The notes under the pieces: model-generated
Seen by the model: only the letters and a program-made list of their open reading frames with translations
Databases searched by the model: none
Told to the model about the DNA's origin: nothing
Shown here: piece after piece, positions 1-34,778 of the stretch
How positions within the stretch are numbered: the first letter of the stretch is position 1
Layout: each line of letters starts with the position of its first letter
Origin: an uncultured Prevotellaceae bacterium
GTDB lineage: Bacteria; Bacteroidota; Bacteroidia; Bacteroidales; Bacteroidaceae
Direction of reading: 5' to 3'
DNA: 34,778 nucleotides
Assembly (NCBI GenBank): GCA_947174565.1
Contig: CAMWJL010000016.1
Location: 1-34,778, forward strand
Translations under genes and position numbers: made by a program

Positions 1-778
1 AATTTTTGGGTTCTAATTTTTCTGCTTCGGAAGCGATTGCCCTGGGTTTAATATTGCTTGCGATAAGAAGGCGTTCATCGTTAATCATAGTTATGGGACA
101 AAACGGACATTCTTCTAATAATTTTTCGCGGTATGAACCTTGCCCTTGACGTGCTTGACGTATTTCTTTCTCGTGCAATGTCTCTTTGAACTGTGGTCGT
201 GGCATCGGTTTATCTCCTTTCTTGCCGTAGGTGAACACAGTTGCCTCTCTTTTGTCAGAAATAGCCTCGAAGTCAGCAAATAGTTTCCAGTAATAAACAG
301 TTAAGCCTTTAGGATCGGACAACTGCATTACTGAAATATAAGAAACGAGCGGTAGAGATATTTCACGAATTAGTTGATAACCGAAATCTTTTGAATTGAC
401 GTATCCGCGAGGACCTTCTATTTGGTCTTGAGCATAGACGTTAAATTCGATAACTTCGGGTAAATCTTCAATCGTTTTCATCCTCTCATGCCATAGTTTC
501 GGCATTTCATCAGCCGCTCTGTATTGTTGGGATGGATGCAGATATTCCGCATGTAGGGCATTCATATAAGAGATGAGGTCCGATTTTAGCAGAAAACAAT
601 GAGCCACAAACCCCTTATTGCCGAAGAATGGGTACATTACTTCTTTAGAACCAATGTATAATTTTGCCTCTCCATGTCCAGCTCCCAATTTAGAACCACC
701 CATAACAAAGCAATCAGGAACGAAAATTGGAGCATTAAACGTGTCAATGAAATTGAAATTTGTACCGTCTATTTTCAT
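1..778 (-). CDS. HNH-type restriction endonuclease, C-terminus cut by window edge
   Basis: The frame opens with ATG at 778-776 and is still open at position 1, giving 259 residues without the end of the protein. The first 200 residues match nothing I recognise. From about residue 207 the pattern RQGQGSYREKLLEE, then CPFC (224-227), then LLIASNIKP (237-245), is that of HNH_2-type nuclease domains found in type II restriction enzymes. There the stretch before the domain is basic and the motif normally reads A/S-H-I-x-P. Here the histidine position is Asn242, so activity is uncertain. The start codon overlaps the methyltransferase stop as ATGA, so the two are translationally coupled, which supports a restriction role. 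The region is AT-rich compared with the rest of the window. Family assignment comes from the short C-terminal motif and gene context only. Confidence 0.7.
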   Translation of the reverse strand, partial: MKIDGTNFNFIDTFNAPIFVPDCFVMGGSKLGAGHGEAKLYIGSKEVMYPFFGNKGFVAHCFLLKSDLISYMNALHAEYLHPSQQYRAADEMPKLWHERMKTIEDLPEVIEFNVYAQDQIEGPRGYVNSKDFGYQLIREISLPLVSYISVMQLSDPKGLTVYYWKLFADFEAISDKREATVFTYGKKGDKPMPRPQFKETLHEKEIRQARQGQGSYREKLLEECPFCPITMINDERLLIASNIKPRAIASEAEKLEPKN

Positions 779-2013
779 GATACAGGTTCTGCGTAATTAG
801 TGATATCAAGTTGTTTTAGTAGTGCAATTAGGACATCAACCACAATACTATTGCCAGCTTGCTGATACATGGAAGTATCAGAGACAACAATATTGAAAGA
901 GTCCTTGAAACCCATTAGGCGCAGGCATTCACGTGGAGTAAGTTTGCGTATTCTTCCTTTGTGTGTTACATAATTATCTACACCAGCGCGGTGCATTTTA
1001 TGCATTGACTGTAGCAATGGTCTCGCCACATCTAAATCAGTCTCAGTAGAAGTTCGGAAGTTTTTTGTACCTGGAGTGAGTACGTAGTTTTTTACTTTTT
1101 CAGATAGATAATACTTTTCCTCAACGTCCCTGACGTCAAAAATGAACTCATCCCAGCCTTCCTCATAAGGCTCATTTTCTAATGCGGGATGATAAACAAA
1201 GTCTCCATGCCAGTTGAATTGTTGATTCCGTTTTTGGCATAAGGCGACTTCGCCATTGATTTGAGTATAACATTTGACCCGATTTTTAGTAGATGTAACA
1301 AACTTTATTCCTTTTTCTCTCAAGAAGTATTTTGTTTGGATATAATCTTCTAAAAAATCGTACATCTTATATTCCAACGGAATTGCACAAGGGAAAGAAA
1401 ACTCGGCAGGCTTCTTGAATCCTACACAAAAAATACGTTCTCTATGTTGAGGTATTCCGTAATCTTTGCTGTTGAGGGTTTGGAAGTGGATGTGATATCC
1501 GCAGTAGTCTTCAAACGTGTGCCGAATTACTTCCCACGTATTTCCGTTATCATGGCTTAATAACCCTTTAACGTTTTCAAAAATGAATACCTTTGGTTGG
1601 CATTCTTTTACAATACGAGCAAACTCTCGAAAAAGAGTACCGCGTGTATCTTCAAATCCCTTTCGCTTGCCAACCATTGAAAAGGCTTGACAAGGCGCAC
1701 CTCCAACAAATAAATCAATCTTGCCAAGAAAGGGTGTAGCGTCAAATTCGTGTATATCCGAGTGCCATTGTTCTTCGGTAATATGATAGTTTGCAAAATA
1801 TGATTTTTTACATTTATCATCAATATCACCTGCAAAAACAATATCAAAATTCAGCCCTAATCGTTGGAAAGCATGCTCAATAGCACCTATACCACTAAAA
1901 GAAGTCGCAAGGCGAATTTTTCTTTCAGGATGGGAAAATTCAAGGTCTCTCCAATCTGTAAGAATTTCCTCCTGAGAAAAAAGAGTCGTATCTATTGATT
2001 GTGATTCTAACAT
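775..2013 (-). CDS. DNA (cytosine-5) methyltransferase of a type II R-M system
   Basis: This enzyme transfers a methyl group from S-adenosylmethionine to C5 of cytosine and would protect host DNA from the nuclease encoded immediately downstream. The C5-MTase motifs appear in order on the 412-residue form: SAM site ATSFSGIGAIE (about 36-46), catalytic GGAPCQAFS with Cys108, ENVKG (146-150), QHRERIF (189-195), then a variable target-recognition region, and finally LTPRECLRLMGF and YQQAGNSIVVDV near the C-terminus. The longest frame begins at 2058, but the ATG at 2013 (MLESQ) is preferred: it is preceded by an AT-rich stretch and avoids a hydrophobic extension not seen in this family. The recognition sequence cannot be read from the protein. 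Its AT-rich composition compared with genes from 2529 onward suggests horizontal acquisition. Confidence 0.93.
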   Translation of the reverse strand: MLESQSIDTTLFSQEEILTDWRDLEFSHPERKIRLATSFSGIGAIEHAFQRLGLNFDIVFAGDIDDKCKKSYFANYHITEEQWHSDIHEFDATPFLGKIDLFVGGAPCQAFSMVGKRKGFEDTRGTLFREFARIVKECQPKVFIFENVKGLLSHDNGNTWEVIRHTFEDYCGYHIHFQTLNSKDYGIPQHRERIFCVGFKKPAEFSFPCAIPLEYKMYDFLEDYIQTKYFLREKGIKFVTSTKNRVKCYTQINGEVALCQKRNQQFNWHGDFVYHPALENEPYEEGWDEFIFDVRDVEEKYYLSEKVKNYVLTPGTKNFRTSTETDLDVARPLLQSMHKMHRAGVDNYVTHKGRIRKLTPRECLRLMGFKDSFNIVVSDTSMYQQAGNSIVVDVLIALLKQLDITNYAEPVS

Positions 2014-2154
2014 TAAATAAATCAGATAATTTCCAAGTAGGCAGACAGGCATCCCCAACCTTTTGTGGCTACAAAGAAGTTCCTTAATATGTGGAATATA
2101 AGTTATTACTTACATTGGGTGGTCTTTTGTCTGCGCATACGCATATTTAGAATG

Positions 2155-2162
2155 CAAAGTTA
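2155..2162 (-). promoter_or_regulatory. -7 promoter element before the R-M operon
   Basis: On the minus strand these bases read TAACTTTG, a match to the Bacteroidetes -7 consensus TAnnTTTG. It would start a transcript with a leader of about 135 bases before the methyltransferase ATG at 2013. No good -33 TTTG is seen at the expected distance, so this is a partial promoter call. Confidence 0.45.
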
Positions 2163-2385
2163 CGAAAAAAAACGAGACGTTGAACTCGGGCTGAACGGAT
2201 TTTAACTTTCCTTAAACACCTTTTCAAGGTATTAAAGATTTCGGTCCAATATGCAAATGGGAGGATAAAAGGCATCTACCTACTTTTGTCGATTTGTTCC
2301 ATGCAAGGCTGGTCTTTCTTCACACCCGTATGCGGAATCGCTGTTCATCCATAGGCGGAGTGGGTTGTACCCGTGGGGGAAGTCG
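2163..2385. other. Intergenic stretch without recognisable genes
   Basis: Between the methyltransferase promoter and the palindrome cluster I see no open frame with coding character and no RNA gene. It separates the AT-rich restriction-modification pair from the GC-richer gene block to the right, so it may hold the boundary of an acquired segment, but no flanking direct repeats were recognised. Confidence 0.5.
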
Positions 2386-2458
2386 TTCCAAACTTATGAA
2401 CAATTATTCATAAGTTTGGAATAATTGTTCGTAAGTTATGAATAATTGTTCATAAGTT
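2386..2458. repeat. Cluster of overlapping near-palindromes, possible operators
   Basis: Positions 2386-2421 form a 36-bp palindrome with two perfect 15-base arms (TTCCAAACTTATGAA and its complement) around the centre CAATTA. Positions 2433-2458 repeat the inner 26 bases of 2391-2416 as an inverted copy with one mismatch, and a third partial copy (GGAATAATTGTTCGTAAGTT, 2418-2437) lies between them. The core unit is TTATGAAyAATTrTTCATAA. The cluster ends about 20 bp before the -33 box of the HU-like gene, which suits a multi-site operator for a dimeric regulator. A transcript terminator is less likely because the stems are AT-rich and have no T-tract. Confidence 0.7.
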
Positions 2459-2478
2459 GTGAATAAGTGAAGCGAATG

Positions 2479-2510
2479 TTTGTAGGTGTGAGGGGAATGG
2501 GCTAACTTTG
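2479..2510 (+). promoter_or_regulatory. Promoter of the HU-like / GH30 operon
   Basis: TTTG at 2479-2482 and TAACTTTG at 2503-2510 are separated by 20 bp, a complete Bacteroidetes -33/-7 promoter. Transcription should begin near 2515, giving a leader of about 14 bases. This rules out the upstream ATG at 2508, which lies inside the -7 box. Confidence 0.8.
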
Positions 2511-2528
2511 TGGGAAAAATGGGACATT

Positions 2529-3164
2529 ATGGAATACTCGTTTAAGGAAATACCTGACCTTCACGGGGCGGGGAAACGGCTGATGGTGCCAGAGCCGACG
2601 TTTTGCAACCAAATCAGTTACAAGGACTTCTTGAAGGAGTGTGCTGCGTCGGGCAGCGGATATACGGAGGCGGATATTGATGGGGCGGTGCGTCGCATCG
2701 TGAACCGACTGAATTTCTATCTCGACATGGGGCACTCGGTGAAGATTGACGGCATGGGTACGTTCCGCGTGAAGTTGGGCATGAAGAAGGGTGAGGAGGT
2801 GCTGAGTGCGGACGAACTGAGGAACCAGCGGCATCCGACGGAGAAGGTGGAGATTGAGGGGATTCAGTTCCGTGCCGATGCGGAGTGGCTGGGCAGATTG
2901 AAGGGCAAGTGCGACCTCGTGTATAGCGGTATGGACAGGCATCGTCGTGCGGTGGTGACGACTGCTGAGGAACGTCTGCGGATGGCACTTGACTATTTGG
3001 ATGCGCACCATGAGATGCGTCTGCCCGACTATATGCGTCTGACGGGGTTGTCGAAGACCACGGCGAGCCTGGAATTGAGACGTTTCCGCCAAGACCCGAA
3101 CTCGGGCATCATGGGCATTGGCAACAGAAATCAACTGAGATATGTAAAAAAATGGAAAATGTGA
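2529..3164 (+). CDS. HU-like DNA-binding protein with C-terminal helix-turn-helix (HU-HIG type)
   Basis: The protein has 211 residues. Roughly the first 125 resemble the HU/IHF-like fold found in long Bacteroidetes variants (HU-HIG-like). The recognisable core is ISYKDFLKECAASG, then an amphipathic helix (ADIDGAVRRIVNRLNFYLDMG), then the beta-strand segment HSVKIDGMGTFRVKLG. The last 65 residues (RLRMALDYLDAHHEMRLPDYMRLTGLSKTTASLELRRF) look like a winged-helix or HTH domain. It is therefore likely a DNA-binding or nucleoid-associated protein, possibly a local regulator. The start at 2529 follows from the promoter position. It is the first gene of an operon: its stop is separated by one base from the GH30 start. 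The palindromes at 2386-2458 are candidate binding sites for it or another regulator; that is inference. Confidence 0.82.
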   Translation: MEYSFKEIPDLHGAGKRLMVPEPTFCNQISYKDFLKECAASGSGYTEADIDGAVRRIVNRLNFYLDMGHSVKIDGMGTFRVKLGMKKGEEVLSADELRNQRHPTEKVEIEGIQFRADAEWLGRLKGKCDLVYSGMDRHRRAVVTTAEERLRMALDYLDAHHEMRLPDYMRLTGLSKTTASLELRRFRQDPNSGIMGIGNRNQLRYVKKWKM

Positions 3165-3165
3165 T

Positions 3166-4662
3166 ATGAAGAAATTTGTATGGATGGCGTTTAGCCTTTG
3201 TGCGGTGGTGGGAAGCCACGCACAGACTTTTACTCACTACACGACTACTGAAACGAATGCGTGGCAGCAGTCAAAGACTTCGCTCAGCGGAAAGGCGGGG
3301 GCGCAGGCTCCCGTGCTCCGAGTGAGTGGCAACGAGCAGGGACATGAGTTCAGGGCGTGGGGCACTTGCTTCAACGAGCTGGACCTCGATGCGCTGGAAC
3401 TGCTTTCGCCCGATGCCCAGCAGGAGGTGATGCGTCGCCTCTTTGCCCCCGATGGCGATTTGCGTTTCATGCGTGGGCGGCTGACCATGAACGCTAATGA
3501 TTACAGCCGTGCGTGGTACTCATGCGACACTGTGGCGGGCGACTTCGGTCTCAGGTATTTCAACATTGAGCACGACAAGCAGAATGTCATTCGCCTCATC
3601 CGTATGGCGCAGAAGTGGCAACCGTCGCTCACCTTTTGGATGTCGCCGTGGAGTCCTCCTGCATGGATGAAGATAAACAATGATTATCCCGTGCTGAGCA
3701 GCCGCTACAATCAGCAGCCGAAGGAGAAGGACTATCTGCTTTATGACTCTAACGAGGCGGCTGACCCCGACGAGATGAAGCTTCTTGGCGACCGCAACGG
3801 TGTGTTTCCCCGTCGCCTTGCCACGCAGGACTACTTCATTCAGGAGTCTCGCTATCTGCAAGCATACGCCAATATGTTCTGCCGTTTCATCGACCTCTAT
3901 GCCGCTGAGGGTGTCCCCATCGACATGGTGATGTATCAGAACGAGGCATACAGCTACACGCCCTATCCTGGCTGTGCGTGGACGGCTGAGGGCACACACA
4001 ATTTCAACCACAACTATCTGCGTCCCACGCTTGCCAAGTGCCATCCCGAGGTGAAACTTTATCTGGGCACGTTCAACACTAACCGCATCGACTATGTGGA
4101 GAAGATTGTCGATGGGCTGAAGGACGATGTTCAGGGGCTGGGCATTCAGTGGGAGTGCCGTGAGCACTTGGCGCGCTTGGGCAGTCGCTATCCCGGTCTT
4201 CACCTCGTGTCCTCTGAGAGCGAGTGTGGCAACGGCTCTATGGATTGGGGGCAGGGCGAGCACACCTTCCACCTGCTCTGCGACTACATCGGGCGTGGTT
4301 GTGACGAGTATTTCATCTGGAACTTCATCCTTTGTGACAACGGGCAAAGTCCGTGGGGATGGAAGCAGAACGCCCTTATTCAGGTCGATTCAAAGACCCG
4401 TCAGCATCGTTACACGGCTGAATACTATGCCGTTAAACATTTCTCCAACCTTGTGCCTCCTGGCAGCCGCATGCTTGCCTATCAGAGCAAGGACGAGACG
4501 CACGGCACACCTGCCATTGTGTTTCAGCGGCCCGACCGCAAGCGTATTGTCATCGTGGGCAATCTGACGGGGGAGGCTCGTACCGTGACGGTGCAGCTGG
4601 GGCAGAAGTATCTGAATGCGGCATTGCCAGCTCATTCCTTCCATTCGTTCGTGGAACGCTGA
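3166..4662 (+). CDS. Secreted glycoside hydrolase family 30 protein
   Basis: This 498-residue protein has a short basic N-terminus and hydrophobic core ending in SHA-Q at about residue 20, so it is exported to the periplasm or surface. The TIM-barrel sequence carries the clan-A pattern: acid/base Glu260 in MYQNEAYS and the probable nucleophile Glu351 in VSSESECGNGSMDW. WMSPWSPPAWMK (about 158-169) is typical of GH30. The last 80 residues form the usual beta-sandwich extension (IVIVGNLTGEARTVTV). GH30 enzymes are retaining glycosidases acting on beta-glucosides, beta-xylans or related glycans; the substrate cannot be decided here. It starts one base after the HU-like gene, so it is co-transcribed, and is followed by the DUF3237 gene. 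Confidence 0.9.
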   Translation: MKKFVWMAFSLCAVVGSHAQTFTHYTTTETNAWQQSKTSLSGKAGAQAPVLRVSGNEQGHEFRAWGTCFNELDLDALELLSPDAQQEVMRRLFAPDGDLRFMRGRLTMNANDYSRAWYSCDTVAGDFGLRYFNIEHDKQNVIRLIRMAQKWQPSLTFWMSPWSPPAWMKINNDYPVLSSRYNQQPKEKDYLLYDSNEAADPDEMKLLGDRNGVFPRRLATQDYFIQESRYLQAYANMFCRFIDLYAAEGVPIDMVMYQNEAYSYTPYPGCAWTAEGTHNFNHNYLRPTLAKCHPEVKLYLGTFNTNRIDYVEKIVDGLKDDVQGLGIQWECREHLARLGSRYPGLHLVSSESECGNGSMDWGQGEHTFHLLCDYIGRGCDEYFIWNFILCDNGQSPWGWKQNALIQVDSKTRQHRYTAEYYAVKHFSNLVPPGSRMLAYQSKDETHGTPAIVFQRPDRKRIVIVGNLTGEARTVTVQLGQKYLNAALPAHSFHSFVER

Positions 4663-4722
4663 TTGATGGTAGATGCGATGAAAGGAGTGTAGGTTGATGT
4701 CAATACGAAAAAAGACAAGTGT

Positions 4723-5244
4723 ATGAAAAGGACTGTTTTCATGTTGCTGCTGTGTGTGGCAAGTGTTCCCACCCTGTGGGCGCAGGAGGAGCAGATGCCT
4801 CCTGTGGCACCCGAACTGGAGTTTGTGGCGCAGTTGAACGTGACTATCTCTGGTGCCTATGGTGTGGGCGAGACTCCTCATGGGCGTCGAACCATCATCC
4901 CTATCACGGGCGGAACGTTTGAAGGCCCGATGCTGAAAGGCACGGTCTTGAGCGGTGGTGCCGACTACCAACTCGCCAACCATGATGGCAACCGCACTGA
5001 ACTTGAAGCCATCTACTCCATCAGGACCGACGATGGCGTGAGCATCCATGTGCGTAACCGCGGCATCATCTATAATGGTCCCGATGCCAATGGAAATCCT
5101 TCCTTCTATTTCAAGACCGCACCGCAGTTTGAGGCACCAGCTGACAGCCGCTATGCGTGGCTCAACAATGCAATCTATGTGTGTCAGCCAGCGATGAAGA
5201 GCATTTCTGGAGGCATCACCCTGAATGTGTGGCGGGTGAAGTGA
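4723..5244 (+). CDS. Secreted DUF3237 family protein
   Basis: The protein has 173 residues with a clear signal peptide (MKRTVFMLLLCVASVPTLWAQ). The remainder matches the DUF3237 pattern: PELEFVAQLNVTISGAYGVGETPHGRRTIIPITGGTFEGPMLKGTVLSGGADYQL, then EAIYSIRTDDGVSIHVRNRGII, then the C-terminal NNAIYVCQPA and ITLNVWRVK. The family is a small beta-rich fold of unknown biochemical role, often found near carbohydrate or secondary-metabolite genes. Here it lies 60 bases after the GH30 gene on the same strand with no terminator between, so it probably belongs to the same operon and is exported with the glycosidase. No catalytic residues can be named. Confidence 0.85.
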   Translation: MKRTVFMLLLCVASVPTLWAQEEQMPPVAPELEFVAQLNVTISGAYGVGETPHGRRTIIPITGGTFEGPMLKGTVLSGGADYQLANHDGNRTELEAIYSIRTDDGVSIHVRNRGIIYNGPDANGNPSFYFKTAPQFEAPADSRYAWLNNAIYVCQPAMKSISGGITLNVWRVK

Positions 5245-5268
5245 AGGTGACGGAGTGGTATAAACACA

Positions 5269-5304
5269 ACAAGGGCTTGCTCATGGTGTAGAGCAAGCCC
5301 TTGT
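5269..5304. terminator. Hairpin between convergent DUF3237 and argD genes
   Basis: ACAAGGGCTTGCTC (5269-5282) pairs perfectly with GAGCAAGCCCTTGT (5291-5304) around an 8-base loop. It lies between converging operons and probably terminates both, although neither side has a long T-run. Confidence 0.75.
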
Positions 5305-5328
5305 CGTATAGAAGGATATGATGTTGTC

Positions 5329-6468
5329 TTACAGCACTTTCTTGAACTTTTCGATGAACTCCTTAGCCTCGTCCATCGAGAGGCTAAGCGGTGGCAAGAG
5401 ACGGATGACGTTCGTGCCTGAACAACCCGTGAAGCAGTGTTCTTCCTTGATGAGACGGGTGCGTGGCTCTTTGTAGGGGATGTCGAGTTCGATGCCTATC
5501 ATGAGACCTTCACCGCGCACATCGACCACATGGGGCAAGTTGCCCGCTGCTTGTTCGGCTTTGAGCGTGTCAATGAGGTACTTACCCACCTTGGCAGCGT
5601 TCTCTACGAGGTGTTCTTCCTCTATCACGTCGAGCACGGCAATGGCACCAGCGCATCCGAGGTGGTTGCCGCCGAACGTCGTGCCTAACTGCCCATACAC
5701 TGGCTGGAACTTGGGCGAGATAAGCACACCGCCCATCGGGAAGCCGTTGCAGATGCCCTTTGCCACCGTGATGATGTCGGGGCGAACGCCAAGGTGCTGA
5801 TGGGCGAAGAACTTGCCCGAACGTCCGTAGCCGCACTGGATTTCGTCGCAGACGAGCACCGTGTTGTGCTGGTCGCAGAGGGTGCGCAACGCCTGCATGA
5901 ACTCCTTGGTGACACAGCGGATGCCGCCCACGCCCTGAATGCACTCGATGATGACAGCGCACACGTCGCCTTTCTCTATCTCTTCCTTCCAGGGCTGGAT
6001 GTCGTTGATAGGCAGGTAGGTTACATGCCCGTTGTCATTGATGGGAGCGATAATCTTTGGATTGTTTGTCGCTTCGACAGCCAACGAGGTACGACCGTGG
6101 AAAGCCTTCTCCATGGAGAGTACACGCGTTCTTCCGTTGTAGAACGATGCCAACTTCAATGCGTTCTCGTTGGCTTCGGCACCCGAGTTAATGAGGAACA
6201 GCTGGTAGTCTTCATAGCCTGATGCCTTGCCCAAACGGGTGGCAAGTTCCTTTTGGAGTGGGTTCTGTACGGAGTTGCTGTAAAAGCCCAACTTGTTGAG
6301 CTGTTGGGTCATAGCCTCGACATAGTGAGGATGGCAGTGTCCGATGCTGATGACTGCGTGACCACCGTAGAGGTCAAGGTATTCCTGCCCTTTGTCGTCC
6401 CACACGTGGCAGCCCTTGCCGTGGTCGATGGCTATGTCGAAAAGTGGATATACGTCAAATAAGTTCAT
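5329..6468 (-). CDS. argD: Acetylornithine (or succinylornithine) aminotransferase
   Basis: A 379-residue class III aminotransferase that uses pyridoxal phosphate. Visible motifs are the phosphate-binding NSGAEANE (about 94-101), the cofactor-ring aspartate in VCDEIQCGYGRSG (Asp208) and the Schiff-base lysine Lys237 in TVAKGICNGFPMGG. It catalyses the glutamate-dependent transamination of the N-acylated semialdehyde made by ArgC, in the cytosol. In Bacteroides fragilis the pathway is known to use N-succinyl intermediates with a succinylornithine transcarbamylase, so the true substrate here may be N-succinylornithine. It is the last gene of the arg operon, four bases downstream of argC, and ends before the hairpin at 5269-5304. 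Confidence 0.93.
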   Translation of the reverse strand: MNLFDVYPLFDIAIDHGKGCHVWDDKGQEYLDLYGGHAVISIGHCHPHYVEAMTQQLNKLGFYSNSVQNPLQKELATRLGKASGYEDYQLFLINSGAEANENALKLASFYNGRTRVLSMEKAFHGRTSLAVEATNNPKIIAPINDNGHVTYLPINDIQPWKEEIEKGDVCAVIIECIQGVGGIRCVTKEFMQALRTLCDQHNTVLVCDEIQCGYGRSGKFFAHQHLGVRPDIITVAKGICNGFPMGGVLISPKFQPVYGQLGTTFGGNHLGCAGAIAVLDVIEEEHLVENAAKVGKYLIDTLKAEQAAGNLPHVVDVRGEGLMIGIELDIPYKEPRTRLIKEEHCFTGCSGTNVIRLLPPLSLSMDEAKEFIEKFKKVL

Positions 6469-6472
6469 GTTG

Positions 6473-7489
6473 TTAGAATGCTGATGCTTTGAGGTTAAGT
6501 CCGACTCGTTCGTCCAAGCCGAACATGATGTTCATGTTTTGTACTGCCTGTCCAACAGCTCCTTTGAGGAGGTTGTCAATCATAGAGGTGATGACAACCT
6601 TGCGACCGAACACCGCTACATGGACAAGTCCCTTGTTGGTGTTGACTACCTGCTTCAAATCCAGTGCGTTGTCGCTGTAGTGGGTGAAGGCGGCTTGCTC
6701 ATAGAAGGCTTTATATAGCGCGATGATGTCGCTTTCCACGGGGCGTTGGTCGAGCGTCACTACCGTTGTGCAGAAGATGCCTCTTGCAAAGTCGCCTCTG
6801 TAAGGGATGAAATCCACGGTGATGCCCTCTGCATCGTACCCTTCATCCAAAGTATCCACCACATGCGGAGCTTCCGCTGGCTTCAACTCGTTCAGCGTTT
6901 GGCAAATCTCGTGCAAGTGTTGATGTGTGAAGAGCTTATACACAGAGAAGTTGTTGTTTCTCCATGAGAAATGCGTCGTTGCCCCAGGCTTCTGACCTGC
7001 CCCTGTCGAGCCTGTGATGGCATTGACAGCGATGTCTTTTGTCAGCAACCCTGCCTTTGCTAATGGCAACAGCCCCAGCTGAATACAAGTGGCGAAACAC
7101 CCAGGGTTTGCCAAATGCTGACACTGTGCAATCTCCTCTCTGTGAATCTCTGGCAAGCCATATACATAATCGTGGTCTCCCTTGATGCGGAAGTCTTGTG
7201 CCAAGTCGATAATCTTCACGTTCGCAGGGATGCTGTGCTCCTTCAAGAACGCTTCACTCTTGCCATGCCCGAAGCAGAAGAACACCACATCTACCTTCTC
7301 AAACGGCATCTCGCTGGTGAACTCCAACTCGGTGTCGCCCAGCAAACCTTCATGCACGTCATACACCTTGTTCCCTGCGTTCGACTCGCTGTTGGCAAAC
7401 ACGATTTCCACCTCGGGATGGTTCAACAACAGGCGAATTAACTCGCCACCTGTGTAACCGGCCGCTCCTAATATACCGACTTTAATCAT
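6473..7489 (-). CDS. argC: N-acetyl-gamma-glutamyl-phosphate reductase
   Basis: A 338-residue NADPH-dependent reductase that converts N-acyl-glutamyl phosphate to the semialdehyde in arginine synthesis. The N-terminal dinucleotide-binding loop GILGAAGYTGGEL (5-17) and the catalytic cysteine in NPGCFAT (Cys131) are present, as is the FTHQHLHEI segment typical of the C-terminal domain. Its ATG overlaps the stop of the pspC-like gene by four bases (ATGA, 7486-7489), and argD follows four bases after its stop, so the genes form a tight translational block. Confidence 0.95.
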   Translation of the reverse strand: MIKVGILGAAGYTGGELIRLLLNHPEVEIVFANSESNAGNKVYDVHEGLLGDTELEFTSEMPFEKVDVVFFCFGHGKSEAFLKEHSIPANVKIIDLAQDFRIKGDHDYVYGLPEIHREEIAQCQHLANPGCFATCIQLGLLPLAKAGLLTKDIAVNAITGSTGAGQKPGATTHFSWRNNNFSVYKLFTHQHLHEICQTLNELKPAEAPHVVDTLDEGYDAEGITVDFIPYRGDFARGIFCTTVVTLDQRPVESDIIALYKAFYEQAAFTHYSDNALDLKQVVNTNKGLVHVAVFGRKVVITSMIDNLLKGAVGQAVQNMNIMFGLDERVGLNLKASAF

Positions 7490-7677
7490 GCTGCGTTACT
7501 TTTGGGTGCTAACAACCATAACAATAGGTAAGCCCATAGCCCTGTACCGAGTCCGAAAACAAGAACAACAAAGGCTATCCTTACCAATAGGGAATCCACA
7601 TTGAGGTATTCGGCGATGCCGCCACAGACACCGCCTATCTTTTTGTCAGTGGCTGACAGATAAAATCGTTTCTGCAT
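7486..7677 (-). CDS. Small PspC-domain membrane protein in the arg operon
   Basis: A 63-residue protein that is essentially only a PspC domain: the charged start KRFYLSATDKKIGGVCGGIAEYLNVDSLLVRIA, followed by one long hydrophobic stretch (AFVVLVFGLGTGLWAYLLLWLLAP) likely to cross the membrane. PspC domains occur in stress-linked inner-membrane proteins. No PspA/B/F partners lie in the window. The gene sits between argG (6 bases away) and argC (ATGA overlap), so it is co-translated with arginine enzymes; why is not evident from the sequence. Confidence 0.88.
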   Translation of the reverse strand: MQKRFYLSATDKKIGGVCGGIAEYLNVDSLLVRIAFVVLVFGLGTGLWAYLLLWLLAPKSNAA

Positions 7678-7683
7678 AAAAAA

Positions 7684-8889
7684 TTATCTTTCTTCGTTTG
7701 GATGTGCCAGATAGTAAGCGCGGAGTGCGGTAGAGGTCACTTTGATGAAGCCCTTGGCGTCTTCTGATGACCATGCCTTGGCGGTTTCGCCATATTCACC
7801 GAGTTTGTTCTTCACGAGGTCGTTGGGTGAATCCACGCCAACTGTCTGGAAGCCGAGCGGACGGAGTTCAAGAGTCACTTCGCCTGTCACATTGCGCTGT
7901 GAAGAAGCTAACATTGCCTCCATGTCGGGCATGACAGGCTCTAAGTACTGGCTCTCGTGCAGGAACATACCGTACCAGTTGCTCACTTGGTCTTTCCAGT
8001 ACTGCTGCCACTTGGAGAGCGTGTATTTCTCCAAGAAACGGTGTGCTCCGATGATGAGCATCGGAGCAGCAGCCTCGAAGCCTACACGACCCTTGATGCC
8101 AATGATGGTGTCGCCCACATGGCAGTCGCGACCGATTCCGTATGCAGCACCAATCTCTTCAACAGCCTGAATGGCAGCAATCTTGTCATCGTAGTGCTTA
8201 CCGTTCACACTACAAAGTTCGCCCTTCTCAAAGCCCAACTTCAGCAGTTCAGGACCTTCCTTTGTGGGGTGCTTTAAGTAAGCGGATTCGGGCAACCCCT
8301 GTGTAGAGTCAAGAATCTCTCCACCACAGATAGAAGTGCCCCAAATGCCCACATTATATGAGTATTTTAGCTTGGCAAAGTCGGCTGCAAAGCCATTCTT
8401 GTTCAGGTAGTCAATCTCCTCCTGACGGCTCAGGTTGCCGTCGCGGGTTAAGGTGATGATTTCCACGCCTGGAGCCATGACAAGGAAAGTCATGTCGAAG
8501 CGAATTTGGTCGTTGCCGGCCCCTGTAGAGCCATGAGCGATGGCACTTGCACCAATCTCCTTGGCATAGCGAGCGATTGCCAGTGCCTGGAAGATGCGTT
8601 CAGAGCTGACCGAGATAGGGTAGCAGTTGTTTCTCAGCACATTGCCAAACACCATATACTTAATAGACTTGGCGTAATACTCTTGCGTCACATCGAGTGT
8701 CACATACTTCGTAGCTCCTAACTTGTAGGCGTTCTCCTCATTTGTCTTCAACTGCTCAGCTGAGAAACCGCCCGTGTTGGCACACGCAGCATATACTTCA
8801 TAACCCTTTTCCTTCGCCAGATACATCACCGTGTAGCTGGTGTCCAATCCGCCGCTGAAGGCAACGACAACCTTTTTCTTCTCTGCCAT
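7684..8889 (-). CDS. argG: Argininosuccinate synthase
   Basis: A 401-residue ATP-dependent ligase joining citrulline and aspartate into argininosuccinate. The nucleotide-binding PP-motif VVAFSGGLDTSYTVMYL (8-24) is at the N-terminus. Other family segments include IAHGSTGAGNDQIRFD, EIDYLNKNGFA and NVGIWGTSICGGEI. Length is normal. It follows the GNAT gene by 59 bases and precedes the pspC-like gene. Regulation is presumably by ArgR through the shared promoter at about 10145-10175. Confidence 0.95.
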   Translation of the reverse strand: MAEKKKVVVAFSGGLDTSYTVMYLAKEKGYEVYAACANTGGFSAEQLKTNEENAYKLGATKYVTLDVTQEYYAKSIKYMVFGNVLRNNCYPISVSSERIFQALAIARYAKEIGASAIAHGSTGAGNDQIRFDMTFLVMAPGVEIITLTRDGNLSRQEEIDYLNKNGFAADFAKLKYSYNVGIWGTSICGGEILDSTQGLPESAYLKHPTKEGPELLKLGFEKGELCSVNGKHYDDKIAAIQAVEEIGAAYGIGRDCHVGDTIIGIKGRVGFEAAAPMLIIGAHRFLEKYTLSKWQQYWKDQVSNWYGMFLHESQYLEPVMPDMEAMLASSQRNVTGEVTLELRPLGFQTVGVDSPNDLVKNKLGEYGETAKAWSSEDAKGFIKVTSTALRAYYLAHPNEER

Positions 8890-8948
8890 AATTTATGTTG
8901 TTTTTATTGTTATCTTGTTTTTGTAAGGCTTGTATGGCTCATCGGGAG

Positions 8949-9584
8949 CTACATCAGCCCTCGCACCACCATTTCCTTCATAATCTCTTGGAAAATCTCC
9001 ACAGGTGTAGGCTCTCCATGATGCTGCGCAGGGTCGTATAGCATGCCCGTGCAGATGCAGAACTTCCTGTTTTTCATCGCCAAAATCGGGTGGTTCACGC
9101 AGCCACGGCAACCGCGCCAAAAGGCATCATCGTCTGTCAACTGGTTGAAACTCACGGGCACATAGCCCAGTGCCGTGTTCATCTTCATCACTGCATCGCC
9201 ACTGGTGAGCGAGAAAATCTTGGCATGAGGCCAACGCACCCGTGCCAGCGTGAAGGTGTGGTCCTTAATGCGCTTGGCGATGTTGCGTCCCTGATAGTCG
9301 GGATGCACAATTAGTCCAGAAGTCGTCACATACGATTTGTTTCCCCATGTCTCTATGTAGCTGAAGCCCACAAACTTGTCGCCCAGTTCCGTCTGCACGC
9401 TTGGGTCGAGTGCCAGCACTGCTTTCCCTTCACGCATCTTCGTTGCTACATACTCGTGGGTACGTTCAGCAATGCCTGTGCCACGTTTCTTAGCCGCTTC
9501 ACGGATGGTGTCAAGTATCAAGTCCACGTATTTCTCGTGGCTGGCATCCGCCACAATCACCTTGATTCCGTCTTCGTAAATCAT
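8949..9584 (-). CDS. GNAT N-acetyltransferase, candidate glutamate N-acyltransferase
   Basis: A 211-residue GNAT-fold protein: VDLILDTIREAAKKRGTGIAERT at the N-terminus, the strand VGFSYIETWG, then the acyl-CoA binding region TTSGLIVHPDYQGRNIAKRIKDHTF (Q/R-x-x-G/N-x-A-like loop at about 117-124), with a Cys-containing tail (GCRGCVNHP, KFCICTGM). It lies between argR and argG in an operon that otherwise holds only arginine genes and a pspC-like gene. No classical argA or argJ is present in the window. The simplest inference is that it supplies the first step, acylation of glutamate with acetyl- or succinyl-CoA. The GNAT fold is seen in the sequence; the substrate is inferred from context. Confidence 0.82.
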   Translation of the reverse strand: MIYEDGIKVIVADASHEKYVDLILDTIREAAKKRGTGIAERTHEYVATKMREGKAVLALDPSVQTELGDKFVGFSYIETWGNKSYVTTSGLIVHPDYQGRNIAKRIKDHTFTLARVRWPHAKIFSLTSGDAVMKMNTALGYVPVSFNQLTDDDAFWRGCRGCVNHPILAMKNRKFCICTGMLYDPAQHHGEPTPVEIFQEIMKEMVVRGLM

Positions 9585-9592
9585 TGTCTCTT

Positions 9593-10078
9593 TTATGCTT
9601 GGCTGCCCGGATAGACCGGTACAATTGTTCTTAAATTCGCTTCCAATGTTTCCTTGTTGAACCCTTCTTCCAATGCCAGGAAGATGGTGTCATCTCCTGC
9701 AATAGTGCCAATGACCTCGTGGAAGTGGGCGTTGTCTATGTCACTTGCCAATCCGCTGGCATAGCCTGGTCGGCACTTGATGACTGCTAACTGTCCCGAG
9801 AATTTCACTGACATAAAGCCATTTCTGATGGCAGTACCCTCTTGCCGATGTTCCCTCACTCGTCGGTAATACGGATTTTCGGGCAGCATGTAGATGGAAC
9901 GTCCTTTGGGCGAGAAGCCTTTCACGACTTTCAACAACTTTAAGTCGCGCGACAAAGTGGCTTGTGTCATGTTCACTCCTTCTTTCGATAGGGCCTGTGC
10001 CAGTTCCTCCTGACTGCCAATCTCTTGGGTCTGGATGATAGCCTTAATGATGTCGAGTCTTGATTGTCTTGCTGTCAT
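9593..10078 (-). CDS. argR: Arginine repressor
   Basis: A 161-residue ArgR/AhrC family regulator. The N-terminal winged helix includes IGSQEELAQALSKEGVNMTQATLSRDLKLLKVVK, with the signature SRDL. The C-terminal arginine-binding and hexamerisation domain ends in IGTIAGDDTIFLALEEG, whose GDDT loop contacts the arginine ligand in known members. It is the first gene of the arg operon and sits 8 bases before the GNAT gene. An ARG-box-like palindrome downstream of its own -7 box implies autoregulation. Confidence 0.95.
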   Translation of the reverse strand: MTARQSRLDIIKAIIQTQEIGSQEELAQALSKEGVNMTQATLSRDLKLLKVVKGFSPKGRSIYMLPENPYYRRVREHRQEGTAIRNGFMSVKFSGQLAVIKCRPGYASGLASDIDNAHFHEVIGTIAGDDTIFLALEEGFNKETLEANLRTIVPVYPGSQA

Positions 10079-10088
10079 CTTCTTGTAG

Positions 10089-10120
10089 AAAGTTCTTCGG
10101 TGTCTTGTCCGAAGAACTTT
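10089..10120 (-). promoter_or_regulatory. Leader hairpin just before argR
   Basis: AAAGTTCTTCGG (10089-10100) pairs over 12 bp with CCGAAGAACTTT (10109-10120) around an 8-base loop. It lies in the predicted 5' leader, ends 10 bases before the argR ATG at 10078, and has no T-tract. It could control ribosome access or stabilise the mRNA. Confidence 0.6.
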
Positions 10121-10135
10121 GTATATTTATACACG
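10118..10135. promoter_or_regulatory. ARG-box-like operator
   Basis: The sequence TTTGTATATTTATACACG contains the perfect 14-bp inverted repeat TGTATA-TT-TATACA (10120-10133). Its length and AT-rich centre resemble ArgR operators. It covers the expected transcription start and first bases of the argR leader, so ArgR binding there would block initiation. Confidence 0.55.
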
Positions 10136-10144
10136 AAACGGCTG

Positions 10145-10175
10145 CAAAGTTACACAAATTCCTGCATATAGCAAG
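10145..10175 (-). promoter_or_regulatory. Promoter of the arg operon
   Basis: On the minus strand TAACTTTG (10145-10152) is a full -7 box, and CTTG at 10172-10175, 19 bp upstream, is a 3-of-4 match to -33 TTTG. A second inverted pair, TGCATA (10163-10168) and TATGCA (10181-10186), spans the -33 region and might be another regulator site. Confidence 0.65.
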
Positions 10176-10234
10176 CATTTTATGCAGATTGTTTGTATAA
10201 AGTGAATAAAATGGTCGTTAGCTCGTCCTTCTGT

Positions 10235-11203
10235 TTATGCAAGGACTTTCTTCTTGCCGAAGAAAAGAGGAGACAGATGGATGCTGTCCATCACCCATCC
10301 AATGGCGAAAGAGCCTAAAAGACAAACTGGCAGGGACATAAGGATGAAGAGGATGCCAGAGGTATCGAAAGACACGAGGGGGAGAAGATGCTTGCTGAGC
10401 AATGTGAAGATGGGGGAGAAGAGGAATATGGGCAGTGTGTTTCTGCCGATGAAAAGGAGGGCAGCTCGTATTTTTCCTGTCAGATGCTTGGTCAGCAGCA
10501 TGCCGATACAAATGACGGAATAGACGATGAAGATGCCTCCCACTTGTATGGGAGACAGGTTGATAGGGAACAGTATCAACAAAGTGAATGCCAGCAATGC
10601 CACAGGGGATGGCTGGAATAGTTTGTTGAAGGGCAGGGGAGCTTGTTGCATGATAGCACCCACAAGAAAATAGAATCCTGCTGAGAGGGAGATGATGTGA
10701 AGCCATTGTGCATAGACACAGAGGATGAGTCCTAAACCAATTAGCCGTGAGTGAAGCGAGAGTTTGGGGATACGAAAGATGGCGAAATAAGTAAATCCAC
10801 AAAGAATAAGGGTTTGTAGATACCAATAAGGACCTAAGGGATGTAGCAGGAGCGTGTCAAAGAAGACAGCAGGTGTGAGTTTGTCTATGTGTTCGCGGAT
10901 AGGCAGCATGGAAGCCATGAGGATGTATCCACACTCCATGATAAGATAGGGAATGGCATACCACGTCAGTGTCTTGGCGAAGTCTTTCCAAGATTTGCGA
11001 ATGTTCATCAGATAGCCTGAAAAGAGCAGGAATCCCGTCATGTGGAAAGTATAAACCACCTTCTTGACATATGGGTAGGAGTCACCGATATAGACGAGAT
11101 GAAAGATGACCATCAGGACGATGAAGATGCACTTCATAATGTCAATATCGTCCATCCGTTTTCTTGGATTAGATGCCCCTGTGTAGCTGCTGACCTGTTT
11201 CAT
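10235..11203 (-). CDS. Acyltransferase family 3 membrane protein
   Basis: A 322-residue polytopic inner-membrane protein with about nine or ten hydrophobic segments. The start RMDDIDIMKCIFIVLMVIFHLVYIGDSYPYVKKVVYTFHMTGFLLFSGYLM has the acyltransferase-3 pattern, with an early histidine (VIFHL) and the F-x-M-x-x-F-x-F-x-S-G-Y motif. Such enzymes move acyl groups from carriers to sugars of surface polysaccharide or to lipids. The substrate is unknown. It follows the lpxH-like gene by two bases, so it is the last gene of the porT operon and might modify an envelope glycolipid; that is inference. A start at the internal Met17 (11155) is possible. Confidence 0.83.
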   Translation of the reverse strand: MKQVSSYTGASNPRKRMDDIDIMKCIFIVLMVIFHLVYIGDSYPYVKKVVYTFHMTGFLLFSGYLMNIRKSWKDFAKTLTWYAIPYLIMECGYILMASMLPIREHIDKLTPAVFFDTLLLHPLGPYWYLQTLILCGFTYFAIFRIPKLSLHSRLIGLGLILCVYAQWLHIISLSAGFYFLVGAIMQQAPLPFNKLFQPSPVALLAFTLLILFPINLSPIQVGGIFIVYSVICIGMLLTKHLTGKIRAALLFIGRNTLPIFLFSPIFTLLSKHLLPLVSFDTSGILFILMSLPVCLLGSFAIGWVMDSIHLSPLFFGKKKVLA

Positions 11204-11205
11204 TC

Positions 11206-12069
11206 CTAAAGTTCTGTTTCTCCTTCGATAAAGTTATCCATGAACAGATGCTCTCCGTCCCACACAACATAGGTGAAGAGGGTGAGCCACTCGCCCAAAA
11301 TGAGAAGACGGGTGTCTCTGTTCAGCATCAGGTCTAATTCGATGTGGCGATGCCCAAAGATGAAGTAGTTGACGTCGGGGTGCGTCTTGAGATAGTCTTT
11401 GGCATAGAGCACAAGCCCCTCCTTGTCTTCTCCCTGATAAGGCTCTTCGCCGTTGTCGGGAGCACTCTGATAACCCACCAGACGGGTATCGTTGTGGAAT
11501 CCATCTTTTGTCAATATGCGACCTTCGGCATCGGGACGCAATGCACCCGAGGAACGCTTCATGCGTGAGTGCTTTGCCCAGTTGAGACCGAAGTTCATAA
11601 ACCAGTGGGGATGAATCCATCGTGCCACTTTTTCTAAGGTCTTATTGTGGAAACACCAGAACATCAGCCGGATCTTCCATGCCTTGTCGCGATAGTCCAA
11701 TCGGTCGCCATGGGCCAAGTAGAATACCTTCCCGAACAAGTCCATGGTGCAGGGTTGGCGGTGGAGAATCACACCGCATTCTGTCTCCAGATAGTTGTCC
11801 ATCCACATGTCGTGGTTGCCCGTGAAGTAATGCACTTCCACCCCCAAGTCGGTCAGTTCGCTAATCTTTCCGAGGAAACGGGTGTAGCCCTTGGGCACCA
11901 CTTCCTTATATTCAAACCAAAAGTCGAACATGTCCCCCAGCATGTAGATAGCTGTTGCCTTCCCCTTAATCTTGTCGAGGAAGTTGACAAGACGGCGTTC
12001 CTGAGTGCGTCGGTGCTCAACGGCCCGACTGCCCAAATGGGCATCGCTGATGAAATAGATGTTCTTCAT
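11206..12069 (-). CDS. UDP-2,3-diacylglucosamine diphosphatase family (LpxH-like)
   Basis: A 287-residue calcineurin-like metallophosphoesterase. The metal-binding motifs occur in order: DAHLG (Asp9, His11), GDMFDFW (Asp46), GNHD (about 84-87), LAHGD and FGHRH. The GDMFDFWFEY segment and basic central region (MKRSS) are typical of LpxH-type enzymes, which cleave UDP-2,3-diacylglucosamine to lipid X in lipid A synthesis at the inner face of the cytoplasmic membrane. The protein is longer than proteobacterial LpxH (about 240), as is common in Bacteroidetes. It lies between the SufT-like and acyltransferase genes. Confidence 0.85.
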   Translation of the reverse strand: MKNIYFISDAHLGSRAVEHRRTQERRLVNFLDKIKGKATAIYMLGDMFDFWFEYKEVVPKGYTRFLGKISELTDLGVEVHYFTGNHDMWMDNYLETECGVILHRQPCTMDLFGKVFYLAHGDRLDYRDKAWKIRLMFWCFHNKTLEKVARWIHPHWFMNFGLNWAKHSRMKRSSGALRPDAEGRILTKDGFHNDTRLVGYQSAPDNGEEPYQGEDKEGLVLYAKDYLKTHPDVNYFIFGHRHIELDLMLNRDTRLLILGEWLTLFTYVVWDGEHLFMDNFIEGETEL

Positions 12070-12093
12070 TGTATAACCTTAAAAACTTCATCC

Positions 12094-12429
12094 TCACATG
12101 AATCCCAAGTCAAGTTTGGCTTCCTCGCTCATCATGTCTTTGTTCCATTCAGGCTCGAAAACCACATTCACGTTCACTGTCTTCACGGCAGAGATACCCT
12201 CCAGTTTCTGCTGGATGTCTTCGAGGATGAAGTCAGCGGCAGGGCAGTTCGGGGCGGTGAAAGTCATGTCAATATCCACATCGAAGTCCTTACCATCAGC
12301 AGGCTCTGCGGTCTCCTTCACGTCAATCTTGTATATCATGCCGAGGTCCCACACGTTGACCGGAATCTCGGGGTCGAACACCGTCTTGAGGTATTCAACG
12401 GTCTTTTCTTCTACTTCGTATTTTGTCAT
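12094..12429 (-). CDS. MIP18/DUF59 family Fe-S assembly protein (SufT-like)
   Basis: A 111-residue protein of the metal-sulfur cluster biosynthetic family. The hallmark segments are VFDPEIPVNVWDLGMIYKI near the N-terminus and MTFTAPNCPAADFILEDIQQKL in the middle; the cysteine of PNCP is conserved. Members assist maturation or transfer of iron-sulfur clusters in the cytosol. It sits between radC and the lpxH-like gene on the same strand, with gaps of 37 and 24 bases, and may serve Fe-S enzymes such as the ferredoxin oxidoreductase encoded further right, though nothing links them directly. Confidence 0.88.
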   Translation of the reverse strand: MTKYEVEEKTVEYLKTVFDPEIPVNVWDLGMIYKIDVKETAEPADGKDFDVDIDMTFTAPNCPAADFILEDIQQKLEGISAVKTVNVNVVFEPEWNKDMMSEEAKLDLGFM

Positions 12430-12466
12430 ATAGTAAGTAATGCTAAACAGTGAACGCTAATCTTTT

Positions 12467-13225
12467 TTATATCTTCCCGTTTTCGGAGAAGCTGTAGTAA
12501 TCTCCTTCGGTTACAATCACATGGTCAATCATCCGCAGGTTGAGGGTTTGTGCGGCACGGGCTACCCGTTGGGTCAGTTCCTCGTCATGTCGGCTGGGGC
12601 GTAAGTTGCCGCTGGGGTGGTTATGTACAAGGATGAAGCTGGTGGCATCGTGCAACAGTGCCTCCTTGAGCAACATACGCACATCGACCATCGTTTCTGT
12701 CAGACCGCCCGTGCTGAGTTGGGCGAAGTGAAGCAAACGCGCGTTGTTGTTCAGCAACAGCACCCAGCTTTTCTCGTGGATGAGTGTTTGCAGGTGTGGC
12801 ATCATGAACTTCAACACGTCTGTACCTGTACGGAACTGCGGGATGTCTCGGCTGTCCTCCATCATGCGACGCTTGCCGAGTTCTGCGGCAGCGATGATGG
12901 TCAGAGCCTTTGCTTCGCCAATGCCGTTGTAGCGCATGAGGTCTTGCAGGGTCATATAGTTGAGGTTGCGAAGCGAGTTTCCGCAATTTCCAAGTACCTC
13001 CTGCATCAGCTCCACCGCGGTCTTCTTTGTCGTGCCACCTCCGATGAGGATGGCAAGCAGCTCGGCATTGGTCAGTGCCTCCGCCCCCTTTGTCATGAGC
13101 TTCTCGCGCGGACGGTCTTCCTCTGCCTGTTGCTTGATGGAGGTATGAGAAGGGGGCGCTTCCACCTCCTCCATCGCCTTCAGCACCGATTGCCCGTTGA
13201 ATGGCTGAAAGTCTTTCCTAATCAT
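12467..13225 (-). CDS. radC: RadC-family JAB/MPN domain protein
   Basis: On the preferred start (ATG at 13225) the protein has 252 residues. An N-terminal helix-hairpin-helix region begins with EDRPREKLMTKGAEALTNAELLAILIGGG and includes YNGIGEAKALTIIAAAELGKR. The C-terminal JAB1/MPN-like metal site is seen in LVHNHPSGNLRPSRHDEELT. The family was once called DNA repair protein RadC; its molecular function remains unclear. The frame is open back to 13306, but that would overlap the glycosyltransferase gene by 89 bases. The chosen start overlaps it by only 8. An extra 30-residue N-terminal segment precedes the usual RadC start. Confidence 0.9.
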   Translation of the reverse strand: MIRKDFQPFNGQSVLKAMEEVEAPPSHTSIKQQAEEDRPREKLMTKGAEALTNAELLAILIGGGTTKKTAVELMQEVLGNCGNSLRNLNYMTLQDLMRYNGIGEAKALTIIAAAELGKRRMMEDSRDIPQFRTGTDVLKFMMPHLQTLIHEKSWVLLLNNNARLLHFAQLSTGGLTETMVDVRMLLKEALLHDATSFILVHNHPSGNLRPSRHDEELTQRVARAAQTLNLRMIDHVIVTEGDYYSFSENGKI

Positions 13226-14285
13226 AGAAGTTCGCTTCAAATGCGGTGAACTCGTCTTTGCCCTGCACACAGCGCAGCCACCATGCTTTGAGGAAACCGA
13301 ATCCATACCCCATCAGTTGTACGAAAGCCGCCTCTACACTGAGAAAGCCAATCACCATGTTCTTGTTCTTGATGCTGGCATCAATGAAGATGAGCAGCAT
13401 ATAGAGTGCGATGGGCAGTAGGCAAAGCCCATACATGGGGATGAAGCCACCGTTGGGCAGGAGAATGCCCGTGGCGATGTTTCTGTAATAGTCCCACAGG
13501 CGGAAGAACACTGCCCCTGCAATGAGCAGCAGCACGCCCACGGTGAAAATCATAGGCAGCAGATGCACCAGTTTCAAAGTGCCTGGATGCCGTTTAGTCA
13601 GGTTGATGCGGGCGATGCCCGAATTGAACACCTGCTTGAAGAACTTGTCCATGTCGGTGCGGCGTTTGTGCCACACCCACGCTTCGGGGAAGAGGCGTGA
13701 AGTGTAGCCAGCCTCCACGATGCGGTAGCTGAAATCGATGTCCTCACCGAATCGCATCTTGCTGAACCCGTGCAGTTTGAGATACACGTCTCGGCGTATG
13801 CCCATGTTGAACGAGCGAGGATAGAACTTGTCCATCGCTCCCTTTTTCCTGCCGCCACGGATGCCACCCGTGGTGAAGAACGAGGTCATGCTGTAGGAGA
13901 TGGCTTTCTGCACGTTGGTGAACGACTCGTGCGCTGCATCGGGACCTCCGAAAGCATCGCAAGGACGCTCCGTCAGTTCCTGCTCAATGGCTGTCAGATA
14001 GCCTTCGGGCAACACACAGTCGCTGTCGAGAATCAGTACATACTCGCCCTTCGCGTGCTCCACGCCGTAGTTGCGTGCAGGGCCGGGACCACCGTTCTTC
14101 TTGGTGAGATACTGGATATGGAGTTGCTCCGTGTAGTTCTCCACCACGTCCTTGCAGGGAATGGCAGAGCCGTCCTCCACCACCACCACCTCAAAGTCCT
14201 TAACCCTCTGCCGGGTCAGGCTTTCGAGCAGTTCGTCCACTTCGTCGGGGCGGTTATACACGGGTATGATGACGGAGTATTTCAT
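13218..14285 (-). CDS. Family 2 glycosyltransferase with C-terminal membrane segments
   Basis: A 355-residue GT-A fold glycosyltransferase. The N-terminus YSVIIPVYNRPDEVDELLESL and VVVEDGS are typical nucleotide-sugar binding segments. GGPGPARNYGVEHAKGEYVLILDSDCVLP contains the DSD metal motif, and FGEDIDFSYRIVEAGY supplies the catalytic ED. Two or three hydrophobic segments follow (LVHLLPMIFTVGVLLLIAGAVF, MYGLCLLPIALYMLLIFI), so it is anchored at the inner membrane. Acceptor and sugar are unknown. It starts two bases after porT and overlaps radC by eight, within an envelope-related operon. Confidence 0.9.
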   Translation of the reverse strand: MKYSVIIPVYNRPDEVDELLESLTRQRVKDFEVVVVEDGSAIPCKDVVENYTEQLHIQYLTKKNGGPGPARNYGVEHAKGEYVLILDSDCVLPEGYLTAIEQELTERPCDAFGGPDAAHESFTNVQKAISYSMTSFFTTGGIRGGRKKGAMDKFYPRSFNMGIRRDVYLKLHGFSKMRFGEDIDFSYRIVEAGYTSRLFPEAWVWHKRRTDMDKFFKQVFNSGIARINLTKRHPGTLKLVHLLPMIFTVGVLLLIAGAVFFRLWDYYRNIATGILLPNGGFIPMYGLCLLPIALYMLLIFIDASIKNKNMVIGFLSVEAAFVQLMGYGFGFLKAWWLRCVQGKDEFTAFEANFYD

Positions 14286-14287
14286 GC

Positions 14288-15019
14288 TTATTCAAAATAG
14301 AAAGTGAAGACAATCATCTTGCTTCTTGCGCTGTTGACCGATTGGGTGAAGATGAGTTGCGACTCGTCGGTGAGGTCGTTTCGGTTCTTGTTGATGACGT
14401 TGGAGAGTCCATACATGAACTTCACCTCGGGGATGAACTTGAAGAACGGCAGGTAGAAGTCGCATCCCATGCCCACTTCGAGATAGCAGTCGGCATTCTT
14501 CAACAGATACTGCTTCTGTTTCTTCACCGTGAGGTCGAGCGCAGGAGTGACACCTGCCATGATGTAGGGTCTGTAGTTGTTGAAACGTTCGGCAGCGAAC
14601 TTCACATCCACAGGCACGGAGATGTAGGTCGATTTGATGGTTTGGAACACGCGCTTGTTGTCCAGTGCATTCTGGAAGGTGACGTTCTTCGTCCCGAAGT
14701 GCATGGTAGGAATGACGCGCAGAGCCAGATTGGGGGTCAGGTAAAACTCTCCCAAGATGCCCACCGAAAAGCCCGGCTCGTAGTTGGGTGTCTCGGTCCA
14801 CCACTGGTTGCCGTCGCCGTCTGTATATCCGTTCTGTTCCAGCTCAATGTCCTGCAAGTGTATGCCAGCCAAAAAGCCGTAGTGGAACAGGCGTTGGTCG
14901 ATGTAGGGGCGGTTCATCACCTTCCGCTGCTGCGCATGCACCGTCGCGGTTGGTGCGGACAGCAGCAACAAGAAGCCCCACAGGCATGCTATTATATAAT
15001 AATGTGTAGATTTCATCAC
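14288..15019 (-). CDS. porT: PorT-like outer-membrane protein (type IX secretion)
   Basis: A 243-residue protein with a signal peptide (hydrophobic ACLWGFLLLLSAPTATVHAQ) and a beta-barrel composition of alternating short strands, ending in MIVFTFYFE with a terminal aromatic-acidic strand. The mature N-terminus NRPYIDQRLFHYGFLAGIHLQDIELEQNG resembles PorT of the type IX secretion system, an outer-membrane protein required for export of CTD-bearing cargo in Porphyromonas. Length agrees with PorT. A partial secreted protein with a T9SS-like C-terminus lies at the right edge of the window. General PorT-family barrels with other functions are common, so the specific role is less certain than the family. 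Confidence 0.75.
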   Translation of the reverse strand: MMKSTHYYIIACLWGFLLLLSAPTATVHAQQRKVMNRPYIDQRLFHYGFLAGIHLQDIELEQNGYTDGDGNQWWTETPNYEPGFSVGILGEFYLTPNLALRVIPTMHFGTKNVTFQNALDNKRVFQTIKSTYISVPVDVKFAAERFNNYRPYIMAGVTPALDLTVKKQKQYLLKNADCYLEVGMGCDFYLPFFKFIPEVKFMYGLSNVINKNRNDLTDESQLIFTQSVNSARSKMIVFTFYFE

Positions 15020-15048
15020 TTAATAAAACGAGAAAATCCGCAATTTAT

Positions 15049-15079
15049 TTTGCAGGATACGGGGATTGCCGTAACTTTG
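15049..15079 (+). promoter_or_regulatory. proC promoter
   Basis: TTTG at 15049-15052 and TAACTTTG at 15072-15079 with a 19-bp spacer form a full Bacteroidetes promoter directed at proC. Transcription should start near 15084, about 35 bases before the ATG. Confidence 0.8.
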
Positions 15080-15082
15080 CGA

Positions 15083-15114
15083 CAAAGTTACAACTAAAAA
15101 ACAAAAGCAACAAA
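15083..15114 (-). promoter_or_regulatory. porT operon promoter
   Basis: On the minus strand TTTG lies at 15111-15114 and TAACTTTG at 15083-15090, with a 20-bp spacer. Together with the proC -7 box it forms the palindrome TAACTTTG-CGA-CAAAGTTA (15072-15090), so each predicted start point falls within or beside the other -7 box. Confidence 0.8.
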
Positions 15115-15118
15115 AAAA

Positions 15119-15898
15119 ATGAAACTTACTGTAATCGGCGCTGGCAATATGGGTGGCGCGCTCATCAAAGGATGGGCAAAGAGCGGAAAGGTGGACTGCA
15201 TCACCGTCGCAGACAAGAACGAGGCTTTGCTGGCTCAGTTTAAGCAGGAATTTCCCACGCTTCACACCACCACCGACAATGTGGAGGCGGTGAAAGACGC
15301 TGATGTAGTCGTGCTTGTGGTCAAGCCGTGGCTCATGAAACTGGTCTTGGCTGAAGTGAAGCCCGTCCTGAACCTCGAGAAACAGATTCTCGTGTCCGAT
15401 GCAGCCAACTTCACCACTTCCATGCTGAAAGAGGAGCTGGGGGCAGCGGGGCAGTACTTCTATGCCATCCCCAACATTGCCGCCGAGTTTGGTGCCAGCA
15501 TGAGTTTCATCGCCAAGGGAGCTGATGCCTCCGACGAAAGCCTCAAGATCGTAGAGGAACTTTATGCCCTTGACGGCGACACGCTCATGGTGGGCGAAAA
15601 CCTTGTCGGCCCCGGCATGATGATGGCATCGTGCGGCATCGCATACGTAATGCGTTACATCCGTGCGCAGATGGAAGGTGGTTGCGAGATGGGCTTCTAT
15701 CCCCAGCAGGCCAAACAGATAGCCCTCCAAACCATGCAGGGTGCGGTGTCGCTGCTCAAGGCTACGGGATGGCATCCCGAAGAAGCCATCGACAAGGTGA
15801 CCACCCCGGGTGGAGTGACCATCAAGGGACTCAACGAACTCGACCACGCTGGTTTCAACTCTGCGGTCATCCGCTCGCTGAAAGCAGGATTGAAATAA
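15119..15898 (+). CDS. proC: Pyrroline-5-carboxylate reductase
   Basis: A 259-residue NAD(P)H-dependent enzyme that makes proline from pyrroline-5-carboxylate in the cytosol. The Rossmann loop LTVIGAGNMGGALIKGW (3-19) is at the N-terminus. VVVLVVKPWLM and the C-terminal dimerisation segment, including VGPGMMMASCGIAYVMRYI and VTTPGGVTIKGLNELDHAGFNSAVIRSL, match the family signature. Length is normal. It is a single-gene unit: its own promoter at 15049-15079 and a strong terminator at 15930-15969. It is not adjacent to the arg genes in this window. Confidence 0.95.
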   Translation: MKLTVIGAGNMGGALIKGWAKSGKVDCITVADKNEALLAQFKQEFPTLHTTTDNVEAVKDADVVVLVVKPWLMKLVLAEVKPVLNLEKQILVSDAANFTTSMLKEELGAAGQYFYAIPNIAAEFGASMSFIAKGADASDESLKIVEELYALDGDTLMVGENLVGPGMMMASCGIAYVMRYIRAQMEGGCEMGFYPQQAKQIALQTMQGAVSLLKATGWHPEEAIDKVTTPGGVTIKGLNELDHAGFNSAVIRSLKAGLK

Positions 15899-15929
15899 GT
15901 CCTTTCCCTCATTTTCGGAAAAAGAAGAT

Positions 15930-15969
15930 GCGGCACTGCTCAACCCCGTTGAGCAGTGCCGCCTTTTTT
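15930..15969 (+). terminator. Rho-independent terminator after proC
   Basis: A perfect 15-bp GC-rich stem (15930-15944 with 15948-15962, loop CCC) is followed by C and six T residues. It is the clearest intrinsic terminator in the window. Confidence 0.9.
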
Positions 15970-16001
15970 CGTGCCCTTCTTTTCCCCAGCACTCATAGCC
16001 T

Positions 16002-16076
16002 CTAAATCGATGTCCCCGACTCCGACCAATCGGAGTCGGGGACATCGGTGAATCGGAGTCGGGGACATCGATTTAG
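16002..16076. repeat. GC-rich hairpin element, copy A
   Basis: The outer arms 16002-16025 and 16053-16076 are perfect 24-base inverted repeats. Between them lies an extra copy of TCGGAGTCGGGGACATCG (16030-16047), so either of two identical units can pair with the single complementary unit. The element aligns without gaps, in reverse orientation, with copy B at about 24822-24892 and shares a short flank (GAGGCT) beyond the hairpin. It is intergenic, after the proC terminator. It may be a REP- or MITE-like element; no transposase is nearby. Confidence 0.85.
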
Positions 16077-16224
16077 GGGTGCTGTAACACCCTTTTCGGT
16101 GCATCTTCCTTGGGGCATCCCATGCTGACGGAATCGCTTCGTTCCGTCCTGTTCCCCTCTGAAGGTGGTCTCCATTCCTCAAAAAACTCCTCTTTTTTGC
16201 TTTTTTTCTTTCTCCTGCAAAAAA

Positions 16225-16248
16225 AATCCAGCTTTCTCATGCTGGATT
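16225..16248. other. Small hairpin upstream of the tRNA promoter
   Basis: AATCCAGC (16225-16232) pairs with GCTGGATT (16241-16248). It is flanked by an A-run on the left and a short T-run on the right. It could be a weak terminator insulating the tRNA gene from upstream reading. Confidence 0.35.
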
Positions 16249-16261
16249 CCCGATTTTTCCC

Positions 16262-16269
16262 TACCTTTG
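16262..16269 (+). promoter_or_regulatory. -7 box of tRNA-Leu
   Basis: TACCTTTG matches TAnnTTTG and ends 11 bases before the tRNA gene. No clear -33 TTTG is visible at 19-21 bp. Confidence 0.5.
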
Positions 16270-16280
16270 CACTCGCATTT

Positions 16281-16362
16281 GCCCCGATGGCGGAATTGGT
16301 AGACGCGTTGGTCTCAAACACCAATGAAGCAATTCGTGCCGGTTCGATCCCGGCTCGGGGTA
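16281..16362 (+). tRNA. tRNA-Leu (anticodon CAA)
   Basis: The 82-base sequence folds as a class II tRNA. The acceptor GCCCCGA pairs with TCGGGGT, including a terminal G-T pair. The anticodon stem TTGGT/ACCAA encloses the loop CTCAAAC, with anticodon CAA. The T-arm is GCCGG-TTCGATC-CCGGC (16338-16354), and the discriminator base is A. The variable arm is short for leucine tRNA. CCA is not encoded. The region downstream shows signs of rearrangement, but no duplicate of the tRNA 3' end was found in the window. Confidence 0.93.
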
Positions 16363-16369
16363 CTGAATC

Positions 16370-16396
16370 AAGGAGCAGTTTATCTGTTCCTTTTTT
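16370..16396 (+). terminator. Terminator of tRNA-Leu
   Basis: AAGGAGCAG pairs with CTGTTCCTT (one G-U pair) around a five-base loop, followed by a T-tract to 16396. Confidence 0.75.
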
Positions 16397-16419
16397 GTAT
16401 TTTATAGTTAAGTCCTGTT

Positions 16420-16710
16420 ATGATACCTTCAATCAAAGAGATAGAAATGCCGTTGTTGCAAGTTTTGGCTGAACATTCTCCTCGGACATTGGATGAATGC
16501 ACGGATGCTCTGTCGAAGCATTTTTGTCTTAGTGAGCATGAGCGTCATTTGTTAATGCCAGATGGTAAACGCCATATAATGAAGTTTCGTGTTGGCTGGG
16601 CAAAGGCAATCCTTAAAAAGGCTGGGTTCGTAAGCGCATTGTCGCGTGGGGTCTATGCGATTACAGATTTGGGGATTGAGCACTTGCGATGTGTTGGGAA
16701 ACTTGTATGA
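16420..16710 (+). CDS. Mrr N-terminal (winged-helix) domain fragment
   Basis: The 96-residue frame corresponds to the Mrr_N domain that normally precedes the nuclease domain of Mrr-type modification-dependent restriction enzymes: PLLQVLAEHSPRTLDECTDALSKHFCLSEHERHLLMPDGKRHIMKFRVGWAKAILKKAGFVSALSRGVYAITDLG. The nuclease half is missing. The stop at 16708-16710 lies directly before a remnant of another gene, so this is best read as a truncated mrr. The first 37 bases of its conserved part (16442-16478) recur at 18443-18479 with one mismatch. Whether the fragment is still expressed is unknown; no full promoter is visible after the tRNA terminator. Confidence 0.65.
   Translation: MIPSIKEIEMPLLQVLAEHSPRTLDECTDALSKHFCLSEHERHLLMPDGKRHIMKFRVGWAKAILKKAGFVSALSRGVYAITDLGIEHLRCVGKLV
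16442..16478 (+). repeat. Direct repeat A, left copy (within mrr fragment)
   Basis: This 37-base segment is repeated at 18443-18479 with a single T/G difference. Both copies stand in the same orientation and precede a DUF4492 sequence, so it marks a duplication of the region around the Fic gene. Confidence 0.85.
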
Positions 16711-16812
16711 TGTTGGCACCTGACTTTTGACCTCTACGATGACGGGTTCCGCAGCATGAGGCATGGGAGGGCATTGTGGGCTTTTCTTTTTCTCATTGTT
16801 TCTTTTTTATAG
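16711..16812 (+). pseudogene. Remnant of a DUF4492 gene
   Basis: Read from 16714 the sequence gives WHLTFDLYDDGFRSMRHGRALW, then diverges to FLIVSFL and a stop at 16810-16812. It matches the N-terminus of the intact DUF4492 protein at 18539 (WHRAFDLYYDGFRSMRLGRMLW). At DNA level 16714-16780 aligns without gaps to about 18562-18628. It has no start codon, being preceded immediately by the mrr fragment stop. It is therefore a decayed duplicate of the gene that heads the cyd operon. Confidence 0.75.
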
Positions 16813-16829
16813 CGATTGGACGAAGATTC

Positions 16830-18320
16830 TTATTTAATGATTGTCCTGTCAATGATTTGTAGTTTCGCTTGCGATGGTTCTTCGTAAGCGTTGCAGGCGG
16901 CAAGGTAGTTTTTCAATTCCGTGAAATCTGTACCGTAGAGGTTATCACTGAACTGATGGAGTTTTGTCATAACGTTTATGTATGCCAGCGGGTCTTTATG
17001 GCGCGTAAGTTTACGTAAGGCAAGGATATAATCCTCCCGAAATACCGTCGGCACAATGATGCGTGACTGGTCTGCCTTTACAAGTTCTGCATTCATCATC
17101 ACACGGGCTATACGTCCGTTTCCGTCGTTGAACGGATGCACCTCGCTTATCATGAACATCATGAAAATCGCACGTGCAAACGGGTCTGTCATGGCTGCGT
17201 AATATTTGAAACCTTGCGAGAGTGTGCCTTTCACAAGCTGATAATCGACAAACTCTGTCTGTCCAGCACGGTTGTTCTTCATTTTGAAAACACCGGGATT
17301 CATGTGTGGTCTGCCTTCGAGTAGCACGGTGTGGCGGTGACTAAGAATGGCAAACAATTCCTTTGGAGAAGTCGGAGTCCGCGTCATTTCTGCACGGTTC
17401 GACAAGATTTTGAACGTACCGAGAATGTCATGTGAATCCTCGTCACGCCGAGGCAACGGAATACCTGAGTCAACGATAGATTTTGCTTCCTCTACATCAA
17501 ATTCCGTTCCCTCGATGTAATTTGAGAAATAACTCTCAAAGAAGGAGAACAGGCGGAATGATTCTTCATCAGTATTGCGGTTGTTGCGTATGACAAAATA
17601 GTGGTCCTTTATCGCGTCGAACAGGATTTCAAACAATTCCACTCTCGAAGGGTCAAAAGGATTGCCGGCAGCGAGGGCTTTTGCGGAATCTGTTGACAAT
17701 ACTTTCGCGTCATGCGTGGATAGCAATGCCGAGATGATGCTGTTTATCTTGGCAAATTCTGTCTGCATGCCCAATTCATCGGCAACCTTTCGCAGCTCAT
17801 CACGATATTGGTTTAGTCGCTCTTCTCCGCCTGTGAGCAGAAGTTGTTCAAGCTTGTTCTCAATCACACTAATAGGCAGAACACGCGACTCGTCACCGGG
17901 CTTTCTCGACACTTGCATATTTTCAAGCATATATCTATATTCCCCGGATATATGCATACCCATAAAAGGAATATCGTAAGACGTTGCTTTAGGACCTTTG
18001 ACGAAATGAAGAGTAATTCCCGGCAAGTCAGTCACTCGCCTTGTCGTTGAGTTGGTCAAAAAGAAATCCCCTGTTGCCGTCGGACGCATCTCTTTGGCAC
18101 TGCGATGACTGATTACCGCGTCGGGATAACGGTAAACGAGTATCTCGATAAGGTTTCGGCGCACAATGTTTTCCAGACTGTCTATAAGATTGGTTGTATA
18201 GATGCGCGGCGCGACCTTACGCAGCTCACCATCCTTTTCCTTCTTGCTAAGCACACGGGAAACATTCGGATCAGATGAGCCAAAAACAACCTCTTTCAGA
18301 GTGTCAACTTTAACTGCCAT
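16830..18320 (-). CDS. Fic protein with AbiEi-like N-terminal domain
   Basis: On the ATG at 18320 the protein has 496 residues. The first 45 look like a winged helix (VDTLKEVVFGSSDPNVSRVLSKKEKDGELRKVAPRIYTT). Residues 45-115 carry an AbiEi-like segment (RRNLIEILVYRYPDAVISHRSAKEMRPT, TLHFVKGP). The C-terminal half is a Fic domain with the canonical motif HPFNDGNGRIAR, catalytic His395. The inhibitory motif S/T-x-x-x-E-G is present as SNYIEG (266-271), so it should be a class II, self-inhibited AMPylase (or related NMP transferase). The frame is open to 18485, but a -7 box at 18346-18353 excludes the longer start. It stands alone between two duplicated sequence pairs, with somewhat lower GC than neighbours, suggesting acquired DNA. 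The target protein is unknown. Confidence 0.85.
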   Translation of the reverse strand: MAVKVDTLKEVVFGSSDPNVSRVLSKKEKDGELRKVAPRIYTTNLIDSLENIVRRNLIEILVYRYPDAVISHRSAKEMRPTATGDFFLTNSTTRRVTDLPGITLHFVKGPKATSYDIPFMGMHISGEYRYMLENMQVSRKPGDESRVLPISVIENKLEQLLLTGGEERLNQYRDELRKVADELGMQTEFAKINSIISALLSTHDAKVLSTDSAKALAAGNPFDPSRVELFEILFDAIKDHYFVIRNNRNTDEESFRLFSFFESYFSNYIEGTEFDVEEAKSIVDSGIPLPRRDEDSHDILGTFKILSNRAEMTRTPTSPKELFAILSHRHTVLLEGRPHMNPGVFKMKNNRAGQTEFVDYQLVKGTLSQGFKYYAAMTDPFARAIFMMFMISEVHPFNDGNGRIARVMMNAELVKADQSRIIVPTVFREDYILALRKLTRHKDPLAYINVMTKLHQFSDNLYGTDFTELKNYLAACNAYEEPSQAKLQIIDRTIIK

Positions 18321-18345
18321 ACAAAAAATCACGATTAAGAGGACA

Positions 18346-18353
18346 CAAAGGTA
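18346..18353 (-). promoter_or_regulatory. -7 box of the Fic gene
   Basis: Minus-strand TACCTTTG matches the -7 consensus and lies 25 bases before the ATG at 18320. No -33 TTTG is seen at the usual spacing. It decides the start codon choice. Confidence 0.55.
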
Positions 18354-18442
18354 CAATTTTTTGCGATTATAACTGCCCTTTTTACAAAAAACTGAGTTTA
18401 GAGAGGGCCTGTAGGCAATTTTGCCCGTTCCAACTCGACATT

Positions 18443-18479
18443 TAGAAATGCCGTTGTTGCAAGTTTGGGCTGAACATTC
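18443..18479 (+). repeat. Direct repeat A, right copy (mrr sliver)
   Basis: A 36-of-37 match to 16442-16478. Only this sliver of mrr remains here. The sequence on both sides differs from the left copy, so the duplication endpoints can be set to within a few bases. Confidence 0.85.
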
Positions 18480-18514
18480 GTGCATCTTTTGTTGTATAGA
18501 CAGATATTTTTCTA

Positions 18515-18522
18515 TATCTTTG
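18515..18522 (+). promoter_or_regulatory. -7 box of the cyd operon
   Basis: TATCTTTG matches TAnnTTTG. A weak -33 candidate (GTTG, 18491-18494) stands 20 bp upstream. The start would be near 18527, leaving a leader of about 12 bases. Confidence 0.6.
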
Positions 18523-18538
18523 CCCGCAAAGTTGGGCG

Positions 18539-18763
18539 ATGATGAAGAAAATGAACTTTTGGCATCGGGCTTTTGACCTCTACTATGACGGGTTTCGCAG
18601 CATGAGGCTGGGGAGGATGTTGTGGGTGGTCATTCTCGTCAAGCTGTTCATTATATTCGTGGTGCTGAAGGTGTTCTTCTTCCCGAACTTCCTGAAAGAG
18701 AATGCCGAGGAGGGGGAGGAGAGTGAGTTTGTGGCGACGGAGCTGATAGAGAGGAGCGAATGA
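18539..18763 (+). CDS. DUF4492 small membrane protein of the cytochrome bd operon
   Basis: A 74-residue protein: an N-terminal amphipathic part (FWHRAFDLYYDGFRSMRLGRMLW), one hydrophobic helix (VVILVKLFIIFVVLKVFFF) and an acidic tail. DUF4492 proteins lie directly before cydA in many Bacteroidetes. By analogy to CydX, a single-helix accessory subunit, it may bind the bd oxidase in the membrane; that is inference, since sequence similarity to CydX is not evident. It precedes cydA by 42 bases. A decayed copy of its 5' half is found at 16711-16812. Confidence 0.85.
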   Translation: MMKKMNFWHRAFDLYYDGFRSMRLGRMLWVVILVKLFIIFVVLKVFFFPNFLKENAEEGEESEFVATELIERSE

Positions 18764-18805
18764 GAAGGCAATGATTTTACTATCCTAAATACAAAACCAA
18801 ACACT

Positions 18806-20386
18806 ATGAGTAACATCTTGTTAAGTATCGACGCTGGCATGATAGAGTGGTCGAGGGCGCAGTTTGCCCTGACGGCTATCTATCACTGGCTGTTTGTGCC
18901 GCTGACCTTGGGGCTGGCGGTGGTGATGGGTGTGATGGAGACGTGCTACTACCGCACCCGAAAGCCGTTTTGGAAAGATGCGGCGAAGTTTTGGCAGAAA
19001 CTCTTTGGCATCAACTTCGCCATGGGTGTCGCCACGGGCATCATCTTGGAGTTTGAGTTCGGCACGAACTGGTCGAACTATTCGTGGTTTGTAGGCGACA
19101 TCTTCGGTGCGCCGCTTGCCATCGAGGGCATCGTGGCGTTCTTCATGGAGAGTACCTTCGTGGCGGTCATGTTCTTTGGCTGGAAAAAGGTGTCGGCTGG
19201 CTTCCATTTGGCATCCACATGGCTCACGGGCTTGGGTGCAACCATTTCGGCATGGTGGATTCTGGTGGCGAACGCATGGATGCAGTACCCCGTGGGGTGT
19301 GAGTTCAACCCCGAAACGATGCGTAACGAGATGGTGTCGTTTGCCGAGGTGGCACTCTCGCCTCTTGCCATCGACAAGTTCTTCCACACGGTCATTTCTG
19401 CATGGATTATCGGCGCGGTCTTCACGGTGGCGGTCTCCTGCTGGTATCTGCTGAAAGGCAGGGAGAAGAAGTTGGCGGTGGAGAGCATCCGTATTGGCGC
19501 AATCGTGGGGCTGGTGGCATCGGTGGGTGCTGCGCTGACGGGGCATCAGTCGGCATATCGTGTGGCACAGGTGCAGCCCATGAAGTTGGCGGCAATGGAG
19601 GCACTTTACAATGGCGGCACTGACCAAAGCCTGACGGGCATTGCGCTCATCAATCCCTTCGTGCAACCCGACTACGAGAACGACGAGGAGCCGCCGATGC
19701 GGATAGCTGTTCCCTATGCGCTGTCCATCTTGGCGACCAACAATCCCCACGGCTATGTGCCTGGCATCAATGACATTCTGAATGGCTATACCCGTCCTGA
19801 CGGAACGACGGAACTCTCTGCCGGTGAGAAGATTGAGCGTGGCAAACTCGCCATCAGTGCGTTGGCTTCCTACCGTCAGATGAAGAGAGAGTATGGTGGC
19901 GGAGCGATGCTCAAGGAGCAGCTGAAAGTACTGAAGGAGAACATGCCTTACTTTGGTTACGGCTACATTCATGACAAGAGCGAGCTTGTGCCGTTCGTGC
20001 CCATCAACTTCTACGCTTTCCGTGTCATGGTGGGTGTGGGATGTCTGCTCATCCTCTTCTTCATGGTGGTGCTCTTTTTCGTCTATAAGAAAGACATCGT
20101 GGCTGCTCCGAAGTGGCTGCATTGGTCGGCTATCGCCATGCTTCCGTTGGCTTACATTGCCTCCGAGAGTGGCTGGCTTGTGGCGGAGTTTGGTCGTCAA
20201 CCTTGGACCATTCAGGATATGCTGCCCACTTGGGCGTCGGTGAGTAACCTGCACTCGTCAAGCGTGATGATTACTTTCTTCATCTTCCTCGTGCTCTTCA
20301 CCACAATGCTGGCGGTGGAGCTGAACATCATGCTGAAACAGATAAAGAAAGGGCCTGAGTACGAGAACATGAATGAATCAGTGTAG
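18806..20386 (+). CDS. cydA: Cytochrome bd quinol oxidase subunit I
   Basis: A 526-residue integral membrane subunit that binds the three haems and the quinol. Visible features are the N-terminal helix WSRAQFALTAIYHWLFVPLTLG with haem ligand His27, Glu107 in the conserved AIEGIVAFFMEST helix, His194 in KFFHTVISAW, and near the C-terminus GRQPWTIQDMLPT, which is diagnostic of CydA. The enzyme reduces O2 to water at high affinity and, in an anaerobe, chiefly scavenges oxygen while contributing to the proton gradient. It follows the DUF4492 gene and is followed by cydB after 23 bases. Confidence 0.96.
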   Translation: MSNILLSIDAGMIEWSRAQFALTAIYHWLFVPLTLGLAVVMGVMETCYYRTRKPFWKDAAKFWQKLFGINFAMGVATGIILEFEFGTNWSNYSWFVGDIFGAPLAIEGIVAFFMESTFVAVMFFGWKKVSAGFHLASTWLTGLGATISAWWILVANAWMQYPVGCEFNPETMRNEMVSFAEVALSPLAIDKFFHTVISAWIIGAVFTVAVSCWYLLKGREKKLAVESIRIGAIVGLVASVGAALTGHQSAYRVAQVQPMKLAAMEALYNGGTDQSLTGIALINPFVQPDYENDEEPPMRIAVPYALSILATNNPHGYVPGINDILNGYTRPDGTTELSAGEKIERGKLAISALASYRQMKREYGGGAMLKEQLKVLKENMPYFGYGYIHDKSELVPFVPINFYAFRVMVGVGCLLILFFMVVLFFVYKKDIVAAPKWLHWSAIAMLPLAYIASESGWLVAEFGRQPWTIQDMLPTWASVSNLHSSSVMITFFIFLVLFTTMLAVELNIMLKQIKKGPEYENMNESV

Positions 20387-20409
20387 AATCCCTATAAACC
20401 ATATCAACT

Positions 20410-21549
20410 ATGAGTTACGAAATGCTTCAGCAATACTGGTGGTTCCTCGTTTCGTTGTTAGGAGCCTTGTTGGTTCTCCTCATGTTTGTGCAGGGGGCTA
20501 ATTCCTTGGTCGGTTCTTTGGGTGGCGATGCCGAAGGCCGCCGTGTGGTCATCAATTCGACAGGTCGCAAGTGGGAGTTCACTTTCACCACGCTCGTCAC
20601 CTTCGGCGGTGCGTTTTTCGCCTCCTTCCCATTGTTTTACAGCACCTCGTTTGGCGGTGCTTATTGGCTGTGGATGGTTATCCTGTTCTCCTTCGTGTTG
20701 CAGGCGGTCAGCTACGAGTTTCAGAACAAGCTCGGCAATCTGTTGGGTGCTCGCACCTTTCAGTTCTTTCTTGTCCTCAACGGCATTTTGGGACCAGTGC
20801 TTTTGGGCGGTGCGGTCGCCACGTTCTTTGAGGGAAGCAACTTCATCGTGGAGAAGGACAACCTTACGGGCATGCAGCCTGTCATCAGCCAGTGGGCAAA
20901 TGCCTCTCACGGCTTGGATGCCCTGCTCAATCCGTGGGTGCTCGTCTTCGGCTTCGCCGTCTTCTTCTTGGCGCGCATCTTGGGCATCCTCTATGTAATG
21001 AACAATGTGGACGATGAGGACATCCGTTCTCGTGCCTCCATGCGGTTGGTGGGCAGTACCATCGCGTTCCTGCTGCTCTTTGTGACGTATCTGGTGCATC
21101 TGTTCCTGAAAGACGGCTATGCGGTGGAGCCTGCGACTGGTGAAATCTATATTGAACCATACAAGTATCTCCACAACTTCCTCGATATGTGGTACTTGCT
21201 TGTACTCCTGCTCGTAGGCGTTGTGCTGGTGCTCTATGGCATCGTCCGCACCATCATCAGCAAGACTTACATTGATGGCATTTGGCCCGTGGGTCTCGGT
21301 GTCCTGTTTACTGTGCTTGCCCTCTTGCTCTCAGCAGGTTGGAACAACACGGCGTACTATCCTTCCACTGCCGACTTGCAGTCGTCGCTCACCATCGCCA
21401 ACTCTTGCTCCAGCGAGTTCACGCTCCGCACGATGGCATACGTCAGCCTCATTATCCCCTTTGTCATTGCTTACATCATGGTTGCATGGAACAAGATAGA
21501 CAGCAAGAAGTTAGACAAGGAGGAAATCAAGACGGACGAAGCATATTAA
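20410..21549 (+). CDS. cydB: Cytochrome bd quinol oxidase subunit II
   Basis: A 379-residue polytopic membrane protein with about eight hydrophobic helices. The early segment YWWFLVSLLGALLVLLMFVQGANSLVG and the central GARTFQFFLVLNGILGPVLLGGAVATFFEGSNF are CydB-like. It forms the heterodimer with CydA in the cytoplasmic membrane. Bacteroidetes CydB proteins are often, as here, divergent from the proteobacterial type. It is the last gene of the operon and its stop codon runs into the terminator stem at 21548. Confidence 0.94.
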   Translation: MSYEMLQQYWWFLVSLLGALLVLLMFVQGANSLVGSLGGDAEGRRVVINSTGRKWEFTFTTLVTFGGAFFASFPLFYSTSFGGAYWLWMVILFSFVLQAVSYEFQNKLGNLLGARTFQFFLVLNGILGPVLLGGAVATFFEGSNFIVEKDNLTGMQPVISQWANASHGLDALLNPWVLVFGFAVFFLARILGILYVMNNVDDEDIRSRASMRLVGSTIAFLLLFVTYLVHLFLKDGYAVEPATGEIYIEPYKYLHNFLDMWYLLVLLLVGVVLVLYGIVRTIISKTYIDGIWPVGLGVLFTVLALLLSAGWNNTAYYPSTADLQSSLTIANSCSSEFTLRTMAYVSLIIPFVIAYIMVAWNKIDSKKLDKEEIKTDEAY

Positions 21550-21591
21550 ACAAAAAGGCGTGAGTTCAATCGAACTCACGCCTTTTTGTTT
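21548..21591. terminator. Bidirectional terminator between cydB and the outer-membrane protein gene
   Basis: A 20-bp perfect stem (21548-21567 with 21572-21591) has a 4-base loop and A/T-rich ends, giving a T-tract on both strands. It serves the two converging transcripts. Confidence 0.9.
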
Positions 21592-21601
21592 TCCCTTTCG
21601 T

Positions 21602-24475
21602 TCACTTCTTGAACTTGCTGAACGTGTATTGCACGTGCAGCATGGCGTAGCGCGAGATGACGTTGTAGTAGGTCTCCGTTCTCCCCTGCGCGTTGATGCT
21701 CCTGCGGATGTTGCTCAGGTTTCCCAGCAGGTCGAATCCGTCCGCCATGAGCAGGAGTCTCCCCTTCATGAGCCGCTTGGTGAGGCGCGCGTTCCATATC
21801 AGGTCGTTGGTGTTCATGCCCCCGTCCGAGTATCCCCTGCGGCTGTACATGGTGATGTCGGTGGACAGGCGCAGGTTGCCCGGAAGCTCGATGTTCGCCG
21901 TCAGGCCGTAGTCGAAGTCGCAGGCGTTGACGGGGACGAAGTCCTCGCGCTCGCTCCCCGAGTGCGTGTAGTGCAGGTTGCCCTTCGTCCCGAAGGTGTG
22001 CCTGTCCCACAGGCGGTAGTCCATCCTCAGCATCGCATTGGTGTAGAGCGTGCCCACGGTGCTCCTTGCCGCCACAGTCTTTCCGGCCCCACCGTCCGAG
22101 ACGCCTATCATGTCAACGCTGTTGTAGTACACGGCGGAGGCTGACGTGCCGAGTGTCAGCCGGTGCGGCCTGTCCAGCGGGCAGCTGTATCCACCGTGGA
22201 TGTCGGCGTTCCAGTTGCCGTCCACGTTCTGCGGCGTGATGTTCCTGACGCCCGTCTCCCTGTCATAGACATACCCCATGGCGAGGCTGTTGCTGGTGGA
22301 GGCGCATGACACGCCCGCATTGTACGAGCGCTGCCCCGACAGGTCGCTGCGCACGTTGAGGGAGAGGCTGTGCCTGTAGCCTGCCGAGAGGCCGGGGTTT
22401 CCCGTGAAGATGTTCAGCGGGTCGCTGGTGTCGCTCAGCGGGATCATGTTCACCAGCGAGTGGGTGATGGCGCTGCCGCTGTAGTTCAGCTCGTAGTTGC
22501 GGCTGTGCTCCTTGTATTTCAGTTCCACCCTCGGCTCGAAGAACCACCAGTGCCTGTTCACCCGGGTGGAGAAGCTCTCGCGGCTGTAATCGAGGCGGTT
22601 GACATAGCCGTTGACGGGAAGGTCGAGATAGAGGCTGAAATTCCTGTTTTTATGATTGTTGAAATAAACGTCCGCACCGACAGTGTGCCTTTGGTTGTGC
22701 ATGTCCTGCCATGAGCTGTTCGCGTTGTCCGTCACGGTGAGCAGCTCTGCCATGGACGGGAGCATGCCGAGTCCCGCCGTTTCCCCCCATTCTTCGAGCT
22801 GGTGCAGCAGGTACCTCCTGTCGTGGCTTCTGCCCCATGTCGCAGTGTAGTTATAGTGTGGCATCACGTCAAGTGAGTGTTTCTCAAATTCCTTACGTAT
22901 TGATTTTCGGATTTTCCCTGACAGGGTGTGCGACTCGTCCCCCCTGTCCATGTAGTTGTTCCTGAACACGGGAGCGCGTTCCCCTTGCGAGGGGAAGTCG
23001 AGGTTGTAGTGCTCGAAGTCCTTGCTTGCCGAGTTGGAATAGCTGTAACCGAAGAATGTATATGTGCGGATGTTGTCCAGTATGTTTATGTCAGGACTAA
23101 AACTTATGTGCGTATATAAAGAGTGTCCCGTCCTCTTGTTCTCGGTCATGAGGCGGTTGATGCCCTTGGAGAAGAGCAGGCTCCCCGCCTGTGGCGACGT
23201 GATGCTGTCCACCCAGTCCTTGCCCAAGGCGGAGGTCACATTCTCGCCGAACAATGCGGAGGCATAACGGGAGTGACGGTCGAACTTGTTGTATGTCAAC
23301 GTCGGAGAAAGACTCACGGCGCTTAAGAACCCTGTCATCACGGCAAACCTTGCATTGTGGTTGGTACGAAGCGATATGTCGCGGCTGTGTGCGGTGTGGA
23401 AGGAGTTCTGGAACGTGTTGCCCCCTGTCAGGTAGTTCTCGCGGAGCGAGGTCGTCTCCGTGTCCTTGCTCGTGTGGGAGAAATCGACGGAGCCACTGGC
23501 GCGGATGCTCTTATCCTTGTTCTCCGCCTCATACCTGATGCCTGCCAGCGTGTTGGTGGGCACGCCGTCGCCCGCGCTCTGCGGATTCCAGTTCCCCCTG
23601 TCGCCCGGCTTCGCTATGTCGTTCAGGTTGTTCGTGTTCACATATGCGTTTGCCATCGCGCGCTCCGCCATGCCAAGGATGAAGGCGCGCGCCATGAAGC
23701 GCCGGTCGGTTCCCGCGCCTGCTTCCGCATTGGCGATGACGCTGTTGAGATACTCGTTCTTGAGGTTCACGTCCATCACGTAGTCTTTGTCCAAAGGCCG
23801 CGCCGGGCCACCGTCCGTCTCATAGACCTTGATGTTCTTCACGGTGAAGTACGGCAGGTTCTCCAGGATGAGCTGCCTGTTGTTGTTGAACATGCGCCTG
23901 CCCTGCAGCAGGAGCTGGTCAATCTTCCGGCCGTTGATGAGTATCTCGCCGTTTTCCCTCAGCTCCGCTCCCGGCAGCTGGCGTATCAGGTCGTCGAGCA
24001 TCGAGCCTTCGGGCAGCTTGAATTCCGATGCGTCATAGACGAGGGTGTCGCCTTTGTAGTAGAACTTGAGCCTTGTTGCCGTAACCGTCACCTCGGACAG
24101 CTCCATGTCCCATGCAGGTTTTGGCGGGGCTTTCTTCAGGTAGATGACGGGCAGCGGCTCTTTCGTCTTCAGTTTGATGGGGACGGTCAGCGTGTGGTAG
24201 TCGGGGTGGGAGATTCTTAAAAGATACTCGCTGCCTCGGGGATAACGCCCTCTAAACATGAAGCCGCCGTCTCTCCCGTCCATGTTCTTTCTGATGCTCT
24301 GCACCGAGTCGATGACGTTGTGCTCCATGTCCATCCTGACCACCCATGCGCTGTCAATCGGTGCGCGGGTGATTAAGTCCGCTATATGGCCATATACCAT
24401 AAATGTGACGGAACTCTGTCCCATGGCGGTGCATGAGGCATACAAACACAATAAGAGAGAAAAGATACGAGACAT
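21602..24475 (-). CDS. TonB-receptor-like outer-membrane beta-barrel protein
   Basis: From the ATG at 24475 the protein has 957 residues. It has a signal peptide (SRIFSLLLCLYASCTAMGQ), a carboxypeptidase-regulatory-like domain in the first 120 residues (VTFMVYGHIADLITRAPIDSAWV), then a plug-like region (VTVTATRLKFYYKGDTLVYDAS, LDDLIRQLPGAELRENGEILINGRKI), then about 650 residues of beta-barrel ending in YAMLHVQYTFSKFKK. Such proteins resemble TonB-dependent receptors but often stand without a SusD partner, as here. The transported substrate cannot be told. The frame extends upstream to 24547, but only the later ATG puts the signal peptide at the N-terminus. The gene seems somewhat GC-richer than cydB beside it. 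Confidence 0.85.
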   Translation of the reverse strand: MSRIFSLLLCLYASCTAMGQSSVTFMVYGHIADLITRAPIDSAWVVRMDMEHNVIDSVQSIRKNMDGRDGGFMFRGRYPRGSEYLLRISHPDYHTLTVPIKLKTKEPLPVIYLKKAPPKPAWDMELSEVTVTATRLKFYYKGDTLVYDASEFKLPEGSMLDDLIRQLPGAELRENGEILINGRKIDQLLLQGRRMFNNNRQLILENLPYFTVKNIKVYETDGGPARPLDKDYVMDVNLKNEYLNSVIANAEAGAGTDRRFMARAFILGMAERAMANAYVNTNNLNDIAKPGDRGNWNPQSAGDGVPTNTLAGIRYEAENKDKSIRASGSVDFSHTSKDTETTSLRENYLTGGNTFQNSFHTAHSRDISLRTNHNARFAVMTGFLSAVSLSPTLTYNKFDRHSRYASALFGENVTSALGKDWVDSITSPQAGSLLFSKGINRLMTENKRTGHSLYTHISFSPDINILDNIRTYTFFGYSYSNSASKDFEHYNLDFPSQGERAPVFRNNYMDRGDESHTLSGKIRKSIRKEFEKHSLDVMPHYNYTATWGRSHDRRYLLHQLEEWGETAGLGMLPSMAELLTVTDNANSSWQDMHNQRHTVGADVYFNNHKNRNFSLYLDLPVNGYVNRLDYSRESFSTRVNRHWWFFEPRVELKYKEHSRNYELNYSGSAITHSLVNMIPLSDTSDPLNIFTGNPGLSAGYRHSLSLNVRSDLSGQRSYNAGVSCASTSNSLAMGYVYDRETGVRNITPQNVDGNWNADIHGGYSCPLDRPHRLTLGTSASAVYYNSVDMIGVSDGGAGKTVAARSTVGTLYTNAMLRMDYRLWDRHTFGTKGNLHYTHSGSEREDFVPVNACDFDYGLTANIELPGNLRLSTDITMYSRRGYSDGGMNTNDLIWNARLTKRLMKGRLLLMADGFDLLGNLSNIRRSINAQGRTETYYNVISRYAMLHVQYTFSKFKK

Positions 24476-24569
24476 AGGTTTTGTGGTTTTTGGTGAATAA
24501 TTTGTTTGTCGGTTTGTAAAAAGCCTGGTTAATAGGCTCAGTGTCAATCCATAGAGAACTTTCTCGGCA

Positions 24570-24577
24570 CAAATGTA
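24570..24577 (-). promoter_or_regulatory. -7 box of the outer-membrane protein gene
   Basis: Minus-strand TACATTTG fits TAnnTTTG. The leader to the ATG at 24475 would be about 90 bases. No convincing -33 box. Confidence 0.4.
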
Positions 24578-24821
24578 AGCATATTCCCATAAAATCCCTC
24601 ACAGAAACGCCATTAAATTTACCCCCCCTAATTTTTAACTGTCGTTAACTCTTTTTTACCCTAAAATGCACTTTTTTGCATGGATTTGAGCGCAGGACAC
24701 ATGGACCGCCTTGTTCAACCGCAAGCCCGACATCAGGAAAAGCATCTTGGCAGTTGTCGGGGTGGAACATCTGAGATTGGCAGGATTGGCGGAAGGCTGT
24801 AACCGCACTAAAAGCGCATCA

Positions 24822-24892
24822 AAATCGGAGTCCCCGACTCCGACGAACCGATGTCCCCGACTCCGACCGACCGATGTCGGGGACTCCGATTT
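24822..24892. repeat. GC-rich hairpin element, copy B
   Basis: The outer arms 24822-24838 and 24876-24892 are perfect 17-base inverted repeats. Inside stands a second unit CGATGTCCCCGACTCCGA (24850-24867). Aligned to copy A (reverse orientation) it has the same order and spacing of units, with paired changes in both arms that keep the pairing. The left unit here, TCGGAGTC-CCC-GACTCCGA, can also fold on itself. Intergenic, between the outer-membrane protein gene and the oxidoreductase operon. Confidence 0.85.
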
Positions 24893-25002
24893 GGAGGCTG
24901 TGGAAGCGTGCCACAAATAAAAACGGATGGGGCGATGCGGAAAGCAAGATTATGCGTCGCGTCGCCCCATCCGTTTTATTCGGGGAGTGATGAAATAGTG
25001 TC
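24893..25002 (-). terminator. Terminator region after the oxidoreductase operon
   Basis: AAAACGGATGGGGCGA (24920-24935) pairs perfectly with TCGCCCCATCCGTTTT (24962-24977), with a 26-base interior that has a small stem of its own. On the minus strand the stem ends in a T-rich sequence, as expected for a terminator of the operon ending at 25003. Confidence 0.75.
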
Positions 25003-25548
25003 TTAGTTCATCTTCTGTATGATTTCCATTCCTCGGCGGATGGCTTCTTCATTCATGGGGATGAGCTTGTGGTGGCGTTCGGGCAGGGCTTTGTGGAGGC
25101 CTTTCACCACGTCTTCCACGGTGGCGATGGGGCGCACCTTCAGGTAGCCGCCGAGAACGAGCATGTTGAACACCTTGGAGTTGCCTGTGCGAGCGGCTTC
25201 TTCCATGGCGTCGATGCGATAGACGTTGATGTCGTTGCGCGTGGGTGGCTGGATGATGGAGTGTCCGTCGTAGATGATGGTGCCGCCGGGCTTCACCTGC
25301 GGCTCAAACTTCTCCAACGAGGGTTGGTTGAGCACGATGGCGGTGTCGTAGGCACTGACAATGGGGGAGGAGACGGTCTCGTCGCTGACGATGACGGTGA
25401 CATTGGCTGTGCCGCCGCGCTGTTCGGGACCATAGGCGGGCATCCAGCTCACTTGCTTGCCTTCCATGATGCCGGCATAGGCCAGTATCTTGCCCATGGA
25501 GAGGACGCCTTGTCCTCCAAAGCCTGATATGATGATTTCTTCGGTCAT
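25003..25548 (-). CDS. 2-oxoacid:ferredoxin oxidoreductase, gamma subunit
   Basis: A 181-residue subunit from the ATG at 25548. The N-terminus IIISGFGGQGVLSMGKILAYAGIMEGKQVSWMPAYGPEQRGG is the signature of the gamma domain of pyruvate/2-oxoacid:ferredoxin oxidoreductases; GPEQRGG and the later GGYLKV are conserved. The gamma subunit packs against alpha and beta and contributes to CoA binding. It is the last gene of the operon, 80 bases after the beta gene. The frame is open to 25602, but the FGGQG motif sits at its usual distance only with the later start. Confidence 0.9.
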   Translation of the reverse strand: MTEEIIISGFGGQGVLSMGKILAYAGIMEGKQVSWMPAYGPEQRGGTANVTVIVSDETVSSPIVSAYDTAIVLNQPSLEKFEPQVKPGGTIIYDGHSIIQPPTRNDINVYRIDAMEEAARTGNSKVFNMLVLGGYLKVRPIATVEDVVKGLHKALPERHHKLIPMNEEAIRRGMEIIQKMN

Positions 25549-25628
25549 GGTCTTGTAAGATTGTAAGCGTGAAGAGGTGGAGTCGTGGCAGACGGGCCGC
25601 ATGGCGACTCCGCTCTCTCGCTTCTTGG

Positions 25629-26396
25629 TTATTCTACTGTATTCTTCAAGTCTCCCAATGGATAATGCGGGAACATGTTATCGACCATCCACTGGTTTGC
25701 CTGTTCGGGGGTCATCTTCCAGCCCGATGCGCAGGTGGAGACAATCTCGACGAGGGAGCAGCCTCGCTTGTTGATGGAGTTCTCAAACGCCTGTCGAATC
25801 GCTTTCTTCGCCTTGCGGATGTTTGCCACGGTGTTGACTGCCTGACGGGTCACATAGCAGGTGCCTTCGAGGTTCACGGCGAGGTCGGTGACGTGGAGTG
25901 GGTATCCGTGCAGGTCGGCTTGGCGACCATAGGGACAGGTGGCTGTCTTCATGCCCATGAGGGTGGTGGGAGCCATTTGTCCACCCGTCATGCCGTAGAT
26001 GGCATTGTTGATGAAAATCATGGCGATGTTTTCGCCACGGTTCATGGCGTGGATGCTCTCGCCCGTGCCGATACAAGCCATGTCACCGTCGCCCTGATAG
26101 GTGAAGACGAGCTTGTTGGGCCAGAGGCGTTTGATGGCGGATGCACAGGCTGGTGCGCGGCCGTGGCTGGCTTCCACCCAATCGACATCCACATAGCGGT
26201 AGGCGAACACGGCGCAGCCCACTGGGCAGACGGCGATGGTGTCTTCCTCCATGCCCATCTCTTCGATGACTTCGGCCACGAGCTTGTGAACCACACCATG
26301 ACTGCAGCCGGGGCAGTAGTGCATCGGGGTGTCGTTCATCAGCGTCGGCTTGCCGTATATTCTGTTCTCGGGGATAATCAGTTCTTCTTTGGTCAT
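25629..26396 (-). CDS. 2-oxoacid:ferredoxin oxidoreductase, beta (TPP-binding) subunit
   Basis: A 255-residue thiamine-pyrophosphate subunit. Near the N-terminus is MHYCPGCSHGVVHKLVAEVIEE, whose cysteines are typical of the beta chain. The TPP/Mg motif is GDGDMACIGTGESIHAMNRGENIAMIFINNAIYGMTGGQ. The enzyme interconverts 2-oxoacid plus CoA with acyl-CoA, CO2 and reduced ferredoxin. It lies 13 bases after the alpha gene. No extra [4Fe-4S] motif is seen in it, the cluster ferredoxin being a separate subunit here. Confidence 0.93.
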   Translation of the reverse strand: MTKEELIIPENRIYGKPTLMNDTPMHYCPGCSHGVVHKLVAEVIEEMGMEEDTIAVCPVGCAVFAYRYVDVDWVEASHGRAPACASAIKRLWPNKLVFTYQGDGDMACIGTGESIHAMNRGENIAMIFINNAIYGMTGGQMAPTTLMGMKTATCPYGRQADLHGYPLHVTDLAVNLEGTCYVTRQAVNTVANIRKAKKAIRQAFENSINKRGCSLVEIVSTCASGWKMTPEQANQWMVDNMFPHYPLGDLKNTVE

Positions 26397-26409
26397 AGTC
26401 GTGTCCTCC

Positions 26410-27552
26410 TTACTTTATCCAGTATCCTTTTGGCCAGTTGTTGTTCTCTCTTTCGCTTGCCATGCGCTTGAAGTCTTCTACCACCTCCATGGGCGAGGAT
26501 ACGATGCCGCCTGAGCGTCCTGAATGGAACACGGTGGCTTGACCCTCGGTGGCAAGGCGCACGTCGTTAATCATCTGACCCTCACATTGTTCAACGCACA
26601 GGATGCTCTTGATGCGCTCGGAGAGCTGGCTGATGATTTTGTTGGGGAAAGGCCACAACGTCTTGGGACGCAGCATGCCGACCTTCACGCCTGTCTCACG
26701 GAGCAAATCCACTGCTTTCATGCTGATGCGCGACGAGATGCCGTAGGCCACGATGAGGTATTCCGTGTCGTCATCCACCTTGTACAGCTCGTAATCAACC
26801 TCCTCAGCCTCCACCTGACGATACTTGGCAGCCATCTTCTGATTGCGCGCCTCCATTACGGCTGGGTCAAACTCCAGCGTGGACATGAAGTTGTACTTTC
26901 TGTTTTTCAGTCCGATACCGTTGGTTGCCCAAGGACACTGCTTGGCTATCTCCTCGTCGGTGCGGCGTGGACGATAGGGCGGCAGTTCCACCTTCTCCAT
27001 CATCTGGCCTAACACGCCATCGGACAGGATGATGACGGGCATGCGCCATTTGAACGTCAGTTCAGCCGCCTTGCCCATGCAGTCGCACATCTCCTGCACG
27101 CTGTTGGGAGCCAGCACGATAGTGTTATAGTCGCCGTTGCCGCCGCCATACACAGCCTGATAGTAGTCGGCTTGTCCGGGCTGGATGGTGCCTAAGCCTG
27201 GACCGCCGCGACCTACGCTGACAATCACGCCTGGCAGTTCATTACCAGCCATATAGCTGATTCCTTCCTGCATCAGCGCGATGCCCGGCGATGAGCTGGA
27301 GGTGAACACTAACTTGCCTGTGCAGCCTGCGCCATACAGCATATTGATGGATGCCAACTCGCTCTCCGCCTGAAGCACCACCATGCCAGTGGTCTCCCAA
27401 GGCTTATCGACAGCCAGTGTTTCCAGCACTTCGCTCTGGGGGGTGATAGGATAGCCAAAGAAGCCGTCGTAGCCATAGCGGATGGCGGCCTTGGCGATTA
27501 CTTCATTGCCTTTCAGCAATACGATGTCTTTGTCTTTCTGTTCGTTGTCCAT
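26410..27552 (-). CDS. vorB: 2-oxoacid:ferredoxin oxidoreductase, alpha subunit (VorB-type)
   Basis: A 380-residue subunit from the ATG at 27552. The N-terminal pyrimidine-binding domain is seen in LKGNEVIAKAAIRYGYDGFFGYPITPQSEVLETL and ASINMLYGAGCTGKLVFTSSSSPGIALMQEGISYM. The C-terminal domain begins near YLIVAYGISSRISMKAVDLLRETG. It matches the family named 3-methyl-2-oxobutanoate (2-oxoisovalerate) dehydrogenase subunit VorB; the vor names are used inconsistently for alpha and beta, and 2-oxoglutarate or aryl-pyruvate specificity is not excluded. The ferredoxin gene ends 2 bases upstream. The frame reaches 27630 only by reading back through the ferredoxin gene. Confidence 0.9.
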   Translation of the reverse strand: MDNEQKDKDIVLLKGNEVIAKAAIRYGYDGFFGYPITPQSEVLETLAVDKPWETTGMVVLQAESELASINMLYGAGCTGKLVFTSSSSPGIALMQEGISYMAGNELPGVIVSVGRGGPGLGTIQPGQADYYQAVYGGGNGDYNTIVLAPNSVQEMCDCMGKAAELTFKWRMPVIILSDGVLGQMMEKVELPPYRPRRTDEEIAKQCPWATNGIGLKNRKYNFMSTLEFDPAVMEARNQKMAAKYRQVEAEEVDYELYKVDDDTEYLIVAYGISSRISMKAVDLLRETGVKVGMLRPKTLWPFPNKIISQLSERIKSILCVEQCEGQMINDVRLATEGQATVFHSGRSGGIVSSPMEVVEDFKRMASERENNNWPKGYWIK

Positions 27553-27554
27553 CT

Positions 27555-27782
27555 TTACTCCTCCTTCTTTCTGTAAACCGTGATGCACCCGTCGGGGCAT
27601 ACGATGGCGCAGCTTGTACAGCCGTTGCACTTCTCGTAGTCAGTCTGCTCCGCATAGTTGTAGCCCTTGTGGTTGACGGTGCTGCTCAGTGTGACAAGAT
27701 GTAATGGACAGGCTATCGCGCAGAGGTTGCAGCCTTTGCAACGCTCAATATCGACAACGATAGCACCTCTCATTTTTGCCAT
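27555..27782 (-). CDS. 2-oxoacid:ferredoxin oxidoreductase, ferredoxin-like (delta) subunit
   Basis: A 75-residue 2[4Fe-4S] protein with two C-x2-C-x2-C-x3-C-P motifs (CKGCNLCAIACP and CNGCTSCAIVCP). It carries electrons between the TPP site and external ferredoxin. It stands before the alpha gene, separated by two bases, and after the TPR-like gene by 12. The start could also be Met4. Confidence 0.93.
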   Translation of the reverse strand: MAKMRGAIVVDIERCKGCNLCAIACPLHLVTLSSTVNHKGYNYAEQTDYEKCNGCTSCAIVCPDGCITVYRKKEE

Positions 27783-27794
27783 GTTATTGATATA

Positions 27795-27974
27795 TTATGG
27801 GTTATATTGGTCTTTGTTGTAAAACTCGATGATGCGCATGGTCATGCGGCGCAGTTCCACTGCCTCCGACTCGGGGTTCAGCCTGATGGCCTCGGCGTAT
27901 GCGTCAAGGCACGCCTTCCAATCCATGCGAGCGTATGCCTCCTTGCCCTTCGCTATCCATTCGGCTTCGGTCAT
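27795..27974 (-). CDS. 59-residue TPR-like protein
   Basis: A small frame from ATG at 27974 to TAA at 27797-27795. The translation begins MTEAEWIAKGKEAYARMDW and goes on KACLDAYAEAIRLNPESEAVEL, a single tetratricopeptide-like helix pair (A-x3-Y-x2-A-I-x-L-N-P), ending RMTMRIIEFYNKDQYNP. Its ATG overlaps the CoA-ligase stop as ATGA, and the ferredoxin starts 12 bases after its end, so it is very probably translated. A single TPR could bind a partner subunit; the function is unknown. It is easily missed because of its length. Confidence 0.8.
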   Translation of the reverse strand: MTEAEWIAKGKEAYARMDWKACLDAYAEAIRLNPESEAVELRRMTMRIIEFYNKDQYNP

Positions 27975-29659
27975 GCGCCCACTTTCTTAGCGTCGTTCTC
28001 CCGAATCTCCACGCGGCGAATCTTGCCCGAGTGCGTCTTGGGCAGTTCCTCTACAAACTCCACCACACGGGGATACTTGTAGGGGGCGGTGGTCTTCTTC
28101 ACATGGTCTTGCAGCTCCTTCACCAAGTCGTCGTTCGCCTTGTCTTTCCACTCCTTACCCAGTACGATGGTCGCCTTCACCACCATGCCGCGTATGTCGT
28201 CGGGTACGCCTGTGATGGCGCATTCCACCACGGCAGGATGGGTCATCAGCGCGCTCTCCACCTCGAACGGCCCGATGCGGTAGCCGCTGGACTTGATTAC
28301 GTCGTCGGCACGTCCCACGAACCAGTAGTAGCCGTCTTCGTCCTTGTATGCCAAGTCGCCCGTGAAGTAGTACCCATCGTGCCAAGCCTTGTTGGTGGCC
28401 TCGGGGTTGCAATAGTATTCGCAGCACAGACCGATTTGCTTCTTGCCGTCGGTGCGGATGGCAATCTGTCCCTCCTCGCCCTCTTGAGCCTCGGTCAGGT
28501 CGGCTTTCAGCAGGCGGATGTCGTATTGCGGCATGGGCTTACCCATCGAGCCGGGCTTCGTCTTCATCCACGAAGTCGTGGCAATCAGGCAAGTTCCCTC
28601 GCTCTGTCCGAAGCCCTCCTTTATCTCCAGTCCCGTGATTTCAAGGAACTTGTCATACACCGCCGAGTTCAGTGCCTCGCCAGCAGTCGTCACATGCTCC
28701 AGCGAACTGAGGTCGAAGTGGCTCAAATCCTCGCGAATCATGAAGCGGTAGATGGTTGGAGGGGCGCAGAAACTGGTGATGCGGTACTGTCCCACCTTCT
28801 CCAGGATGTCGGCAGCGTTGAACTTCTCGTGGTCATAGACAAACAGGGAGGCTCCTGCAATCCATTGCCCGTACATCTTTCCCCAGGTTGCTTTGGCCCA
28901 TCCCGTGTCGGCCACGGTGAGGTGCAGGCTTCCCATGTGCAGGTCGTGCCAATAGGCGGCAGTGCCGATGTGTCCCAGCGGATAAGTGTGGTCGTGTATC
29001 GCCATTTTTGGCTGTCCGTTTGTGCCTGATGTAAAGTACATGAGCAGGTAGTCAGAAGACTTCGTGACACGCTCGCCCTTGTATTCGGGAGCGTTTCTCA
29101 CGCCAGCCTTGAAGTCATCCCAACCCTCTGGCACGACAGGTCCGATGCTGATGCGGTGTTTCAGCGCAGGGAACTCCTCATGCGCCTCGTTCACCTGCTG
29201 CAGGATGCTCTCGTCGCCACAAGCCACAATCGCCTTGATGTTCGCGCACTTGACACGATACACAATATCTTTCTTTGTCAGCAGGAACGAGGCAGGGATA
29301 GCCACCGCGCCAATCTTGTGCAATGCTAACATCGTGAGCCAAAACTGGTAGCGACGCTTCATGATGAGCATCACGAAGTCGCCCTTCCCGATGCCCAGCG
29401 AGAGCAGGTAGCTTGCCACCTTGTTCGACTCGCGGCGTATGTCGGCAAACGTGAATCGGCGTTCGATGCCCTTGTCGTTGCACCACAGCAGTGCCAAGCG
29501 GTCGGGTGTCTCTTCCGCCCACACGTCCATCACGTCGTATGCGAAATTGAAGTTCTCGGGCACGATAAACTCAAAGTTCTTCTCAAAGTCTTCTTGCGAA
29601 GTGAAGCGGGATTGCTTGAGAAACCTGTCAAGCATCATATTGGTCATATTCTTACTCAT
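27971..29659 (-). CDS. Acyl-CoA synthetase (AMP-forming)
   Basis: A 562-residue ANL-superfamily ligase from ATG at 29659. Motifs in order are YFTSGTNGQPKM (ATP loop), GWAKATWGKMYG, FGQSEGT, YYFTGDLAYKDEDGYYWFVGRADDVIKSSGYRIGPFEVES and the C-terminal lysine in PKTHSGKIRR. It activates a carboxylic acid with ATP and CoA in the cytosol. Coupled to the downstream oxidoreductase it could feed isobutyryl-, isovaleryl- or arylacetyl-CoA into reductive carboxylation, or work on the same acyl-CoA pool. The substrate is inferred only from context. The frame is open to 29716, but the promoter -7 box at 29702-29709 shows the upstream Met is not in the transcript. Confidence 0.9.
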   Translation of the reverse strand: MSKNMTNMMLDRFLKQSRFTSQEDFEKNFEFIVPENFNFAYDVMDVWAEETPDRLALLWCNDKGIERRFTFADIRRESNKVASYLLSLGIGKGDFVMLIMKRRYQFWLTMLALHKIGAVAIPASFLLTKKDIVYRVKCANIKAIVACGDESILQQVNEAHEEFPALKHRISIGPVVPEGWDDFKAGVRNAPEYKGERVTKSSDYLLMYFTSGTNGQPKMAIHDHTYPLGHIGTAAYWHDLHMGSLHLTVADTGWAKATWGKMYGQWIAGASLFVYDHEKFNAADILEKVGQYRITSFCAPPTIYRFMIREDLSHFDLSSLEHVTTAGEALNSAVYDKFLEITGLEIKEGFGQSEGTCLIATTSWMKTKPGSMGKPMPQYDIRLLKADLTEAQEGEEGQIAIRTDGKKQIGLCCEYYCNPEATNKAWHDGYYFTGDLAYKDEDGYYWFVGRADDVIKSSGYRIGPFEVESALMTHPAVVECAITGVPDDIRGMVVKATIVLGKEWKDKANDDLVKELQDHVKKTTAPYKYPRVVEFVEELPKTHSGKIRRVEIRENDAKKVGA

Positions 29660-29701
29660 GAAAAAATGCACACATGTGCGTAAAGCGTCAATTTTCGGGT
29701 T

Positions 29702-29733
29702 CAAAATTACCAACAAATGGCATCCCGAACAAA
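29702..29733 (-). promoter_or_regulatory. Promoter of the CoA-ligase / oxidoreductase operon
   Basis: Minus-strand TTTG (29730-29733), 20-bp spacer, TAATTTTG (29702-29709): a complete -33/-7 promoter. Start near 29697, leader about 38 bases. The leader contains a short inverted repeat GCACA-CA-TGTGC (29668-29679). Confidence 0.8.
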
Positions 29734-29881
29734 TAAAAAAAGCGTAATTATGAGCGTTTTACACACCCACCAACATTCTGTGTAAAAAAGGGGAAAGAAA
29801 AATGCACACCCTATAAAACGATGTGCAAAGCGTGTGTGAAGTGTGGATATGTGAGTAAAGGATTGTAAGGATGAGGGTCGT

Positions 29882-31057
29882 CTATAAGGCAAAAAGTGGA
29901 CGCCCATGCAGCAGTTCGTGTAGGGTGCGGTTCTGATAGAACGAGGCGTGCAGGGGGATGGTGAACGTCACCGAAGTGCCTACATGCGGTTCGCTATCGA
30001 CCTTGATTGTGCCGTTCCACAACGTCACCAGTCCCTTCACCACGCTCATGCCCAATCCTGTGCCTGGCACGAAGCTGTTGCCCTTGTAGAAGCGGTCAAA
30101 TATGTGGCGCGCACAGTCTTGGCTCATGCCGATGCCCGTGTCCTTCACCGTGATGACGGCGTGTTCGCTGCTCTTGTGGCAATACACGTCAATGTGTCCA
30201 TGTTCGGTATATTTGCAAGCGTTGTCCAGAATCTGGCGCAACACCAGCGAAATCTTCTGTTCGTCGCCGTGCAGAATGATGTTAGCCTCAGTGTGGTGGT
30301 GGGTCATCTCCACATTGGGTTTCCTCATCGGCTTGACCTCTTCCACTACCTTCTTCAACAGGTCGTTGATGTCCAGCAAATCGCGGTGCAGTTCCACCTC
30401 GTTCGACTCCAGCTTGGACAGCTCAATCACGTCGTCGATGATTTGCAGCAGCTGTCTGCCACTTGTCTGCACAGCACCGAGACACTGCATGCGTTCCTCG
30501 ATGGTGTCGCTGTGTGCCATGATGGTGGAGAAGCCCAAAACGGAGTTCAGCGGGGTGCGGAACTCATGTGTCATGTTGGCAAGGAAGTTCGTCTTGACCA
30601 TATTAGCCTGTTCCGCCTTGCGGTGCGCCTCGAGCATGGCTCTCTCCGCCTCCTTCCGCTCTTGGATGATGGTGACGGCACCCACAGCCAACATGGGCTT
30701 TCCCTCTTCGTCGTGCTCTTTCGTCACCAAGTTCATCTCCACCCACACAGGTCTGCGCTTCTCGCCTATGCGTATCTGCATCTGAAAGTTAGCTCGGCTG
30801 GCAATGCCGTTCTTCACCTTGCGGTAGATTTCCAATATCTCCTCGCGGAAATCGGGCAAGATGTTGGTGGTGAGTTCCTCAAAGCTTTGCTTGTGCAGGA
30901 GTGGGCCTCCCATGTATTTCCTGTCGATGTAAGAAAGATTGGACGTGATGACGTTCCGTTGCAGGTCGAACGTCCACGGGATGATGTTGAGCGAATGCAA
31001 CACCTCCGACATGTAACTCTCGTCCAGAAAGTCTTTCAGTTCTTGTAGTTCATTCAT
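29882..31057 (-). CDS. Soluble PAS-containing sensor histidine kinase (orphan)
   Basis: From ATG at 31057 the protein has 391 residues: a PAS-like domain (about 15-130, with WTFDLQRNVITSNLSYIDRKYMGG and the PAC-like RRPVWVEMNLVTKEHDEEGKPMLAVGAVTIIQERKEAE), then a coiled linker, then HisKA with phospho-acceptor His164 in FLANMTHEFRTPLNSVLGF, then an ATPase domain with N-box ILDNACKYTEHG, G1 DTGIGMS and G2 GTGLGMSVVKGLV. No membrane segments are seen in this form, so it is probably cytosolic. No response regulator lies next to it. The start is uncertain: 31117 is an alternative. 31195 is excluded because it lies in the -7 box at 31194-31201. Confidence 0.88.
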   Translation of the reverse strand: MNELQELKDFLDESYMSEVLHSLNIIPWTFDLQRNVITSNLSYIDRKYMGGPLLHKQSFEELTTNILPDFREEILEIYRKVKNGIASRANFQMQIRIGEKRRPVWVEMNLVTKEHDEEGKPMLAVGAVTIIQERKEAERAMLEAHRKAEQANMVKTNFLANMTHEFRTPLNSVLGFSTIMAHSDTIEERMQCLGAVQTSGRQLLQIIDDVIELSKLESNEVELHRDLLDINDLLKKVVEEVKPMRKPNVEMTHHHTEANIILHGDEQKISLVLRQILDNACKYTEHGHIDVYCHKSSEHAVITVKDTGIGMSQDCARHIFDRFYKGNSFVPGTGLGMSVVKGLVTLWNGTIKVDSEPHVGTSVTFTIPLHASFYQNRTLHELLHGRPLFAL

Positions 31058-31193
31058 AGACCAGTTGGTGTCTCCTCCCCTTGTTCTGCCTGTTCCATGA
31101 GGACGACTCATGGGCATTTCCAACCTGGGGAAAAAGCGAAACAATATCTCTTGGCAAAGGGGTAAGAGCGTAAATAGCGATAAAACTTGCCAC

Positions 31194-31201
31194 AAAGGTA
31201 A
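31194..31201 (-). promoter_or_regulatory. -7 box of the histidine kinase gene
   Basis: Minus-strand TACCTTTG fits the consensus. No -33 TTTG at the usual distance. The leader would be about 130 bases to the ATG at 31057, or 70 to 31117. Confidence 0.45.
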
Positions 31202-31222
31202 GCCTTTCCATTTTATTTTCCT

Positions 31223-31230
31223 AATTTTGT
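31223..31230 (+). promoter_or_regulatory. -7 box just before the phosphopantetheinyl transferase ATG
   Basis: TAATTTTG ends only three bases before the ATG at 31234. If used, transcription would start at or next to the start codon, giving a leaderless mRNA. There is no -33 TTTG, so support is weak. Confidence 0.35.
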
Positions 31231-31233
31231 CGC

Positions 31234-31857
31234 ATGAAAAAGTTCGATTTGTTGGTGAACGACCATTTGGATGCCATCACCGAGGAAGACCTGCTTGCCG
31301 CCATCGACACGCTGCCACCTTGGCGGCGCGAAAAGGCTCTGCGCTTCAAACACTTGCAGGGACGCAAGGAATGCACCTATGCCTATCTCTTGCTCTGTCA
31401 GGCACTTCGCGACATTTATGGCATCACCGAACAACCTGCTTTCTCCATCGGGGCGCATGGCAAACCCCGTCTTGTGCTCACGCCCGAGCCGCCTGCTTTT
31501 TCATCCCCCGATGTCCATTTCAATCTCTCCCACTGCCGTCAGGCCGTAGCCTGTGTGGTGGCATCGTGCGAAGTCGGCATCGACATAGAGTCCATTGGTC
31601 GCTACAAAGAGCCGCTGGTGCGCCATGTGCTCAACGACCAAGAGCTTGCCTCCGTACAGCAAGCGGCAGACCCTCAGCTTGCCTTCACCCGCTATTGGAC
31701 ACAGAAGGAAGCCATCGTCAAGCTCACGGGTCGGGGCATCGACGATGACCTGCGGAATCTTCTCCTTATATATAACAATGTGTCGCTCCACACCGAGGAG
31801 CATCCCGACAAAGGCTATGTGCTGACAGTGGCAACTTATGCCCCAAAAGGGGAGTGA
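31234..31857 (+). CDS. 4'-phosphopantetheinyl transferase (Sfp-type)
   Basis: A 207-residue enzyme that moves the phosphopantetheine arm of CoA to a serine of acyl or peptidyl carrier proteins. The family signature is seen in ASCEVGIDIESIGRY (magnesium site G-I-D-I-E) and FTRYWTQKEAIVKLTGRGI (W-x-x-K-E-A). The upstream FNLSHCRQAVAC matches the conserved N-L-S-H motif. Length is close to Sfp (about 225). No polyketide or peptide synthase lies in the window, so fatty acid carrier protein or a distant cluster may be the substrate. It diverges from the histidine kinase gene across a 38-base gap, and its stop codon lies within a hairpin. Confidence 0.9.
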   Translation: MKKFDLLVNDHLDAITEEDLLAAIDTLPPWRREKALRFKHLQGRKECTYAYLLLCQALRDIYGITEQPAFSIGAHGKPRLVLTPEPPAFSSPDVHFNLSHCRQAVACVVASCEVGIDIESIGRYKEPLVRHVLNDQELASVQQAADPQLAFTRYWTQKEAIVKLTGRGIDDDLRNLLLIYNNVSLHTEEHPDKGYVLTVATYAPKGE

Positions 31858-31917
31858 GTCACACCCTATTTGGGGTCTGACTCACTCCCTTCCAAGGGTC
31901 TGACTCAGACCCCTTTT
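31851..31917. terminator. Double hairpin with direct repeats after the transferase gene
   Basis: GGAGTGAGTCA (31851-31861) pairs with TGACTCACTCC (31878-31888). Next, GGGTCTGA-C-TCAGACCC (31896-31912) is a perfect palindrome followed by four T residues. GGGTCTGACTCA occurs twice (31873-31884, 31896-31907). The second hairpin is a plausible terminator of the transferase gene. The pairing sequences also resemble a small repeat family. Confidence 0.65.
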
Positions 31918-31938
31918 GAGGTGTGCAGAGGGCATAAA

Positions 31939-31982
31939 ACAAGCGAGGGGACACCCGTCATGGATGCCCCCTCGTGCGTTGT
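31939..31982 (-). terminator. Probable terminator of formate-THF ligase gene
   Basis: CGAGGGG (31944-31950) pairs with CCCCTCG (31968-31974), with ACAA/TTGT pairing outside it after a bulge. No long T-run, so moderate support. Confidence 0.45.
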
Positions 31983-31998
31983 TTGAGTGGTGGTGTTG

Positions 31999-33666
31999 TT
32001 ATGAGAGTCCCTCGATGAGACCGTTCACGATGTCGATGCGCTCTGCTTGAGGCGATTTCGACAGGCCTGGCATGCGCATGATGTCGCCAGCGATGGCAAC
32101 AATCATCTCCGAGCCAGCGTTGATAACGAGGTCGCGGATGTTCACATTGAACCCTTCGGGACAGCCATACAGGGTCTGGTCGGCTGAGAACGAGTACTGC
32201 GTCTTGGCGATGCAGACAGGGTAGTGCTCCATGCCCAAACGGGCGATGCGCTGGAGCATCTTCTCGGCAGCCTTGCCATAGCTCACGGTGGCTGCACCGT
32301 AAATCTTGTGGCACACCTTCTCAATCTTCGTCTTGATGTCGTCGGTGTCGTCGTAGGTCAGCGTGAGCGGTGCAGATGGCTGTTGCTCAATGGTGTCGAT
32401 GACGAGCCGTGCCAGTTCCTTCGCGCCCTCTCCGCCCTCGAGGAAGGCGTTGTTCACGGCAAAACCCACGCCCTGCTCCTCGCAGTGTTGGCGCAGCAGT
32501 GCCACCTCGTCGTCGGTGTCAGTGGCATAGCGGTTGAAGGCCACCACCACCTGCTGACCGAAGCTCTTCATGTTGCGGATGTGGCGGTCGAGGTTCTTGC
32601 AACCTTCGATGAGTCCTGCCGCATTCGGCTCTTTAATCTTGTCAACAGGCACACCACCGTGCATCTTCAGTCCCTGCGTGGTGGCTACGATGACGGTGAG
32701 CTTGGGTTGCAGACCACTCTTGCGGCACTTCACATTGTAGAACTTCTCTGCACCAAGGTCTGCACCGAAGCCAGCCTCTGTCACCACATAGTCGCCATAC
32801 GTCATCGCCATGCGCGTGGCGATGACCGTGTTGCAGCCGTGGGCAATGTTGGCAAACGGACCGCCGTGTACGAAGGCTGGGGTCTGCTCCGTGGTCTGCA
32901 CCAGATTGGGTTTGATGGCATCGAGCAGCAGCACGGTGATAGCACCATCCACGCCCATGTCCTTCACACGGAAAGGCGTGTCGTCGGTCTTGACACCAAG
33001 CAGGATGTTGCCGATGCGGCGACGCAGGTCGTCCAAATCCTTGGAAAGGCAAAGGATAGCCATAATCTCTGAGGCTGGCGTGATGTCGAAGCCGCTCTCG
33101 GCAGGAATGCCGTCTGTCTTTGCGCCCAAGCCTGTGACAACGGTGCGCAGGTTGCGGTCGTTCACGTCGAGCACACGCTTCCACAGCACCTCCTTCAGGG
33201 CAAAGCCTTCCTCGCGGTGCTGGTAGATGTAGTTGTCGAGCAGGGCTGCAATCATGTTGTGAGCCGAGGTCACGGCATGGAAGTCGCCCGTGAAGTGGAG
33301 GTTAATCTTCTCCATCGGCAGCACCTGTGCGTAGCCACCGCCAGCGGCACCGCCCTTCACACCGAAGCACGGACCCAACGAGGGTTCGCGCAGGGCGCAC
33401 ACTGCCTTCTTGCCCAACTTGTTCAGACCCAGTGCCAAGCCGATGCTCACCGTGGTCTTGCCAATGCCAGCCTTGGTGGGTGTGATAGCGGTCACGAGGA
33501 TGAGGTTGCTCTTCTTGACCTTCTCCTCATCAATGAGCTGGTTAGGCACTTTGGCGATGTATTTGCCATAGTGTTCGAGGGCATCCACTGGCACGTCAAT
33601 CTTGCGTGCCACCTCCTCAATGGGCGCGAGCTGACACTCGCGTGCGATTTCAATGTCTGTTTTCAT
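31999..33666 (-). CDS. fhs: Formate--tetrahydrofolate ligase
   Basis: A 555-residue cytosolic enzyme (formyltetrahydrofolate synthetase) that joins formate to THF using ATP and supplies one-carbon units. The nucleotide loop [20 protein letters not shown] is present with Ile in place of the more usual Glu of [28 protein letters not shown] and [20 protein letters not shown] are family hallmarks. Length is normal. The chosen ATG at 33666 follows the promoter at 33700-33732. The frame reaches 33711, where the ATG lies upstream of the expected transcript start. It is a single-gene unit. Confidence 0.95.
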
Positions 33667-33699
33667 GTTAGAGTAAAGGACTAATTGTATTGTTTGCGA

Positions 33700-33732
33700 C
33701 AAAGATACCACAAAAAAACTTATCAGTCCAAA
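33700..33732 (-). promoter_or_regulatory. Promoter of fhs
   Basis: Minus-strand TTTG (33729-33732) and TATCTTTG (33700-33707) with a 21-bp spacer. Start near 33695, leader about 30 bases. It excludes the upstream ATG at 33711. Confidence 0.75.
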
Positions 33733-33850
33733 TTATTGTGCGTTATTGGTCGTTTTTTTCTTTCTTCATGCTTGTGAGCAGTTGTTCCAATCATGTTTTG
33801 TCGCTTTGGTTATCGCGGCTTTGCCGATTATTGTTTCACTCGCAAAGGTA
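33733..33850 (-). other. Intergenic stretch with a second -7-like box
   Basis: No coding frame is seen here. Minus-strand TACCTTTG at 33843-33850, directly after the terminator of the secreted-protein gene, could start a second fhs transcript with a leader of about 170 bases or a short RNA, but no -33 box or conserved fold was recognised. Confidence 0.3.
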
Positions 33851-33883
33851 ACAAAAAGGGGCAAAGCTGACAAGCTTTGCCCC
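33851..33883 (-). terminator. Terminator of the secreted-protein gene
   Basis: GGGGCAAAGCT (33858-33868) pairs perfectly with AGCTTTGCCCC (33873-33883). On the minus strand the stem is followed by TTTTTGT. Confidence 0.85.
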
Positions 33884-33919
33884 AATTATTTGAGTGTTTA
33901 AGTAAGTGTTCAGAAGAAG

Positions 33920-34778
33920 TTACTTCTGCAAGTAAACTTTGCCGTCCTTGAGAACGATGCCCTTGTAGCTCTTATCTACCTGCTGACCAGCGAGGTTGTA
34001 CATGAGACCCTTGGCAGGAGCTGTGGCAATCTCAGTCTCTTCGATGCCAGTCACTTCCTTCGTGCTCTCTGCACCGTAGTAAGTGAGGCGGAAGTTATCA
34101 GCCTTGAACCATGACATGCTGGATGCCTTGATGGTTACGTCGCTCTTCTCTTCGAGCTTGAAGATGATGCTGGCTTCCTGACCATACTCCTTAGCTCCCT
34201 CCATCTCAAATGGCATGCCTTCGCCATTGGCTGTGAGGTCAATCTTGCTGCCGAGGTCAGAAGCAAGGATAGCCTGCAACTCGTAAGTACCTGCTGGGAG
34301 ACCCTTCAATACCTGTGATACATAGTAGCCATCTGCTGGAGTAGAGCTGTTCCATGTGTTGAATACATAAGAACCATCAGCGATGTCGATAGTGTAAGTT
34401 GCATTAGAGTTGTCAGCAGACTTCGTGTCGCTGCCCTGATAGTATGCCCATCCGTTCAAACCGTCCTCGAAGCTTGGGTTGATGATGACCTGCGTCATGA
34501 CGATAGGATTCTCATCGCTGGCTGCGCTGTAGTCGGCAGGCAACTTCAGAGCAGATACAACTGTGCCCATCTGGTCAATGAGTGCATTCACTTCTGCTGC
34601 GTTGTACTCAGCGGCAGCCTCTGCATCAACGAGTTCAGCCACAGCATCGTAAGCGTTCTGTGCTTCCAAGGATGCTTCGTCATAGTATTCATCCTTAGCA
34701 GTGTAGAATGACTCGGTAGCTGCGTTGTATGCTGTCCATGCCTCTACACCAGCTTTCACTTCGTCGTATGCTGCGAGG
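33920..34778 (-). CDS. C-terminal part of a secreted protein with T9SS-like tail
   Basis: The frame is open at the right edge of the window, so the N-terminus and signal peptide are missing; 285 residues are visible. The first 85 are Ala/Tyr/Glu-rich helices with repeated Y-N-A and A-Y-x-A units (AYNAATESFYTAKDEYYDEASLEAQNAYDAVAELVDAEAAAEYNAAE). Then comes a beta-sandwich-like domain (VIINPSFEDGLNGWAYYQGSD ... GTYELQAILASD ... FKADNFRLTYYG), similar to carbohydrate-binding or galactose-binding-like folds. The tail TGIEETE then MYNLAGQQVDKSYKGIVLKDGKVYLQK is the C-terminal pattern common in secreted Prevotella proteins and resembles type IX sorting domains. The function of the whole protein is unknown. 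Confidence 0.8.
   Translation of the reverse strand, partial: LAAYDEVKAGVEAWTAYNAATESFYTAKDEYYDEASLEAQNAYDAVAELVDAEAAAEYNAAEVNALIDQMGTVVSALKLPADYSAASDENPIVMTQVIINPSFEDGLNGWAYYQGSDTKSADNSNATYTIDIADGSYVFNTWNSSTPADGYYVSQVLKGLPAGTYELQAILASDLGSKIDLTANGEGMPFEMEGAKEYGQEASIIFKLEEKSDVTIKASSMSWFKADNFRLTYYGAESTKEVTGIEETEIATAPAKGLMYNLAGQQVDKSYKGIVLKDGKVYLQK

Follow-up and report, generated by a model that had tools for sequence, protein, structure and literature searches.

Two intergenic hairpin elements in an uncultured Prevotellaceae bacterium and the 23-bp-phased repeat family to which they belong

The window considered here, a 34,778-nucleotide stretch of DNA analysed as a whole, contains two hairpin elements in gaps between genes, copies A and B, which differ at paired positions of their outer arms. 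They raise the question of whether a folded form has been maintained, and of whether its carrier is a structured RNA, a dispersed repeat or a set of protein-binding sites.

The two copies and their family in this genome

As the sequence-only reading had stated, the two copies align without gaps and share a flank beyond the stem (AGAGGCT/GGAGGCT); this E1-type motif is also found in other species. Each consists of three units, two in one orientation and one reversed, which prove to be 17 bp long, and in copy A either same-orientation unit can pair with the third, through inverted repeats of 27 and 18 nt (Table 1). The words start at 16012/16035/16058 in copy A and 24830/24853/24876 in copy B, a pitch of 23 bp. 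RNA folding against 200 shuffles each gives z scores of -7.5 for the minus strand of copy A and -5.8 for the plus strand of copy B, beating every shuffle. Inspection by eye places terminator-like inverted repeats beside both copies. The region of copy B has a sister-species ortholog (L172), which aligns to the arrangement of the window over 3043 bp.

Table 1. Features of copies A and B, in window coordinates
Feature	Position	Strand	Remarks
Copy A element core, 71 bp, AAATCG...CGATTT	16004..16074	-	0 mismatches to family pattern; three 17-bp inverted repeats, 23-bp pitch, orientation C-C-G on minus strand
Copy A unit 1, CGATGTC-CCC-GACTCCG	16054..16070	-	word at 16058-16066
Copy A unit 2	16031..16047	-	word at 16035-16043
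Copy A unit 3, reverse orientation	16008..16024	-	word at 16012-16020
E1-type flank of copy A (..AGCCTCT), belonging to longer element	15990..16003	+	flank profile, 95 copies
Copy B element core, 71 bp, architecture as copy A	24822..24892	+	0 mismatches to family pattern
Copy B unit 1, perfect 7-3-7 palindrome	24826..24842	+	word at 24830-24838
Copy B unit 2	24849..24865	+	word at 24853-24861
Copy B unit 3, reverse orientation	24872..24888	+	word at 24876-24884
E1-type flank of copy B (GGAGGCTGTGGAAGCG..)	24893..24915	-	flank profile, 95 copies
341-bp stretch that stops at copy B edge	24557..24897		twin at a second locus (G000:C34, L117), 99.4% identical over 342 aligned columns

The likeness of the two hairpins is real and far beyond chance, because a search for further copies, which the sequence-only reading had proposed, finds 96 exact matches to the triple-word pattern in this 2.8-Mb genome (G000) and 61 in a sister species (G008), against 0 for the reversed control. 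The unit consensus is a 17-bp inverted repeat, CG..GTC-CCC-GAC..CG (7-3-7), present three times per element. At the 96 fetched loci, which hold 96 triplets and 4 lone words, neighbouring words lie 23 bp apart in 192 of 192 cases, although the triplet search tolerated gaps of 11-17 and 8-20 bp. Among the 97 copies with at most 2 mismatches, to which the tally was limited, 83 have none, 12 have one and 2 have two; copies with 3 mismatches are also among the matches listed. A loose F1 pattern yields 116 triplets in G000, 99 of which were read, while in G008 50-53 of the 61 exact matches (94 loose) were read. An alignment of 94 copies (the 96 minus L014, at a contig start, and L083 and L133, with one edge CG changed, plus L246) shows a foot of AAAT/ATTT or a near variant. 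As regards a MITE of a DDE insertion sequence, the elements have short inverted edges, AAATCG/CGATTT, and the empty glycerate kinase alleles described below have diverged too far for an insertion junction to be drawn. Unit order in one copy (L001) differs from that of the others.

In G000 and G008 the flanks keep the 23-bp phase weakly (lag-23 identity 0.275 and 0.270), although CAC stands at 11 bp in 74 of 190 flanks and at 34 bp in 45. Some copies have coding repeats beside them with apparent offsets of 69 bp, probably a chance match of length. The F1 element has 0 matches among viral contigs, plasmids and phages. Phage or plasmid carriers were also sought with pair patterns of three other words; these returned 20 viral stretches, none judged a family member on inspection.

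The 96 copies lie in tandem (47), convergent (25) and divergent (16) gaps, at contig edges (7) and, in one case, overlapping a gene call. Mapping relative to gene ends, likewise proposed beforehand, places 35 of the 47 tandem-gap copies nearer the 3' end of the upstream gene. Orientation relative to transcription is 26 versus 21, without bias.

Pairing between the arms

In copies A and B the outer doublets have changed on both arms and are still paired, which had been taken to argue that the folded form is maintained or copied. The observation holds for these two copies: of the 94 in the alignment, 15 have matching outer doublets (h1=h6), and both window copies are in this minority. However, the argument fails across the family, where 45.5 such copies would be expected if the doublets were independent; in the sister species there are 8 of 50 against 23.1 expected. 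Of 62 distinct sequences, 28 break one of the two outermost variable pairs of the outer structure and 48 break the other. Outer-arm covariation was rejected as evidence of structure, changes on both sides being no better than in shuffles (53 cells versus 50.3; 3 pairs versus 4.1). The outer-structure covariation score (0.089 versus 0.069) does lie above all 500 shuffles, because of the inner variable pairs.

The pairing that most copies retain is that of unit 1 with itself (h1=h2, 80/94) and of unit 2 with unit 3 (h3=h6, 83/94). Reduced to distinct codes, these counts become 10/19 and 12/19, and the pairing is largely a two-class effect. Its percentage paired and covariation score exceed all shuffles, and pairs changed on both sides number 6, with no excess over the 5.7 in shuffles. 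The changes were not counted as independent events, because they are mostly a contrast of two classes.

These results bear on a reading in which the hairpin works in transcripts at gene ends, as a structured RNA (one of the original suggestions) or a bidirectional transcription terminator. Such a reading is in keeping with the very stable folds, the AAAT/ATTT edges, the position nearer 3' ends and the above-shuffle percentage paired and covariation score of the retained pairing just described. However, it is quite improbable given the unbiased orientation, the copies between divergent genes, the in-frame copies in conserved genes of relatives, the derivation of the covariation mostly from two classes and the lack, in the window, of any Rfam match at the gathering threshold except tRNA. 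Placement and in-frame copies also speak against termination as the function of the family, although single copies may act so.

Sister species, the genus and copies inside genes

Numerous G000 copies have counterparts at matching loci of the sister species, although the flanking DNA has diverged. Across 32 ortholog pairs, a stricter set than the 44 pairs initially displayed, some of which are mispairings, differences affect 37% of ungapped flank positions, 21% of linkers and 8% of half-sites. The comparison demanded exact words in both species, and 27 of the 35 fixed core positions were thereby imposed; the eight CG positions free of this constraint changed in 0 of 256 cases, and the outer AAATCG/CGATTT edges in 14 of 384. 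In 5 of the 32 pairs, one 14-nt inter-word segment is present as its exact reverse complement.

Similarity searches, with up to 19-20 candidates scored per genome, together find relatives of the element in 20 of 45 genus genomes, with other core words and the same 23-bp pitch. In the flanks of 36 elements of other species, CCTC and GAGG occur at 5, 28 and 51 bp (28/12/8 and 21/12/7), and flank identity is 0.374 at lag 23 but 0.23-0.31 for the rest of the lags tried (8-35), extending the phase by two further repeats per side. The loose F1 pattern occurs in 5 of 399 genomes of the taxonomic family, compared with 2 matches in one genome (G324) for the reversed control.

The three units share one 9-bp word that is specific to the lineage; within one genome, several word families or half-sites are spread over many loci. 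The 'GA' variant is found in 0 of 120 half-sites in 20 F1 elements from six other genomes, in 293 of 594 in G000 and in 165 of 318 in G008. Outside G000 and G008 the word tallies cover 1-9 loci per genome, and words other than F1 were searched within the genus; a relaxed rule was used for the tally, as a strict Watson-Crick unit scan misses GACATC-type F2 units. F1 and F2 differ only in the central triplet, so that ordinary substitution may account for some of the word changes.

Glycerate kinase genes offer a fixed site at which words can be compared. Among 30 orthologs fetched and aligned, from 33 genomes with a match, 13 carry an in-frame element at one orthologous site, in word families F1, F2, F3 and F5, as an insert of 25-30 residues; PF02595 was confirmed for two of these 13. 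In the glycerate kinase tree, G017 (F3) and G036 (F5) fall inside an otherwise F2 clade with support of 99, G017 being nested at 93; several nodes are weak, and four insert-free orthologs lie within the insert-bearing clade. In 12 of the 13 genomes, all but G044, the word found in glycerate kinase recurs at a further locus among those read. Of 227 elements, 17 passed as lying inside an ORF: the 13 glycerate kinases, in-frame elements within three further Pfam-domain ORFs of relatives (L222, L223 and L239), and L197, a weakly scored case excluded from the count.

It could be argued that the elements are host-owned arrays of binding sites, in which phased dyad triplets bind a putative dimeric chromosomal protein, either a nucleoid organiser or a global regulator, and are kept by purifying selection, with word changes reflecting co-evolution with the bound protein. 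The rigid pitch and dyad symmetry, the small number of decayed copies, the many loci common to the sister species and the unchanged, freely observed CG positions are consistent with this, and purifying selection via a DNA-binding protein could likewise hold the cores invariant. However, such arrays sit poorly with an element matched in no more than 20 of the 45 genus genomes, with multiple word families side by side in a single genome, with whole words that differ at a fixed site, and with the copies inside genes of relatives (glycerate kinase and three others), and they seem an unlikely explanation.

Origin of the copies and comparison with known repeats

The best explanation, given a probability of roughly 70%, is that copies A and B are members of a genus-specific, short, non-coding REPIN/MITE-like repeat family whose members have been spread and overwritten by each other. 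The distribution of half-sites and words points to concerted evolution of such a repeat, and the finding that related species keep the architecture but differ in their core words, even at one shared in-gene site, suggests that some process rewrites copies. The near-identical ectopic copy that stops at the element edge of copy B was also counted for spread or overwriting. Copies would spread and, more often, overwrite one another, and the element would be mobile. The word may be read by a putative trans-acting enzyme, either in its dyad form or folded, on a single strand, into a hairpin with a 3-nt loop, and the exact inversions between two opposed words would fit an event within the element, either recombination or template switching. 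Selection would chiefly purge gene-damaging copies, so that those that persist lie between genes or, in frame, in loops or linkers. More tentatively, the family may be a selfish repeat whose main mode of spread is to overwrite resident copies, a putative non-Y1 enzyme reading the triple-dyad geometry and swapping the word in place; this stronger form is possible, if doubtful.

The REP/MITE-like element first proposed thus stands as a dispersed, maintained and mostly intergenic palindrome, but not as one served by a Y1/REP transposase in this genome. A Y1_Tnp (PF01797) profile search of G000 gave 0 matches, and no over-cut-off match was found in 16 of 20 element-bearing genomes. Eight genus genomes have strong full-length Y1 matches, six of them without an element match and two (G006 and G016) with few elements. 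REPs are tagged by GTAG or CGTC at the stem foot, according to PMC3733652, and neither tag is present in the 94-copy alignment. A RAYT/Y1 mover is accordingly disfavoured. It may be that REPINs were moved by a RAYT that has been lost from, or left unassembled in, this genome: the number of copies, their intergenic position with a bias to 3' ends and the existence of several families specific to lineages are REPIN-like (PMC8049555, PMC3733652), REPINs persist in E. coli genomes without a RAYT gene (PMC8049555), and an assembly that is 98% complete could have missed a gene. Against the profile results in G000 and the 16 carriers, the scarcity of elements in the strong-Y1 genomes and the untagged foot, this is highly improbable.

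As in the REP/REPIN repeats of Pseudomonas and E. coli, there are about 100 palindromic intergenic copies near 3' ends, with 1 of 96 overlapping a gene call; both also show long-term maintenance and some copies inside genes, and may have several families per genome. The present family departs from these in having three dyads, at a 23-bp pitch, where they have one or two REPs, in lacking a GTAG tag and, in this genome, a Y1 transposase, and in showing differing words at a single fixed site. Rickettsia palindromic elements (RPE) and CGTC-tagged REPs are similarly palindromic inserts read in frame in conserved genes, but they have another architecture, and here one glycerate kinase site holds different word families across species.

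Within the Bacteroidales, BrickBuilt of Porphyromonas gingivalis is a minisatellite-MITE found in 19 copies and built of direct repeats that vary in number, with lengths up to about 1 kb, a leader and tail, and IS5-like ends (PMC4596501). It too is intergenic, forms long stem-loops and has a 23-nt pitch without spacers, with CCTC in the printed unit consensus. However, it is described without a fixed three-dyad core such as is present here, and by eye alone its units have no obvious match. The shared pitch hints at Bacteroidales-wide machinery. PINSR, a 188-bp repeat of Prevotella intermedia, is also intergenic and clade-specific with no known mover, having 177-184 intergenic copies and about three quarters of its sites common to strains (PMC4755523), but it is reported without terminal inverted repeats and is set apart by description only.

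Bacterial repeats are usually viewed as transposon relatives or binding sites, and shared positions with differing genome-wide words provide a natural experiment. One orthologous glycerate kinase site with four word families in 13 species makes concerted evolution of dispersed short repeats testable, and 7-3-7 dyads at 23-bp pitch are a clear signature for hunting the putative enzyme. If the overwriting reading is true, the copies of a genome, even ancient in-frame ones, would come to share a new word without any change of location.

Architecture and dispersal of the element

The two hairpin elements of the window are gapless relatives, each with three units, two in the same orientation and one reversed, as the sequence-only reading had described. 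Every unit has the 17-bp inverted-repeat form CG-nn-GTC-CCC-GAC-nn-CG, with a pitch of 23 bp, and in both copies folding beats 200 of 200 shuffles.

Elements of the window and adjoining features
Feature	Positions	Strand	Description
Copy A	16004-16074	minus	three-unit element with AGAGGCT-type flank
tRNA-Leu(CAA)	16281-16363		adjoins copy A
Fic-domain protein gene	16833-18485	opposite to tRNA-Leu(CAA)	next after tRNA-Leu(CAA)
Copy B with 265 bp of left flank	24557-24897		near-identical twin on another contig
Copy B	24822-24892	plus	three-unit element with AGAGGCT-type flank

The repeat family is dispersed well beyond these copies. A pattern of word (the 9-bp centre of a unit), gap, word, gap and reversed word, with gaps of 11-17 and 8-20 allowed, has 96 exact matches in the host genome, G000 (2.81 Mb, 98% complete), versus none for the reversed control. 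Among the G000 copies listed with at most two mismatches, 83 of 97 have none, 12 have one and 2 have two. The 96 fetched loci hold 96 triplets and 4 lone words, with neighbouring words 23 bp apart in 192 of 192 cases. Variation is concentrated in the linkers between units and in six two-letter half-sites flanking the words (h1 to h6), which read GA or AT in 560 of 570 cases. Two half-site classes dominate, GA GA AT GA GA AT and AT AT GA AT AT GA.

By gene calls from our own hexamer-based caller, 47 of the 96 copies lie in tandem gaps, 25 in convergent and 16 in divergent ones, with 7 at contig edges and 1 overlapping a gene call; the 67 comparison gaps of at least 150 bp without an element are 40 tandem, 9 convergent and 18 divergent. 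Tandem-gap copies are closer to the end of the upstream gene in 35 of 47 cases, and show no orientation preference (26:21). A second dispersed sequence, about 80-100 bp long, occurs near elements at loci L064, L073, L109, L145, L151, L076 and L138, and resembles a Bacteroidales promoter by its -7 motif. Repeats with apparent 69-bp offsets, perhaps leucine-rich-repeat coding, lie beside the elements at L108, L111, L123 and L136.

Pairing between the half-sites

Compensating changes in the outer arms had been read as a sign of a maintained fold, and the wider set of copies does not bear this out: h1 equals h6 in 15 of 94 copies versus 45.5 expected under independence, and in the sister species (G008) in 8 of 50 versus 23.1. 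The outermost half-sites differ in most copies, so the outer arms mispair there. In the outer-arm structure, the number of changes on both sides of a pair is not above the shuffle level; the inner variable pairs nevertheless lift its covariation score above that level. A structure in which unit 1 folds on itself and unit 2 pairs with unit 3 scores well above shuffles, since both dominant classes permit those pairings. Taking each of the 19 distinct codes once leaves weak agreement in the three pairs (10/19, 12/19 and 4/19), and this structure was not counted as independent evidence for a selected fold.

Relatives in the genus and in-frame copies

With one mismatch allowed, the pattern of the window's word (F1) occurs in 5 of 399 family genomes, all within the host's genus; the reversed control gives 2 matches, in one genome. 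Combined similarity queries place relatives in 20 of the 45 genomes of the genus. These share three units, the 23-bp pitch, CG ends and A-rich and T-rich edges, and differ in word: F1 is GTC-CCC-GAC, F2 GTC-GTC-GAC, F3 GTG-CCC-CAC, F4 CCC-CTC-GGG and F5 CCC-GAC-GGG, with GTG-AGA-CAC as a further word. More than one word can occur within a single genome. Among the few departures from three units are the four-unit arrays of genome G011 (L315 and L341) and a single-unit element in G006 (L241), which has similar flanks on either side.

In 36 elements from other species, CCTC stands 5, 28 or 51 bp left of the core in 28, 12 and 8 elements, and GAGG at the same distances to the right in 21, 12 and 7; flank self-identity is 0.374 at lag 23 versus 0.23-0.31 at other tested lags. 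On this basis the whole element amounts to a phased array some 170-200 bp long. The flank phase is weak in G000 and G008 (lag-23 identity 0.275 and 0.270), and G000 flanks carry CAC at 11 bp in 74 of 190 cases and at 34 bp in 45 of 190.

Three pitches of 23 bp add up to 23 codons, so the reading frame is preserved across the core. An in-frame element occurs in 13 of 30 glycerate kinase orthologs read (PF02595, assigned on two proteins tested), and the other 17 have the same loop without it. The word at this site is F1 in G007 and G012, F2 in eight genomes, F3 in G011 and G017 and F5 in G036. In a gene tree built without the insert, in which several nodes are weak, G036 and G017 group with the F2 genomes (support 99; G017 nested at 93), and four insert-less orthologs fall within the wider insert clade. 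The site's word recurs at another locus read in 12 of the 13 genomes, the exception being G044. G036 and G017 each have at least 19 further places resembling their own element; among the loci fetched, 5 and 4 have the exact word in every unit. Other in-frame elements lie between the carrier and reductase domains of an AMP-binding/carrier/reductase protein (L222, G044), within or next to the CbiJ portion of a CbiJ-CbiD fusion (L223, G044) and between the receiver and sigma-54 domains of a sigma-54 response regulator (L239, G042).

Proposed turnover at occupied loci

Copy B and its left flank have a 99.4% identical twin elsewhere in G000 (contig C34, L117), which ends on the right at the edge of the element. 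The window's arrangement is also found in the sister species (L172), and is therefore probably older than that of the twin. The G008 contigs, which match MAG021 (WFMB01), hold 61 exact copies. In 32 strict ortholog pairs, ungapped positions differ at 37% in flanks, 21% in linkers and 8% in half-sites. The cores are identical in seven pairs; in 12 the linkers alone differ, in 6 the half-sites and in 2 the orientation of units. Exact words were demanded in both species, so 27 of the 35 fixed core positions are imposed by the search; the eight free CG positions show 0/256 differences, and the outer AAATCG/CGATTT edges 14/384. Five of the 32 pairs differ by the exact reverse complement of one 14-nt inter-word segment; such inversions could be explained by template switching in hairpins.

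Several known repeats offer parallels. RPEs share in-frame insertion (PMC3733652), BrickBuilt of P. gingivalis shares the 23-nt pitch (PMC4596501), and PINSR of P. intermedia is, by description rather than sequence, likewise clade-specific and intergenic (PMC4755523). The element behaves like a REPIN (PMC8049555), yet the GTAG/CGTC tag typical of REP stems was not found in it, and the Y1 transposase (PF01797) proposed as its mover has no representative in G000. Across the genus, 8 genomes have strong Y1 hits, of which only two carry the element, both with few copies. The literature searched, in which journal coverage was incomplete, yielded no description of the element.

The GA half-site is absent from 20 F1 elements of six other genomes (0/120), yet G000 has it at 293 of 594 half-sites and G008 at 165 of 318. 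Taken with the different words found at a single site, this distribution suggests concerted evolution, in which new variants spread over loci already occupied. Possible routes are gene conversion, replacement driven by an enzyme, or renewed insertion at the same site. The simplest interpretation is a repeat of the REPIN/MITE-like type, with a putative enzyme that both spreads its copies and overwrites them.
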